Positions 1 through 64,000 of a stretch of 64,000 bases of DNA are shown here, one piece after another. Numbering within the stretch: position 1 is the stretch's first letter; each line of letters begins with the position of its first letter. This DNA is from Bdellovibrionia bacterium (lineage in GTDB: Bacteria; Bdellovibrionota; Bdellovibrionia; Bdellovibrionales; JAGQZY01): assembly GCA_030427805.1 (NCBI GenBank), contig JAUICP010000002.1:372001-436000 (forward strand), written 5' to 3'. Both the position numbers and the translations under genes were made by a program. The notes beneath the pieces were generated by a model. That model searched no databases. It saw only the letters and a program-made list of their open reading frames with translations, and had not been told where the DNA came from.

Positions 1-67
1 CAAGGGCTTGGGGGCCACTGCAAAATAAGAAAACTAATGCCAAAAAATAAACGAGAGCCTTTGTCAT
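1..67 (-). CDS. N-terminus of an exported protein, cut by the window edge
   Basis: An ATG at 67 (reverse strand) opens a frame that stays open to base 1 and codes for 22 residues. They begin M-T-K-A-L, run through a hydrophobic stretch and reach F-C-S-G-P-Q-A. This looks like a signal peptide, or a lipoprotein signal if the Cys at residue 16 is used. An AAGGG sequence lies about four bases before the ATG. It starts 37 bases after the Spy-like gene on the same strand, so it is probably the fourth gene of the sigma-factor operon. Function cannot be told from so short a piece. Confidence 0.5.
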   Translation of the reverse strand, partial: MTKALVYFLALVFLFCSGPQAL

Positions 68-103
68 GCCCTTGAGGAGGTGCAATTTCAAATCCAAAAG
101 GAC

Positions 104-607
104 TTACTGATCTTCGATGACCTTTGGCTTTGCAAATGTCTTTTTTGAAGAGTCCTTTGTCGGATCACTTAACAGAGCTTTAAGCTTTTGATTGAGTTTA
201 TTTTGCAAAACAATGTACTGGGTCGTCTTTTTGGTTCCCAGTACTCCGTGTACGGCTTCGAGTTCACTGATTTGATTGGCCCTTAGTTGTCCCAAAGCCT
301 TTTTGTACTTTCCGTAAAGACTCTCTCTCTCCTTTTTAGACTGGGCCGACTCCATCGCTTTTAAAAAGGCTTGGATTTGGACTTTCAAATTATCGCGCTC
401 TTTAAAATTACTCAGAACTATTTGATTCAATTTCTTTTCTTCTTCGACGTTGAGCTTCAACTCTTCAGAAACTTTCCATAAAAAGAGTTTGTGAAAGCGC
501 TCTTCTCCTGAATTAGGAGCTGCATAAAGGTCGTTAATTATAAGAAGGAATCCAATGATTAAGAGACTTATTGGAAAGATGACAAGGCGAATCCCTCGAG
601 TATGCAA
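104..607 (-). CDS. Spy/CpxP-like periplasmic protein
   Basis: A 167-residue protein with one hydrophobic segment at about residues 8-29, acting as a signal peptide or membrane anchor. A highly charged, mainly helical body follows, rich in Lys, Glu and Leu. Size, position and helical character resemble the Spy/CpxP/heavy-metal-sensor group of periplasmic chaperones often coded beside ECF sigma factors. No LTxxQ motif is clearly visible, so the family call rests on architecture and context. The start is TTG with a GGGG ribosome site five bases upstream; no ATG precedes the hydrophobic segment. It follows the anti-sigma-like gene by 47 bases, with a hairpin between them. It probably acts in or feeds back on the envelope response run by that sigma factor. 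Confidence 0.6.
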   Translation of the reverse strand: MHTRGIRLVIFPISLLIIGFLLIINDLYAAPNSGEERFHKLFLWKVSEELKLNVEEEKKLNQIVLSNFKERDNLKVQIQAFLKAMESAQSKKERESLYGKYKKALGQLRANQISELEAVHGVLGTKKTTQYIVLQNKLNQKLKALLSDPTKDSSKKTFAKPKVIEDQ

Positions 608-611
608 TTTA

Positions 612-644
612 ACCCCACACTGTTGTTTATAACAGTTTAAGGGG
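612..644 (-). promoter_or_regulatory. Hairpin that can cover the ribosome site of the Spy-like gene
   Basis: Read on the reverse strand, CCCC (641-644) and ACTGTT (631-636) pair with AACAGT (619-624) and GGGG (613-616), with a six-base loop. The GGGG is the ribosome site of the TTG-start gene that begins at 607. The fold could therefore hold down translation of the third gene of the operon, or stabilise the upstream message. This is a reading of base pairing only. Confidence 0.35.
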
Positions 645-654
645 CCTCTAACAC

Positions 655-1248
655 TTACTCAAGAAGTTGATTCATAAGAGCTTTTGCTTGCGCATCGGAC
701 AATTGACCAAACTTTTGGGCAGCCAACTCACGAAGCATGTCCGTCTCGCTCTCAAAGCCAATACTTCGATGGCTTTCTTGGGCTGCTAATAAGATTTTTT
801 GCTCGGCTTCATTTTGCACGAGCTCTTTGAATTCGATTAGACCTTGGTCCTCTGACTTTTGCAGTTCTATTGATTTCAAGGCGAATACCCCAACGATCAC
901 GAAGGCAAGGGCTGTAAATCCCGTCCCAAAAAGAGGGCGAAACTTTTTAAACTTACTAATAAAAGGGCGCTCGTGAATGGGAGCACGGGGCTCGTCCATT
1001 TCGATATTTTCAATGGCCGCCATAATGGAATCGTGTTGATTTTGGTAATAATAACCATTCTCAGGCAGGTAGGAATCATCGCTCGCTTCTATTTCTGAGC
1101 GAAGCTCTTTATATTCATTCAATCTCTGTCTATCTTCTTGGGAATGACAAAGAAGAAACTTTAAATCTCTTTCTAATGATGGGGAGACCTCTCCCTCCAT
1201 AAATTCGATCCACCACTCATCTCTCGTTTCTTGATCAAATCGGTTCAT
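655..1248 (-). CDS. Membrane-anchored anti-sigma-like protein
   Basis: A 197-residue protein with an acidic cytoplasmic part (about 1-100), a single membrane segment at about 107-125, and a charged outer part of about 70 residues. Its start overlaps the stop of the ECF sigma gene by four bases (ATGA), the usual arrangement for a sigma factor and its anti-sigma factor. There is no H-x3-C-x2-C zinc motif, so it would not belong to the ZAS class; only one Cys (residue 34) occurs in the N-terminal part. It probably holds the sigma factor at the membrane until an envelope signal releases it. Role inferred from topology and coupling. Confidence 0.65.
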   Translation of the reverse strand: MNRFDQETRDEWWIEFMEGEVSPSLERDLKFLLCHSQEDRQRLNEYKELRSEIEASDDSYLPENGYYYQNQHDSIMAAIENIEMDEPRAPIHERPFISKFKKFRPLFGTGFTALAFVIVGVFALKSIELQKSEDQGLIEFKELVQNEAEQKILLAAQESHRSIGFESETDMLRELAAQKFGQLSDAQAKALMNQLLE

Positions 1249-1850
1249 TGCTCAACCTCCACTAACCTTCCTCTGACTTCAAAAAAATGACTCATCTCTT
1301 TCTCTGACCAAGTTTTCAATTGTTTATTCCTTTCGACTCTTTCTTTCAGCTTCATCAATGCATGCCGATAATTTGCTTTTGCCGTGTCGTAAGGACAATC
1401 CATGATCTTGGCAATTTCTTTAAAAGAAAGGTCTTCAAAAATTCGAAGTTTGAGCGCGGTTCGTTGTTTATCAGGAAGGCGATCCACTTCACTGCGAATC
1501 ATCTCACTGAGATCCTGGTGCATCAGATTGGAATCTAAATTACCAGCCACGCCTAAATGAACATCCTCAATATTCATAAAGTCGGAACTTTTATCGCGAA
1601 GTTTATTTTTGGCAGTATTCACCCCAATTTGAAAGAGCCAACTCTTAAAGGAAGAACGCCCTTCGAACGTATGGAGTTTTTTATAAGCTTTTATAAAGCT
1701 ATCTTGCACAATGTCCTCCGCAACACTCTGGTCCTTCGAAAATCGCATGACCAATCTCAACAGAGGCCGCTGATATCTGATTACTAATTCAGAAAACGCA
1801 GCTCTGTGCCCGGATTTGACGGCTTCGATAATTTCAATATCTGCCTTCAT
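1245..1850 (-). CDS. ECF-type RNA polymerase sigma factor
   Basis: A 201-residue sigma-70 family protein. Region 2 lies at about residues 15-85 with the typical A-E-D-I-V-Q-D-S-F core and a W-L-F-Q-I-G-V-N-T-A-K-N tail. Region 4 follows at about 115-175, with L-P-D-K-Q-R-T-A and the helix-turn-helix S-F-K-E-I-A-K-I-M-D. Regions 1 and 3 are missing, as expected for ECF factors. It directs RNA polymerase to a small stress regulon. It is the first gene of a leftward operon, overlaps the anti-sigma-like gene by four bases, and probably drives its own operon from the gap upstream. Start ATG at 1850 with GGGAGA just before it. Confidence 0.92.
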   Translation of the reverse strand: MKADIEIIEAVKSGHRAAFSELVIRYQRPLLRLVMRFSKDQSVAEDIVQDSFIKAYKKLHTFEGRSSFKSWLFQIGVNTAKNKLRDKSSDFMNIEDVHLGVAGNLDSNLMHQDLSEMIRSEVDRLPDKQRTALKLRIFEDLSFKEIAKIMDCPYDTAKANYRHALMKLKERVERNKQLKTWSEKEMSHFFEVRGRLVEVEQ

Positions 1851-2418
1851 TCTCCCAGACCCTTCCTTAGACTCCGGCTAGTGGACTTTTGGTTAATCAA
1901 ATCTAAAAAAAATGTGAAAAACCTTGTGGATCTTGCCACTAGCTTCCGCCTTTTGCCAAAAAAATTAATAATTTCAGAGGGTTGCAATCCAATCGTCTCA
2001 TCCTAAGACCCTCGACCCGGAAACACTTATATCACTGCGCTGCGTTATAGTCCAGGAAATAATGGATTTTTGGTGCCATTTTGGACCCCCTCAGATCCAA
2101 CATTAGTGGGAGTTACAAATTAGATGCCGTGATGATTATATTTTAAGCTTTAGGATATTTACTTATTTAAGAATTCAAGTTGCGATACAAGAGCTGTTCT
2201 TCCCTAAACATCTTCGGTTTCGCTTCCCCTGCTCAACCTCGAAGACAGTTTTACCCCGATTCCGTCAAAATCCAAATAGGCTTTTTCGAAACTTAGAAAT
2301 TGCTGTAGGAAATACCTCGCGAAAGGAATCAATTTTATTGAAGTAATAAGTTATTTTTAGGATTCGTTAGAATGCATTAGGACCTTGGGCCTAATCACAT
2401 TTTACACCTGGCTCGTTT
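1851..2418. other. 568-base gap between the sigma operon and the hydrolase
   Basis: I see no convincing gene here. The right-hand hydrolase gene ends at 2419 and the sigma gene starts at 1850, both leftward, so the gap should hold the sigma-operon promoter close to 1850 and the 3' untranslated end of the hydrolase message. Apart from the palindrome at 2377-2394 I found no repeat or strong terminator. Confidence 0.6.
2377..2394. repeat. TTAGGACC-type inverted repeat, copy 1
   Basis: TTAGGACC, two bases, then GGGCCTAA forms an 8-bp dyad with one mismatch, preceded by GCA. A closely similar dyad, with the same GCATTAGGACC left half, lies at 45521-45538. It could be a protein binding site or a chance palindrome; no run of T follows, so it is not an obvious terminator. 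Confidence 0.3.
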
Positions 2419-3384
2419 TTAGTCAGCAATGTGTTTTAAGATTTCAGTGGTTACCAAGTTCGGTTGTGTCTCCATCAAGAAGTGACCGCTTGGACCCGCA
2501 TCGCCAATTTCAACGACCTTCAAGGGCGTACCCGGCTTCATTCTTTGAGCTTGATCCTGTAAGACTTCCGGTTGAACCCACCCTTCATTTTTTCCATAGA
2601 TAAATAGTGTGGGTACTTCAATCAAAGTGGAGTAATGGTTTTGTAAAACCGACTGAGACTGATAGATACTTCTATAAAAGTTAAGGGCTGCGGTTAAGGA
2701 TCCTGGCTCCGAGAATATGGCTCGGTAATCGGCATCCTCTTGTGAGGAGCGATTGTAAGGAAAGAGCTTTAAAAACTGCGCGGAACCATTAAAGCGAAGA
2801 GCTGCCTCTGGAAGTAAGGGAATTGAAAAGAGTCGAATATAGGTTCGGAGCTGTAAAACATCTGGATTGGGAATCGATAGACAACTCATACTGTGCAAAC
2901 GATTGGGTCGAATCATTGCTGTTCCCCACGAAACAACACAACCGATATCGTGACCGACGAGGTGAAATTTTTGAAATCCCAGTCTATTACTTATAAGTAA
3001 TAGATCTTTAATAAAGTAATCGACTCTGTAGAACTTTGCCGACTCAGGACGCGCCCCAGGACTGTATCCCCGCATATCGAAAGCGAGAACTTTATAACCC
3101 TGACGGGCGGCTTCTCTGGCAAGTGGTTTCCACATAATTGAGCTGCCAGGAAATCCGTGCAGTAAAACAAGGGCCTGACCAGAGTTTCTCATTCCCCATA
3201 AACGGGCTTTAAAAGTGTATTGTCCAACTTGGATACGAGTTAAGCCATTTTTGATTTCTGGATAAAGAGGCAAAGCCTCAACTTCTGAAGAGTATGATTT
3301 CGAATAGTCGAGACTCAAAGCTGGAGTTTCGGCTCCGGCGACCTGAGTAAATATGAAAAAAAGAAAAATCAAAGCACTCTTCAT
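2419..3384 (-). CDS. Secreted alpha/beta hydrolase, epoxide-hydrolase/dehalogenase type
   Basis: A 321-residue protein with a signal peptide (about 1-18) followed by an alpha/beta-hydrolase fold. The oxyanion-hole motif H-G-F-P-G is at 76-80. The nucleophile elbow is G-H-D-I-G (144-148), so Asp146 replaces the usual Ser. The catalytic His is probably H301 in S-G-H-F. Asp as nucleophile is typical of epoxide hydrolases and haloalkane dehalogenases; the natural substrate is unknown. The leader predicts action outside the cytoplasm. The gene begins only 17 bases after the T-run of a terminator belonging to the upstream gene, so it is either expressed weakly by read-through or from a promoter inside that gene. 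Confidence 0.82.
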   Translation of the reverse strand: MKSALIFLFFIFTQVAGAETPALSLDYSKSYSSEVEALPLYPEIKNGLTRIQVGQYTFKARLWGMRNSGQALVLLHGFPGSSIMWKPLAREAARQGYKVLAFDMRGYSPGARPESAKFYRVDYFIKDLLLISNRLGFQKFHLVGHDIGCVVSWGTAMIRPNRLHSMSCLSIPNPDVLQLRTYIRLFSIPLLPEAALRFNGSAQFLKLFPYNRSSQEDADYRAIFSEPGSLTAALNFYRSIYQSQSVLQNHYSTLIEVPTLFIYGKNEGWVQPEVLQDQAQRMKPGTPLKVVEIGDAGPSGHFLMETQPNLVTTEILKHIAD

Positions 3385-3400
3385 ATCGAAATCCTAAGAG

Positions 3401-3431
3401 AAAAAAAAAGGCAGCACAAAGGCTGCCTTTT
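3401..3431 (-). terminator. Rho-independent terminator after the Cys-rich secreted protein
   Basis: On the reverse strand AAGGCAGC, a six-base loop and GCTGCCTT form an 8-bp stem, followed directly by a run of T. It lies 20 bases past the stop of the gene ending at 3452. Confidence 0.9.
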
Positions 3432-3451
3432 CATAGGTTCTAATTGCGAAA

Positions 3452-4084
3452 TTAGAAGTTACCAGCTTCAACAGCTTCACATAACCAAGTGTCACGTGAA
3501 TCAGTGTTTTGGTCAGAGTAGCTACCATTAAGCATAACTTTACAGTTACCTCTATTAGAGAACTCATAAGTAACCATGTCTCTTCCAGAAACGTAAGAAC
3601 AGAAAGCATCGTCTACGTTAGTGTTAGAGTAGTTACCGTTAACCATAAGTTTACAGTTACCTTTTCCAGAAAGTTGGAACTCAAGAGTTCCAGAATAATT
3701 AGAACCGCTAGAAGCAGGAGTACACCAAGGAATATAAACATAGAAAGAGTCAGAAGTTCTTCCAGAGTTACTGTGAACTTCCATGTTTACACGACAGTCA
3801 GCAGAAAGAGCAGAAAGCATTTTCTTGCTAAGAGTGTAAGACTGACCTTTAAGTTTATACTGCTTGATCACTTCGCCAGAAGTAGCAGTAATAGTGAAGT
3901 TGGAACATCTTTCAGGGATGTTAGTGAACTGTACAGACAAGTCACCGTTTCCAGCTTCGTTTAAAGTGATTTGGCTACCGCAATCATAAAGATTTACAGC
4001 GCGACCAAGTTGCTCAGAACCAGCAGAAGCCGTGTAAGTAACAACAAGAGCGAGAATTCCAACCAATACATTCATCAATTTCAT
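3452..4084 (-). CDS. Secreted Cys-rich protein with a duplicated domain
   Basis: The start is taken at the ATG at 4084, which has AAGGAGG seven bases upstream and begins a good signal peptide (about residues 1-21). A longer frame to 4150 has no such site. The mature protein has eight Cys (35, 60, 97, 121, 144, 162, 181, 202), suited to disulfide bonds in the periplasm or outside. The C-terminus carries two similar units of about 37 residues: G-N-C-K-L-M-V-N-G-N-Y-S at 142-153 and G-N-C-K-V-M-L-N-G-S-Y-S at 179-190. I do not recognise the family. The gene has its own strong ribosome site and terminator, suggesting single-gene, possibly high expression. Confidence 0.75.
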   Translation of the reverse strand: MKLMNVLVGILALVVTYTASAGSEQLGRAVNLYDCGSQITLNEAGNGDLSVQFTNIPERCSNFTITATSGEVIKQYKLKGQSYTLSKKMLSALSADCRVNMEVHSNSGRTSDSFYVYIPWCTPASSGSNYSGTLEFQLSGKGNCKLMVNGNYSNTNVDDAFCSYVSGRDMVTYEFSNRGNCKVMLNGSYSDQNTDSRDTWLCEAVEAGNF

Positions 4085-4224
4085 TAAGTTCCTCCTTAAG
4101 GGGGTTATAGGGCTGGGAGGAGAACTATTATGCATTGCGTTGCAACTCAATAGAGCAGTGGTCTTGGAAAATATTTATAGAGGTCTTTGAAACTTTTATA
4201 GCAAGGGGACGACATTAATGAATG

Positions 4225-4250
4225 AAAAAAGGAAGATTCAACAGAATCTG
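4225..4250 (-). terminator. Terminator at the end of the GGDEF/pgi operon
   Basis: On the reverse strand AGATTC, TGTT, GAATCT make a 6-bp stem followed by TCC and six T. It lies about 50 bases past the stop of the last FHA-GGDEF gene (4298). Confidence 0.6.
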
Positions 4251-4297
4251 TTTTCTAGGAGGCTCTCGAGCAGGCTCATTTCTTTCAATATTTATGG

Positions 4298-5209
4298 CTA
4301 CTTAGCAGTTACCTTATCGCGACCACCCTCTTTAGAGACAAAAAGGTGTTTATCGGCCCTTTGAAGTATTTTTTCGAAATCATCTTCGCCCGCCTGGTAT
4401 TCGGCGATCCCCGCGGAGATGGTTATGGGAATGTCGACACCACCAAAATGAAAGGGATGCTCCTTAATGGTCGCTCTCATTCTTTCGCCAATTTCCTTAG
4501 CTTTAGAAAGAGTCGCCCCATAGAGAGTGATTACAAATTCCTCGCCACCAAACCGTGCAAAGATATCATCAACCCGGATCAAATTGTTTTGAATGAGCGA
4601 GGCAATTTCTTTAAGAACATAATCACCTGCAAAATGTCTCTCTGGATGCTCATCGTTCACCTTTTTAAAGTGATCGATATCAAACATTAGAACACAAAAT
4701 GGAACATTGTTGTTCACAGCCTTGTCGAGCATCTCTGGCCCACGCTCGTTCATGGCCCTTTTGTTGAGAATTTCTGTAAGAGGGTCAATATAGGCCTGCT
4801 TAAATACCGAAGGCAGGTTTGAAGCCTCGACACTTCCCTTTTTATAGAACATAAAAACCGTAGAACCCATTTTAATGGTGCAGTTGTTTTCTAGGGGAAT
4901 GTGCACATCGGGTGCGATCGCCTCACGATCGATGTAAGTCTTGTTAGTTGAACGCATATCTCGTAGAGAAGCCCCTTTGGCCCCTACAACGAGTTCTGCG
5001 TGCCGTTTACTCATACTCGTATCATCAATCGAAATATCGCAATCGAGGCTTCGACCTATGATAAGGTTCTTCTCGAGTAAGAATTGTTCACCACGACGAG
5101 ATTTCGGCAGCCAAATCACCAGACTAGCTGGAGCATCAAAACGGGAGATCGACTTAGTCGTTTCCGTTTTAATTACTGTCTTTTCATCATCATCGAAGCC
5201 TGAACTCAC
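4298..5209 (-). CDS. FHA-GGDEF diguanylate cyclase (DgcB-like)
   Basis: A 303-residue cytoplasmic protein. An FHA phosphothreonine-binding domain (about 30-120) shows G-R-S, S-K-R-H-A and S-T-N-K-T. A GGDEF domain (about 140-300) has an intact G-G-E-E-F active site and an R-V-D-D inhibitory site five residues before it. It should make cyclic di-GMP with product inhibition, gated by binding a phosphoprotein. The N-terminal tail has D-E-K-T-V (Thr11), a possible phosphorylated ligand for its own or its partner's FHA domain. The same layout is known in Bdellovibrio DgcB, which is needed for prey invasion. Start is GTG. It is the last gene of a six-gene operon, 16 bases after its paralogue. Confidence 0.92.
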   Translation of the reverse strand: MSSGFDDDEKTVIKTETTKSISRFDAPASLVIWLPKSRRGEQFLLEKNLIIGRSLDCDISIDDTSMSKRHAELVVGAKGASLRDMRSTNKTYIDREAIAPDVHIPLENNCTIKMGSTVFMFYKKGSVEASNLPSVFKQAYIDPLTEILNKRAMNERGPEMLDKAVNNNVPFCVLMFDIDHFKKVNDEHPERHFAGDYVLKEIASLIQNNLIRVDDIFARFGGEEFVITLYGATLSKAKEIGERMRATIKEHPFHFGGVDIPITISAGIAEYQAGEDDFEKILQRADKHLFVSKEGGRDKVTAK

Positions 5210-5225
5210 TAAAACGTCTCTCTAG

Positions 5226-6173
5226 TTACAATACTGTTACTTGGTTTCTACCATTGTTCTTAGACTGATATAAAGCGGCGTCCGCTCGAGCAAATAACTC
5301 ATCCCAGGATTTCATATTGTCATTTTGTTGAGATACGCCGACAGATATGGTGATTGGAAGGTTTTGATTCTCATAAACAAAATCATGGTTTTCAATTCGC
5401 GCACGAATTCTCTCGCCGATTTCATCAGCCTGTTCAATAGTGCTTCCGAATAAAATAACGACAAACTCTTCGCCCCCGAAGCGTGCGAAGAAGTCGTCAC
5501 CACGAATCAATTCACTTGAGATAACTGCAGCGATCTCGGTCAGAACAAAATCTCCTGCAGCATGACTATAGTTATCATTAACCTTTTTAAAGAAATCGAT
5601 ATCAAATACGAGAAGGCTTAAAGGCACTTCAAGAAGTCGAGCGCGCTTAAATGCCTCGGGCCCCTTTTGCAAAAGGGCTCCCTTATTCCAAATATGGGTT
5701 AAAGGATCTTTCTCACTTTTTTGCTGAAGGCGCGCATTTGCCACCGCCTCAAGACTCCCCTCTTCGAGAAACTTGAAAAGAACATTTCCAATTTTTATTT
5801 GGTCATTATTCTTTAATTTAACGGGAGCAAAAGGAGCAATCGGGTCGCCGTTAACAATGGTTTTGTTAGTCGACTCTAAGTCAATTAGGTGAACTTCACC
5901 ATTGGTCACCGTGAGTTTAGAGTGAGACTTAGAAACACTCTTATCATCGACGAAAATGGCGGAAGTCATAGAACGACCTATGATCGTATCTTCACCATCA
6001 AGTGCCCACTGTCTACCGACAAAACCGGCCGGGCCCACAAGCATCACCAAGCTCGGAGGAATCTCAGATGCCTGAGACAGGCGCTCAGAAAATGTCCCAC
6101 CTTGAACAAGTGTTGTCTTGTCGTCTGTTCCTATGTCTTCGGTGACCTCACCGGTATTTTGTTTCTTAGACAA
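5226..6173 (-). CDS. FHA-GGDEF diguanylate cyclase (DgcB-like), second copy
   Basis: A 315-residue paralogue of the next gene leftward, with the same order: N-terminal tail, FHA domain (about 45-135; G-R-S, S-K-S-H, S-T-N-K-T), then GGDEF domain with G-G-E-E-F and an R-G-D-D inhibitory site five residues upstream. The tail contains T-D-D-K-T-T-L (Thr20/21), resembling the D-E-K-T-V of the sister protein. It should be an active, phospho-regulated diguanylate cyclase. Start is TTG, preceded by a GGAAGG-type ribosome site. It follows pgi by 52 bases. The tandem pair suggests duplication followed by specialisation, or a hetero-pair. Which copy, if either, is the orthologue of DgcB cannot be decided here. 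Confidence 0.92.
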   Translation of the reverse strand: MSKKQNTGEVTEDIGTDDKTTLVQGGTFSERLSQASEIPPSLVMLVGPAGFVGRQWALDGEDTIIGRSMTSAIFVDDKSVSKSHSKLTVTNGEVHLIDLESTNKTIVNGDPIAPFAPVKLKNNDQIKIGNVLFKFLEEGSLEAVANARLQQKSEKDPLTHIWNKGALLQKGPEAFKRARLLEVPLSLLVFDIDFFKKVNDNYSHAAGDFVLTEIAAVISSELIRGDDFFARFGGEEFVVILFGSTIEQADEIGERIRARIENHDFVYENQNLPITISVGVSQQNDNMKSWDELFARADAALYQSKNNGRNQVTVL

Positions 6174-6225
6174 AGCCTACCTTCCACTTACCTAAATTAT
6201 ATTCGGAATTGGTGCCAAGAGACAA

Positions 6226-7449
6226 CTAAGCCTTTAAAATTTGACGAGTTTTTGCCTTACTCAACTCGACGCCCGGCTGGTTAAAAGCATTAATACCTAA
6301 GCACTGGCCCAAACAGGCAACAGCGAGCATCTTGATTAAATAAAGTGCAGAAAGAGAGCCTGGATCCAATTGACTAGTAATAAGACCAATCGAAGGGATC
6401 TCTTCGTCCCAAAGAGATTCAATCGTTCCGCGAGCCTGAGCCTGAAAAAGTGTACCTAGACCACCATTAACCGGCAAAAAGTCATGGGAAAGGGAGGGAT
6501 TCATCAATCCTCTTCCTCCCGTTTCGCTCTGAGACACACGCACAAAAATTAGATGTTTGTCGCGAGATCCTTCAACCAGTTGTTGCAATACAGAATGCTG
6601 TGATGAAGCTCCTCGACAAAACATCGGAGTCGTCACATCCACAGCTCTTTTTCCAAATTTATTGGTTTTCTTGGCCAAAGACTCGGCCCAAAGCTGGCAC
6701 CACCACTCGCCAAACCGCTCCATACGATCGCGATAAAACCACAATTGAGAAATATGCTTCTTCTCTTCAAAGGACTGTAAACTAGAAGTTGCTATAAGCT
6801 CGCTACATTCATTATGTTTCAATGCCCACTCGTATCCCGCTTTTACCTGATCCCATTCAAATCCGTAGAAAGCGCAAGGGAAGTAACCAACGTTAGAAAA
6901 AAAGGAATAGCGTCCACCGAGGTCTTCAGGAATGCCAAATACTGGAATTTGTTTTTGCTCAGCCCATTGATTGAGATAATTGGGCTTAAGCTCCGTTATC
7001 ACCGTTGCATTTTTTGAAAGCTCAAGATCAGACGATTTTAAATAATCTGAAATGGTATCTGTAATAGTTAAAACTTCGGCCGTCGTTCCGCTTTTCGAAA
7101 TTATCAACCAGTGGATTTTCGCTGGATCTTTTATCTTCTGCCATTGGTACTCGAAGCCCAAAGGGTCCGAGTTGTCAAAAAACAAAACCTTCGACTCTGA
7201 ACCGCCCGTAAATAAAGCTTCTAAGAAAGCTCGAGAGCCTAGGGAACTGCCACCAACTCCCACAACCGCTAACTGGTCGTAGTTATCTCGAAGAAAACCG
7301 ACTCGATCCACAGCATCCTTGGAAACATCTCGCTCCAAAAAATTGAGAAAACCAATTTCTTTTGAAGCTTTAAGTTCCTCAATCGATTCAGCGACAAGTT
7401 CAACATGCCGACGTTCTTCGTTGTAATAATTGTGCGATACTTTCCACAT
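6226..7449 (-). CDS. pgi: Glucose-6-phosphate isomerase
   Basis: A 407-residue phosphoglucose isomerase converting glucose-6-phosphate and fructose-6-phosphate in glycolysis and gluconeogenesis. The sugar-phosphate loops are clear: G-V-G-G-S-S-L-G-S-R near residue 68 and I-S-K-S-G-T-T near 118. Further conserved parts are G-G-R-Y-S and, near the C-terminus, a Gln/Lys-rich end. It is shorter than the 550-residue enterobacterial enzyme and fits the compact PGI group. It sits inside an operon of signalling proteins, 11 bases after the phosphoesterase gene, so its expression is tied to theirs. Confidence 0.9.
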   Translation of the reverse strand: MWKVSHNYYNEERRHVELVAESIEELKASKEIGFLNFLERDVSKDAVDRVGFLRDNYDQLAVVGVGGSSLGSRAFLEALFTGGSESKVLFFDNSDPLGFEYQWQKIKDPAKIHWLIISKSGTTAEVLTITDTISDYLKSSDLELSKNATVITELKPNYLNQWAEQKQIPVFGIPEDLGGRYSFFSNVGYFPCAFYGFEWDQVKAGYEWALKHNECSELIATSSLQSFEEKKHISQLWFYRDRMERFGEWWCQLWAESLAKKTNKFGKRAVDVTTPMFCRGASSQHSVLQQLVEGSRDKHLIFVRVSQSETGGRGLMNPSLSHDFLPVNGGLGTLFQAQARGTIESLWDEEIPSIGLITSQLDPGSLSALYLIKMLAVACLGQCLGINAFNQPGVELSKAKTRQILKA

Positions 7450-7460
7450 AACCTATTAAC

Positions 7461-8597
7461 CTAGCTCACTACCACATCTTCTTCAATTCGGTGGTATCCA
7501 TGCCACTCCTTCAATCGCGCCCGTGGGCGAATTGATTCTACATTTTCTTCCGCAACCCCTTCATCAACATCTTCTTCGATCTCAACTTGAGGGTATTCAA
7601 TAAGAACATAAGTGAGCTTAGTAATCATCCCCATATTTGGAATATCCAATGAAGTAAGCTCTGTCCAAGTTCCTGTATTAAAATATTCTTTATCAAAACT
7701 CCATTGACGGTACTTGTAAACATGGGAGTGGCCAAAAATGACCGTATGAATGCGATCATCATTCAATACTTTGCGTGCCGACTCACTCAGATCGGGAAAA
7801 ATAGCACTTTCGAACAAAACCTTAAGTATCTGACTAAATGGAAACTGGCGCCTTGGATCCTTAACAAAGATAGACTTGAAAAAGTATCCCAGAAGCTTAA
7901 AGAAGGACGTAAATGTAAACCAGGGTTCATTGATCATAGCCCAGCGAATCAAGCGATTGAAAGGCCTCACCTTATCGATGTGTGGATACTTCTGCTTGAT
8001 CTTTAACACGAAATCTAGAAAAAAGTGGGAACCAAAGGGGAGATTGAGTATGGGTTCCGGAAGATTTTTTCTCAGAAAAAACTTCTTCGGATTAATGCGA
8101 TTGGCCGCTTCATGCATATGTCCATGCTCAATATGAATTCCATCAAAGTAGTAGACTAAATTTTTGTATTTTATAGCGTGATCAACGGCTTGATCGAGAT
8201 AAGCTCGGGTCGCTGGCCAATACATTCCTTGATCGTGATTTCCAACGACATAGGTGATCGAATGATCTTCATTGGCTGCAAACTCCTTGAGAGCTTCAAA
8301 CACTTTTTTGTGGCCCTTAATAATACCTTTTAGCTTCATCAATGAAACTTCTTCGGTAATCACAGAAAGAAAATGCCCTTTGTAGTCGACCTGAAGAAAA
8401 TTGAGAAAATCTCCATTTATTATGAGCTCGACTTCGGCATTATCGAATTCGCCAGAGCTATAATAGTTTAAAAACTCTACAAATTTATCTGAATAATAGA
8501 ATTCTTCGAGAGAGTTGAGTGATCCACTTTCTAGGTCTCGTCCCTTGCCGAGGTGCATGTCGCTCACAACAAGTTTAATTTGTCGTTTTTGCTCCAT
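7461..8597 (-). CDS. Metallophosphoesterase of the calcineurin-like superfamily
   Basis: A 378-residue enzyme with all five metal-site blocks of the superfamily in order: S-D-M-H-L-G (about 13-18), N-G-D-F (about 61-64), V-G-N-H-D (about 117-121), E-H-G-H (about 157-160) and G-H-S-H near residue 293. A two-metal phosphoesterase is therefore expected. The overall look is like UDP-2,3-diacylglucosamine hydrolase relatives (LpxH/LpxI superfamily neighbours), but the protein is over 100 residues longer than LpxH and the substrate is unknown. It lies six bases after the GGDEF gene and 11 before pgi in the same operon. Confidence 0.85.
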   Translation of the reverse strand: MEQKRQIKLVVSDMHLGKGRDLESGSLNSLEEFYYSDKFVEFLNYYSSGEFDNAEVELIINGDFLNFLQVDYKGHFLSVITEEVSLMKLKGIIKGHKKVFEALKEFAANEDHSITYVVGNHDQGMYWPATRAYLDQAVDHAIKYKNLVYYFDGIHIEHGHMHEAANRINPKKFFLRKNLPEPILNLPFGSHFFLDFVLKIKQKYPHIDKVRPFNRLIRWAMINEPWFTFTSFFKLLGYFFKSIFVKDPRRQFPFSQILKVLFESAIFPDLSESARKVLNDDRIHTVIFGHSHVYKYRQWSFDKEYFNTGTWTELTSLDIPNMGMITKLTYVLIEYPQVEIEEDVDEGVAEENVESIRPRARLKEWHGYHRIEEDVVVS

Positions 8598-8603
8598 ACT
8601 CTT

Positions 8604-9962
8604 TTAACTCGCTAGGTAAACAATGTTCCGACTTTTTCTTTTAGCATCATACATGGCTTCATCGGCCATTTCCAGAAGTCTCTTGGCCGTTTGCGCGTGC
8701 ACCGGGTAAGTAGCAACTCCGATGCTGACGGTCAAGTTCGTGATCCTACCTTCGGCGTGGAAGGCGGTTTTCGAAATGAGATCGCGAATTCTCTCGGCAA
8801 CAATCCATGCCCGATCCGTATCAGCTCCAGAAAGAACGAGAACGAATTCGTCTCCGCCATAGCGAAAGGCAAAGTCAGTCTTTCTAATGGCTTTCGAAAG
8901 CAAATCACCAAGGGCGACTAAGATACTTGAACCAAGAACGTGGCCACCTGAGTCGTTCACCTTCTTAAAGAAATCAATATCAATAAATAAAACGGAGAAT
9001 TTTGTCTCAGCCCTCTCAGCTCGGGAAACTTCTTGGTCTAAAATTAAATTCAAATAACGTTGATTATAAAGACCGGTGACATCGTCAGTATAGGTCAAAC
9101 GACGGGCATCTTGAAATTTACTCGACAACAGCATTCTTTGATTGAGAATACGCATGAGATACTCACCATTAGTTGAGAGCATATCAGCTCCCGGGCGACT
9201 CAATCGGAACATCACAAAGTGGCCAAACAGTTCCCCCGTATTGGGATTAACTACCGGAAAGAGAGCGTCTTTTCGATGGGTCTCTGGATTCGTAAAGTAG
9301 GTCATATCCTTCGGATTGTCTTTTGGATAAGGCCAGCTGGAGAAATATCGAATCAGGGTTTCATCATCAAATGGACGGCTCGGCTTCCAACCATGGGGAA
9401 TCTGGGATTTGTCCTTTACGGCCTTCCAAGTTTTATGAAGTTCGCCTTCAGGGAACCATATGGCGTACTCAGCACCCAGCTGAGACGATAAATACTCAAT
9501 ACAGTGTCCCGTGAGGGCCTCTTTTTCTAGGCCTTCTAAGGAAGCCTGAAACGACAATAGGTTTTCTAAAGTATTAGTCGATTGAGCCCAGCGATTGACC
9601 AAGTCACATAAGAAAGAGAGCCTTTCAATTTTAAGCTCTAAATCCTTTTTCGACGTCAGTGGCCGGTGAATCTCATGAAAAGGGTTTGTTGGAATATAAA
9701 TCTCACGCTTCGATCCCTCAGTTGTGACATGAATCATCGGAAAGAACGGGTGAGCTTCCATGACATCTTCAACAATTCCCCAATAGGTCTTGGTTTTATT
9801 AACACCATGAAGGAGTAGCCCAACTCTCCCCGATTGAATAAGAGCGTCGGCTTCTAAGAACGACTCACATCGAACGATACCATAGCCCTTGGACTCGAGA
9901 TACTCAATGAGATCTCTCATCACTCCAGGCTGGTCATCAAATACGAGTAAGTCCGTAAACAT
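8604..9962 (-). CDS. GGDEF protein with a degenerate receiver-like N-terminus
   Basis: A 452-residue protein. Residues 1-110 resemble a response-regulator receiver (D-D near the start, alternating beta/alpha pattern), but the expected phosphate-accepting Asp is replaced in L-L-L-H-G-V. The middle (about 130-275) is GAF-like. A GGDEF domain (about 290-450) follows, with T-Y-T-D-D-V-T-G-L-Y-N, an intact G-G-D-E-F and an R-K-T-D inhibitory site. It is probably an active diguanylate cyclase with a phosphate-independent sensor. It is the third cyclase in this operon; only five bases separate it from the upstream coiled-coil gene. Confidence 0.87.
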   Translation of the reverse strand: MFTDLLVFDDQPGVMRDLIEYLESKGYGIVRCESFLEADALIQSGRVGLLLHGVNKTKTYWGIVEDVMEAHPFFPMIHVTTEGSKREIYIPTNPFHEIHRPLTSKKDLELKIERLSFLCDLVNRWAQSTNTLENLLSFQASLEGLEKEALTGHCIEYLSSQLGAEYAIWFPEGELHKTWKAVKDKSQIPHGWKPSRPFDDETLIRYFSSWPYPKDNPKDMTYFTNPETHRKDALFPVVNPNTGELFGHFVMFRLSRPGADMLSTNGEYLMRILNQRMLLSSKFQDARRLTYTDDVTGLYNQRYLNLILDQEVSRAERAETKFSVLFIDIDFFKKVNDSGGHVLGSSILVALGDLLSKAIRKTDFAFRYGGDEFVLVLSGADTDRAWIVAERIRDLISKTAFHAEGRITNLTVSIGVATYPVHAQTAKRLLEMADEAMYDAKRKSRNIVYLAS

Positions 9963-9967
9963 CTAAA

Positions 9968-10975
9968 CTACTCAACTTTCTTAAATGGCACGACGGAATC
10001 CTCATCTCCCTCTAACTGGGTGAGGGCAATTCTCAAGGCTCTAATAACCCGTCTCGTGACTTCGTGTTTTTCTTGCAACTGTTTATAAATCTGCTGACTC
10101 TTTTTATTATAGTTTTCTGACTCAACTTTAAGCCGGTCGATTCTTCGTTTTAACTCGAGAATCATTTCATCCTTCGATCGAACGAGCGCAATCTCTTCCA
10201 TCTTCGCAATTTCGAGTCGATGCTCGAGATCTTTTTCGCGCTTTCGAATTTTTCGAATATTCGTTTCAAGGCGCATTTCCAATTCTTCAATTTTTCGCTG
10301 GAGATCAAAACTCTCGCGCTCCTTAGCACTCAATCGCTCTTTAGCGAGGCGAAGTTCATCGGCGTGAAGCTTTCTCTCTTCTTCGCGGTCGAGCTCTAGA
10401 GCTTCAACCTTCGAGTAATACTCATCTTTGAGTCTCTGGAAGGTTTCACCGGCGGCAGCGAGTTGCTCGTTTTCACGCCTGAGTCGCTCGATTTCTGTTT
10501 CGAGTTCGTTGACTCGGGCCTGGGCCACTCGCAAATGCTCACTCTGCTTGAGTGTCGCTTCTGCCGAAGTGAAGATCGCTCCACCACTCGCACCACCCGT
10601 TGGTGCAACAGTCTTTTCAGGAGGCATTGAGGACGAAACGCCATAGGAAACCTTGGTCTCGGTTGAGGATGAGACATCTTCGATTTCTAGGTCTCTGCGA
10701 CCATGTTTGGCTGACGAACCCTGGTCTTCACTGATGACCTGGGTCTTATTGTCATTATTGAAATTGTCTGGGGGTTCTGCCTGTAAAACTGCGGTCTTAT
10801 CATCTTCACCGGATGAGCCTTGATCAAAACGCACGTCTTCGATATCCCTGTCGGGATCAAAAGAATCCTCTTCCACCTTCACCGAAGAAGAAAGATTCTC
10901 AAAATCATCGTCTATCATCAAATCAATCAAATCTTCATCAACTGATTTTTTATTACTTTTCTTGCTCATCCTCAT
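9968..10975 (-). CDS. Acidic and coiled-coil protein with D-K-T motifs
   Basis: A 335-residue protein of unrecognised family and first gene of the signalling operon. The first 125 residues are acidic, low in predicted structure and rich in Ser/Thr. They include D-D-K-T-A-V (Thr61) and D-N-K-T-Q-V (Thr78), which look like the D-K-T tails of the two FHA-GGDEF proteins downstream. Residues 140-325 form a long charged coiled coil with heptad Leu. I infer a scaffold whose phosphorylated tail may be read by the FHA domains. No enzyme motif or membrane segment is visible. The start could also be the Met at residue 3 (10969). Confidence 0.75.
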   Translation of the reverse strand: MRMSKKSNKKSVDEDLIDLMIDDDFENLSSSVKVEEDSFDPDRDIEDVRFDQGSSGEDDKTAVLQAEPPDNFNNDNKTQVISEDQGSSAKHGRRDLEIEDVSSSTETKVSYGVSSSMPPEKTVAPTGGASGGAIFTSAEATLKQSEHLRVAQARVNELETEIERLRRENEQLAAAGETFQRLKDEYYSKVEALELDREEERKLHADELRLAKERLSAKERESFDLQRKIEELEMRLETNIRKIRKREKDLEHRLEIAKMEEIALVRSKDEMILELKRRIDRLKVESENYNKKSQQIYKQLQEKHEVTRRVIRALRIALTQLEGDEDSVVPFKKVE

Positions 10976-11070
10976 ATAACTCTTCGGAAAATTTGATAAA
11001 TTCTTTTACGAGACGAGGATTTACAGACCCTCAAAAGGGCCTATTTGAGCTATTCTGGACCACTTAATCG

Positions 11071-11094
11071 AAAAAAGCCCGACCTAGGCCGAGC
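11071..11094 (-). terminator. Terminator after the PfkB-type kinase
   Basis: On the reverse strand GCTCGGCC and GGTCGGGC pair around a central TA with two G-U pairs, and six T follow. It sits 43 bases past the kinase stop and before the promoter region of the signalling operon. Confidence 0.75.
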
Positions 11095-11136
11095 TTGATA
11101 TTGATGAAATATTAAATTGCTTAAACTGACTGGACT

Positions 11137-12045
11137 TTAGTCCCTAGCGATTATCTTGAGATACTCTTTCTTTCGAGCCTCGAATTCTTCAGACTTTAGA
11201 GCGTCTAATCGAGTGAGGCCAAATCCTTGGACTTGAAAGCTCGCCATGAGGCAACCGTGAAGACAGGCCTCTTTAATGGTTTTTAAGTCAAAGCCCTTGT
11301 TTTCTTTAGCCATATAGCCAAAGAAAGCTCCAGCGAAAGAATCACCAGCTCCCGTTGGATCGACCACTTGAGCAATCGGAAAAGCGGGAAGGATGAAATA
11401 ACCTTCTTGTGAGCGCAATACGAAACCGTATTCGCCGCGCTTAACAACAACCGCCTTGGGACCCATTTTCATGATCTCTTCACTCGAGGCAATCGCATTG
11501 GTTTGACCCGTGAGCATATTGGCTTCGCCTTCGTTGATCATGAGCACATCAACCCGTTTAAGGACTTTTAAAAGGTCGTCCTTTTTGGTTTCAATCCAGA
11601 AGTTCATAGTGTCACAACCAACAAACTTCGGTGTAACGACTTGATCGAGAACCTGAATTTGCAGAACTGGATCAATATTCGCTAAAAACACATAGGGTGT
11701 ATTTTTATAGCTTTCTGGAAGCTTGGGATTGAAGTCTTGGAAAACATTGAGTTCCGTAGCCAAAGTTTCAGCTTCGTTCATTGCTCCTTCGTACTTACCT
11801 TCCCAGTGAAAGGTTTTTCCTTCGCGAACTTGAAGTCCTTCTGTATCGACTCCACGGGAACGAAGTTTTTCAAGATCGGCATCTTGGTAGTCATTTCCGA
11901 CAACACCCACGATTCTTAAATCAGCGTACTGAGCGGCTGCGAGCGAAAAGTGGTTAGCAGAACCACCGAGTGCCCGGTCAACCCTTCCTTCTGGTGTAGA
12001 GATGGTATCGTAGGCAAGGCTTCCGACGACGAGAATATCAGACAT
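11137..12045 (-). CDS. PfkB-family carbohydrate kinase
   Basis: A 302-residue ribokinase-like kinase. It has the N-terminal G-S-A-N-H-F-S-L-A-A substrate-side motif and, near residue 230, the family signature D-P-T-G-A-G-D-S-F-A-G-A with the catalytic Asp. It transfers phosphate from ATP to a sugar or nucleoside; the substrate cannot be named, though ribokinase and adenosine-kinase relatives are the nearest in style. GGGGGA lies before the ATG. It starts 24 bases after rlmN and is followed by a terminator, so it closes that transcript. Confidence 0.85.
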   Translation of the reverse strand: MSDILVVGSLAYDTISTPEGRVDRALGGSANHFSLAAAQYADLRIVGVVGNDYQDADLEKLRSRGVDTEGLQVREGKTFHWEGKYEGAMNEAETLATELNVFQDFNPKLPESYKNTPYVFLANIDPVLQIQVLDQVVTPKFVGCDTMNFWIETKKDDLLKVLKRVDVLMINEGEANMLTGQTNAIASSEEIMKMGPKAVVVKRGEYGFVLRSQEGYFILPAFPIAQVVDPTGAGDSFAGAFFGYMAKENKGFDLKTIKEACLHGCLMASFQVQGFGLTRLDALKSEEFEARKKEYLKIIARD

Positions 12046-12069
12046 TTTTCCCCCTTTTGACCAGGATCT

Positions 12070-13230
12070 TTAACCGAGAATCCCGGTTTGTACTTCTTGC
12101 TTCTTAGGATGCTCATTATAGTGAGAAGTGAGCTGTCCGCAAGCAGCAAATATATCGCGACCCATGGTTCTACGGATTGTGACATGGGTTCCGGTATTTA
12201 AGATCTCTTTTTGAAAGCGAAAGACGTCTTTTGAGTCCGATCGGTGGAAATCCGCTCCAGGATGCTCGTTGAAAGGTATGAGATTGAGCTTGCATGGCAC
12301 ACCGCGAATAATTTTTCGCAGCTGCCTGGCGTGTTCAATCGAATCGTTAACCCCCTTGAGAAGGACATATTCAAAAGTGACTCGGTCGCGAGCCTTGCTT
12401 GTGTGCTCACGACAGGCATCCATCAACTTCTTGATATTGTACTTTTTGTTAATGGGCATAATGAAGTTTCTAATTTCATCATTGGGCGCATTCAAACTCA
12501 CAGCAAGACGAGCACCGGATTCTGTAATCAGAGGAATTTGGGGAACTAAGCCGGATGTTGAAACCGTCACCTTCCTGCGCGAGAAGTTCATCCCCCAGGT
12601 CGAATGCAAAACTTTGATGGTTTTAAAAACAGCTTCTGGATTATCAAGGGGCTCACCCATTCCCATAAAAACGATATTAGAAATGCGCTGCCCTTCTTTA
12701 AGTCGATCGTGAACCTGCATGAACTGACCAACTATTTCATCGGCAGTAAGACGTCTTTTGAGTTTCTGCTTACCCGTAAAACAAAACTTACAGGCCATAT
12801 TACATCCCACTTCTGAAGAAAGACAGAGTGTGAGTCGATCGTCAGAGGGAATGAGAACCGCTTCGACCGTCTTTGAAAAACCAACGTCGAAAAGAAATTT
12901 TTGCGTTCCATCCTTACTCACCAAATGCTCGACCACTTTGGGGAGCTCGAAGCTGATGAGATCAGGGAGCTCGGCGCGAAACTTTTTCGAAATATTACTC
13001 ATCTCTTCGAAGTCGGTGACTCGAGATTGGTAAACCCATTTAAAAAGTTGTTGGGCTCGGTAGGACTCTTTACCCAATTTTTTGAGAAGGTCCTTGAGGT
13101 CGTCCAATTCAAGGCCATAGAAGTTCACCTTCTGGGGGTCTTCTTTGCGCGGCTCTTCTTCGCGCCCTTTTAGCACGACCTCATCGGCGAACTCAGTAAA
13201 ATTTTGCGGGTTTAAATCTTCTGATCTCAT
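12070..13230 (-). CDS. rlmN: 23S rRNA/tRNA adenine-C2 methyltransferase RlmN
   Basis: A 386-residue radical-SAM enzyme that methylates C2 of A2503 in 23S rRNA, and often A37 of tRNA. The iron-sulfur motif C-N-M-A-C-K-F-C-F-T-G is near residue 144. G-M-G-E-P-L-D-N follows near 190, with S-T-S-G-L-V-P near 224, and the C-terminal Cys in A-A-C-G-Q-L serves the methyl-transfer cycle. An N-terminal extension of about 35 charged residues precedes the usual F-Y-G-L-E-L-D start. Located between the heptose-kinase gene (113 bases upstream) and the PfkB kinase (24 bases downstream). Confidence 0.95.
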   Translation of the reverse strand: MRSEDLNPQNFTEFADEVVLKGREEEPRKEDPQKVNFYGLELDDLKDLLKKLGKESYRAQQLFKWVYQSRVTDFEEMSNISKKFRAELPDLISFELPKVVEHLVSKDGTQKFLFDVGFSKTVEAVLIPSDDRLTLCLSSEVGCNMACKFCFTGKQKLKRRLTADEIVGQFMQVHDRLKEGQRISNIVFMGMGEPLDNPEAVFKTIKVLHSTWGMNFSRRKVTVSTSGLVPQIPLITESGARLAVSLNAPNDEIRNFIMPINKKYNIKKLMDACREHTSKARDRVTFEYVLLKGVNDSIEHARQLRKIIRGVPCKLNLIPFNEHPGADFHRSDSKDVFRFQKEILNTGTHVTIRRTMGRDIFAACGQLTSHYNEHPKKQEVQTGILG

Positions 13231-13343
13231 AAGCGACGGAAACTAACACGTCTTCGCCTAAAAATCGAGCCTCTTTAGTCCTATCGAGGCCTCTCTTTAC
13301 TACAATAATTTTGGGCAGAATTTAGAAAATTTTTTCACTATTT

Positions 13344-14387
13344 TTAGGCCTTTAGACCCTCATTGATCGCATCCAGGTACTCGGGTAAATCAGCCGCGTA
13401 ACAAGGAACACAACCCACCTTACCAACGACCACTCCCGCAGCAAGGTTAGCTAGGACACAGGCCTCGCGCAAAGAAAGACCCGCAGCCCATGCGAGGGCA
13501 AGACTGGCAATCACAGTATCTCCAGCTCCGGTCACATCAAAAACCTGGCGCGCAAAGGTCGGCAAGTTAAAGGCCTTTTGGTTTTCAAAAAGCTGCATAC
13601 CATCGGAGCCCAAAGTGATAATCATCTGTTCACCGTTGATCTCTTCTAAAAGCTTTTTGCCGACCCGATCGATGTAATCGGGGTCGGAGCGCAAATCATC
13701 GAGTTGATAACCGGCCAAGGACAATGACTCATCGTGATTGGGAGTCATTAGGTCAGCGCCCTTGTACATTGCCAAAGGGCTCGATCGATGGGGATCGACT
13801 AAGACTTTTTTACCCTGAGCGTGAGCTTCAGAAATTATTTTTTGCGAAAGGGATTCCGTCACCACCCCTTTGGCATAATCTTGCAAAATGACGACGTCCA
13901 CAGAAGGGAGAACTTTTCGAAAGTTTTTAAGAAGCTCTTCTTCGATCTTCGCGTCGATAAATTGCCGTCGTTCATGGTCCACGCGCACAATGTGATTGTG
14001 CCCCGCCATAACTCGAGTTTTTAACGTGGTTGGGCGAGATTCGTCGACAACGAGCAGATCAACATCCACAGCGTTTTCTTTGAGAAGGCCCCTGAGTTTA
14101 TCGGCTGCTGCATCTGCACCAACAACGGCAAGCAAAATGGGCTTTCCCCCGAGGGAGGAGATATTCTGGGCCACATTTCCAGAGAGCCCCAGTCGAGTCT
14201 CTTGCTTATCCACTTCAAGAACAGGTACGGGTGCTTCTGGACTAATTCTTCGCACACGACCCAATAGGTATTCATCAAGACCAACATCGCCAATGATGAG
14301 GACCTTCGTTGAGTTCATTTGCTCGATCCAGCTCTTTAACTGATCTTTTTGTACGAGCAATTGTTTAAGTTCTGAAAGTGGCGCCAT
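13344..14387 (-). CDS. rfaE1: Heptose-7-phosphate kinase (RfaE domain I type)
   Basis: A 347-residue PfkB-fold kinase of the RfaE/HldE domain I type. It phosphorylates D-glycero-beta-D-manno-heptose-7-phosphate at C1 during lipopolysaccharide core synthesis. Features: G-D-V-G-L-D-E-Y near residue 33, R-R-I-S-P-E-A-P-V-P-V-L near 47, L-G-L-S-G-N-V-A-Q-N near 67, and D-V-T-G-A-G-D-T near 287. The cytidylyltransferase domain II of enterobacterial HldE is absent, so a separate rfaE2 is expected elsewhere. Its presence supports a Gram-negative envelope with heptose in the LPS core. Confidence 0.87.
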   Translation of the reverse strand: MAPLSELKQLLVQKDQLKSWIEQMNSTKVLIIGDVGLDEYLLGRVRRISPEAPVPVLEVDKQETRLGLSGNVAQNISSLGGKPILLAVVGADAAADKLRGLLKENAVDVDLLVVDESRPTTLKTRVMAGHNHIVRVDHERRQFIDAKIEEELLKNFRKVLPSVDVVILQDYAKGVVTESLSQKIISEAHAQGKKVLVDPHRSSPLAMYKGADLMTPNHDESLSLAGYQLDDLRSDPDYIDRVGKKLLEEINGEQMIITLGSDGMQLFENQKAFNLPTFARQVFDVTGAGDTVIASLALAWAAGLSLREACVLANLAAGVVVGKVGCVPCYAADLPEYLDAINEGLKA

Positions 14388-14607
14388 ATATAATCTTCTT
14401 TCACTCCCTTAGGCCAAAGTCAACGAAGACTCTGCGCGTGTCATAGGCTCTCGATTCGATCATATTTTAATTAAAATTGCCTTTAGAAAGGACCAAAAAA
14501 TGGCACACAGTAAAAGGGCCAAAAAATCTCTTCTCCACCTATTCATCGCATGGTAGAAGCGCCATAATATAAAGAACTTGATCTGACCCATCTCAGCGGA
14601 GGTAGCT

Positions 14608-15867
14608 GTGGAAAATATTGTGAAAGGTGATCTCTTTCAAAACTTTCTGTCGTCTCTTGGTACTGCTGCCAACATGATTAGTTGTGATCCCAATGTATTG
14701 ACTCGGCTCCGTCAGCCGCGACGAGTGATTATGGTCAGTGTTCCCGTTCGAATGGAAGACTACAGCGTTAAGGTTTTCACTGGTTACCGAGTCCAATACA
14801 ACGCAACGCTTGGCCCCTACAAAGGTGGAATGAGATATCACCAAGATGTGGATGCTAGTGAAGTAGCTGGTCTTGCCGCTCTTATGACTTTCAAAAACTC
14901 CCTTCTCAATCTCCCCCTTGGTGGAGCTAAAGGTGGAGTCAAAGTCGATCCGAATTTGCTTTCGCGAACTGAAAAACAAAATCTCACGCGACGATTAACA
15001 ACTGAGCTTGGTCCCTTTATCGGGCCAACCAAAGATATTCCCGCTCCCGATATGGGAACCGATGCCCAAACCATGGCTTGGATGATGGATACCTATTCGC
15101 AAGAATCTGGTTTTGCACAACCTGGTGTTGTTACGGGTAAGCCGATTGAAATCGGTGGGTCTCTCGGCAGAAACAGTTCGACAGGTCACGGTGTGATTTA
15201 CATAACAGAGCAAGTTTGTTCGCGCATGGACTGGAAAATGTCTGACACCAGTATTGCCATTCAGGGTTATGGTAATGTGGGCTCCCACGCTGCCCATAAA
15301 GCGACTGAGTTTGGCTGTAAGGTCGAAGCCGTTTCGGATGTCAGTGGTGGAATTTATCGCAAAGGTGGCTTGAATATCGCCGATGTCGATAAGTGGATCG
15401 AAGAAAATAAAACATTAGCAGGCTATCCCGAAGCTGATTCAATTAGTAACGAAGAGCTATTAGAACTCGACGTCGATATTCTCGCTCCATGTGCTCTTGA
15501 TGGCGTCATTAACAAGAGTAACATGAAGAAAATCAAGGCTAAGGCGGTTGTCGAAGGTGCGAACGGTCCGACAACGAACGAAGCCACAGAGTACCTCCAC
15601 GAAAATGGAATCATCTGTGTACCCGATATTCTGGCCAACGGTGGTGGTGTTGTTGTTTCTTACTTCGAGTGGGTTCAAGATATCGGCAACTACTTCTGGG
15701 ATGAAGAGGCTGTAAACGTCAATATGAAAAAGGTTATGACAAAAGCTTTTTCTCAAGTGTGGGATTTTGCTCAAGAGCGAAAAGTCGATATGCGAACGGC
15801 GGCGATGGCCGTTGCCACAAGACGACTTGAAAGAGCCATGCTCCTTCGCGGTCTCTACCCTCGTTAA
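14608..15867 (+). CDS. gdhA: Glutamate dehydrogenase
   Basis: A 419-residue Glu/Leu/Phe/Val dehydrogenase that interconverts glutamate with 2-oxoglutarate and ammonia. The catalytic stretch is P-L-G-G-A-K-G-G-V near residue 110, with G-G-M-R-Y-H-Q-D upstream. The nucleotide-binding loop is Q-G-Y-G-N-V-G-S-H near 222. Length and N-terminus match the hexameric catabolic type, mostly NAD-linked, but cofactor choice is not certain. Start is GTG at 14608 with GGAGG five bases upstream. The 220-base region before it carries no gene. An amino-acid catabolic role would suit a proteolytic or predatory life style. Confidence 0.93.
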   Translation: MENIVKGDLFQNFLSSLGTAANMISCDPNVLTRLRQPRRVIMVSVPVRMEDYSVKVFTGYRVQYNATLGPYKGGMRYHQDVDASEVAGLAALMTFKNSLLNLPLGGAKGGVKVDPNLLSRTEKQNLTRRLTTELGPFIGPTKDIPAPDMGTDAQTMAWMMDTYSQESGFAQPGVVTGKPIEIGGSLGRNSSTGHGVIYITEQVCSRMDWKMSDTSIAIQGYGNVGSHAAHKATEFGCKVEAVSDVSGGIYRKGGLNIADVDKWIEENKTLAGYPEADSISNEELLELDVDILAPCALDGVINKSNMKKIKAKAVVEGANGPTTNEATEYLHENGIICVPDILANGGGVVVSYFEWVQDIGNYFWDEEAVNVNMKKVMTKAFSQVWDFAQERKVDMRTAAMAVATRRLERAMLLRGLYPR

Positions 15868-15955
15868 TTTCTACAAGGGGAGCTTTTCTAAATCGCTCCC
15901 CAATTAATCTGCAAAAACTTTTGCATTCCTAGTAGGCCAATACTATTAAAAGAGT

Positions 15956-16951
15956 ATGTCTTTTAAGCCCTGGTCCCTTATTCCCGCAAAACTCGCCCAC
16001 GATTTAGCTCCTATAGGTGTTAATACCCTGAGTCTTCTCATGCCCGACGAACCACCCCACTGGAAACCCTTGGAGTGGCGCGGACTGAAATTTCCCAACC
16101 GCCTTGGACTGGCTGGTGGAGTTGATAAAACCGGAAAATGCATCAAGGCCTGGCCCAAATTGGGGGCCGGTTTTATGGAGCTCGGAACAGTGACACCCTT
16201 ACCCCAAGGACCGAATCCTGGAACCATTATTATGCGCAATATGCAGGGCAAAGCTCTGTGGAACAAGATGGGTTTTCCCAATGAAGGGGTTCAAGCCCTA
16301 AAAAAGAATATTAAAAACGCCGGCTCTTTAAGTATACCTCTCTTTGTGAATATCGGAAAAAATCGCAACACCAGTAACGAAGAAGCCGAAAAGGACTACA
16401 TTCAGTGTCTGCAAGAAATTTACGACGACTGCGATGGGATCGTTGTCAATATCAGTAGCCCCAACACCAAGGGGCTCCGCGAGTTACAGACCAGAGATTA
16501 TCTCACATCGTTTATAAGTCGCATTTTAGAAAGTCGACCCGGGGTCTCGCAAAGTAAATTGAAACCTGTCCTGATAAAACTCAGTCCCGATAGTAGTGAC
16601 GAAGAGTTTTCTGAAATGCTCGACATCACGCTTGAGTCCGGTGTCGACGGCTGGGTTTTAACCAATACAACAACCCATAGGGTGAACGGCTTGAGCTTTC
16701 CCTCTGAAGGCGGAATGTCTGGCGCTCCACTCAAAGAGCTTTCTTTTGAAAAATTGAAATTTGCTGCCAATTACATTGGCGAGAAAAAGGGCGATCGTCT
16801 GATAATTTCGGTTGGCGGGATCATGGATGAAAATGACATTCGCATGCGCCTTGCCAATGGTGCTGACCTGGTCGAAATTTACTCGGCTCTCGTCATTGAA
16901 GGCCCCCAGTTTTTCAGAAACATGGGTAAAAAACTCAAGAACTGGCACTAA
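15956..16951 (+). CDS. pyrD: Dihydroorotate dehydrogenase (quinone type)
   Basis: A 331-residue FMN enzyme oxidising dihydroorotate to orotate in pyrimidine synthesis. Visible blocks: N-R-L-G-L-A-G-G-V-D-K-T near residue 50, N-I-G-K-N near 130, N-I-S-S-P-N-T-K-G-L-R with the catalytic Ser near 165, and S-V-G-G-I near 284. The N-terminal helix region and lack of a PyrK partner point to the class 2, membrane-associated, quinone-using enzyme. It stands alone, 88 bases after gdhA. Confidence 0.93.
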   Translation: MSFKPWSLIPAKLAHDLAPIGVNTLSLLMPDEPPHWKPLEWRGLKFPNRLGLAGGVDKTGKCIKAWPKLGAGFMELGTVTPLPQGPNPGTIIMRNMQGKALWNKMGFPNEGVQALKKNIKNAGSLSIPLFVNIGKNRNTSNEEAEKDYIQCLQEIYDDCDGIVVNISSPNTKGLRELQTRDYLTSFISRILESRPGVSQSKLKPVLIKLSPDSSDEEFSEMLDITLESGVDGWVLTNTTTHRVNGLSFPSEGGMSGAPLKELSFEKLKFAANYIGEKKGDRLIISVGGIMDENDIRMRLANGADLVEIYSALVIEGPQFFRNMGKKLKNWH

Positions 16952-17054
16952 CTAAGCCACCGGGGTCATCCTATTTTCAACGACACTTTCATTGTGCTTC
17001 CCTTGCCCGGGGCATACTTATTGAACTTACCACTCCGAAAAACGAGGTTTTGGT

Positions 17055-18692
17055 TTGATAAGGAACGTATTTAATTTCAGATCCCTAATTTGTATGGCAT
17101 TGCTTTTTTGCGCAAGCTCAGCACAAGCCTACAATACAGCGCCAGAGACTGATGCTTCTGGGGTGACAAGTGAATTTTATCGCTTCGAAAACTATTTTAA
17201 TGCCCTTCAAGCGGCACAGCCCCAAAACATCCCGGACGCTATTCGTATACTTCCTGAGGCCCACAAAAAGAACTTCACGCTTGCTTACAACTCTTACAGT
17301 CTTCACGAAGCCTCCCTTCTCGGGCCGAGAGCATTTCTCTTTGGTGACACCGCTCACCTAATTGTGACCTTCAATAATGGTCACGAAATGTATTCCGGTA
17401 AAGATGCCATTGAAACTGCAGAAATGAGTGCCGAAGGAATTATAAGATATCGCGAAATTCTATTTAAGAAAGACTATGATCCCGCAAAAAGAAATGACTA
17501 TCTCGAAGATAATCTCCTAGAAGAAGGTGATATCGCATTTGAAAATGATGTTTACCTGGTAACAAAACCGAATCCGGCAAAGTGCCTTCAATGTCATACC
17601 CCTTCGAGCACCCAATACTCTATCGAAATTGAAAAACCCCATGATTTGCGTCGAGCAAAATATAACTGGGACTCCTACCCACAATGGCCTGGATTTTATG
17701 GTGGCGAAGATGACCGACTTATTAGCGTTAAGGATCTAAATAGCGCAATTCAATCAGAAGCGGCTACTTACCACAGGGCTTTTCCTCCAGAGGTCTTAAG
17801 AAAAATAAAAAAATTCTATGCCCCTTTATTGAAAGCTCATCCCTATATCGTATTTAAATATCTCGTCGCCCCCCATAATGAGCGCTATAACCAACTCGAC
17901 TTATACAAGACTTTTACCTTTCCCTATTACCACTCTGCCGACTTAGATGAAGATGCTGTTTTTATAGGAGATATAATTCCTCCATCATATCACCAAACTC
18001 AACTTCTCATCGAGACATTAAATGGAAGTGGCCAACTTCCCGAAGAAAACCTTTCACAATTGCAATCGGAGCTCCTCAATTTTTCCGTAGAAAACAAATA
18101 CTGGCATCCCAATCGAAACCTTGGAAACATGCCCAATGCCCGTTTAACCGCATTGATCTCCATCCATCAATCGAGCCAGGATGCGCAAAACCTCTATCAA
18201 TTCCTATCAGAAGAAAAAAAGACATACCTTCTCAATAAGCTCTGTTTTTTAGAAAGTGATGAAACCTATGTCTACCCATCTGATTGGTTTGATCAGTTCT
18301 ACGAAAATAAAGTTTATGATTTGAGTAGAGAGTTTATGAACGAGATGAGCTTGAACCCTCGGTTCCACGTCCACGAAAATCGTTTGAGTAATTACTTTTC
18401 TGGACTGCCTATGAATTTTGCCAGTGACGGCATCTGGAGAACTCATGACTATCAATACCGAACCCAGGTTATGCTTCGATTTTTATTACTGATGAAACCA
18501 AACTACGTTTGGAAGTATGACTACGAATACAATAGTACGCATTTGCATGAGGGAGTCTATTCGGGTGCGACTGATGCCTTTACTCGTTTTTTAATCGAGG
18601 CTGGAATGAGTTTTGGGGAGTCTGATATTTGGACCAACTCACTGGAAGAAATTTGCAGATCAGAAAATTCTGCAGAAACAGAGGTCGACTAG
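17055..18692 (+). CDS. Secreted protein with one c-type haem motif
   Basis: A 545-residue protein, family not recognised. A signal peptide (about 1-25, ending S-S-A-Q-A) requires the TTG start at 17055, which has GAGG seven bases upstream; the next ATG would leave the leader too short. A single haem-attachment motif C-L-Q-C-H sits at 177-181. The rest is rich in Tyr, Asn and His and shows no known fold to me. A periplasmic redox or sensor role is possible. It ends in a four-base overlap with the small gene on the other strand. Confidence 0.75.
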   Translation: MIRNVFNFRSLICMALLFCASSAQAYNTAPETDASGVTSEFYRFENYFNALQAAQPQNIPDAIRILPEAHKKNFTLAYNSYSLHEASLLGPRAFLFGDTAHLIVTFNNGHEMYSGKDAIETAEMSAEGIIRYREILFKKDYDPAKRNDYLEDNLLEEGDIAFENDVYLVTKPNPAKCLQCHTPSSTQYSIEIEKPHDLRRAKYNWDSYPQWPGFYGGEDDRLISVKDLNSAIQSEAATYHRAFPPEVLRKIKKFYAPLLKAHPYIVFKYLVAPHNERYNQLDLYKTFTFPYYHSADLDEDAVFIGDIIPPSYHQTQLLIETLNGSGQLPEENLSQLQSELLNFSVENKYWHPNRNLGNMPNARLTALISIHQSSQDAQNLYQFLSEEKKTYLLNKLCFLESDETYVYPSDWFDQFYENKVYDLSREFMNEMSLNPRFHVHENRLSNYFSGLPMNFASDGIWRTHDYQYRTQVMLRFLLLMKPNYVWKYDYEYNSTHLHEGVYSGATDAFTRFLIEAGMSFGESDIWTNSLEEICRSENSAETEVD

Positions 18693-18922
18693 GACCAATC
18701 CGGTGTCCATGATTCGATATCTTTGAGCCATACTAATCTCGGTTCTTGATGGCGCTCACCGATCCGCTCCATTTGTACAGCTCCATTTTCGAAATCGGCG
18801 GCCGTAATAAAAGCACCCCGGTAATCTTCGCCATCTTTAAATCGAATATTGGCCTTCCACCCCTGTTCCGCACAAAGTTTGGCCTTTTCTAGGACTTCTG
18901 GTTTTATGGCATCATGGGTCAA
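18689..18922 (-). CDS. Small conserved-looking protein, 77 residues
   Basis: A 77-residue soluble protein without signal peptide or Cys pairs. Residues 22-70 look like a small beta-barrel pattern (N-I-R-F-K-D-G-E-D-Y-R-G-A-F-I-T), somewhat like Hfq/SH3-type small folds, but this is only a visual impression. It runs towards, and overlaps by four bases, the haem protein gene and diverges from the NUDIX gene 47 bases away. Function unknown. Confidence 0.55.
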   Translation of the reverse strand: MTHDAIKPEVLEKAKLCAEQGWKANIRFKDGEDYRGAFITAADFENGAVQMERIGERHQEPRLVWLKDIESWTPDWS

Positions 18923-18969
18923 GAGCCCACCTCCATGACAGGGGTAAAATTCTGAACTATTCTTTACGA

Positions 18970-19374
18970 ATGGCTTCGAAACGTCCAGTTTGGATACCTG
19001 TTGTTACGGGATTAATTAAAAAAGGCAAGCAGGTTCTGGTGGGACAACGACCAGAGGGCCACTCTTTAGCCGGCCAATGGGAGTTTCCCGGTGGAAAGAT
19101 CGAACTCAATGAAACGCCAAAAGAAGCGCTGCATCGAGAACTCCACGAAGAATTGGGGATCGATGCCGACATTGGTGAGCTCAAATTGGCTTCATCCCAC
19201 TCTTATGGTGAAGTGGCCATTCTCTTAGTCTTCTACGAGGTCAATTTCTGGAAAGGTGAACCAAAATCCATTCACCACACCGAACTCAAGTGGATCGATC
19301 CGGAAGAGTTAAAAACTCTCGATATCCCCGATGCGAATAGAAATATTTTGCAGGACCTGCTAAATGTTTTGTGA
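18970..19374 (+). CDS. NUDIX hydrolase, MutT-like
   Basis: A 134-residue NUDIX protein with a complete signature: G, five residues, E, seven residues, R-E-L-H-E-E-L-G-I (about 40-62). The length and the opening V-V-T-G-L-I-K-K-G-K-Q-V-L-V-G-Q-R fit MutT, which clears 8-oxo-dGTP from the nucleotide pool, so that is the most likely job. Other NUDIX substrates remain possible. Its stop overlaps the ATG of the next gene (TGATG), implying coupled translation. Confidence 0.87.
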   Translation: MASKRPVWIPVVTGLIKKGKQVLVGQRPEGHSLAGQWEFPGGKIELNETPKEALHRELHEELGIDADIGELKLASSHSYGEVAILLVFYEVNFWKGEPKSIHHTELKWIDPEELKTLDIPDANRNILQDLLNVL

Positions 19375-20372
19375 TGAACATTACGATTATCACGGATCAC
19401 TTTCCGCCTGATGTAAATATTAACGGTCTACTCAGTTACTCAACGGCCATTGAACTCGATCAATTGGGTCACAAAGTTCAAATCATTACCGAGTGGCAAG
19501 ATCCGCGAAATGTTCCACCTCTTCCCGATAAGATTCAGCTTCTCCAAGCATTTAAAACCTGGAATTTTATAGAAGTGAGCCGAGTGATTCCCCTGGTTTT
19601 TTCTTTTAAACCAGAGATCATCCACTTTTTTCCTTCACGCCATTCCCGCTCGGGACGGTTCTTAGGCGGTTTCAACTTATTGTCGAGTTTGCGAATGATG
19701 TTAAAGGATACTTCTTTTGTCACATCAGTTTCAGATTCCAAAGACCTCAGTAGTCAATTATTTGCCAGTCTCATGAATTCAAGCCAGGTGGTCACCTGCC
19801 CCAGTGCCATCGAAGAAGACCTACGGAAAAAACTAAAGCGATATTCTTTTAGGGCCCATCTTGAAACTTTAGATCCATCTTTGAGTTTTCTTTCTCTAAA
19901 AGAAGCTGAGCAAAACCAGCTAATGATACGAACCTCAGGTCACTATCTTTGGGCTCCCTTTCAGCTCGAGCACTTTGCGCAAAACCCAGAATCCCTTAAA
20001 ACCTTTACAGGCTACTTGTCTTGCGAAGGCAAAAGTTTATTGCTCGGTGGAAATTTAAAGAAGCTTAAAGGACAAAAACTAAAAGACTTACAATCATTCT
20101 TGAATCAATGGCCACTGGGAGATCGCGTGCAACTCATTCACCTCGATCATCTCTTGCCACAAACGTCCATGATTTCATCAATCGATGCCATTTATATCGA
20201 TCAAATTAAGAAACACTCCCCGATCTACCACCTTTATCTTCGACTCGCTCAACAAATGGATATTGATGTTCTCGACGAAAAGGGCCTCCCCCGAGACGAT
20301 AGCTTTTTAACTGAAGTAAATAGCTATCAATCTCAGGAGAGCGATCTCAGCCGCATTTACAATCTACTATAA
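19374..20372 (+). CDS. Glycosyltransferase-like protein (GT-B N-terminal domain)
   Basis: About 332 residues. The first 25 residues (I-T-I-I-T-D-H-F-P-P-D-V-N-I-N-G) are typical of family 4 glycosyltransferases, with the S-x-A-x-x-L-x-x-x-G-H-x-V pattern following. The C-terminal half lacks an obvious E-x7-E nucleotide-sugar site, so it may be divergent or inactive. The start is either this ATG or the GTG directly before it at 19371. Coupled to the NUDIX gene by a one-base overlap. Role unknown; surface polysaccharide work is a guess from the fold. Confidence 0.6.
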   Translation: MNITIITDHFPPDVNINGLLSYSTAIELDQLGHKVQIITEWQDPRNVPPLPDKIQLLQAFKTWNFIEVSRVIPLVFSFKPEIIHFFPSRHSRSGRFLGGFNLLSSLRMMLKDTSFVTSVSDSKDLSSQLFASLMNSSQVVTCPSAIEEDLRKKLKRYSFRAHLETLDPSLSFLSLKEAEQNQLMIRTSGHYLWAPFQLEHFAQNPESLKTFTGYLSCEGKSLLLGGNLKKLKGQKLKDLQSFLNQWPLGDRVQLIHLDHLLPQTSMISSIDAIYIDQIKKHSPIYHLYLRLAQQMDIDVLDEKGLPRDDSFLTEVNSYQSQESDLSRIYNLL

Positions 20373-20438
20373 ACGGGCCGGGAAAAGGGGGGCGTGTGTT
20401 AATAAAACTATTTAAAGCCTCTCAAGAAATGGTCTCCA

Positions 20439-20726
20439 TTAGTCGTTTAAGATTTTGCAAAGCTTGTAATCACCAACGAACTCTATGATTGTATATACCA
20501 TTTCTGAAGAGTAACCATCATAGATGACATCCTTCACTTCATCACTGCAGCCACCATTGTCATCAGACATCACACAGTCATAGTAGACTTCGAGACTTCC
20601 ACCTTCAGCACGAATAATGTCCTCAAAACGTTCACGAGAAGTCTCGCAAGCGGATTTTGCATGGGCAAAATTAGTGGTAAATCCAATTGAAATAAGACTG
20701 ATTAAAACGAGTACTAAATTTTTCAT
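20439..20726 (-). CDS. Small secreted protein
   Basis: A 95-residue protein with a clear signal peptide (about 1-23, ending A-H-A). The mature acidic chain of about 70 residues has four Cys, suited to two disulfides. It has a good ribosome site (AAGGAG) ahead of ATG 20726. It diverges from the TIGR02147 regulator across a very AT-rich 144-base spacer, so the regulator may control it. Family unknown. Confidence 0.65.
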   Translation of the reverse strand: MKNLVLVLISLISIGFTTNFAHAKSACETSRERFEDIIRAEGGSLEVYYDCVMSDDNGGCSDEVKDVIYDGYSSEMVYTIIEFVGDYKLCKILND

Positions 20727-20870
20727 AATTACTTTCTCCTTTTACTAAAAAACCTGAAAAAGGAAATATGCTGTATTGCATTATTGCGCAATGAAATATA
20801 TAATAAATAAGTAATTATTAATTAATTTATAGTTATTTAAATAAATAATACTAAGTGATATTAATAATTT

Positions 20871-21671
20871 ATGATTTACAAATATTCTGACTATTTGAAA
20901 TTTTTATCTAGTAAGATCGGTAGTTCGGGCTCTCGAACCGGATTGAAATCAAAATTGGCCCATGCCATCGGATGCCAGCAAACCTATCTTTCAAAGGTTC
21001 TAAAAGGAGGGGCTGACCTGAGCCCGGAGCAAGCCATTGCCGCGGCTCACTTCTTTGAGTTATCCACCGAAGAAACTGAGTTCTTTATATTACTGGTTTC
21101 ATATTCAAGAGCCAGTACTCCGAAACTAAAGAAGTTTTATGGTGGTCAAATAAAAGACTACCAAGAGAAAATGCTGAGTGTGGAAGAGACCACCGAGATC
21201 AAAGAGTTTCTCAATCGAGAAGATCAGCAAATTTATTATTCGAATTGGTATTATATGGCCTTTCACATTGCCGTTTCGCTGTCCTCAGTTCGCTCGATCG
21301 AAGATCTTGCAAAGCATTTTGATTTAGATCGATCAAAAGCGGCAGAGATTACAGAGTTCTTATTGAGCACTGGTCTTGTAAAACTCGAAAGAAAAAGACT
21401 TGTACCAGGGCCGACCCATATTCACTTAAAAAAAGGCTCACCCGACTTACTAAAACACCATACGAACTGGCGTCTCAAAGCCCTCAATTCAGTGAGCGAA
21501 GGGGCTCCTGAGAATTTTCACTACACCGTTGTCGCCAGTCTATCAGAGTCCGATGCTAAAGAACTCCGAGCAAAACTTGTAGAGTGGGTCGAGAACTTTC
21601 TCGAGACTATCGAAAGTTCATCAGTCGAAACAATTTATTGCCATAATCTGGATTTCTTTAAAGTCCTCTAG
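20871..21671 (+). CDS. TIGR02147-type regulator
   Basis: A 266-residue protein of the TIGR02147/DUF4423 type. It opens with Y-x-x-Y-L-K-F-L and then a helix-turn-helix-like stretch (L-A-H-A-I-G-C-Q-Q-T-Y-L-S-K-V-L, about 28-43). An alpha-helical C-terminal part with I-x-E-F-L and L-x-L-x-G-L-V-K-L follows. The family is thought to be transcriptional regulators and is frequent in Bdellovibrio. There is no visible ribosome site before the ATG; the 5' region is almost all A and T. A second family member of exactly the same length lies at 25283-26083, also beside a small secreted protein. Confidence 0.82.
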   Translation: MIYKYSDYLKFLSSKIGSSGSRTGLKSKLAHAIGCQQTYLSKVLKGGADLSPEQAIAAAHFFELSTEETEFFILLVSYSRASTPKLKKFYGGQIKDYQEKMLSVEETTEIKEFLNREDQQIYYSNWYYMAFHIAVSLSSVRSIEDLAKHFDLDRSKAAEITEFLLSTGLVKLERKRLVPGPTHIHLKKGSPDLLKHHTNWRLKALNSVSEGAPENFHYTVVASLSESDAKELRAKLVEWVENFLETIESSSVETIYCHNLDFFKVL

Positions 21672-21737
21672 AATGCAAGCAATAGGGACCTTAGTAAAAA
21701 ATTATTTGTGACAAGATTAATATCTTGAAATATCGAG

Positions 21738-23075
21738 TTACCAAACTGGAACTGGCTCGATAGGAACCAACATCGGTTGACAGTTTAACTGGGACTGTTG
21801 TTCGGCCTGCTCAACCCGATTTGCTTCAACATCCTCGCGAGAGGTTGCATCCACTGTGACTGTTTTTCGTAGAGTATTTTTGAATCGATATATCGATTCT
21901 CCAGGTCCTGCATAAGGAATTTGAATTCGATGAGTACTCGCCTCGAAATCAGCTCTTATTTCTGATCCAAATAAGGTTCTGTTCATTGCATCCAAACGAT
22001 TAATCAAACCACCACTTAAGGGGGGCTGACTCTCGGCAAAACCCTGTTCATACTTATGAATTTGAAATGTATCAACAGTGTCTCCTTCGGGAGAATTGGC
22101 ATAAACCATGGTTTGCCAAATTTCCTCATCATCTTTCAGGTGATTAAAGAAATTCTCAAACTTCGGCGCCGGGGGAAACTGCAAGCCGTTACTTACCGCT
22201 GTCAAAATGCCCGACTCTTCCCTGAAAAAACTGAGGTCGTCAATTTCTATCCCCTGACCATAGTTTTCATGAAGTCGCTCGATGATAGGCAGCAAAGAAC
22301 TGGATTTAAAAACGAGACCGCGCTCACCATATTTAGAAAAAGCCCAAAGCACAAACTCTTCCTCCGGCTCTTCACTCTCTTCTTCCTCTGGTGGCTTCAT
22401 CCCAAACATGTCTCGAAGGAAATCACCGGTACAAATATATCCTTGAGTTACCAGAGAAATAAAAAAATCTTCGGCAAACTGACTGGCTTCTTCTTCTATT
22501 TTCTCTACTTCAGAGGCAGAAACATCTCCTTTTGGGTGCTTCATCACCAGGTGAGAAAATTCATGAAGTAGCTCAATAACAATTTGAGTTTGCACTCGGT
22601 AGTAATAGTCACCTTTTGGTCCTCGAACGGGAACCGTCGAATAATAGTCAAAAAAGGGCTTCAAAACCTCGATAAAGGGCTCTTCTCCTTCATAACCATA
22701 GTTATAGAGAAGTTCATCATTTTCATTTCTTTGCAGATTCTTATCTGGCTCAATTCGAATGTTTTGAAATACCTCAATGACTTTCTCTTTGGACCAGGAA
22801 TTTCCCAATGGATGAAAAATCTCCTCTGAGGCCTGACTGAGGAGACGTACAACAGCTTCCTGGGTGTCATTAAACAATGGTTTCGAGTTTTTGTGGAGAA
22901 ATCCTCCTCCACCACCTGAAGAGGTTCCGCCGTCTTCTAAATTAAGCCCACTGGGGCCCGCTGGCCCTAAATCGCCTTGAAGTCCATTAGGTCCCATTGG
23001 CCCTCTCTTACCTTCACAGGCAAGAAGGCTTCCCATTAATAAAATAAGAAAGAGAAATCGAAACCTAAACTGCAT
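21738..23075 (-). CDS. Lipoprotein with collagen-like triplets and a zinc-peptidase signature
   Basis: A 445-residue lipoprotein. The signal ends in the lipobox L-L-A-C with Cys20. Residues 25-43 are Gly-X-Y triplets (G-P-M-G-P-N-G-L-Q-G-D-L-G-P-A-G-P-S-G), a short collagen-like stalk, followed by a Gly/Ser linker. The folded part holds H-E-F-S-H at 171-175 with H180, then E-E-E-A-S-Q-F-A-E-D-F at 194-204. H-E-x-x-H followed about 20 residues later by E-x-x-A-x-x-F-A is the pattern of the ImmA/IrrE (M78) zinc peptidases. A surface-anchored metalloprotease is therefore plausible. It converges on the first TIGR02147 gene. Confidence 0.75.
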   Translation of the reverse strand: MQFRFRFLFLILLMGSLLACEGKRGPMGPNGLQGDLGPAGPSGLNLEDGGTSSGGGGGFLHKNSKPLFNDTQEAVVRLLSQASEEIFHPLGNSWSKEKVIEVFQNIRIEPDKNLQRNENDELLYNYGYEGEEPFIEVLKPFFDYYSTVPVRGPKGDYYYRVQTQIVIELLHEFSHLVMKHPKGDVSASEVEKIEEEASQFAEDFFISLVTQGYICTGDFLRDMFGMKPPEEEESEEPEEEFVLWAFSKYGERGLVFKSSSLLPIIERLHENYGQGIEIDDLSFFREESGILTAVSNGLQFPPAPKFENFFNHLKDDEEIWQTMVYANSPEGDTVDTFQIHKYEQGFAESQPPLSGGLINRLDAMNRTLFGSEIRADFEASTHRIQIPYAGPGESIYRFKNTLRKTVTVDATSREDVEANRVEQAEQQSQLNCQPMLVPIEPVPVW

Positions 23076-23202
23076 CCCCTAAATTTGAGCAATATTTATA
23101 CCGCTCTATAAACACAGAAAGACTGCAAGGTCTTGCGAAATTTACCATTTTTGAAAAGGGGCTATGGCACCCCTCTTATGAGTTATTTCCGGTCTCAAAG
23201 AC

Positions 23203-23892
23203 CTAGAGGGCTTTTTCGATACCGTCGACAATGAGTGCCTTGTACTCGCCATCGGGGGCACTGAAATCAAAGTCAATTTTTAAAGTATTGCCTGCCTTCG
23301 AGAACTTAATGGCATCACCCCTTTCAAGATCAACACCGTCAAGAGAAGCGAGAGCTTCTTTACCCATTGGGTCCGACTTCACGGTTTCTAGAGCACTATT
23401 TAAATCATTAAGAAACAAAGAAAAATAGTAGAGTTTAACGGGACCAAGATTTGGACCAATAGCATCCATAAGTTCTGCGCTGATTCGAACCTCTTTCATG
23501 CTCGTATCGGTGAGTTCCTTGATCTGTCTTTTTAATTTAAGAGCCGTTGGAACGTCCTCCTTAGGGATAGGAATCCCGATCTTTCCTTCTGTCAAAATTT
23601 CAGTCACAAGATGTGCATAAGCAATGTTCACCGATGAAACCTCTGAAACATTAAAAAAAGCCATCGAGTGGAAAATATCAGTCTTAGTCGGTTCATTGAC
23701 CATCAAGACTCGAGCTCCCGATCGAAGCCCCTCATAGACAACTGGAAAACCGGCAACCACTTGACCCGATCTCAGATAAACTTCCAATTTGACCCAGTCA
23801 CCACCGGCTTCCTTTCGCGTCTTATTAAACCGAACCATTTGTGAAAAGAAGTCCGTAATCTCACCCACTTTATAATCAAAAATTGTGCTCAT
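23203..23892 (-). CDS. Uncharacterised cytoplasmic protein, 229 residues
   Basis: No signal peptide, membrane span or known motif is seen. Charged, mixed alpha/beta composition. The N-terminal third (V-K-L-E-V-Y-L-R-S-G-Q-V-V-A-G-F-P-V-V) suggests a small beta domain, and the C-terminus has D-F-S-A-P-D-G-E-Y-K-A-L-I-V-D-G. It stands alone between the collagen-like lipoprotein gene and a divergent lipoprotein gene. Function unknown. Confidence 0.65.
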   Translation of the reverse strand: MSTIFDYKVGEITDFFSQMVRFNKTRKEAGGDWVKLEVYLRSGQVVAGFPVVYEGLRSGARVLMVNEPTKTDIFHSMAFFNVSEVSSVNIAYAHLVTEILTEGKIGIPIPKEDVPTALKLKRQIKELTDTSMKEVRISAELMDAIGPNLGPVKLYYFSLFLNDLNSALETVKSDPMGKEALASLDGVDLERGDAIKFSKAGNTLKIDFDFSAPDGEYKALIVDGIEKAL

Positions 23893-24203
23893 TCATCAGT
23901 CCTTTTTTAAAGATAAACAAAGTCTACAGGAATGATTATCTACCGATAGCGGAACTTTCTATGACACGCACGATCCAGTCCAAGGACCGAGAATTATTAT
24001 GTATCGATTTGAAACAGAATGGAGTGCTTTTAAAATAGAGCTCTTTATACAAACTCAACATTCTTCACCCCGATGTAAAAACAGTCTTCAAACTTCAGAT
24101 GCTGTTAGACTTCTCTACACTGTACTCAACTGAATTCGGCCCTAGTTAGCATGGACTTTGCATTTTCAAAGAGAGGGTAGCAAAAGGGCTTTTGGGGGCC
24201 TAA
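23893..24203. other. 311-base gap between divergent genes
   Basis: It should carry the promoters of the leftward 229-residue gene and the rightward lipoprotein gene. A 44-codon open frame (23999-24133) has no ribosome site and is probably chance. I see no repeat, palindrome or terminator. Confidence 0.5.
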
Positions 24204-24758
24204 ATGCAAAAGTTTTTAATTCTTATTTTTTCAATACCAATGATCCTCGCTTTTCAAAACTGTTCAGGAGTTGTCTTCTCCGATGCAAAGGATTCATTGA
24301 GTAAAGTTGAAACAGAAAATCCAAATGGCGATCTCGATCCCGACAAGGATCCGGGCCAACCAGGAAATCAACCGGGCAACCAGCCTGGAAATAAAGATCC
24401 ACAGGCTCATCAAAAACTCATCGATGATTGCTTTAAAATTAGAAATGAAAAATTTGGCTCCATCGAACTCGACGAAGGCGATAGCATCGTCAATGTTTCT
24501 GAACGACAGGACTATACATTTGAGGAACAATTAGAAGAGGTCGGTGGCAACTCTGGAACAATTTACGTCTTAGGCCTGGATACTGACGATGATGGCCCAG
24601 CACGGATCCTCCACGTTCACAACAACACTGGAAATTTTGTATTCTGCTTTGTGCACATCGATCTAATCGAAAACAATCGAGGTCGAATTACCCTTGTTGA
24701 GTCGACCTATGACCAAGAAACTAACAATAATAATATTGTTGAAGTTCAACTCCCTTAA
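24204..24758 (+). CDS. Lipoprotein with Pro-Gly-Asn repeats
   Basis: A 184-residue exported protein. The leader (about 1-19) ends in A-F-Q-N-C-S, where Cys20 would be lipidated although Asn at position -1 departs from the usual Gly/Ala/Ser. A low-complexity linker with repeated P-G-N-Q units occupies about 48-66, then a folded acidic part of about 120 residues. The haem lipoprotein at 45603 carries a very similar leader end (F-Y-Q-N-C-S). No known domain. The gene ends at a bidirectional terminator. Confidence 0.65.
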   Translation: MQKFLILIFSIPMILAFQNCSGVVFSDAKDSLSKVETENPNGDLDPDKDPGQPGNQPGNQPGNKDPQAHQKLIDDCFKIRNEKFGSIELDEGDSIVNVSERQDYTFEEQLEEVGGNSGTIYVLGLDTDDDGPARILHVHNNTGNFVFCFVHIDLIENNRGRITLVESTYDQETNNNNIVEVQLP

Positions 24759-24774
24759 TTCAGACTCTGATAAT

Positions 24775-24805
24775 AAAAAAGAAGTCCCGAGGGACTTCTT
24801 TTTAT
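24775..24805. terminator. Bidirectional rho-independent terminator
   Basis: GAAGTCCC, GA, GGGACTTC forms a perfect 8-bp stem flanked by a run of A on the left and a run of T on the right, so it works on both strands. It lies between two convergent genes (ends at 24758 and 24832). Confidence 0.92.
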
Positions 24806-24831
24806 GCACAAAATAAGATTTCGGCTAGTAC

Positions 24832-25281
24832 TTATCTAAGGTAGGCTCCAAGATCTTGCTCCGTCGCCATATTAATGTCATTACAGTCACGACCAAGAAA
24901 CACTCGAGTTCTTTGACCATTACTCTGAGCATCGGCAAGAATTCGCGGCGCAAGAGCTGCAATAAAGTCTCTAGAAAGTTGAGCGGCTCCTATTGTTTGC
25001 TCCGACTCAAAAGGTGAGGCTCTGAAGGTCACACAACGGGTGGTTTCCCCTTCCCATCCCCAAAATTCAGTACTCATCTTTTTGACTAAACCTTTTTCAA
25101 GTACTGAATCAATTAATGAGTTCATGTACTTTGCAGTTTCATAATCAGTTCCTGCACCAAAACTAGTGTACATAACGTAAACCGAAGAAGTGATTCTCAT
25201 GCCTCCGCCCGTTTCGCGATTTGCAAAAGCCGAAACACTACCAAATACAACCAAGGCTACTAACAACATTTTCATTTTCAT
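24832..25281 (-). CDS. Small secreted protein next to a TIGR02147 regulator
   Basis: A 149-residue protein with a signal peptide (about 1-20, ending A-F-A). The mature chain has two Cys and no recognised motif. Its start lies one base after the stop of the TIGR02147 regulator gene, so both are one message. A strong ribosome site (AAGGAG) lies upstream inside the regulator's 3' end. It ends at the bidirectional terminator. It may be the regulator's main output. Confidence 0.7.
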   Translation of the reverse strand: MKMKMLLVALVVFGSVSAFANRETGGGMRITSSVYVMYTSFGAGTDYETAKYMNSLIDSVLEKGLVKKMSTEFWGWEGETTRCVTFRASPFESEQTIGAAQLSRDFIAALAPRILADAQSNGQRTRVFLGRDCNDINMATEQDLGAYLR

Positions 25282-25282
25282 A

Positions 25283-26083
25283 TCAATCTCCTTTTCTTGA
25301 CCTTGTTACTGGATATAAACTCACACTAAGGTGATAAACTTCATCTAAATGATTACTGTCAGATAAGAACCGCGCTAACTTTCGACGAAACTCTTTGATC
25401 ATCCCTTTGGCTTCAGGCAACCTCTTTGAGTCAATCGCAACCGTCATTGCCGATTGCGATCTTTGCTCAATTGGAGTCTCATCGAGGGCTTCTATCGCCA
25501 AACTTAAAATCTGTTTTTGGTTCGAACGATGGGCACAACTGGTATCGATACTCAAAATACTGGAAGAGTTCACTTCGTCATCGACATAGCGACCCTCACT
25601 ATCAATCTTAAGGTGTCCTAGCTTGAGCAGTCTTTTGACTGCCAATTCGACTTCTTCTTCAGTCAGCCCTAGGCGCTCAGCAAGTCTCTTGTGATCCTGA
25701 TCCATTCGAAACTCGTCTAATTTTAAAGCCTCTAAAATCCCGTAGTGATACCAGTCAGAAATTACTTTAAAGTGATCAAGTTGATGTTCAATGTAGTCAC
25801 TATCCTTTACAACTTGCCCTTCGAGATAACCAAAGTGGCGTAAATCTTCATCAGACATTCCTAACTTCTTTGCGAGCTTCATTCGAAGTTTCGTGCCGAC
25901 AGTAGTTTGCCCCGAAAGAAGTTTTGAGAGATTGCTCGCATCCATCTCTAGGGACTTGGCAAAGGCTCGCAAAGAATAGGAAGGATTCACCTTCTTTCTG
26001 CGCTCCAATTCTGATCGCAAATTATTAAGCAAAGGTTCTTCAGTTCCCTTATGAATCTTGTTTTCTTTTTGTTGATTGATCAT
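25283..26083 (-). CDS. TIGR02147-type regulator
   Basis: Start set at ATG 26083, with GGGAG five bases ahead. This gives 266 residues, the same as the family member at 20871-21671, whereas the open frame runs on to 26149. A helix-turn-helix-like segment occupies about 35-65 (L-R-A-F-A-K-S-L-E-M-D-A-S-N-L-S-K-L-L-S). The helical middle and C-terminal region contain L-T-E-E-E-V-E-L-A-V-K-R-L-L-K-L-G, a winged-helix-like pattern. Probable transcription regulator, forming a two-gene unit with the secreted protein downstream. Confidence 0.82.
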   Translation of the reverse strand: MINQQKENKIHKGTEEPLLNNLRSELERRKKVNPSYSLRAFAKSLEMDASNLSKLLSGQTTVGTKLRMKLAKKLGMSDEDLRHFGYLEGQVVKDSDYIEHQLDHFKVISDWYHYGILEALKLDEFRMDQDHKRLAERLGLTEEEVELAVKRLLKLGHLKIDSEGRYVDDEVNSSSILSIDTSCAHRSNQKQILSLAIEALDETPIEQRSQSAMTVAIDSKRLPEAKGMIKEFRRKLARFLSDSNHLDEVYHLSVSLYPVTRSRKGD

Positions 26084-26277
26084 CGATCTCCCACCTAACC
26101 GGAGACCGTGATAGATCAGAGCTTCCCGCAGCGCAATGAATCTCACCACAAACTGTGGTTATTCATTACTACATGGATTTTTTACCGAGAATAAAACGGA
26201 CTAAAAGGAAGGCATTTCAAAAGTATATGTAATTAACGCTTAGCGAAACTCGGAATCGTCTCAATCTGTCAAAGGAC

Positions 26278-27810
26278 CTAGGCTTGCTTGGCTTGTCGCC
26301 CGGCAAACCAAAAGCGTTCCGAAAGTTCAAAGAGGACTTCAATAGAGATTGCTAAAAGAGAAGCCGGAATCACCCCTTGAAGCATGAGGGTATTATCGTT
26401 GAGGGAAAGGCCCTGCACTATGGACTCACCCAAGCCACCAGCACCTATGAAAGCGGCAAATGTAGCGGTACCAACACTAATCACCGCAGCTGTGCGAACT
26501 CCTGCCAGAATAACTGGTGCCGCAAGGGGCAGTTCAATGAGTTTTAAAACTTCAGAGGATTTGAGGCCCAAGCCCTCACCCACTTCAATCAGTCGACGAT
26601 CCACGTTTTCGAGGGCCGTCAGTGTATTTCGGAGAATCGGCAAGATACTGTACAAAAACAAGCCAACGATGGCCGGCAAGGGCCCTGTTTGTTGAAAAAT
26701 GGGAACCATAAAAAACAAAAGAGCAAGAGAGGGAATGGTCTGTAAAATGCCCGAAGTAAAAATTATGGGCTGGGTCAGGCTTGGAATTTTTAAACGGTAC
26801 AAAAGAATGCCTAGGGGAATCGATAGAAGAATTGCTGCGATCAAGGCAACCCCTGTTAAATAGAGGGTTTCAGCCGTCTGCTTTCCGATCATAACGAGGT
26901 CAAATTTAGAACCACAACGTCGATCGGGATCACCCATCCCATTTTGCGTAAGAAAACGTTTTGCAGCACCACAAAAACTAAGACCTTCAAACTCAACCCA
27001 CCCATTGATTTCGGTCATCAACTCATCGTCAATCTTTCCTGAGAGTTCTTCTAGCAAGGTCTTTACCTTGGGATCTAGATCAAGCGGGGCCAAAATTGCA
27101 GCCTCATAGGACGGAAAAACTCCTTTAGTATCTTCGAGCAAAACGAGATCATACTTTTTGATTTTCGCGTCGGTCGAATAGACATCGGTCATGTCCGTGG
27201 CTTTGGCTGTCAGAGCCTTGTAGGTCAACCCATGCTCGATCGTTTCAAACTCTAAATTGAGTCCATAGGTTTTTCGAATTGCGGGATAGGCATCGTCTCT
27301 TCGCGAAAAGCCATTAGAAAAGCTAATTCGGATTTTCTTTTCACGCAGATCTTCAATGGTCTTCAGGTTGTTCTCTTCTGCAAACTCCCTGCGAACGGCC
27401 AAGGCATAGGTATTAGAAAAACCGAGGGGAGCGAAAAGTAAAATATCTTTTTCGGCCATGGCGCTTGCGACTTCTTCAAAACTCATATTTTTTTGCGCCT
27501 TAAGCTCCACTTTAGCAAGAGTACCCGAGTATTCAATGTAGAAGTCAATTGAGCCATTCTCTAGAGATGCAAAAGCAAGGCGATCTTGTAAACCGAACTT
27601 GCGATCAACATTGTAGCCATTGTCCTCTAGATGCTGAGCGACTACTTCAGAAAGAATGAATCCTTCGGTGAAAGTCTTACTGCCGACCACATAAGTTTTA
27701 GCGTGACTAGATAGAGGGAGTAAAATCCAAAGGGTCAAAAGCCCGAGAAATGAGCAAAGGTGAAATGCCAATTGATTTTTTCTTGTTTTTTTAAAGTGTG
27801 GTAATGGCAT
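26278..27810 (-). CDS. Osmoprotectant ABC transporter, binding protein fused to permease
   Basis: About 510 residues, with both halves of an OpuC/ProWX-type importer in one chain. After a signal or first membrane segment, residues 35-290 form the substrate-binding domain (V-V-G-S-K-T-F-T-E-G-F-I-L-S-E, then Y-I-E-Y-S-G-T). The C-terminal 210 residues are a permease with about five spans and the E-A-A-like loop V-D-R-R-L-I-E-V-G-E-G-L-G. Substrates of the family are glycine betaine, choline or carnitine. The start is ATG 27810, or possibly 27846; either way it overlaps the ATPase gene. The energy subunit is coded just upstream. Confidence 0.85.
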   Translation of the reverse strand: MPLPHFKKTRKNQLAFHLCSFLGLLTLWILLPLSSHAKTYVVGSKTFTEGFILSEVVAQHLEDNGYNVDRKFGLQDRLAFASLENGSIDFYIEYSGTLAKVELKAQKNMSFEEVASAMAEKDILLFAPLGFSNTYALAVRREFAEENNLKTIEDLREKKIRISFSNGFSRRDDAYPAIRKTYGLNLEFETIEHGLTYKALTAKATDMTDVYSTDAKIKKYDLVLLEDTKGVFPSYEAAILAPLDLDPKVKTLLEELSGKIDDELMTEINGWVEFEGLSFCGAAKRFLTQNGMGDPDRRCGSKFDLVMIGKQTAETLYLTGVALIAAILLSIPLGILLYRLKIPSLTQPIIFTSGILQTIPSLALLFFMVPIFQQTGPLPAIVGLFLYSILPILRNTLTALENVDRRLIEVGEGLGLKSSEVLKLIELPLAAPVILAGVRTAAVISVGTATFAAFIGAGGLGESIVQGLSLNDNTLMLQGVIPASLLAISIEVLFELSERFWFAGRQAKQA

Positions 27811-28924
27811 GCTCACTAAATACTCCCTTAAAAACACCCTCTTCATTGACCACAGGTATCTGTGCCGACGGGCTCTCCATGAGGACTCTCAAGCCTTCTA
27901 GAAAATTCTGAGTTGAAGCCAGACGAGGTAACTTCAATGCTTTCTGAGCGCCGTCAAAGTCCTCTTTTTGAAAGACACTTTCGAGACTTCCATTTTGATG
28001 GCAAAGATAAATCAGAGACTGACCGTATTCATTGTGTAATTGAATAACTTCTTTGTAGTTTGAATTCTCTTTAAGGACTCTAGCTTCTTCTATATGGTAC
28101 ACTCGAAACCGGTCTCCCTGTTTTTCGACCCGAATCAAATCAGTATTAATCACCGAATAAAGGTCGATATCCTCGAGCATCTGACCTGGAGAATGACTCG
28201 TAACGAAATCCTTTACGTACTGACTCTTTGGCTTCAGTAACAAACTATTTGCTGAGCCCACTTGTTCGACTCTCCCTTTGTTCATAAGGCAAATTCGACT
28301 TCCCAATTTGAAAGCTTCAGACAAGTCATGGGTTACGATCACCGAAGTAAATCCAATTTTTTTATGAAGCCGTAGAAATTCTTTCTGGATTTCTTTTCTG
28401 GTAATTGGATCCAACGCACCAAAGGCTTCGTCCATCAATAAAACCCGAGGCGATAGAAAAAGGGCCCTAATAATCCCCACTCTTTGCTGTTGTCCGCCAC
28501 TGAGTTGATGTGGAAATTTTCTTAAGGTGTCCTTTGGGTCGAGATCGACAAGCTCCAACAGCTCTGTCGCCCGACTTAAAATTTCTTGCCTCGACCAACC
28601 GATTCTTTTAGCAATGACTCCGACATTATCGACAATCCGCATATGCGGGAACAGACCTGACCCTTGAATGGCATACCCCATTTTTCTTCGATGAGATACT
28701 ATATCTAAATCCTTTAAGGCCTTTCCCTCATAGAGAATTTCTCCAGAATCTGGTCTCAACAATCCATTCAATAATTTTAAGGTCGTTGTCTTGCCACTTC
28801 CGGATCCCCCTACTAGAACAAAAATTTCGCCATCAGAAATATTGAGATCGACTTGATCGACAGCCTTTAGTCCGGAGAACTCCTTAGTTACCGATCGTAA
28901 TTCGATAATGCTATCTGTGTGCAC
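27791..28924 (-). CDS. Osmoprotectant ABC transporter ATP-binding protein with CBS-like tail
   Basis: A 377-residue ATPase. Walker A is G-G-S-G-S-G-K-T-T (about 37-45), the signature is L-S-G-G-Q-Q-Q-R-V, and Walker B is V-L-L-M-D-E-A-F-G-A-L-D-P. About 120 C-terminal residues look like a CBS pair, as in OpuCA/ProV relatives that sense ionic strength or cyclic di-AMP. It powers uptake by the fused permease/binding protein whose gene overlaps its 3' end. Diverges from the glycosyltransferase gene over about 107 bases, where the operon promoter should lie. Confidence 0.9.
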   Translation of the reverse strand: MHTDSIIELRSVTKEFSGLKAVDQVDLNISDGEIFVLVGGSGSGKTTTLKLLNGLLRPDSGEILYEGKALKDLDIVSHRRKMGYAIQGSGLFPHMRIVDNVGVIAKRIGWSRQEILSRATELLELVDLDPKDTLRKFPHQLSGGQQQRVGIIRALFLSPRVLLMDEAFGALDPITRKEIQKEFLRLHKKIGFTSVIVTHDLSEAFKLGSRICLMNKGRVEQVGSANSLLLKPKSQYVKDFVTSHSPGQMLEDIDLYSVINTDLIRVEKQGDRFRVYHIEEARVLKENSNYKEVIQLHNEYGQSLIYLCHQNGSLESVFQKEDFDGAQKALKLPRLASTQNFLEGLRVLMESPSAQIPVVNEEGVFKGVFSEHAITTL

Positions 28925-29031
28925 CAGAGATGAACCTTTTGTGGAATTGAAACGGAAAAACAGATAGTATTATGACCGAAATATTGTTTTTGTTCCAGTT
29001 GTGACTTTCTTTCGTCTAGGAGCGCATAAAG

Positions 29032-30333
29032 TTGTTTTTTAATAAAAGAGATGAGGCACCTAATCGTCTTAATATTTGCATAGTCTCTCGAAGGTTCTTT
29101 TCAAGCGGTCCCTTCGCCAGACAAAGCTATTTTTGGCCAATTGCTCAGGAACTTTCTAAAAAGGGTCACATAGTAACTATCATTACAGAGTCTAAACCCG
29201 GTAACATGGCCCGATTTGAAGGCCTTGGTATCAAATTGGTTTTCATAGAGGATCCACGGCCCAATCGCGGAAGCAATTACTTCACTCGCAACCTTCTGCG
29301 AAAATTTACAGAGCTACACCAAGAAGAGCCTTTTCATATCGTTCACGGCCTTGATGCAACAGCGTTTACGATTGGCGCCCATAAAAAGCAATTTAAAACG
29401 GCCATAGTTTATGACGTTGAATGCACGCAAATGTCGCAGATCTTCTCTCTTTTGGGAATGGCCCAGGATAGCCTGCCCAACATGATTTCAACGGGAATAT
29501 CTGTAGGATATAAATTTCTAAGTACTTTCCTCGCTCACGATAGAAAACTCCTTAAAACCGCCGATGGAGTCATCGTAACGACACCGAGACAGCAAATTGT
29601 TTTGGAGCGCTACTATCTGTACCCCGAATTAAAAACCTATCAAATTCCCTACGGACTTGAGCCTCTCGATCTCGACACGACCGAACGCTCAGAGGAACTT
29701 CGAAAAGAATTGGGACTCAATGAGTCTGCAAAAATCGTTGTAACAATTTCTGATATGACAGAGAAGTTCGAGATCATTAATATCATGCGAGCCTTCCAAA
29801 AGGTTTGTATTAAAAAATCATCGGCAAGACTTATTATCATCGGCCAAGGACCCTATTTTAAAAACATAGAGTACGAAATGCTCTCTCTCGCCCTCGGCTC
29901 GAAGGTTATTCTGACAGGCGCGGTTCCCGAGTCAGATTTGCCGGCCTATATTGGAATGTCCAATGTCTTCGTAAACCTTTCTTCGCGAACGACTGGACTA
30001 GACCCTAGTCTGATGGCCGCTATGGCCCTCAAGAAAACCATCATTGGTTCAGAGGTCAACGCAATCTCAATGGTTGTTGAAGACTCGGTTGATGGGTTTC
30101 TCATTCGCCCCGCAGACTATCAGGAGCTTTCTGACCTTTTAATTAACATTTTTTCTAACCAAATCCCGGTTCGAGAGGTGGGAGAGAAAGCGCGAGAGAA
30201 AGTGAACAATCTCTACAACCTCGAAAAAATGGTGAACGAAACTATTAACTCTTACTACGATATTTTAGTGCGTTCGAAAAAGTACTTACCGATTTCTCAA
30301 CACTCTCTTCTTGAAAGCACAGCCAATCACTGA
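29032..30333 (+). CDS. Family 4 glycosyltransferase
   Basis: A 433-residue GT-B enzyme. The N-terminal domain starts I-C-I-V-S-R-R-F, followed by G-H-I-V-T-I-I-T. The C-terminal domain shows the usual layout of a donor-binding half, including I-I-G-Q-G-P-Y, V-I-L-T-G-A-V-P and the late E-V-N-A-I-S-M-V-V-E-D-S-V-D-G-F-L-I segment. It probably adds a sugar to a surface polysaccharide or glycolipid. TTG start with AGGAG nine bases upstream; there is no other in-frame start before the domain. Followed after 12 bases by an O-antigen-ligase-like gene. Confidence 0.85.
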   Translation: MFFNKRDEAPNRLNICIVSRRFFSSGPFARQSYFWPIAQELSKKGHIVTIITESKPGNMARFEGLGIKLVFIEDPRPNRGSNYFTRNLLRKFTELHQEEPFHIVHGLDATAFTIGAHKKQFKTAIVYDVECTQMSQIFSLLGMAQDSLPNMISTGISVGYKFLSTFLAHDRKLLKTADGVIVTTPRQQIVLERYYLYPELKTYQIPYGLEPLDLDTTERSEELRKELGLNESAKIVVTISDMTEKFEIINIMRAFQKVCIKKSSARLIIIGQGPYFKNIEYEMLSLALGSKVILTGAVPESDLPAYIGMSNVFVNLSSRTTGLDPSLMAAMALKKTIIGSEVNAISMVVEDSVDGFLIRPADYQELSDLLINIFSNQIPVREVGEKAREKVNNLYNLEKMVNETINSYYDILVRSKKYLPISQHSLLESTANH

Positions 30334-30345
30334 TTTAATTTTGGC

Positions 30346-31605
30346 ATGCAAAACTGGATTTCACCAAGCGTAAGACATCGACAAAAAATGGGCTGGCTCT
30401 TCTCTTCGGAGCACTTTGAAAATCAAGCTTCGCGGCTTCCACGAGTTCTAAAATCTCTTTTCGGATCCCCAATTCCCTCGATACTCGTTGCCATGGGATT
30501 AGCTAGTTTCTTTAACTCATGGGCTCTTTTAATTTCGTTGATTCTACTCAGTTTCTTTTTTGCAGTTTATATGACCTGCGACCTCGCCTCCCAGCAAAGA
30601 GAATTTAAGGCTTTTCGATTAGGCGGAGACATCCTTCTCGGAATCTGGCAAATATATAGCCTTATTCTAATCATGGACCTCGACAATTTGCAGAGCCTCA
30701 GCTCGCAACATTGGACTCTGCTTTTCACTCCGCTTTTTTTGTATAGTCTCAGCTACAGTTTAGATCTTTTTCCTTCAATGGGACGAATTACACGCGGTTG
30801 GATTATTGCTGCCTCTGTTTTGTGGGTGAGTTTCAGTTTTGGACTGTTTAAGACCGCCGATGTGAACGAGTGGTTTCTCATTAACAACGACTTACAGATA
30901 TCCCTCCTGGGAATTCCCCTTTTGGTTTTTCTCGCCCAGTGCTTCAACACTGGTGATGATTTGAGTTGGCAGAAAAAAACGATCTACCTGTCACTCATGG
31001 TACTTTTTAGTTACTCCGTTTTTCTATGGCCCGAAATTAGACTTTGGCTCATCCTCTGCATTACTTGGATTGTTCTTATGTTGGCCTCGCGACATCGCAT
31101 GTTCGTCATTTCGGCGATGGCGGTACTCGCAGTCAGCTTATTCTTCTTTCTATCACCAAGTCATGTGGCATCGGCTGTTCAAATCGAAAACGCCTTAAGC
31201 GAATCAACACGCATTGTTCTCCTTGAACAGGCAAAGGTCATTGAAAATAACCTTTGGTTTGGACAATTCAATTTAGTTCAAATGAGTGGAATTGAGGGAA
31301 ATAGTTACCTTACGCTACTTTCTAATTTTGGCCTTTTTGGCTTTGTACTCTATTTTCTATTTAACTTCAGCGTGCTTTACCAAGCCACGGCTTCTCTAAA
31401 GCTCGTTCCGCGAATCTTTTCTTGGCAAAGTATTATGCTCAATTCCGCATTTCACTTTTTAATTGTCTTTCATATATCAGGGCTTTTTCTAAATACCTTT
31501 TCGAGCTCGGCATTTACATTTCTGTGGATTTTTAGTTGTACTCTAATCATTGTGACGACCGAGATTTACGCCCGAGGCTTTGTACCAGATGATCGCTGCC
31601 TGTAA
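30346..31605 (+). CDS. Polytopic membrane protein, O-antigen ligase/polymerase-like
   Basis: A 419-residue protein with roughly ten hydrophobic segments. A larger loop at about 275-325 is followed by E-G-N-S-Y-L-T-L-L-S-N-F-G-L-F-G-F, close to the N-x-Y-L-x-x-L-x-x-x-G-L-x-G pattern of the WaaL/Wzy group. Such proteins ligate or polymerise surface polysaccharide at the periplasmic face. The preceding glycosyltransferase gene, 12 bases away, supports that role. Identity is tentative because this superfamily is poorly conserved. Confidence 0.7.
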   Translation: MQNWISPSVRHRQKMGWLFSSEHFENQASRLPRVLKSLFGSPIPSILVAMGLASFFNSWALLISLILLSFFFAVYMTCDLASQQREFKAFRLGGDILLGIWQIYSLILIMDLDNLQSLSSQHWTLLFTPLFLYSLSYSLDLFPSMGRITRGWIIAASVLWVSFSFGLFKTADVNEWFLINNDLQISLLGIPLLVFLAQCFNTGDDLSWQKKTIYLSLMVLFSYSVFLWPEIRLWLILCITWIVLMLASRHRMFVISAMAVLAVSLFFFLSPSHVASAVQIENALSESTRIVLLEQAKVIENNLWFGQFNLVQMSGIEGNSYLTLLSNFGLFGFVLYFLFNFSVLYQATASLKLVPRIFSWQSIMLNSAFHFLIVFHISGLFLNTFSSSAFTFLWIFSCTLIIVTTEIYARGFVPDDRCL

Positions 31606-31700
31606 CCGGCTTTTGTCTTAACGCACGCCTTAATTCCCAGCTTTTCAGCAGGAATTTCAGGAACTTAAAGCTTTTTTATGGACCTTTTTGAGTCTTTCCC

Positions 31701-31706
31701 TATAAT
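31701..31706 (+). promoter_or_regulatory. Possible -10 box for the HU/IHF gene
   Basis: A perfect TATAAT lies 86 bases before the HU/IHF start. No good -35 hexamer is found at 16-18 bases, so the call is weak. Confidence 0.35.
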
Positions 31707-31791
31707 TGAAGTAGTTTCAATAATTTAGAAACGAATTGGGCTAGCTGAGAGTTTTACACCCATAGTGTTTTTACCCAACGAGAGGCTAAAA

Positions 31792-32082
31792 ATGACCAAA
31801 GCAGATCTAATTAATGTCATTGCAGAAAAAGCAAATATCACACGGGTCAAAGCTGAAACCGTCGTGAATACGATCTTTGACTCCATGGTTGAGGCACTGA
31901 TGAGAGATGACAGAATTGAAATTCGAGGTTTTGGGTCATTTACCAACAAAGCCTACGATGCTTACCAAGGACGAAATCCTAGAACGGGTGAAGTTATTAA
32001 TGTTCCCGAAAAGAAATTACCATTCTTTAAGGTTGGTAAGGAACTCAAAGAAGACATTAATACAGATCCAAAAGCGGATTAA
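31792..32082 (+). CDS. HU/IHF-family DNA-binding protein
   Basis: The 96-residue protein starts at ATG 31792 with GAGAGG six bases upstream; a nine-codon upstream extension in the open frame is unlikely. It has the HU/IHF arm motif G-F-G-S-F and the DNA-hooking Pro in R-N-P-R-T-G. It bends DNA and helps organise the nucleoid. The sequence (T-K-A-D-L-I, then I-E-I-R-G-F-G) could be IHF-alpha/beta or HU; I cannot choose. It overlaps tail to tail by four bases with the EpmA-like gene. Confidence 0.93.
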   Translation: MTKADLINVIAEKANITRVKAETVVNTIFDSMVEALMRDDRIEIRGFGSFTNKAYDAYQGRNPRTGEVINVPEKKLPFFKVGKELKEDINTDPKAD

Positions 32083-33398
32083 TTCTGAGGAAAGAGCCTG
32101 AATTCTTTCAGGTCAGACTTTTTGTACAATAGCATGAACAATCGATCGAGGCCCAAGGCGATTCCCGCTCCCGGGCACATTCCCTGCGACAAAGAATTTA
32201 ATAACTCATGATCAAAAGCTACGAGAGTCTTATTGTCTCTTTGTTTTTCTTGTAAATCGCGCGCCATTCTCTGCATTTGTTCTTGAGGATCATTGATCTC
32301 ATTAAAAGCGTTTGCCAGTTCTACGCCACGCCAATAAAGTTCAAAGCGATCAGCCCAACCCTCTTCTGTCATTCGACAAAATGTATTCTGACTGGGAGGA
32401 AAGTTTTTAACAATCAATGGTTGTTTAAGACTTTTGAAGAGAGGTTCTATTTTCTCAATTTGAATCCTGTGAAAAACATCGTTCCATGAATCCGATGCAC
32501 TCCAGTGAATCTCTAACTGAGTCGCAAGATTTTTTAGCTCTGCAATAGAAGTTTCTGGTTTGAGATCAAAATCGAGAAGATCTGCATAAACTTGCTTCCA
32601 AGTCTTAACCACAAACTGACTGTTTAACTCGAGATTTAATTGAACTTTTAAATAGTCGAACAAAGCTTGCAGTCGATCAATTAAGTGATCCGATGGGGCG
32701 AGGGCCTCGTACCATTCTAACATTTTAAATTCTAATTGATGAAGAGCGGTAATACTCTCGTCCCTAAAACAGGTTTTGATTTCAAATATTTTTGGATAGT
32801 CCATAGCCCAAGCTTTTTTGAGTGAAAACTCTGGACTCGTCGGAAGGTAAAAGGAAGACTGCTCTTTATTAACTCCCAGGGCTCTTACCTCGAAACCATC
32901 AATTTGGGCATCGGTCCCCGGCGAGGGAACTAAAAAGGGAGTTTCAATGGCTAAAAAACCATTTTCTTCAAAAAACTGACGAACAAAGCCCAAAAAGCGA
33001 TTCCAGTCTTTAAGGGTTTTTACCTTGGGCTTATCCGAAGCTTGAGCCCCATTCCGGTAAGGCGCGAGCAAGTAAAAAGGAGAACGTCTTTGGCTCAATC
33101 CAGAGACTCTTTCAACGAGGGTACAAACCAGATCACCTTCGACTAAGCAAGCTGTTGGGATGACCTGCATACTTTTTATGAAATTCTCGGGGGCATCTTC
33201 AACCACCTCGGCAAAACTCATCTCTGCTTCAGAGTACTGCAAGGTGTTGTTATTATTGGCAATCCTCCCAACAACAATATGCTTTCCCGACTCTAACTGA
33301 AGGGCCTCAGAAACGAGAACAGCCCCACCAGGGGCCTGGGGATAGGGACGCCAATGGTCCTCGAGATAGCTTGTCCGATTTAAATTCTCTTTTGACAT
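32079..33398 (-). CDS. epmA: EpmA-like lysyl ligase (class II tRNA-synthetase related)
   Basis: About 439 residues from ATG 33398; an upstream TTG at 33422 is also possible and neither has a clear ribosome site. The last 310 residues match the class II catalytic core of LysRS/EpmA: F-L-A-I-E-T-P-F-L-V motif 1, C-F-R-D-E motif 2, and G-L-D-R-L-F-M-L motif 3. EpmA attaches (R)-beta-lysine to elongation factor P. The roughly 110-residue N-terminal part is longer than in E. coli EpmA (325 residues) and may be a remodelled OB-fold. EF-P and EpmB are not in the window, so the substrate is inferred. Confidence 0.78.
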   Translation of the reverse strand: MSKENLNRTSYLEDHWRPYPQAPGGAVLVSEALQLESGKHIVVGRIANNNNTLQYSEAEMSFAEVVEDAPENFIKSMQVIPTACLVEGDLVCTLVERVSGLSQRRSPFYLLAPYRNGAQASDKPKVKTLKDWNRFLGFVRQFFEENGFLAIETPFLVPSPGTDAQIDGFEVRALGVNKEQSSFYLPTSPEFSLKKAWAMDYPKIFEIKTCFRDESITALHQLEFKMLEWYEALAPSDHLIDRLQALFDYLKVQLNLELNSQFVVKTWKQVYADLLDFDLKPETSIAELKNLATQLEIHWSASDSWNDVFHRIQIEKIEPLFKSLKQPLIVKNFPPSQNTFCRMTEEGWADRFELYWRGVELANAFNEINDPQEQMQRMARDLQEKQRDNKTLVAFDHELLNSLSQGMCPGAGIALGLDRLFMLLYKKSDLKEFRLFPQN

Positions 33399-33480
33399 AA
33401 ATACAGGAAGATTAACTAACAAAAGACTTGAGACTTTGTCACTCGAATTGATAGCTTGTCCCTGACATGAGGAGGATGAT

Positions 33481-34041
33481 ATGGCCCGAAACTTTAGTTT
33501 TGATAAAATAAAAGGCGAATTGGCGAAACTTGCTAACTTTGATTCAATTACAAAAGAGGTTCAGCGCCTGACTAAGGAGTTTAAAGAACTAGAATCGAAG
33601 GTCCAAAAATCAGCTCGTGATCAAATCAAGAATGTTGAAAGTTCGGCGAAGGAACAGCTTCACTATGTTGAAAAACAAATCGATGGCCTACTGAAGCAAC
33701 TTCAACAGACTCAAAGTAAGATTGATAAAGAAGTCACTTCAGTTCTCAAATCGGTCAAGAAAACCCAAAGCCAGGCCCTGAAGTCGATCAATAAACTGAC
33801 GAAAACCGCCAAGAGCAACAAAAAGAAGGTCACCAAGGCGATTCGAAAAAAGTCTAAAACAGCTAAAAAGACCACCAAAAAAGCCATCGGAAAAGCAAAG
33901 AAAAAGGTGACTAAGCTGCAGAAGAAGAAAACCACAAAGAAAGCTGCTAAGAAGAGAACGACTGCCAAGGCAGCTGCTGGTTCTCGCAAAACTAAAAAGC
34001 TATCGACTCAAAAGAAAACAACAAGAAAAAAGTCAAAATAG
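33481..34041 (+). CDS. Coiled-coil protein with histone-H1-like Lys-rich tail
   Basis: A 186-residue protein. The first 100 residues are helical with coiled-coil pattern, resembling phasin/apolipoprotein-like proteins. The remaining 85 residues are mostly Lys, Ala and Thr with repeated K-K-x-x-K units, as in histone H1 or AlgP/PhaF-type tails. It is very basic and should bind DNA or RNA without sequence choice. It lies near an HU/IHF gene. AGGAGG precedes the ATG. A chromosome-packing role is inferred from composition. Confidence 0.75.
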   Translation: MARNFSFDKIKGELAKLANFDSITKEVQRLTKEFKELESKVQKSARDQIKNVESSAKEQLHYVEKQIDGLLKQLQQTQSKIDKEVTSVLKSVKKTQSQALKSINKLTKTAKSNKKKVTKAIRKKSKTAKKTTKKAIGKAKKKVTKLQKKKTTKKAAKKRTTAKAAAGSRKTKKLSTQKKTTRKKSK

Positions 34042-34100
34042 CGCAAAAAGTGTTAGAATTAAGGAGCTTTGACTGAACCTAATCAACGTGGAGTTTTTCG

Positions 34101-34580
34101 ATGGCAGATGACCGCCTCAAGATGGTGGAATTTCAAAAAGGTGACATCCTCTTTAAAGAGGGGGAGGAGAGTTTCCATTTCTACATCATCCAAGACGGTA
34201 CGGTGAGTATCTACAAAACTCTACCCAACGGAACCGAAGTCATACTGGCTCGGGCTGGTGCTGGTAATTCAGTCGGAGAATTTGCACACATCGATCGTCA
34301 GCCCCGATCGGCCTCGGTAAAAGCAACGAGTCCGGTTCGCGCCATCATGGTCTCAAAAGATTCTTATCAAGAACTTTTAGACGAACTCCCCTCTTGGGCC
34401 GTTTCGATGATCGAAGGTCTCGTCGACCGCCTGAGACAGACTAACGATATTGTCCGTCGCCTCCACGCTCACGATCCACAGACTCAGGCTAAGTTTGATA
34501 CCATGATCGAATACGACACGGGGGTCTCTATTATCGACGCAACCAACCCCTCATTTAACATCGACCCTGAGCAAGATTAG
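34101..34580 (+). CDS. Cyclic-nucleotide-binding domain protein
   Basis: A 159-residue protein with one Crp-like cyclic-nucleotide-binding domain (about 8-120): F-K-E-G-E-E-S-F-H-F-Y-I-I-Q-D-G-T-V at the front, and the phosphate-cassette region G-N-S-V-G-E-F-A-H-I-D-R-Q-P-R-S-A-S-V. The G-E and R-S-A residues that bind the cyclic phosphate are present. There is no helix-turn-helix after it, so it is not a Crp-type regulator by itself; the last 40 residues are polar. It may sense cAMP or cGMP, or act in protein-protein signalling. Confidence 0.82.
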   Translation: MADDRLKMVEFQKGDILFKEGEESFHFYIIQDGTVSIYKTLPNGTEVILARAGAGNSVGEFAHIDRQPRSASVKATSPVRAIMVSKDSYQELLDELPSWAVSMIEGLVDRLRQTNDIVRRLHAHDPQTQAKFDTMIEYDTGVSIIDATNPSFNIDPEQD

Positions 34581-34672
34581 GGCGCAATTCTGCATATTTA
34601 TCCCCCTTCAGAGCTTATTTTGTAGAGTGATTTTCTGCTTTATGGTACATAGATCTTAACTGGAGGAAATCT

Positions 34673-37555
34673 ATGTCTGAAAAGCCATCAAAGTCGCTAC
34701 CAGAGCGCCATCTAGGAGAATTCGTCTATCGTCATATTGGCCCCAATCCGAATGAACAAGAGGCCATGCTAAAAACTCTGAAGCTTTCGAATCTCGAGGG
34801 TCTTATCGGTGAAACTGTACCCGCTGGAATTCGAAGTCACGAGGGCATGGAACTTCAAGCCGGCCTTGGCGAAGTAGAAGCTCTCCAAAAACTCAGATCC
34901 TACGCCAATGAAAATGTTGTTGCACGCTCTATGATAGGCCAGGGCTATTACGATACCCTGACTCCATCGGTGATCCTTCGCAATGTCCTGGAAAACCCAG
35001 GTTGGTATACTGCTTACACTCCTTACCAAGCTGAAATCTCTCAAGGACGCCTTGAGGCCATGCTTAACTTTCAAACGATGGTCATGGAATTAACGGGGAT
35101 GGAGATCAGTAACTCTTCGCTACTCGACGAGGGAACTGCAGCGGCAGAAGCCATGGCTCTCGCCTACCACTTACAGAGAAGAAACCCGAAGAACAAGATT
35201 TTAGTCGACAAAAATATTTTTCCTCAAACACTCGAAGTCTTAAAAACTCGCGCCCTTCCTTTAGCTATTGAAGTAGCGCTCATCGATATTAACGACCTTG
35301 ACCAACAAAGCGATTACTTCGCATGCCTGGTTCAGAACCCCGGAAGAAACGGTCATGTCCGCGATCTCACGGTAAATATTGAAGCCATTCACAAAGCCGA
35401 AGCCTTGGCGATTGTCGCAGCCGATATCGCCTCTCTTTGCTTAGTAAAACCTCCAGGCGAAATGGGTGCTGATATCGTTATTGGCAGCACACAACGATTT
35501 GGTGTTCCCATGGGATACGGCGGCCCCCACGCAGCCTTTCTCGCGACTCGTGATAAGCACAAAAGATCAGTTCCAGGAAGAATCGTTGGGGTTTCAAAAG
35601 ACACACAAGGCCGACCCGCATTGCGCCTCGCTTTGCAAACAAGAGAACAACATATTCGCCGCGAAAAGGCCACGAGTAACATCTGTACAGCCCAGGTTCT
35701 CCTCGCTGTTATGTCCAGCATGTACGCTGTCTACCACGGCCCACAAAAACTCCAAGAAATCTCTATGCGAATCGCTCGCATGACTGACCTTCTGGCTTTG
35801 ACACTTAAAAAAGCCGGATTCGAATTTGAAACAGAAGAAGTTTTCGACACCTTAAAAGTGGTTAACTTAAAAGATAGTAGTAAAATCAAGGCTAGAGCTG
35901 AGAAGCATAAGTACAACTACTTTTTTGAGGGTACTTCTGCATTTATCTCATGTGATGAGACCACAACTCTTGATGACGTTATTAAAACTCTGCGCATTTT
36001 CACCGGTCAGGACGATCTCACTCCCGAATTCGCCGATATCAGCGATCTTGAAATTGCGACAATTCCTAAAAGTCTCATGAGAAAAACGGAATTCCTCAGC
36101 CAAGAGGTCTTTAATTCCTATCACTCAGAAACTGAATTGTTGCGATACCTCCATCGCCTTCAGCAAAAAGACCTCTCATTGACTCATTCAATGATTCCTC
36201 TTGGTTCTTGCACAATGAAGCTCAATGCTACGACAGAGATGCTTCCTGTGACTTGGCCAGAGTTCGGGCGCATCCACCCTTTTGCACCCAACAGCCAAAC
36301 TAAGGGTTATTTAAAAATGATTCGAGAACTCGAGCATATGTTGGCCGAAGTTTCTGGTTTCTCTAATGTTTCTCTACAACCCAACGCTGGCTCCCAAGGT
36401 GAGTACGCCGGACTCTTAGCTATAAGAAAGTTTCACGAAGCTAATAACCAAGCTCATCGAAATATCTGCCTCATCCCAAGCTCCGCCCACGGAACCAATC
36501 CCGCTTCTGCTGTCATGGCAGGAATGAAAGTGGTCGTCGTTGCTTGTGATGACCAAGGGAATATTGATTTCGCAGACTTACAAACCAAGGCAGAACAACA
36601 CAAAGAGAATCTTTCATCTTTGATGATTACCTACCCCTCAACTCACGGAGTTTTTGAGGAAAATGTTCGAGAGATTTGCCAACTGGTTAAGGACAACGGC
36701 GGCCGTGTTTATATGGACGGAGCTAATACAAATGCCATGATCGGTTTGTGTAAGCCCGGAACTTTTGGTCCGGACGTTATGCACTTTAATCTGCATAAAA
36801 CCTTCTGCATTCCCCACGGTGGTGGCGGACCTGGAATCGGCCCGATTGGTGTCACAAAGGAGTTAGCTCCTTACCTTCCAAGTCACGAGCAGAATGAGTT
36901 AGCCGGCCCCAAAACAGGTGTTGGCGCCATTTCGGCAGCACCCTTCGGTTCGGCTTCAATTCTTCCTATCTCTTGGACCTACATGACCATGATGGGCGCC
37001 GAGGGCTTGAAACTAGCTTCTGAAATTGCAATCCTCAACGCCAACTACCTAGCGGGTCGCCTCGAAAGCAGTTTTCCAGTTCTCTACAAGGGAAGTAAGG
37101 GCCGTGTTGCCCATGAATGTATTCTCGATGTTCGATCTTTTAAATCGTCTGCGGGAATTTCGGTTGATGATATTGCCAAGCGATTGATGGATTATGGCTT
37201 TCACGCACCGACTATGTCGTGGCCGGTTGTAGGAACTCTTATGATTGAACCGACTGAGTCAGAATCCCAAGCCGAACTGGATCGCTTTTCTGAAGCTATG
37301 ATTTCTATTCGTTCTGAAATTGATAAAGTTGAAAAAGGCCTATGGCCGAAAGACGATAATCCTCTTGTGAATGCTCCCCACACCCTTGAAGATCTTGTGG
37401 CTAAATGGGATCACGCTTACACGAAAGAAGAAGCCGTCTTTCCTCTTGGCTGGGTAAGAACCCATAAGTTCTGGCCCGCAGTCAATCGCGTGGACAATGC
37501 CTATGGCGACAAAAATCTTCACTGCTCTTGCCTGCCCCTTGATGCCTACGAGTAG
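34673..37555 (+). CDS. gcvP: Glycine dehydrogenase (decarboxylating), P protein
   Basis: A 960-residue single-chain P protein of the glycine cleavage system. It decarboxylates glycine and passes the aminomethyl group to lipoylated H protein. The PLP-binding Lys lies in [15 protein letters not shown], followed by G-G-G-G-P-G. Full length for the fused type (N- and C-halves together). The ribosome site GGAGG lies seven bases ahead. No gcvT or gcvH is seen nearby, and no glycine riboswitch fits in the 92-base leader. It ends at a strong terminator. Confidence 0.97.
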
Positions 37556-37580
37556 CAATCACTAATACGCAAAACACTCC

Positions 37581-37612
37581 AAGGACTGTGTCACCCACAC
37601 AGTCCTTTTTTT
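37581..37612 (+). terminator. Rho-independent terminator of gcvP
   Basis: AAGGACTGTGT, five-base loop, ACACAGTCCTT: an 11-bp perfect stem followed by seven T, 25 bases past the gcvP stop. Its T-run touches the left end of the long inverted-repeat element. Confidence 0.93.
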
Positions 37613-38026
37613 ATCCCTTCTCCTTCGAAGTTCACCGGTACTTAGAACCCTTCGCTCTGTCTTTTTGAATAATGCCGTGCAATTTTTCAAACAGTCCTCA
37701 ACCAATCTGCCTCAGGGGATTTTTCGGTATATGGCTCTCGGTCTTATTTTACTCCGAGAGATATGGAATTTCGAGTTCCGCAGGCCCTGATAAAAAATCT
37801 TAGGACGAGCATATTCTAATTTAATTTAAAGCCAATCTAACCGCCGAGGACTGTTTGAGAGAATTCTATATCTCTCGGAGTAAAATAAGAGTGAGAGACC
37901 TATATATCTATACCGAAAATCCCCTGAGGCAGATTGGTTTGCGGAACTCAAAATTGCAGGATTATTCAAAAAGACAGAGCAAAGCTAAGTACCGGTGAAC
38001 TTCGAAGGAAAAGGGGGGATAAAGGA
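37604..38026. repeat. About 420-bp inverted-repeat element with exchanged segments
   Basis: Two arms of about 160 bp face each other around a spacer of about 80 bp. Perfect pairs: 37621-37645 with 37985-38009 (25 bp); 37654-37673 with 37961-37980 (20 bp); 37742-37764 with 37868-37890 (23 bp). A 30-bp pair with one indel joins 37702-37731 and 37909-37937. Two short pieces pair out of order: 37688-37699 with 37846-37857, and 37773-37782 with 37940-37949. No coding frame lies inside. It looks like a non-coding mobile element (MITE-like) or a large structured RNA. It fills most of the 620-base gap between gcvP and the next lipoprotein gene. Confidence 0.85.
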
Positions 38027-38176
38027 AGGTGCGAAGTGACACTCCTTGTGGGGCTGCGGCATTGAAATTATTTCAAGTGCCCTGGGCTCAAGTCGCAGAC
38101 AGTGGGCAAAGACCGGGGCATAGAATTTGTACATATATAGGACTGGTTTAGGGATATCTGCATTAGGGAGGTTTGG

Positions 38177-38779
38177 ATGCGTACTTATCTTTTTATTCTA
38201 CTACTTATTGGAGTCTTAGCTTTCGTTAACGCCTGCGGGAATGGCGAAAAGACCGAGACTGCCGACACTGATCCCAACCCGGATCCCGTTGTTACAGTGA
38301 CTAACGTGAGTGAAGCCCTCGTTGAAACTACGTGGTGTACTTTACCTTGCGATGCGAACGATGACGATAAAACCGGATGCGACGCCGTTGACTCAATAGT
38401 CGCCGTTTATTTTGATGCCGATGGAAACATGCAAATGCAAAAGCATATGGCCAATGCCGACGGCACTATCGATATTAATCCAACTCGAGTTGACTTCGGA
38501 ACCTGGAACTTAGATGAGGATAACACCCTATCTCTGATCCGGAACCTCAAGTACTTTGAAGGTCCGATCGAAGTCACTACTGATAAAATTGGTGAGAAAC
38601 GTCTTTTCTTCTACGATCCGAACGATACTGCTAATCGCACAGGTGAATGGAAGGAGTGTTTCGCTCCTCGCGTAGAGGCCGTTATTCAGGGGAAAGCCGA
38701 ACAAGCTCCAACTGAAGAACTCGGTCCCGATGGCACTCCCTATGCCGACGAGGATTACGAGCCTAAACTCTCTCTTTAA
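38177..38779 (+). CDS. Putative lipoprotein, 200 residues
   Basis: The leader (about 1-19) ends F-V-N-A-C-G, a good lipobox with Cys20. The mature chain is strongly acidic and has a pattern of paired Cys (T-T-W-C-T-L-P-C and later K-E-C-F). The part W-C ... V-A-V-Y-F-D-A-D-G-N-M and F-G-T-W-N-L recalls lipocalin-like or META-like small beta proteins; this is only suggestive. AGGGAGG precedes the ATG. It lies just past the inverted-repeat element. Function unknown. Confidence 0.65.
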   Translation: MRTYLFILLLIGVLAFVNACGNGEKTETADTDPNPDPVVTVTNVSEALVETTWCTLPCDANDDDKTGCDAVDSIVAVYFDADGNMQMQKHMANADGTIDINPTRVDFGTWNLDEDNTLSLIRNLKYFEGPIEVTTDKIGEKRLFFYDPNDTANRTGEWKECFAPRVEAVIQGKAEQAPTEELGPDGTPYADEDYEPKLSL

Positions 38780-38801
38780 GTAAAACTGTTCTTTGAGGCA
38801 A

Positions 38802-39392
38802 TTAAAGCTCTAAATCATTAGATATGTGGGTGAAGTTTCTGGCTTCATCCACAATCCAAACATCCCAAGCTTCATCCACAATCCAAACATCCCAAGCTTC
38901 ATCCTCATCTAAATTGGCGAAAGCTATGGCTACATAGGAGTCATTGTCGATGTGACAACGTGGACAGAAGTAAAGCGCCATATCGGCCACACTCACCTCG
39001 GGGTAGTTTGCTGACTCCTGGTACTGACCCTTAAAAAGAATATCAGAGTCTTTTCTCTTTGGATCGTAATCTTCATTCGAAAAGCGTTTTCGCAAACCCG
39101 GTGGATCATAGGCTCCGGCAAAACCAAATTTATAAACTAATGGCAGTTTAGGTTTATAACCAAGAAGTTTTAGGTCAGAAACGTAGCTGCCGTGTCGAGC
39201 ACGAAATAGAGTTTGCCTTTGCACGATACCAGAGAGGATAGCCTTAGCTTCTCTCATCTGAATCTTAGCCTGGGTTCGAAACTTCATTTCTTCGATACCA
39301 GAAGAGTTATAAAAGCTGTAGAAAAGCGCACAAACTATAATAAACCCAGAGAATGAAATGAAACCAACTAAAATCTTGGCCCACAACTTCAT
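38802..39392 (-). CDS. Pilin-like membrane protein with an internal duplication
   Basis: A 196-residue protein with one N-terminal membrane helix (about 7-28). An extended charged helix follows, with A-R-H-G-S-Y-V-S-D-L-K-L-L-G-Y-K-P at about 64-80, the kind of segment found after the first helix in type IV pilin-like proteins. A typical prepilin cleavage site (G-F-T-L-x-E) is not seen. It has C-P-R-C-H near residue 150, and two identical D-E-A-W-D-V-W-I-V units near 172-189. Its ATG overlaps the mtnP stop by one base, so it is coupled to the methylthioadenosine operon, an odd partner. Confidence 0.6.
   Translation of the reverse strand: MKLWAKILVGFISFSGFIIVCALFYSFYNSSGIEEMKFRTQAKIQMREAKAILSGIVQRQTLFRARHGSYVSDLKLLGYKPKLPLVYKFGFAGAYDPPGLRKRFSNEDYDPKRKDSDILFKGQYQESANYPEVSVADMALYFCPRCHIDNDSYVAIAFANLDEDEAWDVWIVDEAWDVWIVDEARNFTHISNDLEL
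38842..38895. repeat. Perfect 27-bp tandem duplication inside the pilin-like gene
   Basis: Two identical 27-base units lie head to tail (38842-38868, 38869-38895), followed by the first nine bases of a third. They add nine residues in frame near the C-terminus. Being identical, the copy is probably recent, and such repeats gain or lose units by replication slippage. Confidence 0.92.
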
Positions 39393-40237
39393 TATTCGCC
39401 TCGAAGCGTACTCAACCAGGTTTTCTTTTCTGCGGAAATCGCATCCATGGGAGTCATTAGACTGGTTTTTAAACCACCCATAACATCGGCTGGATCAGCT
39501 TCCCAATTCTCAGGGATAACAGCCTCAGCCAATTGAAAGGCTTTAGCATTATTCTGCCTCATCACTTGAAGAACCTCTTCGACAGTCACATGGGGTATAC
39601 TATCGTCCCAACAGTCGTAGTCTGTCACAAATGAACAAGGAAGATAAGTTAAGCCAGCTTCTCTCGCCAGAGCAAATTCGGGAAAGTTAGTCATACCAAT
39701 GATATTAGCACCCATTTGCTTATAACTCATGGATTCAGCTTTGGTCGAAAAATAAGGACCTTCAATGCAAACATAGGTCTTATTAAAGTGACAATCAAAA
39801 TCAAATTTCTTAGCAAGGCCCTGTAACTTCTCTACAAAAAGTGGAGAGACTGGTTTTGCAAGTGAAACGTGACCAACGACTCCATCACCACAGAAGGTGG
39901 TTTTACGAAGTGATTTAGTTCGATCAATGTATTGACTGGGAACGACCATATCTCCGGGCTTTAATTCTTTTTCCAGACTTCCAATGGCCGAGACCGAAAG
40001 AATTTTTGTTGCTCCATATTTTTTTAGGGCGAAAATATTAGCCCGATAGTTAACTTCACTCGGAAGATCCTCGTGAGATTCACCATGGCGTGGAAGAAAA
40101 AGACATTCTGTACCCTTGACCTCAACCTTCTTTATTCCACTTGAAGACCGGCCAAAGGGAGTTTCTCGAGAAAGCTCTTCTTTTTTAACGAATCCATCAA
40201 ATTTTTCAAACCCAGATCCACCAATAATGGCCCACAT
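39392..40237 (-). CDS. mtnP: S-methyl-5'-thioadenosine phosphorylase
   Basis: A 281-residue phosphorylase splitting methylthioadenosine, a by-product of polyamine and SAM-radical chemistry, into adenine and methylthioribose-1-phosphate. Motifs of the PNP/MTAP family: I-I-G-G-S-G-F at the start, P-R-H-G-E-S-H near residue 52, G-P-Y-F-S-T-K-A-E near 165, I-G-M-T-N-F-P-E and V-T-D-Y-D-C-W near 207. Two bases after mtnA. It forms an operon with mtnA and a class II aldolase upstream and a pilin-like gene downstream. Confidence 0.93.
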   Translation of the reverse strand: MWAIIGGSGFEKFDGFVKKEELSRETPFGRSSSGIKKVEVKGTECLFLPRHGESHEDLPSEVNYRANIFALKKYGATKILSVSAIGSLEKELKPGDMVVPSQYIDRTKSLRKTTFCGDGVVGHVSLAKPVSPLFVEKLQGLAKKFDFDCHFNKTYVCIEGPYFSTKAESMSYKQMGANIIGMTNFPEFALAREAGLTYLPCSFVTDYDCWDDSIPHVTVEEVLQVMRQNNAKAFQLAEAVIPENWEADPADVMGGLKTSLMTPMDAISAEKKTWLSTLRGE

Positions 40238-40239
40238 AA

Positions 40240-41283
40240 CTAATTTCCCTTCTTTAGTTTCACTACAAAATCAGATTGCTCTATATCCTTACCCGAATAG
40301 ACGCCAGAATCAAAAACAAATGAACTGATATTACCGACTGGAGTCACATCAAAGGCAGGATTGTACACAGGAGACTCACTCGGTGACCACTCAACGTCTC
40401 CGAAAGCTCCACGAACTCCCCTGACCTCAAAGGCCTTGCGCTCTTCGATAGGAATGTCCTTTCCTGTCTTACAAGCAAAATCGACCGTCGTCACAGGTGC
40501 CACTGGATGAAAATGCACACCGTGAAACTTGCAAACAATACTCAAAGCATAGGTTCCAATTTTATTGGCAAAGTCACCATTACAGGCAACACGATCGGCT
40601 CCCACAAAAACCCTCTGCACGCGACCGGACTGCATGAGGTGAGCTGCCATATTATCGCAAATTAAAGTGTAAGGTATCCCAAGCTTTTGCAACTCCCAGG
40701 TGGTCAATCGCCCACCTTGCAAAAGGGGTCGCGTTTCGTCGACAAAGACATGGATTTTCTTACCCTGCTCGTGGGCTCTTTGAATAACTCCAAGAGCGGT
40801 TCCAACACCTACGGTGGCCAAGCCCCCGGTATTGCAATGAGTGAGAATGGCCTCTCCATCTTGAACCAACTCCGCACCAAAATCGGCCATTCGATCACAA
40901 AGGCTAACGTCCTCTTCAAATATTTGTTCTGCCAACGCAATGACTTCATCGGACTTAAATTGAGTGCTTTCAGCCTTAGACAATAGACGGTCGATGGCAT
41001 TCATAAGGTTCACCGCCGTGGGGCGGGCCTTGCGAAGGGCTTCTGCGGCCCCTTTAAATTCATCAAAGCTGCAACCAGAACGAACAAACTGAGCCAATGA
41101 CAAAGCAGCGGCCACTCCAATCAGGGGAGCACCTCGAGTCTTTAGCTCGTAAATAATTTGAATCATATCTTCGGGCGTCTTTGCCTCAATCCAATCCTCT
41201 TTTTTAGGGAGTTGCGTTTGATCGAGTACTAATAATTTCCCATCGGCTGTCTGCTTGAGCGCCGTACTTAGAAGCTCCTTCAT
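40240..41283 (-). CDS. mtnA: Methylthioribose-1-phosphate isomerase
   Basis: A 347-residue enzyme of the eIF2B-related family, turning methylthioribose-1-phosphate into methylthioribulose-1-phosphate. Typical pieces: T-R-G-A-P-L-I-G-V-A-A near residue 50, R-P-T-A-V-N-L near 90, T-H-C-N-T-G-G-L-A-T with the catalytic Cys near 155, and G-A-D-R-V-A-C-N-G-D-F-A-N-K-I-G-T with the catalytic Asp near 240. Start overlaps the aldolase stop by four bases. Confidence 0.94.
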   Translation of the reverse strand: MKELLSTALKQTADGKLLVLDQTQLPKKEDWIEAKTPEDMIQIIYELKTRGAPLIGVAAALSLAQFVRSGCSFDEFKGAAEALRKARPTAVNLMNAIDRLLSKAESTQFKSDEVIALAEQIFEEDVSLCDRMADFGAELVQDGEAILTHCNTGGLATVGVGTALGVIQRAHEQGKKIHVFVDETRPLLQGGRLTTWELQKLGIPYTLICDNMAAHLMQSGRVQRVFVGADRVACNGDFANKIGTYALSIVCKFHGVHFHPVAPVTTVDFACKTGKDIPIEERKAFEVRGVRGAFGDVEWSPSESPVYNPAFDVTPVGNISSFVFDSGVYSGKDIEQSDFVVKLKKGN

Positions 41284-41951
41284 AAAGTCTTATCCCCTAA
41301 TTGTTTTCTTAATTTCTTTAACTCGGAGAGTTCCAATTCATCTAATTCAGAAATGGCTCCCAGTTGATGGGCCGCTGACAATATCTCAACGGAGTGCTCA
41401 AGGCGTTCCATCCCGCAAAAAGACTCAATAAGACTTTCACCCCAACTCAAGGCCCCATGACGGGCGAGAATCATCACTCGATTTCCGGGAAGAAATTGAT
41501 GGAGGTTGGTACCCATTTCTACGGTTCCAGGTCTAGCATAACTAACTATAGGAACACTCCCCACAGCCAAAATGAGTTCAGACATTGCGCCAATCGGCAG
41601 CTCCTTGGCATCTGGAAACGCAATAGACCAAGCAATACTTCTTGGCGGATGGGCGTGAACAACTGATTTAGCAAGTGGAGCTTTCTTGTAGACCTCTAAA
41701 TGCATCATTCTTTCACTAGAGGGCTTACCTTCAAGAATATTATTGTTGATATCGATAACCGCGATATCTTCTTCTTTGATGAACGACTTTGGCAAACCTG
41801 ACGGAGTTATCAGGATTCGCTCATCACTGATTCTATAACTAATATTTCCATCGGCTGAGGCCAGCATATTTTTTTTACGCAATTCCTGAGAAACCCAGAT
41901 AATTTGTTGTCTGATTTCTGATTCAGATTTGGGTTCAAAGATAGGGCCCAT
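41280..41951 (-). CDS. Class II aldolase of the methylthioadenosine pathway (Ald2/MtnB-like)
   Basis: A 223-residue zinc aldolase-fold protein. It has K-P-S-S-E, whose Glu is the catalytic base in fuculose-phosphate aldolase, then V-V-H-A-H-P-P, and later A-R-H-G-A-L, giving the three metal His. Beside mtnA and mtnP it should act on methylthioribulose-1-phosphate, either as dehydratase (MtnB) or as the aldolase Ald2 of the DHAP shunt. The active-site Glu context resembles the aldolase form more. No other methionine-salvage genes (mtnC, mtnD) are in the window. First gene of the operon, GGAGA five bases before ATG. Confidence 0.83.
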   Translation of the reverse strand: MGPIFEPKSESEIRQQIIWVSQELRKKNMLASADGNISYRISDERILITPSGLPKSFIKEEDIAVIDINNNILEGKPSSERMMHLEVYKKAPLAKSVVHAHPPRSIAWSIAFPDAKELPIGAMSELILAVGSVPIVSYARPGTVEMGTNLHQFLPGNRVMILARHGALSWGESLIESFCGMERLEHSVEILSAAHQLGAISELDELELSELKKLRKQLGDKTL

Positions 41952-41992
41952 TCCGTCTCCTACTTTACTAAAGAATTTATTTCTGAATATAA

Positions 41993-43033
41993 TTAAGAGG
42001 ACCAGTAGGAGATATTCTCACCTTCGATCAACTTGCGTTGGTATTCGAGGTCCTGCCCCTCATAACTCTTCCCCTGAAAGATATCGCGATCGTTTAAATA
42101 ATCAATGATGTATTGAAAATTTCGCATGCGATGGCGAGCCCAATCCGGCGCAACAAGCTCATCCCATCGTGAAGCAAGGGCTGCCAGACGATGAACAGCA
42201 ATATCTTGGCGCAAATGTCCAAGAAAAGCTCCGACATAAGCTGAGTAATTGTCCAAACTACAGGCCTCGAAGTCGCCGCGAGCGTGTAGTTCTGCCAAAG
42301 GTGTATCTTTCAAAACGTGTAAATTATGGAGCTTCACATTGTGAATTGGCAGATGATTACAAATCTTAGCGGCCTCGATAACATCTTCGATTTGCTCTCC
42401 CGGCCAACCGAACATGAGATGAACTCCCAAATTAATACTCGGACAATTCTCACTAATTCGATGTAAACCAGTAATGGACTGCTGACGATCATGCCCTCTT
42501 TTCATCCAATCCAGTTGATTATTATCAAAACTCTGGACTCCCACTTCAACTGCGACAAAGGTTTTCTGGGCATACTCTTCCCAGGTGCGCATAACCGCCG
42601 GTGATAAACAATCGGGTCTCGTGCCCACAACCAGGCCCACTACATTGTCATAGGATAATGCAATATCAAAAGCTTCTTTTAGGCGTTTCAATTGCAAAAA
42701 AGTTGTCGTGTAAGCTTGAAAGTAAATGAGAAACTTATCGGTGTTACAGCGCTCACCAACTTTTTTCATGTGGCGATCAATTTGCTCTTTCAATTCTTTA
42801 TTTGCATTTTCAGGATAGGCAAAAGATCCGTGAACATCACAGAAATTACAGGTTTCCATCCCTTTAAGGCCACGACGATTGGGGCAATCATCGGCAAGAG
42901 CCACAGGCACCTTGAACACTTTACTGCCAAAAAGACCCCGATAAAAAAGAGAGATCGGATTGTAGGGCTTCCCCTCCCAATCCCTGATCAGTCCCTCAGG
43001 CTCGGTATTCTGTCTGTTTGGCTCAAATTCCAT
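41993..43033 (-). CDS. Radical SAM protein of the YhcC/TIGR01212 type
   Basis: About 346 residues from ATG 43033, which has AAGG close upstream; the open frame reaches 43051 by a TTG. The iron-sulfur motif is spaced C-x12-C-x2-C (C-P-N-R-R-G ... T-C-N-F-C), the unusual spacing of the YhcC family. F-Q-A-Y-T-T-T-F and V-G-V-Q-S-F-D follow. Substrate and reaction are unknown for the family. It lies 41 bases upstream of the methylthioadenosine operon on the same strand, so it may lead that transcript. Confidence 0.87.
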   Translation of the reverse strand: MEFEPNRQNTEPEGLIRDWEGKPYNPISLFYRGLFGSKVFKVPVALADDCPNRRGLKGMETCNFCDVHGSFAYPENANKELKEQIDRHMKKVGERCNTDKFLIYFQAYTTTFLQLKRLKEAFDIALSYDNVVGLVVGTRPDCLSPAVMRTWEEYAQKTFVAVEVGVQSFDNNQLDWMKRGHDRQQSITGLHRISENCPSINLGVHLMFGWPGEQIEDVIEAAKICNHLPIHNVKLHNLHVLKDTPLAELHARGDFEACSLDNYSAYVGAFLGHLRQDIAVHRLAALASRWDELVAPDWARHRMRNFQYIIDYLNDRDIFQGKSYEGQDLEYQRKLIEGENISYWSS

Positions 43034-43169
43034 CCGAACCTTATAACACAATTCACAGCCCAGAGGGGGACTTTTTTAAGGCCCCAAGGAGCTTAGTAAA
43101 TGTCTGAAATTTCTATGTATTTACTATTTTCTCTGGACAGATCAGAGCCCCCCGATTAGCACTAGGGGC

Positions 43170-43901
43170 GTGAACCAAATTGACTATAAAATCCAAGAGA
43201 CCGGAGACGGCTCCCCGAGCCTCTGCTTTAAAAATCCAAGTGGCGACTATGGTGAACTCATGCACAGTCGCGACGGTGCCTTTACAGAAACTCTATTTAT
43301 TTACCAACCCGTTTTAGACTCTCTTATAGATTTTAGGGGCATGGCCAATGTTCTCAGCATTGGTTTAGGTCTTGGTTATAATGAAATTCTCTGCGCCTGT
43401 TTTGAACTACAAAACCCTCACTGCCAACTTAGAGTTTTCTCCTACGAATCAGTAGAGTTTTTGCGAGATTCTTTTCAAACTCGATTTCAAAAAAACCAAG
43501 AAACTGAATTAAATTCCGTTTACCAAAACATACTGGATCGCGCCGGCGAGCACTTCTCATTGCCGGCATCTAAAATTGACGACCAAATAAAAAACATTTT
43601 TGATCGTGGGGATATGGTTATTCGGGGGGCACTCAATCAAAGTGCTCGGCCCCAAGAAAAATTCAATGGTATATTTTACGATGCCTTTAGCTCGAATACG
43701 ACTCCTGAGCTTTGGACCGAAGACTTTCTCAATGATCTTATTGAGCTGAACACTCAAGATCCCTGCTGTCTTTCGACCTATGCAGCAACGGGAAAACTAA
43801 AACGCGCTCTACTTAAAAATGGATTTCATCTAGAGAAACGCGAAGGCTTTGCCAATAAAAGAGAGTCCACCCTCGCCCATAGATTTCTTGATCAGAAGTA
43901 A
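43170..43901 (+). CDS. MnmC-type tRNA methyltransferase domain protein
   Basis: A 243-residue SAM-dependent methyltransferase matching the methyltransferase half of MnmC (DUF752/MnmD). SAM loop is N-V-L-S-I-G-L-G-L-G-Y-N-E near residue 60; F-Y-D-A-F-S-S-N-T-T-P-E-L-W-T near 170 and C-L-S-T-Y-A-A-T-G-K-L-K-R-A-L near 200 are diagnostic. It would methylate the 5-aminomethyl group of the wobble uridine in tRNA. The FAD oxidase half is absent. Start is GTG with only a weak ribosome site. Overlaps the opposite gene by 10 bases at the stops. Confidence 0.82.
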   Translation: MNQIDYKIQETGDGSPSLCFKNPSGDYGELMHSRDGAFTETLFIYQPVLDSLIDFRGMANVLSIGLGLGYNEILCACFELQNPHCQLRVFSYESVEFLRDSFQTRFQKNQETELNSVYQNILDRAGEHFSLPASKIDDQIKNIFDRGDMVIRGALNQSARPQEKFNGIFYDAFSSNTTPELWTEDFLNDLIELNTQDPCCLSTYAATGKLKRALLKNGFHLEKREGFANKRESTLAHRFLDQK

Positions 43902-45388
43902 AAGTGACCTTGGAACTGAATCGAATTGTCGCTTATATCCGTTCCACCAACTTCTTCATCTCTTGTGATGTAAAGAAGTTCCGACTCGATTCCACTGAGC
44001 CAAAAAGATCGCACTCCAAGCATGATCTCTGTGGCACTCCCCTGTTTTAGAGTTCGAGCCACATTAGAAATAGCAAAATTAAATACAGCATAGTTTTCAC
44101 GCCAGAATCGATACTTGTTTTCTAAGGTATAGACATTACCAGCATCTCTGGCTCCCGGAGCAAACTCTTGGCTGACTCGCAAAAATTCAATATTTGATGT
44201 CAACTTCTTCCACTGAATACCGCCAGTCAGAGAATACATTTCTTTTTTCAAGTTACTATCTACGTTCTCGGTACTCCAGTAAGACAGGGTTGCCGAAGCT
44301 CCGAGTGTGACAAATCGCAATCCTAAGTTCGCGACGATCCCTTCACTTCGGGCTGCACTAATAACTCCGGCATTTTCATTGGGCATTATTAAGGTCAAAT
44401 TTCCAAAAGGCACGTTAGGTGCCGATCCGATACTTAAGCCCTTAAAAGAAGAGTTGTTATAACTGAGCCCCGAAATAGTTTGCGCCAAACTTTTGTGGTC
44501 GGGCTGATAGTTACCGAACATAGGCCTAAAAAGACCGTACATAACATAGGTGTTATAGGGTAACTCATCGACAAGAGCATAGGCAGATCGCCCGTAGTTT
44601 CCAGTGGTATAGAGGTAATCTATACTTTCTCCTAAACTATTGATCCACCGGTGTTCAAATACGAGTTGTAAGTTTTTTCGAATGGGTCGAACCCGAACTC
44701 CGATATCAAAGGCCATCGGCCAAAATAACGTCGCTCTTGGATCATCTTCATTGGCAATCGAGTCACCATCATTTTGAATGTAGAAAAATCTAAAGTCACC
44801 ACCGGCAATAACAGGCATGATCCTTTCTTCACGAAGTGGATCACCCTTAGGAATTCGGTAAAGATCTTGGAATTTTGTTCGAGCTGTTTTTGCATAGTGC
44901 TTTTCACTTCGGTCCCAGTACTTTTCGTCGACACCAATCGTATTTGTTTCAACATGGGGTAGACCCTTTTCGTAATCGAGGACAATTCTTTTAACAGCTT
45001 TTCGCTTTGCCTTTGGAATTTTACTCGGCTTTACTTTATATTTCTGTTTTTTAAACGGCGCCGTTCCGCGGTCACTCCACATGGTCTTAGAATAAAATGA
45101 ACGAAGCCATCTTTGTTGTGTCCAATAGCCGTAACGACTTCTTAACCCCCCGCCATTGGGGTTAACATGGCAACCCTGGCAAGAGAGCGTACAACGACGG
45201 TCTTTAGGTTTTCTATTGAGTCTTCCAGGCGCGTGGCAACCGGCACAGTTTTGTGCAAAACGATTTGCAATCCACGGTTCGGCTGAGGCAGTTTCGGCTG
45301 TCGAAATAATTATCAAAACGCTCGTTACGAAGATCAAAGTGAGACTTATTAACGTAAGGTAAGTTCTACTGCTGACTATAGTTTTCAC
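43892..45388 (-). CDS. Exported protein with two c-type haem motifs and a probable beta-barrel
   Basis: A 498-residue protein with a signal peptide (about 1-36). Haem-attachment motifs C-A-G-C-H and C-Q-G-C-H lie within 22 residues of each other near 49-75. The C-terminal 300 residues have alternating hydrophobic and polar residues with regular aromatic turns, typical of an outer-membrane beta-barrel, ending in F-Y-F. A barrel with haem at its inner side recalls porin-cytochrome systems for electron export, but this is inference. GTG start. Diverges over 214 bases from another haem protein gene. Confidence 0.72.
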   Translation of the reverse strand: MKTIVSSRTYLTLISLTLIFVTSVLIIISTAETASAEPWIANRFAQNCAGCHAPGRLNRKPKDRRCTLSCQGCHVNPNGGGLRSRYGYWTQQRWLRSFYSKTMWSDRGTAPFKKQKYKVKPSKIPKAKRKAVKRIVLDYEKGLPHVETNTIGVDEKYWDRSEKHYAKTARTKFQDLYRIPKGDPLREERIMPVIAGGDFRFFYIQNDGDSIANEDDPRATLFWPMAFDIGVRVRPIRKNLQLVFEHRWINSLGESIDYLYTTGNYGRSAYALVDELPYNTYVMYGLFRPMFGNYQPDHKSLAQTISGLSYNNSSFKGLSIGSAPNVPFGNLTLIMPNENAGVISAARSEGIVANLGLRFVTLGASATLSYWSTENVDSNLKKEMYSLTGGIQWKKLTSNIEFLRVSQEFAPGARDAGNVYTLENKYRFWRENYAVFNFAISNVARTLKQGSATEIMLGVRSFWLSGIESELLYITRDEEVGGTDISDNSIQFQGHFYF

Positions 45389-45520
45389 AAATCACACCCT
45401 CTGTCTAATCAGCTAACAGTTTATAATTTTTTCCGTCTCAAAATGAGTCGTAGGTAGCTACTTATGGTTCTTCGTCGAGAAATTTTTCTGTGGGTCTGAT
45501 ATTCTATTTAACGGGTAGCA

Positions 45521-45538
45521 TTAGGACCATCGTCCTAA
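45521..45538. repeat. TTAGGAC-type inverted repeat, copy 2
   Basis: TTAGGAC, CATC, GTCCTAA is a perfect 7-bp dyad, 65 bases before the haem lipoprotein start and in the divergent promoter region of two haem protein genes. A related dyad with the same GCATTAGGACC half lies at 2377-2394. It could be an operator. Confidence 0.35.
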
Positions 45539-45602
45539 GCAAGGTGACAAACAAGCTATTAAATCTTGTTAGCGGTTTGATTGAGTTTCTAGGAGTAGGG
45601 AA

Positions 45603-46349
45603 TTGAGAGAATTAACCCTCGCCCTTATGGGATTATTTTTAATTACGTTTTATCAAAACTGTTCTCCCGTCCACGATGGTGAAGAGGGTCTTGCAGCGAG
45701 CGCTTTTGTGCCTCCCAATGCGACCAGTTCTCTAGATCCTTTTATAGCGGCTCAATTGACTAACGATTGTCTAGCCTGCCACAAAGGCCAAGGTGACTTT
45801 CCTGCTTCTCTTAAAGCACTCACCGGTGCTGACATTTGGAAAGCCGGATGGGTCAGCGAAAACCTTCCCGACACATCTCCAATGATTCTTTATATGGAAG
45901 CCACAGACTCTAAAATTATGCCCCCTGCCTCAGAAGGTGGTGCCTGGGCACAAACTGATATTAACGCCGTTCGAACTTGGATCGAAGGTCTCGATATGGG
46001 TAACGATGATGGCGGCGGCGGTGGTGGCGGAGGCGGTGGCCCCAATCCAACTCCGACTCCCACTAATGTTACTTATACGGCTGATATCGCACCCATTATC
46101 GCTCAACACTGTACGGCCTGCCACGTTGATCAAGCCTTGGGTGGTGTCGACCTCAGTAACTACACGGGTGTAAGAGCTCAAGTCAATGGAACGGACCCAT
46201 TTACGAGTCCGATCTATGCGACAACTTACCTAGGAATTTTTGATCCTGCAGATCCAGTGGCGATGCCTCGAGGAAATGGTGGGCCGATTAGTCAAACACA
46301 GCTCGGCCTCATTGAAGTTTGGATTAGAAACGGAGCACCCGAAAACTAA
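45603..46349 (+). CDS. Lipoprotein with two c-type haem motifs
   Basis: A 248-residue protein. The leader ends F-Y-Q-N-C-S, giving a lipobox with Asn at -1, as in the lipoprotein at 24204. Haem motif C-L-A-C-H lies near residue 58 and C-T-A-C-H near 172. Between them is a linker of ten or so Gly followed by P-x-P-T-P-T. Each half resembles the small cytochrome-like domain found in many exported proteins. Start is TTG, with TAGGAGTAGGG just upstream. Divergently placed from the haem barrel gene, so both may be electron-transfer partners. Confidence 0.75.
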   Translation: MRELTLALMGLFLITFYQNCSPVHDGEEGLAASAFVPPNATSSLDPFIAAQLTNDCLACHKGQGDFPASLKALTGADIWKAGWVSENLPDTSPMILYMEATDSKIMPPASEGGAWAQTDINAVRTWIEGLDMGNDDGGGGGGGGGGPNPTPTPTNVTYTADIAPIIAQHCTACHVDQALGGVDLSNYTGVRAQVNGTDPFTSPIYATTYLGIFDPADPVAMPRGNGGPISQTQLGLIEVWIRNGAPEN

Positions 46350-46356
46350 TCTCGAA

Positions 46357-47013
46357 TTAGAGATCAATCCCTAAAGACGTAGTCACCGACTGGTTGTAGT
46401 AAACACCAGCGAAATCTCCATTGAGATCCATTAAGCCGCGCTCGTACGCGAGTTCAAGAAAGATACTTCGACCAGCCTTCTGCTGAATGCGATAACCCAA
46501 ACCTAAAACTCCAAGGGCATCTACGCTTTCAATTTGATCACGATTGAGACGGTTTGTAGCCGTTGTCGTCGCTCCTTCAAGTCCAATCAGAATTGAGGGT
46601 TGTAATTCTATACGCGTATAGAGTCCGCGATTCTGGCTGCCTGTTAGGGCCAAACGAACACCGACTGGAATAGACAAGTAAGTCAATTGAAGAGGTTCTA
46701 GTTCGTTATTATTTGCCTGGGCTCCCCTTTGGTTTATGAGTAAACCCGTTTCAAAAGATTTCATTCTCAATCCCGGCATGCGAACACCTAAGGTAAAACC
46801 CGTTCGATTATTATCGTCACTGGTCACTGCGAGGTTTGAAGAGTTCAAACCAAAAATCGGTTCAATTTGATTGAGAAGGCTTGGCCCCTTCGTAGATATT
46901 ACGGGAGAGTCTGCTTTCAGAATTCCTGAGTCCGAAGGAAGTGATTCTTGGGCATTTGCCTGACAAAATATTGCTGTACAAAATAAAATACTTAACAATT
47001 TTAATAGTTTCAT
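46357..47013 (-). CDS. Outer-membrane beta-barrel-like protein
   Basis: Start taken at ATG 47013, with GGAGG six bases upstream and a signal peptide (about 1-21, ending Q-A-N-A); the frame extends to a TTG at 47058. The 218-residue protein shows alternating beta strands (Y-L-S-I-P-V-G-V-R-L-A-L, G-L-G-Y-R-I, I-F-L-E-L-A-Y-E-R-G) and a C-terminal T-S-L-G-I-D-L. It is similar to the OmpA-barrel-like PorT/OMP_b-brl group. Function unknown. Converges on the haem lipoprotein gene seven bases away. Confidence 0.7.
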   Translation of the reverse strand: MKLLKLLSILFCTAIFCQANAQESLPSDSGILKADSPVISTKGPSLLNQIEPIFGLNSSNLAVTSDDNNRTGFTLGVRMPGLRMKSFETGLLINQRGAQANNNELEPLQLTYLSIPVGVRLALTGSQNRGLYTRIELQPSILIGLEGATTTATNRLNRDQIESVDALGVLGLGYRIQQKAGRSIFLELAYERGLMDLNGDFAGVYYNQSVTTSLGIDL

Positions 47014-47181
47014 AGAAACCTCCACTGGCTTTAATAGCCAAAGATATGCCACGTTCAAATCAAATCTATAAAGAGACGAATCAACTCCAATGTCTCATTT
47101 TTAGACACTGAGTCCTTTAAAAGCCTCCTCCTAAAATGTGAATTAAGTTTCAATACTTTCTCCTAAAGAGAGGACTCAAGC

Positions 47182-47718
47182 TTACTTCTTCTTTTTGAAT
47201 TTCTTTTTATAAAAGGCGATGGAGTCTTCGATGATCTTCACGGCGTGGGTGGGGCCTTGAAATTCTTGGACTTCAACGGTCTTATTCTCGAGCGTTTTGT
47301 AGTCTTCAAAAAAGCGTTTTACTTCGTGCATGCGATGGGGCGGTAACTGTGAAATAGACTCAAAATGAGTGTACTCCGGATCGTGGAGATGTACGGCAAT
47401 GATTTTATCGTCAGCCTCCCCCTGGTCGACCATTTTCATAACGCCAATGGGTTTTGCATCCATTATTGACATGGGGTAGACCGGTTCTTGGCCTAAAACG
47501 AGAATATCCAGTGGATCGTTGTCTTCACAATAGGTTTGTGGAATGAAGCCGTAGTTTGCAGGATAATGAACGGAACTAAAGAGCACTCGGTCCACTTTTA
47601 TCATTCCACTGGGTTTATCGAGCTCGTACTTGTTCTTAGAGCCTTTGGGAACCTCAATAATAGCGGGAACAACATGAGGACTATTATCTCCGATCGATAC
47701 GTCATGCCATGGATTCAT
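47182..47718 (-). CDS. ppa: Inorganic pyrophosphatase
   Basis: A 178-residue family I soluble pyrophosphatase that hydrolyses pyrophosphate and pulls biosynthetic reactions forward. Signature [10 protein letters not shown] with the metal Asp is near residue 63; [11 protein letters not shown] near 22 and Y-P-A-N-Y-G-F-I-P near 52 fit. Length is normal. A strong AGGAGG lies before the ATG. It ends in a Lys-rich tail. Divergent from the enoyl-CoA hydratase-like gene. Confidence 0.96.
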
Positions 47719-47781
47719 AGGACCTCCTGAAAGTTCGTTTTAATCATTGAATCGAGTCATTCCATCAATTACAACCGAGAC

Positions 47782-48900
47782 ATGCAAGACTTAATCAAAA
47801 AGATAAAGATAGGCAATAAAGATCTCTATTGGACTGAGCTACAACTCAATCGAACTAAAGCCCTCAATGCTCTCAGTCAAGAAATGTGCGAAACCCTATT
47901 CTCTGAACTTCGCAGCATCGAAGAAGATCCGAAGTGCCTTGGACTTTTTTTAACAAGTGCATCAGACAAAGCCTTCTGTGCTGGTGGTGACGTCAAACAG
48001 GTGGCCCTCGATCTTAAGGAGGGTAAAGACGATGCTGCCAGAAACTATTTTTTATCAGAATACAAAATGGACTTACAGGTTCACAAGTTAACTAAACCGA
48101 GCATTGTATGGATGAATGGGTATGTTTTTGGTGGAGGATTGGGACTCGCGTTTGGGAACGACATTCGCATCATCGAACCAAAGGCCTCAATTTCTATGCC
48201 CGAAGGAAAGATTGGCTTTTTCCCCGATGTAGGCGCTAGTTTATTTTTAGGCCGGATGCCATGGCCTATTGGGCTCTTTGCCTCATGGTCGAGTTATCGA
48301 TTTAGTCCCGCTGATGCCATCCAATATGGTTTAGCTGATTACATGATTTCTCCCTCAAACAAAGAGGCTCTTAGGGATTTCCTGCAAAGCGAAGAGCACC
48401 TTGCTCAGACTCAAAAAGTCGACTCAATAAAATCATGGTGCATAGAAAACCAAATAAAAGAGAAGAGTCACCTTTACGAAGACTTTTCCCCTTTACTAAT
48501 GGCTTTACACAAATCCTCGACTCCACAAGAGGCCTATGATTTTTTTCTGAAAAAGGGGAATTCAGATAATGATGCTTTTAAAGAGTTTTTTACTCCATGG
48601 CTCAATGAAATAACGAAGAGTTCGCCAAGCTCAAGGGCCATGTCCTATGCTCAAATGAAATGGACACAAGATCTAAAATCGAAAAAACAGGGTTTAAAAA
48701 TCGAAGAAGCTTTGAATGCTGAACTTTGGTTGGCAGAATTTGCAGCTAAACAAGAGGACTTTTTAGAGGGCGTCGACAAGATGTTGATTTCTAAAAGTCA
48801 TCAACCTCAGTGGCAGAATAAAAAAATGAGTGATTACGGAGTCGAATCACTCATTTCTGGGCTTGAAACAAACAAATTGAATCAATCAATTAAAATTTAA
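47782..48900 (+). CDS. 3-hydroxyisobutyryl-CoA hydrolase-like enzyme
   Basis: A 372-residue crotonase-fold enzyme. The oxyanion-hole motifs are F-C-A-G-G-D-V near residue 66 and G-Y-V-F-G-G-G-L-G near 112, and the segment M-P-E-G-K-I-G-F-F-P-D-V-G-A-S near 140 is typical of 3-hydroxyisobutyryl-CoA hydrolases. The long C-terminal part also fits that group rather than plain enoyl-CoA hydratase. It would act in valine breakdown. Stops overlap by 11 bases with the opposite gene. Confidence 0.85.
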   Translation: MQDLIKKIKIGNKDLYWTELQLNRTKALNALSQEMCETLFSELRSIEEDPKCLGLFLTSASDKAFCAGGDVKQVALDLKEGKDDAARNYFLSEYKMDLQVHKLTKPSIVWMNGYVFGGGLGLAFGNDIRIIEPKASISMPEGKIGFFPDVGASLFLGRMPWPIGLFASWSSYRFSPADAIQYGLADYMISPSNKEALRDFLQSEEHLAQTQKVDSIKSWCIENQIKEKSHLYEDFSPLLMALHKSSTPQEAYDFFLKKGNSDNDAFKEFFTPWLNEITKSSPSSRAMSYAQMKWTQDLKSKKQGLKIEEALNAELWLAEFAAKQEDFLEGVDKMLISKSHQPQWQNKKMSDYGVESLISGLETNKLNQSIKI

Positions 48901-49699
48901 ACGAAAGCTTTCCGGTAAAACGATCAGCATCGAAAGCACTTTGATACTCAAAGCCTAATCTCAAAAGAAGTAGGCTCACGTTAATACCCACCTGAAAGTA
49001 TGTACCATCAATTTCTGAAGTCGCACTAGAACCTACCGTTAGCGACGGGTCGAATACATTTGATAAAGTACTTTTCAACTTACCCTCGCTCGACTGCCAC
49101 CCAATCCCCAAGTAAGGCTCGATTATAAGAAGACTGACGCTCCCTTGAGCGAGTAAACCGTACATCGAATTTTCGTAGTCAATATCACCAGTTACACCTG
49201 AATCCGTTTGACTAAAAGACAGATTTGTTTGGCTGAAATACCCTTTAACAGACAAATTTAATGGGAAGGCTGGGATTGGAATCATATCGGTTACGGTCCA
49301 CTTCGCACCGAGACCTAAGTGACTGAAAGAAACTTCTCCGCCATCTAATTCGGGAATAAAGTTAGCTTCAATAGTGAATCCACCTGGTACCGTCACCGCA
49401 CCTAAAAGCCACGCATGGGGTAAAAAGGAGAGTTCATTACTCGGATCAACTTCTTTTGCCAGGGCTTCAATTCCTTCTGTCATAGCTGCACCGGCAACAA
49501 CTCCAGCCTCGATTCCGAAAATACTTCCTAAACTCGAAGCTCCCGAAACAGATGTGTATGAGAAGGTTGAAGAAAAATCTTTGTTAATAACATCGAGATC
49601 TTGAGAACTGATATTTTGAAATTCAAGACTACCTCGAGCCGTGCTCAAAAAACTAAATTGGATTAAAGAAAGTACTGACAATAAGAGTACATATTTCAT
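48890..49699 (-). CDS. Exported beta-rich, probable outer-membrane protein
   Basis: Start at ATG 49699, six bases after AGGGGG; the frame's TTG one codon earlier is less likely. About 269 residues with a signal peptide (about 1-23). The mature part has many short amphipathic strands (L-N-L-S-V-K-G-Y-F, Y-G-L-L-A-Q-G-S-V, T-Y-F-Q-V-G-I-N-V-S-L-L) and ends K-L-S-F-K-F, the usual end of an outer-membrane barrel. No family recognised. Confidence 0.68.
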   Translation of the reverse strand: MKYVLLLSVLSLIQFSFLSTARGSLEFQNISSQDLDVINKDFSSTFSYTSVSGASSLGSIFGIEAGVVAGAAMTEGIEALAKEVDPSNELSFLPHAWLLGAVTVPGGFTIEANFIPELDGGEVSFSHLGLGAKWTVTDMIPIPAFPLNLSVKGYFSQTNLSFSQTDSGVTGDIDYENSMYGLLAQGSVSLLIIEPYLGIGWQSSEGKLKSTLSNVFDPSLTVGSSATSEIDGTYFQVGINVSLLLLRLGFEYQSAFDADRFTGKLSFKF

Positions 49700-49765
49700 C
49701 AAAGCCCCCTGGATTTTTTATTTTTTCAATTTTTTCAGATACATCGGCTATTGACAAGGCGATTT

Positions 49766-51046
49766 TCAAATAGCCAAGAGAGAGCGCTCACAAGTCTGGT
49801 TTCTTTGATACTTAAAAATGGGAGCTACATCGGTATTCACCAAGGTTTTGATTTCATCCATCAAGGCCTTAGCCCTGACTTTATGAAAGTTGATCTGGCC
49901 TTGGACTTTTTGAATGTCCAGACCTTCATTGGGATCCATCATTTGACCGATGGCTTGGTATTGAATGTTTCTCAGGTCCGCCATGACCTTAGCTAGGACG
50001 CGAGTCACTTTATTAACTCTAAAAAAGAGAAGTCTATATTTGTGACTGGCTATCATTTTAAAACCCATTGTCGGGGTATAGGCCATCGAAAAGCTCGTTA
50101 ATTGCGAAAGCATCCGTTCGATTTTTAAAACTTCGGCACGACCCGGCTTTTCCGCTTCGGGAACATAGGGGTCAAACTGGTCGAGCAAAACATCTCTCTT
50201 TTTCGGATAGGACAAGATTGCCTCAATCAGAACCCGCTGATAAACGCGACGATCTGGAGAAACCTCACGAATACTGTGTGCCAATCCCGGGTTGTCTAGA
50301 ATTTCTTCAAGACGATCCGTCGTCAATACGGATCGATCTAAATTGAGTTCCCTCACCTTTCGTGCGGCCCCCAATTGAAAAGGTCGCAAAACCGGAAAAA
50401 CCATTTGATCTCCGAGAACCTCAATCGAATGCACTTCTATGGATTTCTTAAGCTCCGTAAAGTGTAAACTATTTTTATAACTATCTAACTCCCTTTGGGA
50501 GACTCGATGGCGTTTTTTAACTCTTCGCGAATTAGCGAACTCTTTGATAAGAACGAGGGCTCCATTGGATAATTCAATGTAGGGGGTCGAAGCAAATATT
50601 GGATAGATGTAGGGAACACCCATGGCAGTTAATGTTGGTAGAATGACTCCATACTCGAAAACGTACATTGAAAAGTAAACGATACCAAGTTCAGGGTGAC
50701 GATTAAGAAGAATTCTTGAAAGCTCTCCCATGAAGTAAGTTTTTGATGTCATCCACTGCCAGAACTTTCTAACTTTGGTTTTAAAGCCTTTTTTCTCGCT
50801 CAATTGTATCAAAGTGATATTTCGATTTTCGGCCTCTTCGAGTAGGAGAATACTCAATGAGGTAAAGAACTCTACGTCTCCGAGACGGCGGTCAGAAAGG
50901 AAAGTTCCTGGGTTATAAACGGGATTAAAGCGACTAATTTCCTTCTCGGGGTCGTGATTCTGAGCCCGAGCTGTCGTCGCAAATATGCAAAATAATAAGA
51001 AAAAGAGCGGTAACAACTTCAACGTGCGAAATTCCATAGTCAACAT
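49766..51046 (-). CDS. Uncharacterised exported protein, 426 residues
   Basis: A signal peptide or anchor (about 7-27) precedes a largely helical, charged protein. A hydrophobic stretch around 150-180 (V-I-L-P-T-L-T-A-M-G-V-P-Y-I-Y-P) might form one or two further membrane segments. I find no known motif. GGAG lies ten bases ahead of ATG 51046. It follows the outer-membrane-like gene region with a 66-base gap and diverges from the secreted gene at 51226. Confidence 0.6.
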   Translation of the reverse strand: MLTMEFRTLKLLPLFFLLFCIFATTARAQNHDPEKEISRFNPVYNPGTFLSDRRLGDVEFFTSLSILLLEEAENRNITLIQLSEKKGFKTKVRKFWQWMTSKTYFMGELSRILLNRHPELGIVYFSMYVFEYGVILPTLTAMGVPYIYPIFASTPYIELSNGALVLIKEFANSRRVKKRHRVSQRELDSYKNSLHFTELKKSIEVHSIEVLGDQMVFPVLRPFQLGAARKVRELNLDRSVLTTDRLEEILDNPGLAHSIREVSPDRRVYQRVLIEAILSYPKKRDVLLDQFDPYVPEAEKPGRAEVLKIERMLSQLTSFSMAYTPTMGFKMIASHKYRLLFFRVNKVTRVLAKVMADLRNIQYQAIGQMMDPNEGLDIQKVQGQINFHKVRAKALMDEIKTLVNTDVAPIFKYQRNQTCERSLLAI

Positions 51047-51225
51047 TCAATCAATCTCCTGCCCCTGGACTCTACAAGAGCTATGCCAGGCAAAGACCCT
51101 TCATTTCAAAAAAAGCGCTCGTAATTTCAGATACTTAGCCGACATTCTCAGTTGGTTCTGGACAAACATACGGAAATTGCTGTCAGGGGCTGTGAAAGTT
51201 TCAAAATAATACCGATAAGAGGTGT

Positions 51226-52242
51226 ATGGAAAAGAGAAATTTGACGTCTAAACTGCTGATAACTCTAACAACAATTGGCTTCGCTTTATGTTTTTTTCAA
51301 AACCAAGCTCAGGCCTTTGCCCGTGGAGCCTGCATCAATTTGACCAAGGACTCCTCGGCGAGAAACCCTGCCTCGAAACAAGAAGATGTTTTCTCCCCCG
51401 GGGCATTAACTAAGGTTTTAAAAGTGGGGCCCAAAAAGTTAAAAGTCGCTCACGATCCTGAATGGAAGCCCGGCGATTATCAAGATTGTGCTCAAGCTCC
51501 TAAGGGTACGAAGTACAAACATATTAATTGGATTCCGAAAGAAAGTTTTGAAACCGTGTACCTTTGGGATGAGCTGAACTTAGCTAATGCTAAGGATCAG
51601 GGAGATTATTCTGTTCTTAAGAAAAGTTCTTTTTTAGAGGTCCAATTCGACAATGACACCCTAGAAGCCACTCTTTTCGCCTATGGTCGACGCAAGGTTT
51701 TTTCTGGTCGCCCCGAAAGCTTTCAAGTTTTCGTTACAGGCCTGCCCGATTACCCTTTAATGATTCGCACTTCAGAGCTTGATGGTTTTGGTACTGAACT
51801 CATTTATGCCGGAAAGAATGACCTTGCGAGCTTCAATAGCCAGTCCCAGTGGAATAGCAATAACACCCAGTCCGGTGGTATTAAAATTAGCTCCATTCGC
51901 GAAAACAAAATAGAATTTGAAAGTCGTTGGTACTGCCTCAGTAAAAAATTCCAGCTGAAACTTGAAGAGGGACAACTCGTGCCCCACGCTTATAGTATTG
52001 AACTCAAAGATAAGAATGGGCAGAACCCAAAATTTAAGTCACCCTTTCAAGTTTCTGAAAAGTATCAGGCTGCACCCGGCGACTCATTCAAAATCACCGG
52101 CTTCAACCCCGCCGCGGACAAAGTAATGGTTCAAGTCTCTCCCATAGAAAAGAAAAAAGAACTTGAAGAGTCCGCTCTGAAAACTCAAATGAGCTATATT
52201 CAGCTCTTCACTCACTCGGCTGCCGACTTCAGCTGCGGTTAA
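51226..52242 (+). CDS. Uncharacterised secreted protein, 338 residues
   Basis: A signal peptide (about 1-30, ending A-Q-A) is followed by a soluble mixed protein with four Cys (G-A-C-I-N near the start, D-C-A-Q-A, W-Y-C-L and a C-terminal S-C-G), suggesting two disulfides. No known domain seen. RBS AAGAGG precedes ATG. After its stop comes a hairpin with the T-run on the opposite strand, so that hairpin is not this gene's own terminator. Confidence 0.65.
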   Translation: MEKRNLTSKLLITLTTIGFALCFFQNQAQAFARGACINLTKDSSARNPASKQEDVFSPGALTKVLKVGPKKLKVAHDPEWKPGDYQDCAQAPKGTKYKHINWIPKESFETVYLWDELNLANAKDQGDYSVLKKSSFLEVQFDNDTLEATLFAYGRRKVFSGRPESFQVFVTGLPDYPLMIRTSELDGFGTELIYAGKNDLASFNSQSQWNSNNTQSGGIKISSIRENKIEFESRWYCLSKKFQLKLEEGQLVPHAYSIELKDKNGQNPKFKSPFQVSEKYQAAPGDSFKITGFNPAADKVMVQVSPIEKKKELEESALKTQMSYIQLFTHSAADFSCG

Positions 52243-52261
52243 AAATACAATTCCCTCAGAT

Positions 52262-52294
52262 AAAAAAAAGCCAGCCTTCCAGAGGAAGACTGGC
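52262..52294 (-). terminator. Rho-independent terminator of the candidate small RNA
   Basis: An 11-bp stem with one G-U pair, three-base loop and eight T, pointing leftwards. The rightward gene before it ends at 52242, and no leftward protein gene lies upstream, so it must end another transcript. Confidence 0.8.
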
Positions 52295-52355
52295 ATCGTC
52301 GATTGGGGTATTTATCAATCAACGAGAAGGTGTGGGTCACACCAAATCTGTTTTT
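52262..52355 (-). ncRNA. Candidate small RNA with three hairpins
   Basis: Read leftwards, the sequence folds into three stem-loops in a row: GGTGTG/CACACC (52329-52343), CGTTGATTG/CAATCGACG (52297-52324), and the terminator GCCAGTCTTCC/GGAAGGCTGGC (52270-52294) followed by eight T (52262-52269). In the second and third stems the one non-Watson-Crick pair is G-U on this strand but A-C on the other, so the fold favours leftward RNA. A TATAAA lies at 52359-52364, with a poor -35. No protein gene reads into it. The 5' end is an estimate. It lies in the 371-base gap before the SGNH hydrolase gene. Confidence 0.5.
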
Positions 52356-52402
52356 TATTTTATAAAGCGTTTAGGTAGGGTCATAACGCTCCAATAGCCC
52401 TC

Positions 52403-52408
52403 TATAAT
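52403..52408 (+). promoter_or_regulatory. Possible -10 box for the SGNH hydrolase gene
   Basis: A perfect TATAAT, 206 bases ahead of the gene start. The -35 region is poor. It would give a long leader that includes the hairpins at 52475-52500. Confidence 0.3.
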
Positions 52409-52474
52409 GAAAAAGCTGTGCCAAAGGTTTTGGTGAAAAAATGCTACCAGGTACTAGGTAAATAGTGCTGCAAA

Positions 52475-52500
52475 GGCCTTAGGCTCGACCTAGGCCGAGC
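52475..52500 (+). promoter_or_regulatory. Two mutually exclusive hairpins in the leader
   Basis: GGCCTTAGG can pair with CCTAGGCC (52475-52496, one bulged T), or GCTCG (52483-52487) with CGAGC (52496-52500). Both use the same bases, so only one can form. Such a layout is seen in attenuators and switches, but no ligand or T-run is evident. Confidence 0.25.
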
Positions 52501-52613
52501 GCTCAATTCTACTGAGTGATCAGGGTCATTTTGAAACCAAAAACTAGGATCTGGGGCGATTTCCCATAAACATTTGAAATCAATACGGACTTCGTTAAAC
52601 TTTTAACTATCCA

Positions 52614-53702
52614 ATGATGATTATTATACTTTGCGTCCTACTATTAATAACTCTCCTCATTTGGACGATTAAATTCGCGCCGCGCCCCCCTCTATCGGGA
52701 AAAGAATTTACACCGGTGATCGATACATCGCCTGGAAAAACTTCAGTACTTCTCCTCGGTGACAGTAACATTCGTGGTGAATTGGCGGCTAATCTCATCG
52801 GTCGAATCACTGAAAAAAAGAGCCTCTCCGATTACGAATTTTATAACGGTGGATACAACTTCGCTTGTGTTGAAGATCTTTACCAAAAGGTTCAGTGGAT
52901 TAAGACAAAAGACTTCAAATATATTTTCATACTTGTTGGAACTTTCGATATCGTAAATTCAAGACATGGCCACATGGGAATGTGGGGACGGATTGTCGCG
53001 AGAAATCACCCCAGCGATGGTCCCGACGACTTTGGTGACCGCTACAACAATCTCGTTCGAGCTATTCAAGGTGTCTCCGACGCTCAAATCGTACTGCTAA
53101 CCTTGCCAACTATAGCAGAAACCGTCGATGGTTGGGGGCAGGAACAAAGCCTTATTTACTCCGAGGTAATTCGCAGGGTTGGTGGCACAAATAATTGTAT
53201 CGTTATTGATTTTAACAAAGCCCTTCAAGACCTCATATTCGGTCAAGGTCAAGTGGGTCGAATCGCCAGAGACTATGATGGTGGGTCATTAATGCGTGAA
53301 AGTCTCTTTCGATATTATTTTCTCTGGGAGCAAGTCGGTGAAACTCGCAGACGAAGCGGCATGAGGTGGACGACTGATCTCGTGCACATAAACACAAAAG
53401 GAGCAGAGCTTCTTGCGAAACTCATCGGTCAATTTCTGGTTACCAAACTCAAGCCAATGTCCAAAAGAAAACCTCCCGTGGAGCAAGCTGCAGCTCCCAC
53501 CGAGGAAGAGGAGTTTGAAAAAACTGAGGACATCGAAGACGCTCTCCCACTAGCGAACAGTGATGCTTACGATAGTGAGCCTGGTACCGGTGAAATCTAC
53601 CCAGAAATCGACCCCGAGATCCGGGGCAACGAATATGTCAAAACCAGTGAGATCGACCCCAACCAGGAAACCGAGGAAATCAAAAAACAAGAAAGTGAAT
53701 AA
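52614..53702 (+). CDS. Membrane-anchored SGNH-hydrolase-like protein
   Basis: A 362-residue protein with an N-terminal membrane helix (about 2-20). It has the SGNH block I motif G-D-S-N with Ser51 and the C-terminal D-x-x-H pair, Asp255/His258 in T-D-L-V-H. Block II/III matches are weaker (V-G-T-F-D-I). It is probably an esterase, deacetylase or acyltransferase-like enzyme facing the periplasm. The last 80 residues are a very acidic, Glu-rich, low-complexity tail. No clear ribosome site is seen before the ATG pair. Confidence 0.72.
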   Translation: MMIIILCVLLLITLLIWTIKFAPRPPLSGKEFTPVIDTSPGKTSVLLLGDSNIRGELAANLIGRITEKKSLSDYEFYNGGYNFACVEDLYQKVQWIKTKDFKYIFILVGTFDIVNSRHGHMGMWGRIVARNHPSDGPDDFGDRYNNLVRAIQGVSDAQIVLLTLPTIAETVDGWGQEQSLIYSEVIRRVGGTNNCIVIDFNKALQDLIFGQGQVGRIARDYDGGSLMRESLFRYYFLWEQVGETRRRSGMRWTTDLVHINTKGAELLAKLIGQFLVTKLKPMSKRKPPVEQAAAPTEEEEFEKTEDIEDALPLANSDAYDSEPGTGEIYPEIDPEIRGNEYVKTSEIDPNQETEEIKKQESE

Positions 53703-53731
53703 AAAAAGGAGAGAAACAAAAGCTTCTCTCC
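53701..53731 (-). terminator. Terminator of the subtilisin gene
   Basis: GGAGAGAA, eight-base loop, TTCTCTCC make an 8-bp stem; on the reverse strand seven T follow. It lies 54 bases past the protease stop and directly after the convergent SGNH gene. Confidence 0.82.
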
Positions 53732-53784
53732 TACCCCCCTCTTTACTTTAAAACCCCTTAAGGTTTCTCAGAAAAGAATTTTAA

Positions 53785-55335
53785 TTACATAGAATAAATT
53801 TGATCTAGCGTTAACCAAGTGCGACCTTCAAAACGCTTTGGCATATTGAGGACTTGATGTAAACGAGGCGTTGCCATTTCAAGCACTTCCTGACTACTCA
53901 AACGCGGACCAATTTGCATTTGGCGCGGTAACACGGCATTAAAGCTCATTGTTAAGTTACCACTTCGAGCCATTTCTAGGGCCGATCTAACGGCATTGTA
54001 AGCATTCAACTTTCCGTATCCATATTTTGGATTCCAGTTACCTACTCCGTCGAGTGCACCAATTTGGTTATGCGGAGTGACCGTGCGAATAAGAAGACTC
54101 TTAACATCGGCAGGAGTCAAGTTTGGAGCCACCTGGAAAACGAGAGCTGCAACCGCTGATACATGGGGCGCTGCCATTGATGTTCCAGTGAGCTCACCAT
54201 ATTGGTTACCCGGCATTGTCGATTTAATATCCGTTCCCGGAGCAGAAATCTCAGGCTTCTGGATATCATTGCCTTCAAAAACTGCCGGTCCAATACTTGA
54301 GCTTTCGTTGATGGTTCCGTCCTGTTGCAGGTTCCCCACAGCTAAAGTCGCAGGATGCTCCTTAGGCGGAGTGATCGATCGAGGACCACTACGGCCCGAG
54401 TTTCCAGCAGAAAAGACTGGTAAAATTCCAGCGGCTTCCCAAGCAGAAATAGCTCTGTAATGAAACTCTTGGTCTGGTGCTGCTCGCGAATTCCAAGAGT
54501 TATTAACCACTCTCGGCATATCGTTCATAGTTTGGTCGTTCCCATCAGGGTTGAGCATCCACTCCATCGCACGGACTTGACCTTCCCATTGAAGACCACC
54601 GGCTGCAATTAATTGAGCATTGGGTGCAATACCAATTCCAGTTTCACGAGTACCAATCATTGTTCCGATTGTGTGTGTTCCGTGAAATTGCATATCGAAT
54701 GGTTCTGTTACCTGACCATTTTGTGAATCGAAGAATAGAGGAACCTTACCTTGAAGATCTGGGTGTGTGGCATCGACACCTGTATCGATGGATCCCATCA
54801 GTACACCCTGACCGTTGACTTCAGGAAGTTCCGCCATCAAGCGATCTAAACCAATGGCTTTAAAGTTATAAGGTAAATCGTTTTCTAGCCCCGGAAAATT
54901 GGGTTGAGCCCAGCGACCGGCGATTGGGTCTTGATACTCAATAGAGTGATCGGCGTAGATTTTTTTAATCCCAGGAGTTCGCGCTAGAATTTGAATCCCC
55001 TCTGGCGTCGAATTGGCCGAGAAGGATTGATTCAACCAAAAGAGATAAAGAGGCTGAAGATGGTTATTTACAGTCGGTTCATTATCACCGAGGTGATTGT
55101 TAATGTAGGACCAAGCGCCTCGAGATTGGTATTTTAAATAATCGACAACCTCTTGGCGGTTGTAGATCGTTGGAGTCGCTTCCATTGGAATGTACTCCAT
55201 AAGAACGAGGACTTTGACATAGGCATGACCCGTTTCTCCTCGAACAAATCCAGCAAGTGATGGATCAATTTTGACTTGGGACCATGCTGTCCATGAAAAG
55301 CAGTAAACTAAAACTGCTAGTACTAATCCCTTCAT
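53785..55335 (-). CDS. Secreted subtilisin-like serine protease (S8)
   Basis: Start taken at ATG 55335 (AGGGGG upstream, clean signal peptide of about 20 residues), giving 516 residues. A propeptide of about 120 residues precedes the peptidase domain. The catalytic triad is complete: Asp184 in S-I-D-T-G-V, His218 in F-H-G-T-H, and Ser386 in G-T-S-M-A-A-P-H. Asn of the oxyanion hole is in N-N-S-W-N. It should degrade proteins outside the cytoplasm. The last 100 residues form an extra C-terminal part. A predator or scavenger would use such an enzyme on prey protein. Confidence 0.92.
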   Translation of the reverse strand: MKGLVLAVLVYCFSWTAWSQVKIDPSLAGFVRGETGHAYVKVLVLMEYIPMEATPTIYNRQEVVDYLKYQSRGAWSYINNHLGDNEPTVNNHLQPLYLFWLNQSFSANSTPEGIQILARTPGIKKIYADHSIEYQDPIAGRWAQPNFPGLENDLPYNFKAIGLDRLMAELPEVNGQGVLMGSIDTGVDATHPDLQGKVPLFFDSQNGQVTEPFDMQFHGTHTIGTMIGTRETGIGIAPNAQLIAAGGLQWEGQVRAMEWMLNPDGNDQTMNDMPRVVNNSWNSRAAPDQEFHYRAISAWEAAGILPVFSAGNSGRSGPRSITPPKEHPATLAVGNLQQDGTINESSSIGPAVFEGNDIQKPEISAPGTDIKSTMPGNQYGELTGTSMAAPHVSAVAALVFQVAPNLTPADVKSLLIRTVTPHNQIGALDGVGNWNPKYGYGKLNAYNAVRSALEMARSGNLTMSFNAVLPRQMQIGPRLSSQEVLEMATPRLHQVLNMPKRFEGRTWLTLDQIYSM

Positions 55336-55387
55336 TTTATTTCCCCCTAAAATTTGATTCACTATCTATCCCCTCGAAACCTTCTCT

Positions 55388-55780
55388 TTATTGCTCTTGA
55401 ACTAACTTCTTTTCTTGTGGACCCGAAACAATAGAGCCAATAACGACACCATTGAGAACCACCTTGAGCTCAGAATATCCGCGCAAAGCCATTGGAAGCC
55501 TCCAGGTCATTTGACCATGACCGATTCCCTCGGCCTCCAAACCACATTGCTCTCTAGAAACATCAATAAGGAGCGCTTTCAAAGACTCGACATATTTAAA
55601 AGAGTCGAAGGTATAATCACAAAGAGTTGGTTGTTTGGTTAAATCTTGCACTTTCATGACAAGCTCACCTTTTAGGTTTCCTTCACTGACCGAGAAACCA
55701 ATTCCGTCGGAGCTTAATTCGTGGGCAAATCCAGTCCCCACGAAAAGTGACAGAATAATTGTAAGAAAAATATTTTTCAT
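55388..55780 (-). CDS. Small secreted protein upstream of the subtilisin
   Basis: A 130-residue protein with a signal peptide (about 1-19, ending F-A). The mature part is beta-rich with two Cys and no known motif. GGAGGGGG lies five bases before the ATG. It is 52 bases upstream of the protease on the same strand, so it probably shares the message, perhaps as a protease inhibitor or chaperone; that is a guess from position. Confidence 0.62.
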   Translation of the reverse strand: MKNIFLTIILSLFVGTGFAHELSSDGIGFSVSEGNLKGELVMKVQDLTKQPTLCDYTFDSFKYVESLKALLIDVSREQCGLEAEGIGHGQMTWRLPMALRGYSELKVVLNGVVIGSIVSGPQEKKLVQEQ

Positions 55781-55850
55781 ATGAACCCCCTCCAGGTCGA
55801 ACCTTTAAACTAAATTTTTCTTAGACCGTCAAAGGGAAACTGGTTCCAAA

Positions 55851-56087
55851 GTGGAATCAGTTGATTTTAGAGCGCCTTCCCATAAGCAAGTCTTATGGTT
55901 GGAAGAAAATCAACTTGGCTTTATTGTTAAAATTACAAGCTTGTCTCAGGATTTTTATTTATGGGAAAAAACTGTCCCTTGTAATCCCGGTTATATGAGC
56001 CATCTTGTCTCGATGATAATCTCTAGGGCGAATACATTTAAGAACGGCTGGTTCACTCCCTGCTCTGTGGAGGTTGTGAGGAATTAA
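55851..56087 (+). CDS. Small protein coupled to ccoI
   Basis: A 78-residue reading frame with a GTG start. Its stop overlaps the ATG of ccoI by one base (TAATG), which argues for a real, translationally coupled gene. The protein is soluble and of ordinary composition, with two Cys (C-N-P and P-C-S) and no known motif. There is no clear ribosome site before the GTG. It could serve oxidase assembly. Alternatively the frame is chance. Confidence 0.45.
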   Translation: MESVDFRAPSHKQVLWLEENQLGFIVKITSLSQDFYLWEKTVPCNPGYMSHLVSMIISRANTFKNGWFTPCSVEVVRN

Positions 56088-58210
56088 TGGAAAATCAATT
56101 GAGAACTTATCAACTCGAGAACATATCTTGCCCTAAGTGTGCGTTTAAATTGGAGAAAGAGGCACAGAGCTTTTCTGGGATTCAGTCATTCGATCTGAAT
56201 ATTGCCACTGGCCAACTTAAACTTAAGGCCGAGAATGAGAAAATATGTCACGACCTCACTGAGCACTTCGAAAGACTGGGGCATCCCAGTCGCGAAATCC
56301 AGCTCACAGATAAGGATAATCAGGAGCGAAAAGAGCATAAGAGAGAGTTAAAAAAACTCGCTGTTGCCGGCTTCAGCGCCGGGAACATTATGCTTTTCTC
56401 AAGCGCCGTCTACACGGGAGCTGAAGGCTCATTTGCCCAGCTCTTTAACTGGGGAAGCTTTCTATTTTTGCTGCCGAGCCTTCTCTATTCCGGAGAAACT
56501 TTTTTTAATGGTTTTTGGGCGAGTCTCAAAAGACGCGAAGCCAGTATTGATACGCCAATTGTGGTTGCTCTCGGCCTGGGAACACTATTGAGCCTTTATA
56601 ATTTACTGGCCGGATCCGAGGGAATTTACTTCGACTCTATTGCCAACCTTATTTTCTTACTTTTAATAGGGCGCTTCTTTCTTAAAAAATTTCAAGCTAA
56701 AGCACTCCTAGAGTCAAAAGTACAAATCATTCCCGATCACCACTATTACAAAGTAAAAACTGAAGACGGTTGGATTCAGAAAAAAGCTTCAGAACTCAGC
56801 CCTGAGGATGAGATTCAAGTGTTGCAGGATCAAATCATTCCAGGGGATGGGCGCATGGGAACCGCTTCAGTCTACGTTAACCAAAGTTTGTTAACTGGTG
56901 AATCCACCCCCCATTTGGTTGGACCGGGCTCTCCTATATATGCAGGCACGCAGTTGCTCAGCCCACAACTCACTTACAAAGTCTCTTCACTTAAAGATCA
57001 AACGCGGATTGGTCAAATTCTGAACGATTCGATTCAGTTAAAACTAGATCGCTCCAATTTTGTGAGCTTTATTGATCGCTTGGGACAAAACTTTACAATC
57101 GGTGTCCTCTTTCTCTCATTGGTTGGATTCAGCTATTTTATGTTCATAGGAGATCAACTGGCCGCTTTCGATCGCACCCTCGCTCTTCTCGTTGTTGCCT
57201 GCCCCTGCGCCCTCGCATTTGGTTTTCCACTCGTTCTCAGCTTAGGCCTGCAGAGAGCTCGCAACCTAGAACTACTGGTTAGAAGCGCCGACATTTTCGA
57301 GAAAATCTCAGAAATAAAAAACATATTTTTCGACAAGACAGGCACGTTGACCCAAGGCCAACTCAAGGTGATGGAGCAGTCAAATCCCCTCGAAGATGCG
57401 CAGAAGCAGATACTCCTTCACCTAGAAAGTCACAGCCAACACCCTGTGGCCCAAGCCCTTATTCGCCACCTCAATACCGATAGCCAAAATATTCGGATTT
57501 TTTCACCCCAAGAGTTTCCGGTCCACGAAGAGTTGGGACGAGGTGTTTTTGGTGAATTTGCAGGGATCCAGTATTCCGTTCGCAGGGCCGATTCAAATGG
57601 GATCGAGAGCAATAATAATGTCGTCGACTTTTATGCAAACGAAGACCTTATTTGTCGTTTTAGTCTCGAAGATGAATTGCGTGATCAATCAAAAAAGAGT
57701 GTTGAGTATTTAAAGAAAAACAAACTTGAATCTTATATTTTAAGTGGTGATCATGAAAAGAGTGTGGCATTCACCAGCGAGAACCTCGGAATTGATAAAT
57801 ATTATTCCGAACTTTCTCCCGAAGAAAAACTTCAGATGATCAAAAGACATGCGGGCAAAGAAATGATGATTGGCGATGGAATAAACGATAGCGTTGCGCT
57901 GGCAGCTTCTCACGTTTCTGTTGCCATGGCCGGTCCCATCGAAAAGCTCTTACAAACAGCCGACATCGTCCTACTCAATAACCAAATTAAGCACATTCCA
58001 CAAATTTTCGCACTCAGCAATCACATTATAAAAACGCTCACCTGGTTGAGTCTCTTTTCAATTAGCTACAATGTGGTTTGCGCGGTACTCGCCTTGATGG
58101 GTTATATTACTCCTCTTGTCGCGGCACTACTCATGCCTATGAGCTCAATCTTAGTAATTATGTTTAGTTTTTATAGAATGAAGGAGGGGCAGTGGAAATT
58201 ATCTATGTAA
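56087..58210 (+). CDS. ccoI: Copper-transporting P-type ATPase of cbb3 oxidase assembly
   Basis: A 707-residue P1B ATPase. Order: heavy-metal domain with C-P-K-C (15-18); membrane helices; actuator loop with L-T-G-E-S-T-P; transmembrane metal site C-P-C (372-374); phosphorylation motif D-K-T-G-T-L-T with Asp416; M-I-G-D-G-I-N-D hinge; and two last helices. It exports copper for the binuclear centre of cbb3 oxidase. First large gene of the cco operon; its 3' end overlaps ccoS by 19 bases. The context (ccoS, ccoN) makes CcoI more likely than a general copper exporter. Confidence 0.93.
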   Translation: MENQLRTYQLENISCPKCAFKLEKEAQSFSGIQSFDLNIATGQLKLKAENEKICHDLTEHFERLGHPSREIQLTDKDNQERKEHKRELKKLAVAGFSAGNIMLFSSAVYTGAEGSFAQLFNWGSFLFLLPSLLYSGETFFNGFWASLKRREASIDTPIVVALGLGTLLSLYNLLAGSEGIYFDSIANLIFLLLIGRFFLKKFQAKALLESKVQIIPDHHYYKVKTEDGWIQKKASELSPEDEIQVLQDQIIPGDGRMGTASVYVNQSLLTGESTPHLVGPGSPIYAGTQLLSPQLTYKVSSLKDQTRIGQILNDSIQLKLDRSNFVSFIDRLGQNFTIGVLFLSLVGFSYFMFIGDQLAAFDRTLALLVVACPCALAFGFPLVLSLGLQRARNLELLVRSADIFEKISEIKNIFFDKTGTLTQGQLKVMEQSNPLEDAQKQILLHLESHSQHPVAQALIRHLNTDSQNIRIFSPQEFPVHEELGRGVFGEFAGIQYSVRRADSNGIESNNNVVDFYANEDLICRFSLEDELRDQSKKSVEYLKKNKLESYILSGDHEKSVAFTSENLGIDKYYSELSPEEKLQMIKRHAGKEMMIGDGINDSVALAASHVSVAMAGPIEKLLQTADIVLLNNQIKHIPQIFALSNHIIKTLTWLSLFSISYNVVCAVLALMGYITPLVAALLMPMSSILVIMFSFYRMKEGQWKLSM

Positions 58211-58371
58211 TGCTCGCCCTCTCAGTGATTTTGGCAGGTTCGTTTATCTATGCCTTTTTTTGGGCTGCCGATCACAATCAATTTTCTGACCTGTATTCGC
58301 CAAAGTGGCGAATTTTAAATGATGAAGAAGACGAAATCCTTATAGATGATGGAGAGGAAAATGGAAGGTAA
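58192..58371 (+). CDS. ccoS: cbb3 oxidase assembly protein CcoS
   Basis: A 59-residue protein from GTG 58192, with AAGGAGGGG before it. One membrane helix (about 3-24) is followed by F-F-W-A-A-D-H-N-Q-F-S-D-L and S-P-K-W-R-I-L, the pattern of CcoS (W-A-x-x-x-x-Q-F-D-D-L ... P-x-x-R-I-L). The tail is acidic. CcoS helps insert cofactors into the oxidase. Overlaps ccoI by 19 and ccoN by 11 bases. Confidence 0.88.
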   Translation: MEIIYVMLALSVILAGSFIYAFFWAADHNQFSDLYSPKWRILNDEEDEILIDDGEENGR

Positions 58372-60559
58372 GCTCGAGAGCTTTAAATACGACGACAAGA
58401 TTGTAAGGATGTTTCTGATTGCAACAATGGTTTGGGCAGGAACTGCCTTTCTCGTTGGCCTTTTGGCAGCACTTCAGATGGCATTCTGGCAACTGAACTT
58501 CAACTTAGAATGGCTAACCTTTAGCCGCATTCGCCCCCTGCATACCAACGCGGCAATCTTTGCCTTTGCTGGAAATGCTATTTTTGCAGGAATTTACCAT
58601 TCCTCGCAAAGACTATTGAAGACGAGAATGTGGTCCGATAAAATCAGTCGAATCCATTTTTGGGGATGGCAGTCGATCATCTTAGCGGCGGCAGTGACTC
58701 TCCCTCTGGGCTTTTCACAGAGTAAGGAATATGCGGAGTTAGAATGGCCGATCGACTTGATGATCACAGTTGTTTGGGTCATTTTCGGAATCAACTTTTT
58801 TGCAACTCTCGCGAAGAGACGTGAGAAGCACATCTATGTATCTATTTGGTTTTACATAGCGACGATCCTCACAGTGGGTCTTCTCCACGTGGTAAACTCA
58901 ATTGAAATTCCAGTGAGTTTTCTACAGAGCTACCCCGTCTATGCAGGAATCCAAGATGCTCTCGTTCAGTGGTGGTACGGGCACAATGCTGTTGCCTTCT
59001 TTTTGACCACACCATTTCTTGGGCTCATGTACTACTATATTCCGAAGGCTGCGGGACGTCCCATCTACTCCTATCGCCTTTCGATCGTTCACTTTTGGTC
59101 ACTTGTGTTTATTTATATTTGGGCGGGCCCCCACCACCTTCTCAACACCTCTCTTCCTGAGTGGGCACAAACATTGGGGATGGTTTTCAGTTTAATGCTT
59201 TGGGCACCGAGCTGGGGTGGTATGATCAACGGACTTCTCACCTTGCGCGGTGCTTGGCACTTACTAAGAGAAGAGCCCATTATTAAGTTTCTTATCGCCG
59301 CTGTTACCTTCTACGGCATGAGTACTTTCGAAGGCCCTCTCCTTTCTATCAAGTCAGTCAGCCTTCTTGCCCACTACACCGATTGGATTATTGGCCACGT
59401 TCATTCCGGAGCTCTCGGTTGGAATGGCCTTCTGACTTTTGGAATGGTCTACTATATTTTACCAAAACTTCTGCAAACAGAAATGTACAGTAAGAAGTTG
59501 ATGAACTACCACTTTTGGGTCGCACTGATTGGTGTTCTTACTTACTACATCTCAATGGTTTCTGCTGGAATTACCCAAGGTCTTATGTGGAAGGAAATCG
59601 GTGAAAATGGCTATCCTGTGTATGAGTTTGTCGAAACAGTAATGAACATTATGCCTCTGTACTACGTAAGAGCCTTCGGTGGACTTCTCTACATCGCCGG
59701 CTACCTCATCATGGTTTACAATGTCATTAAAACCTTCCAGAAAGCTCCTAAGAATGTTGAAGAAAAGACATACCAAGCCTACGCTCTCGTTCCTACATCT
59801 TCTGAAGGCGAAGCACCCCATAGAAGACTCGAGGGTATGGCAGGATTATTTTCTGTTCTCGCCTTTCTCGCTGTTCTCGTCGGGTCTGTGATTGAAATTG
59901 TTCCGACTCTTTCTATCCACAAGTACGTACCACAAGATGTGAAAACGCTTCCGTTTACCGCCCTTGAACAAGAAGGAAGAGACATATACGTCAAAGAGGG
60001 ATGTTACGTTTGTCACTCTCAACAAATCCTTAAGCACGAATCCGACTACGCTCGCTATGGGGCTGCTTCGACCATTGCTGAATCCATGTACGACCACCCT
60101 TTTCAGTGGGGCTCTAAGCGCACTGGTCCGGATCTGGCTCGAGTGGGTAAGAAGTACGATCACATGTGGCACTACAGTCACATGATTGACCCGCGCTCCA
60201 TGGTTGATAAATCTATAATGCCCCCTTACCCTTGGCTCGCAGAGAAAAAAGTCGATTTCATGCACATCCGCAAAAAACTCTCAGTCCTAAAACAATTGGG
60301 TGTGCCCTATTCAGATGATGAAGTCGGAAATGCCGATAAACACGCAGAGGAACAGGCAAAAGAAATTGCCGCGTTTCTCGAAGAAAAAGGGGCGCCTAAG
60401 GGTTTAGAAAATAAGCAGATCGTTGCCCTTATTGCCTATTTACAAGCTCTCGGTCAAAAGACGAGTGTGGGTTCATCAGATGTTTCCGGAGCCCCAGCAG
60501 AATCTTCAGAAGTCGTTCAGTCTGGTAGTTCAAATACAAAGAGCGGAGGTGAGGAATGA
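58361..60559 (+). CDS. ccoNO: cbb3 cytochrome c oxidase, subunits I and II fused (CcoNO)
   Basis: A 732-residue fusion from ATG 58361 (GGAG six bases ahead). Residues 1-470 are CcoN, the haem-copper oxidase subunit, with twelve or so helices and the haem/copper His in H-T-N-A-A, W-W-Y-G-H-N-A, G-P-H-H-L-L and G-H-V-H-S-G-A. Residues 520-690 are CcoO, with the haem c motif C-Y-V-C-H (548-552) and M-P-P-Y-P-W. Most bacteria keep ccoN and ccoO apart. The complex reduces oxygen at low concentration and pumps protons. The open frame starts at 58346, giving five more residues. Confidence 0.95.
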   Translation: MEGKLESFKYDDKIVRMFLIATMVWAGTAFLVGLLAALQMAFWQLNFNLEWLTFSRIRPLHTNAAIFAFAGNAIFAGIYHSSQRLLKTRMWSDKISRIHFWGWQSIILAAAVTLPLGFSQSKEYAELEWPIDLMITVVWVIFGINFFATLAKRREKHIYVSIWFYIATILTVGLLHVVNSIEIPVSFLQSYPVYAGIQDALVQWWYGHNAVAFFLTTPFLGLMYYYIPKAAGRPIYSYRLSIVHFWSLVFIYIWAGPHHLLNTSLPEWAQTLGMVFSLMLWAPSWGGMINGLLTLRGAWHLLREEPIIKFLIAAVTFYGMSTFEGPLLSIKSVSLLAHYTDWIIGHVHSGALGWNGLLTFGMVYYILPKLLQTEMYSKKLMNYHFWVALIGVLTYYISMVSAGITQGLMWKEIGENGYPVYEFVETVMNIMPLYYVRAFGGLLYIAGYLIMVYNVIKTFQKAPKNVEEKTYQAYALVPTSSEGEAPHRRLEGMAGLFSVLAFLAVLVGSVIEIVPTLSIHKYVPQDVKTLPFTALEQEGRDIYVKEGCYVCHSQQILKHESDYARYGAASTIAESMYDHPFQWGSKRTGPDLARVGKKYDHMWHYSHMIDPRSMVDKSIMPPYPWLAEKKVDFMHIRKKLSVLKQLGVPYSDDEVGNADKHAEEQAKEIAAFLEEKGAPKGLENKQIVALIAYLQALGQKTSVGSSDVSGAPAESSEVVQSGSSNTKSGGEE

Positions 60560-60723
60560 AACAAGAAGCATTTTCGTATTTCACCATGGGATATTTAAAC
60601 GTCATTGCGATGCTCATTTTCATGGCCGTATTTTTTGGCACCATTGTTTGGATTTTTAAAAAATCGAATCGTAAGCACTTTAAAGATTTGAGTGAGTTAC
60701 CTTTAAAAAGCGAGGACAACTAA
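60556..60723 (+). CDS. ccoQ: CcoQ-like small subunit
   Basis: A 55-residue protein, one membrane helix (about 13-34) then a basic, K-rich stretch and acidic end, the size and shape of CcoQ/FixQ. The position between ccoO and ccoP confirms it. Its ATG overlaps the ccoNO stop by four bases, and its stop is two bases before the ccoP ATG. CcoQ stabilises the oxidase complex. Confidence 0.85.
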   Translation: MKQEAFSYFTMGYLNVIAMLIFMAVFFGTIVWIFKKSNRKHFKDLSELPLKSEDN

Positions 60724-60724
60724 T

Positions 60725-61333
60725 ATGAGTAATGATCAATTTGAAGATAAAGACGTAAAAGTTCTCGACGACGAAAAGAGTCTTTTACTCGACCACGATT
60801 ACGACGGGATTAAAGAACTCGACAACCCTCTACCCATGTGGTGGCTTTGGACATTCTTTGGGGCCATTATTTTCAGCTTCATTTATTTTATTCACTATCA
60901 CCTTGATGGCGGAGGAATGTCGCTGAACGAACAAATCGCCCAAGGCGCTCAAAAAATCGATAAGATGCGGGCCGATGCCAGAGCGAACCGAAAAACTCTT
61001 CCTGAAGATGAGTTTATTAAACTCGCCTCTGACTCCTCACTTGTCGAAAAAGGAAAGGTTGTCTACGGCACCTACTGCGCTTCTTGCCATGGACCCGACG
61101 GTGGTGGATTAATTGGTCCCAACCTCACTGATAACTTTTGGAAAATGAATGATGTGAGCATGGGAAGTATTGCGAGTGTCGTACGTTCCGGAATCGCAGG
61201 AACCGGCATGCCCCCTTGGGAGGCCGTCCTTGATAACGAGCAGGTACAGAATGTAACAATCTACATTCGCTCGATTCAAGGCTCGAGCCCTACCAATCCT
61301 AAAGCACCCGAGGGCAAGGAAGTCAGCCTTTAA
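60725..61333 (+). CDS. ccoP: cbb3 oxidase subunit III (CcoP), one-haem form
   Basis: A 202-residue protein with the CcoP N-terminus (D-Y-D-G-I-K-E-L-D-N-P-L-P-M-W-W), a membrane helix (about 39-57) and a single haem motif C-A-S-C-H (118-122), with Met ligand probably in G-T-G-M-P-P-W. Standard CcoP has about 300 residues and two haems, so one cytochrome domain is missing. It passes electrons to CcoO. RBS lies in the 3' end of ccoQ. Confidence 0.92.
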   Translation: MSNDQFEDKDVKVLDDEKSLLLDHDYDGIKELDNPLPMWWLWTFFGAIIFSFIYFIHYHLDGGGMSLNEQIAQGAQKIDKMRADARANRKTLPEDEFIKLASDSSLVEKGKVVYGTYCASCHGPDGGGLIGPNLTDNFWKMNDVSMGSIASVVRSGIAGTGMPPWEAVLDNEQVQNVTIYIRSIQGSSPTNPKAPEGKEVSL

Positions 61334-61387
61334 TAAATGAACTCGTGGGCCTCTTTCCTGGGGCCCACCTCGAGAAAGTTAAAGAAG

Positions 61388-62803
61388 ATGAGTCAATTAG
61401 ACTTTAGAAACCTACCCGAAGAAAGACTCTCCACAACAGATGAGCATGGAGATCACGTCAATATTATTCCGGCTGAAGTTTCAGGTTACTGGAAGAATAA
61501 AAGACGAATTATGCATATCTTTCTCATCTTTGTCCTTTTTGCTCTTCCTTGGATAGAAATTAATGGTGAGCAAGCGCTTCTGTTCAATATCCCTGATCGC
61601 GTCTTTAACTTTTTTGGTCTTATCTTTTTTGCCCATGATGCTCCAAAGGTATTTTTTATCTTGGGTGGAGGAGCTTTGGTACTGGCTTTGGTCACAGCTT
61701 TGTGGGGACGCGTTTGGTGTGGATGGGCCTGTCCACAAACGGTGTTCATTGAAACTATTTTTCGAGGTATCGAAACACTACTTCTTGGAAACCGCCAAAA
61801 ACAGGTAAAATTCTACAAGCAAGAGATGAACTTTAAGAAGCTCCTTTTGCTTTCGACAAAATGGGGACTCTTTCTCTTTCTTTCTCTTATAATCAGTCAC
61901 ACCCTTGTCGCTTACTTCGTGGGTCGAGAAAACCTATTTCATATGATGAGTGCTCCACCTGCTGAAAGCTGGACGGTTTTTGTAATAATGGCCTTTATTA
62001 CCGGAGTCATACTCTTCGACTTTGGTTGGTTCAGAGAACAATTCTGTATCATCATGTGCCCCTATGGTCGCTTTCAGTCCGTTCTCATGGATGAAAGCAG
62101 TAAAACGGTAACCTATGACTACAATCGTGGTGAACCGCGAGGAAAAAAATCCGATCCAAATGCTGGAGATTGTGTCGACTGTTTTAAATGCGTCTCAGTT
62201 TGCCCTACGGGAATTGACATCAGGCGAGGACAACAACTTGAGTGTATTGCCTGTACTCGATGTATCGATGCATGTGATGAAATTATGACAAAACTCAATC
62301 GACCCAAAGGACTTATTCGCTATGCCTCGATCAATGACTTAAAAAAGATACCGAGCAAGTTACTTTCTCCACGTATCATAGGTTATGGGGTTTTACTTTT
62401 GGCCATCATAGTAGGAGCGACCATTGCGATCGGTGGCAGAACTGACCTAGCAATCCATGTCACTCGAACTAAAAATAGCCCTTTTCAAATCGTCGAGGAA
62501 AAGGGGCAAAAGTTTGTTCTCAATCAATTTAGCGTCAATATAAAAAACCAGAGTCACAAACCCCATAAATTGATCGCACGAATTCAAAATAGCCCAGCTC
62601 ATGCTGAACTCATTTTTCCGCTGCAAAACTTAACTGTGGATACGAAGAAAAGCCAAAGAGCACCGTTCTTTATTCGAACTAAGGCTGAAGCCTTTAACGA
62701 AATGAAAGACATCCGAGTCAAAGTTGAAATCATCGATTACGACTCAAAGGTCATTTATAAAACGAGAGAGTTAAAAATTGCCGGACCTTATCCTCAATCT
62801 TAG
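61388..62803 (+). CDS. ccoG: cbb3 oxidase accessory iron-sulfur protein CcoG
   Basis: About 471 residues from ATG 61388. The open frame begins at 61337, but the extra 17 residues look unlike the family, so the later start is preferred; neither has a clear ribosome site. Several membrane helices, W-C-G-W-A-C-P-Q with Cys pairs near 130, two [4Fe-4S] motifs (C-V-D-C-F-K-C-V-S-V-C-P and C-I-A-C-T-R-C), and a C-terminal immunoglobulin-like domain. CcoG reduces copper for oxidase assembly. Overlaps the next gene by 26 bases. Confidence 0.92.
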   Translation: MSQLDFRNLPEERLSTTDEHGDHVNIIPAEVSGYWKNKRRIMHIFLIFVLFALPWIEINGEQALLFNIPDRVFNFFGLIFFAHDAPKVFFILGGGALVLALVTALWGRVWCGWACPQTVFIETIFRGIETLLLGNRQKQVKFYKQEMNFKKLLLLSTKWGLFLFLSLIISHTLVAYFVGRENLFHMMSAPPAESWTVFVIMAFITGVILFDFGWFREQFCIIMCPYGRFQSVLMDESSKTVTYDYNRGEPRGKKSDPNAGDCVDCFKCVSVCPTGIDIRRGQQLECIACTRCIDACDEIMTKLNRPKGLIRYASINDLKKIPSKLLSPRIIGYGVLLLAIIVGATIAIGGRTDLAIHVTRTKNSPFQIVEEKGQKFVLNQFSVNIKNQSHKPHKLIARIQNSPAHAELIFPLQNLTVDTKKSQRAPFFIRTKAEAFNEMKDIRVKVEIIDYDSKVIYKTRELKIAGPYPQS

Positions 62804-63494
62804 CTCCCATATTCCTTTTTTTCTGCTCCCACTTTCGATGGTGTTTTTGGGGATTTTTTCGAGTCTCCACTGTGGAATCATGTGCGGCCCACTTTTCTCA
62901 TTGGCGAAAACCTCAACCACAAAAAATGGTTTTTTCATCTACCACTTAGGGCGACTCCTCGCCTATTTGGTCGCCGCAAGTTTGTTTTCTTTAATAGGGA
63001 CACAATTATTCCAATGGAGCCAATCTTACCCTTGGCTGGGCCTTTTAGCGATTTTATTAACTCTTCTTTTGTTTTGGCAATCGAGTCGAAAAATTGCAAA
63101 ATCAGAGTTATTCTTTAACCTCAGAAAGGCAGCACAGAACCATATTACCAAGAATCAAAAACTAAGACCCTTTCTCTTCGGCTTATTTAGCCTTTTGGTT
63201 CCTTGTTCTTATTTCTACCTTGTGCTCCTTTTAACCTTCTCATTCGACTTTAATTATTCACTGCTATTAATTGCCGCCTTCTGGTTCGGCACAATTCCGA
63301 TCTTCAGTTACCAATCCTACCTATTCTCATGGATTAAAAACAAAGTAAGTCACAAAAGTCTGAACTTTATGAAAGCGGTAGTTCTAGGACTTGCTCTATT
63401 AATGATCTTGGCAAGGACACAGATCTCTGTTCCTGAAAATGGAGAAGACGTTCTTTGTGGGGCTAAAGTTTCGACGCTGCCTCTGAATGATTAG
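62778..63494 (+). CDS. SafE/UreH-type membrane protein of the cco locus
   Basis: A 238-residue protein with about six helices. S-S-L-H-C-G-I-M-C-G-P near residue 28 is the Cys/His motif of the sulfite-exporter-like family often coded at the end of ccoNOPG loci, where it may handle copper. A second conserved part is G-L-F-S-L-L-V-P-C-S. TTG start inside ccoG; ATG 62838 is an alternative that keeps the motif. Last gene of the operon. It overlaps the ankyrin gene by 32 bases tail to tail. Confidence 0.83.
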   Translation: MPDLILNLSSHIPFFLLPLSMVFLGIFSSLHCGIMCGPLFSLAKTSTTKNGFFIYHLGRLLAYLVAASLFSLIGTQLFQWSQSYPWLGLLAILLTLLLFWQSSRKIAKSELFFNLRKAAQNHITKNQKLRPFLFGLFSLLVPCSYFYLVLLLTFSFDFNYSLLLIAAFWFGTIPIFSYQSYLFSWIKNKVSHKSLNFMKAVVLGLALLMILARTQISVPENGEDVLCGAKVSTLPLND

Positions 63495-63975
63495 ACATGC
63501 TCGCAGCTTCTTTAGGTGTTAGGCCCGTTGCATTTTTGATGGACTTGTCAGCACCTCTAGAAATCAGCAATTCAATGGCTTCGACTTTTCCAGCCTGGGC
63601 TGAAAGAAAAAGGCAAGTTGAACCCTTTTTATTGACCGAATTGATGGCGACACCTTTATCGAGAAATTCAGCAATGACATCCTTGTGCCCAACCCGACAA
63701 GCAGCGTGAAAGGCCGTGTTTCCCTTATCATCTTCTTTTGACAGATCGGCACCTTTTGAAACGAGGTACTGGACAACCTTTAAATTTCCACTCAAGGCAG
63801 CCAGCATTAAGGGGGTAATTCCCTTTTTATTAGCATAATTAACGTCAATGCCGGCAGAAATAAGGGATTCAATTTTACCCATATCATTTTTTAATACAGA
63901 CAATATCAATTCTTTACCCGTAGCCTGCGCATAATTGGCGACAAGAAGACTAATACAAAAGATCAGAACTCGCAT
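63463..63975 (-). CDS. Secreted ankyrin-repeat protein
   Basis: A 170-residue protein with a signal peptide (about 1-18, ending A-Q-A) and four ankyrin repeats (about 35-165), each of the form G-x-T-P-L-M-L-A-A-x-x-G-x-x-x-x-V-x-x-L-x-x-x-G-A-D. It should bind a partner in the periplasm or outside. AGGGGA lies five bases before the ATG. Its 3' end overlaps the SafE-like gene. Confidence 0.88.
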   Translation of the reverse strand: MRVLIFCISLLVANYAQATGKELILSVLKNDMGKIESLISAGIDVNYANKKGITPLMLAALSGNLKVVQYLVSKGADLSKEDDKGNTAFHAACRVGHKDVIAEFLDKGVAINSVNKKGSTCLFLSAQAGKVEAIELLISRGADKSIKNATGLTPKEAASMSNHSEAASKL

Positions 63976-64000
63976 TGATTCCCCTAGTTGAATCTAGACT

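Follow-up and report, generated by a model that had tools for sequence, protein, structure and literature searches.

A structure-defined family of dispersed intergenic hairpins with a conserved bipartite core, from Bdellovibrionota to Actinobacteria and planctomycetes

The window analysed here, a stretch of 64,000 nucleotides from a Bdellovibrionia bacterium, contains a 423-bp element located between a gene ending at position 37555, which from its translation we take to be gcvP, and a putative lipoprotein gene starting at 38177, both on the + strand. The intrinsic terminator of gcvP (37582..37611, + strand) can be read directly from the sequence as AAGGACTGTGT-CACCC-ACACAGTCC followed by a T tract, and the left outer arm of the element (37605..37686, defined by inverted repeats I2 and I4 and by the fold) starts inside this T tract. 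It is followed by X (37687..37699, - strand), an exact match to GAGGACTGTTTGA that forms the 3' half of an outer core; the left inner arm S (37700..37772, repeats I3 and I1), which separates the two cores; and Y (37773..37782, + strand), an exact match to GAGTTCCGCA that forms the 5' half of an inner core. A variable terminal loop region (37783..37845), corresponding to the Y-to-X' interval of the inner core, leads to X' (37846..37858, + strand), the exact GAGGACTGTTTGA word as 3' half of the inner core, and then to the right inner arm S' (37859..37939, repeats I1 and I3), to Y' (37940..37949, - strand), the exact GAGTTCCGCA word as 5' half of the outer core, and to the right outer arm (37950..38026, repeats I2 and I4 and the fold).

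The original prediction described this piece as a palindrome of inverted blocks in which two pieces, X and Y, had been exchanged, and a repeat search of the window located the blocks and both pieces where they had been placed. The inverted arms pair at 37615-37645/37985-38015 (31 nt, 97%), 37650-37673/37961-37984 (24 nt, 96%), 37700-37723/37916-37939 (24 nt, 100%) and 37728-37770/37862-37904 (43 nt, 88%). The displaced piece X at 37687-37699 pairs with 37846-37858 (13 nt, 100%), and Y, in an extended form at 37764-37782, pairs with 37940-37958 (19 nt, 89%), within which the 10-nt core 37773-37782/37940-37949 is an exact match. RNA folding, which had been suggested as a check, bore out a strong structure: either strand of the 423 bp folds into a single rod-like hairpin, with energies of -227.2 kcal/mol (z -20.0) and -223.0 kcal/mol (z -21.7), both about 20 standard deviations more stable than dinucleotide shuffles.

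The exchange of two pieces has a different explanation. X and Y each form one half of a single bipartite core, 5'-GAGTTCCGCA ... GAGGACTGTYTGA-3', of 10+13 nt (23 nt), and the halves stand opposed in a long hairpin. The window copy has two antiparallel cores, the inner Y..X' on the + strand and the outer Y..X' on the - strand, so that it reads X S Y loop X' S' Y' along one strand; it is the writing of one core per strand along a single strand that makes the palindrome look shuffled, and this layout is common to most copies in the genome. The arrangement is not a product of chance, since both words recur in the same layout elsewhere in the genome and in other phyla. From 149 distinct copies the consensus is stem-GC-GAGTTCCGCA-G-stem-(variable loop)-stem-C-GAGGACTGTYTGA-GC-stem, in which the stems vary in sequence and pair in register, and the UUCC of Y is able to pair with the GGA of X'. 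Bdellovibrio-like genomes have a weak inner stem (-7.1 for own against -5.2 for crossed inner arms), so that the core there caps a long stem beneath a large loop. No gene was found between Y and X' in the loci examined for gene-bearing versions. At Bdellovibrio-like loci (L170-L199 and L283-L305) the Y-X' loop often contains a hairpin that resembles a terminator when read on the opposite strand, and an ORF boundary is often 43-62 bp away from the X' side.

As a query against its own genome, the full 423-bp element matched itself alone, and a permissive search of relatives gave matches of about 20 nt in two parts of the query, one near Y and the other near X', paired at a similar distance. Pattern searches of its own genome for Y (GAGTTCCGCA) and X' (GAGGACTGTTTGA) gave paired matches at several places, and the copies extracted there are long hairpins that differ in their stems and share the two opposed words. 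Such hairpins occupy eight further places in the genome (nine sites with the window copy), and the core is also present at orthologous sites in the congener. The proposed BLAST search is thus answered in two ways, the full-length piece being single and the core recurring in the genome and its relatives; a single copy with no relatives, which had been expected of a mere local rearrangement, is not what was found. Elements of the window genus typically bear the core twice in antiparallel orientation, as seen at the nine own-genome sites examined, and at these the opposite-strand core is intact in some cases and degenerate in others, the degenerate ones being less certainly counted because they were spotted by eye in the sequences. 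Convergent genes flank seven of the nine copies, the window copy being an exception, and several sites adjoin terminator T tracts. Genome G000 also contains, at C3:679474 (L025) and C3:709217-709239 (L026, L027), further palindromic arrays that consist of GTTCCGCA/TGCGGAAC words (e.g. AGTTCCGCAAATGAGTTCCGCAAGCTGCGGAACTCATTTGCGGAACT) and lack X'.

Around the fixed core, the stems covary. Outer arms pair far better with their own partner than with arms crossed between copies in the window genus (-47.7 vs -13.7 kcal/mol), the Bdellovibrio-like genomes (-58.0 vs -17.9 kcal/mol) and Adlercreutzia (-46.1 vs -26.2 kcal/mol), and most stem positions pair in register more than shuffled sequences do, each showing several pair types. 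Copies of one subfamily at different sites in Adlercreutzia hattorii differ in their outer arms, while the arms within each copy match one another; at the hisA-hisF site of several Adlercreutzia species, the core is identical and the stems are quite different, having been replaced. The copies and their consensus establish a family of core-bearing hairpins and its anatomy.

Related species differ by gain, loss and inversion of these elements. In the Adlercreutzia spacer between two genes that we take to be secA and prfB, the element is present in four species, in one of which it occurs as two copies of opposite orientation; another species lacks the spacer altogether, and a further two have an unrelated hairpin. 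The latter (G147, L314; G153, L312) is a long hairpin at the site of the element, exemplified by GGTTCCGACCGGCACCTG..CAGGTGCCGGTCGGAACC in G153. In Luteibacter OK325, a unit of about 600 bp with two antiparallel cores is present at more than ten places with about 90% identity and is missing from the orthologous spacers examined in its relatives, and it represents a recent spread. Short tandem units (e.g. GGACGTAGCGGCGCAGAGCCTTCGGTG) lie on the flanks of these Luteibacter units (L355-L366), some of which have complementary ends near terminator T tracts. Comparison of four sites between the two species of the window genus shows the unit turned around with respect to its flanks at two of them: at C6:854.9k a full-length alignment is obtained only in the inverted direction (93.9% over 261 bp), the direct one covering the arms only at about 80%, and at C11:158.5k the inverted alignment reaches 73% with almost none in the frame of the flanks. 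A further inversion is possible at L283 and L305 in Bdellovibrio-like genomes, which may be orthologous sites beside a 363-aa ORF with opposite core orientations. Element-free spacers were found, but they are too diverged for exact ends or target-site duplications to be read. The original prediction, of repeated recombination or strand switching in a MITE-like element, is right as regards a repeated, hairpin-forming element, and whole units are also seen to invert; an exchange of pieces within this copy is not supported.

The family extends far beyond the window's order. Scanning of 84,980 species genomes with the pattern GAGTYCCGCA N48-78 GAGGACTGTYTGA, for which we estimate about one match by chance, gave at least 118 stretches in many phyla. 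Among the matches listed are Luteibacter, Singulisphaera-like and other planctomycetes, Latescibacterota, Adlercreutzia and other Coriobacteria, Omnitrophota, Myxococcales, Eisenbacteria, a Lachnospiraceae MAG, Acidobacteria, Gemmatimonadetes, Krumholzibacteriota and Bdellovibrionia. Many of the pattern-bearing genomes are MAGs, but a finished genome (A. hattorii) and that of an isolate (Luteibacter OK325) are also among them. In the window's own order, a similar pattern is found in 20 of 141 genomes, belonging to 3 of 66 genera only. The exact X' word occurs 8 times in the window's genome, 7 times in the congener, 0-7 times in Bdellovibrio-like genomes, 17 times in the Latescibacterota genome G141, 36 times in A. 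hattorii and 70 times in Luteibacter OK325, against 0-1 per genome for the backwards control word; the 23 Luteibacter genomes considered include copy-rich and copy-poor ones. Because many loci had been fetched with both words, the coupling of the two was assessed with X' as the sole search word: at 23 of 27 usable loci Y is present within 250 nt upstream of it, compared with 17 of 560 random positions. The copies are scattered, single or paired, and often form inverted pairs; in A. hattorii (G142), 31 of the 36 exact X' words fall between 0.8 and 2.41 Mb of a 2.9-Mb record. The hairpin repeat family occurs between genes in about ten major bacterial groups, from Bdellovibrionota to Actinobacteria and planctomycetes. 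A literature search for the core words on both strands, with most subscription journals outside its scope, returned no relevant paper, and this real and recurrent, structure-defined family, for which no published name was found, is apparently undescribed.

The window element belongs to this dispersed family as one of its two-core copies, and the family is proposed to act as REP-like DNA under some enzyme or factor, a reading in which we place roughly even confidence. Copies with co-directional neighbours are oriented sense in 20 cases and antisense in 21, the others being convergent (30) or divergent (10); these counts are noisy in GC-rich genomes, since codon-position composition was used to call the ORFs. 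In the Bdellovibrio-like genomes 9 copies are sense and 11 antisense. Some groups have more G.U pairs on the core strand, whereas Adlercreutzia has more on the other one; their strand asymmetry disappeared on de-duplication by organism, for which reason it was not used as evidence. Taken as a whole, these observations lean toward an orientation-independent DNA element. Such an element would form its hairpin when single-stranded, and the exposed core would be recognised in folded form by an enzyme spreading or maintaining it, on the model of REP hairpins handled by RAYTs and attC hairpins handled by integron integrases. Recombination between the inverted arms would flip the units where they lie, and with one core per strand the element would stay readable in either orientation.

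The strongest competitor, a possible though less probable one, is a putative structured RNA, in which the copies would be transcribed and an asymmetric internal loop would bind a protein or be catalytic, the stems merely presenting the loop; a two-core element would then supply one working RNA per strand, for example at the 3' ends of both convergent transcripts. Covarying helices around an invariant asymmetric internal loop are typical of RNA, and the convergent setting of most own-genome copies, with a core on each strand, agrees with such a role, as does the retention of the core at hisA-hisF while the stems turn over. A functional RNA would be expected to show this long-term conservation and the covarying stems just as much, and both therefore count against the DNA reading. 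The empty enzyme search described below is likewise what a ribozyme or a widely conserved binding protein would lead one to expect. However, sense bias is absent where it could be tested, the units invert between species, the G.U asymmetry did not hold across organisms, and no Rfam 15 covariance model matched at the gathering score, permissive scans giving only miRNA-type hairpins at chance level; one named RNA motif that was looked into gave no result either. An RNA function of the core hairpins is possible. A retroelement RNA with a reverse-transcriptase partner was also considered and rejected, as RVT_1 (PF00078) had no match in the core-bearing genomes G141, G143 and G144.

The convergent placement of seven of the nine own-genome copies could reflect a role at transcript ends, which likewise counts against the DNA reading. 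It is improbable that the hairpins are host-adopted architectural or transcription-boundary elements, isolating mainly convergent units and bound at the core by a common host protein: the convergent bias and the terminator T tracts beside several sites speak for this, whereas the patchy occurrence among close relatives, in few genera of the order, and the species-level gain and loss fit an essential host function poorly.

A somewhat smaller chance still is given to a REP/BIME-type repeat of unusual sequence moved by a Y1 (RAYT) transposase. Like REP, BIME and REPIN sequences, the present elements are dispersed, extragenic and palindromic, often form inverted pairs, are enriched at gene 3' ends and are patchy between species, and Y1 genes are present in most, not all, of the genomes tested. 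Y1 transposase (PF01797), however, had no match in the core-bearing G141 and G145 nor in the copy-rich Luteibacter G165, and nearly all other Luteibacter genomes have exactly one Y1 gene, copy-rich or copy-poor alike; the core was not found on the flanks of the Y1 loci examined. The REP tags of the RAYT superfamilies are GTAG or CGTC (PMC3733652), neither of which stands at the stem base in the consensus of 149 copies, where the conserved part is an internal-loop core rather than a terminal tag. Moreover, the elements are 100-420 bp long (about 600 bp for the Luteibacter units) against 20-40 bp, and their stems are unrelated between copies. Membership of the REP/RAYT system was rejected on the missing tag, the length and the failure of Y1 genes to track the core. 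Finally, a one-off rearranged palindrome without wider meaning, to which the self-match of the full 423 bp might have pointed, is refuted by the recurrence of the core in the same layout in the genome, in the congener and across phyla.

It counts against the REP-like DNA reading that no partner enzyme was found: neither Y1 transposases nor reverse transcriptases track the core, and no gene clearly recurs beside the elements, where there were only loci orthologous between related genomes or common genes in scattered places. That a 10+13-nt core stays fixed from Bdellovibrionota to Actinobacteria and planctomycetes while its stems change freely implies a partner that is specific and shared widely. 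Such a partner may have been overlooked, since an ordinary sequence search sees no more than about 20 nt of the element at once. We consider it somewhat less than an even chance that the hairpins form an unnamed superfamily, mobile or host-adopted, in about ten phyla, whose 23-nt bipartite core is read only when folded, with either a dedicated enzyme or a new class of functional RNA behind it. Finding the partner would place a further structure-recognised kind of repeat next to REP/RAYT and attC/IntI, or define a new RNA class, and would account for some of the palindromes that lie between bacterial genes.

The family would resemble REP and attC in its manner of working, yet it lacks the tested defining features of both. 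Integron attC sites, recognised by IntI through their fold, are likewise hairpins with variable stems and terminal parts and few fixed positions; unlike them, the present consensus has no RYYYAAC/GTTRRRY boxes, there are no cassette arrays and no integrase gene was seen to recur alongside. Membership of attC was rejected on the missing R and L boxes and on the scattered occurrence of copies, singly or in pairs. With MITEs the elements share short, non-coding units with inverted arms, many copies and, in some cases, recent spread, but their stems are copy-specific and covarying rather than the fixed terminal repeats of one transposase. Internal-loop RNA motifs offer the fixed asymmetric loop between covarying helices, and differ in the points of Rfam matching, transcription sense and inversion raised above. 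A Luteibacter unit had no match among plasmids, nor the window element among phages; three viral contigs bear the pattern.
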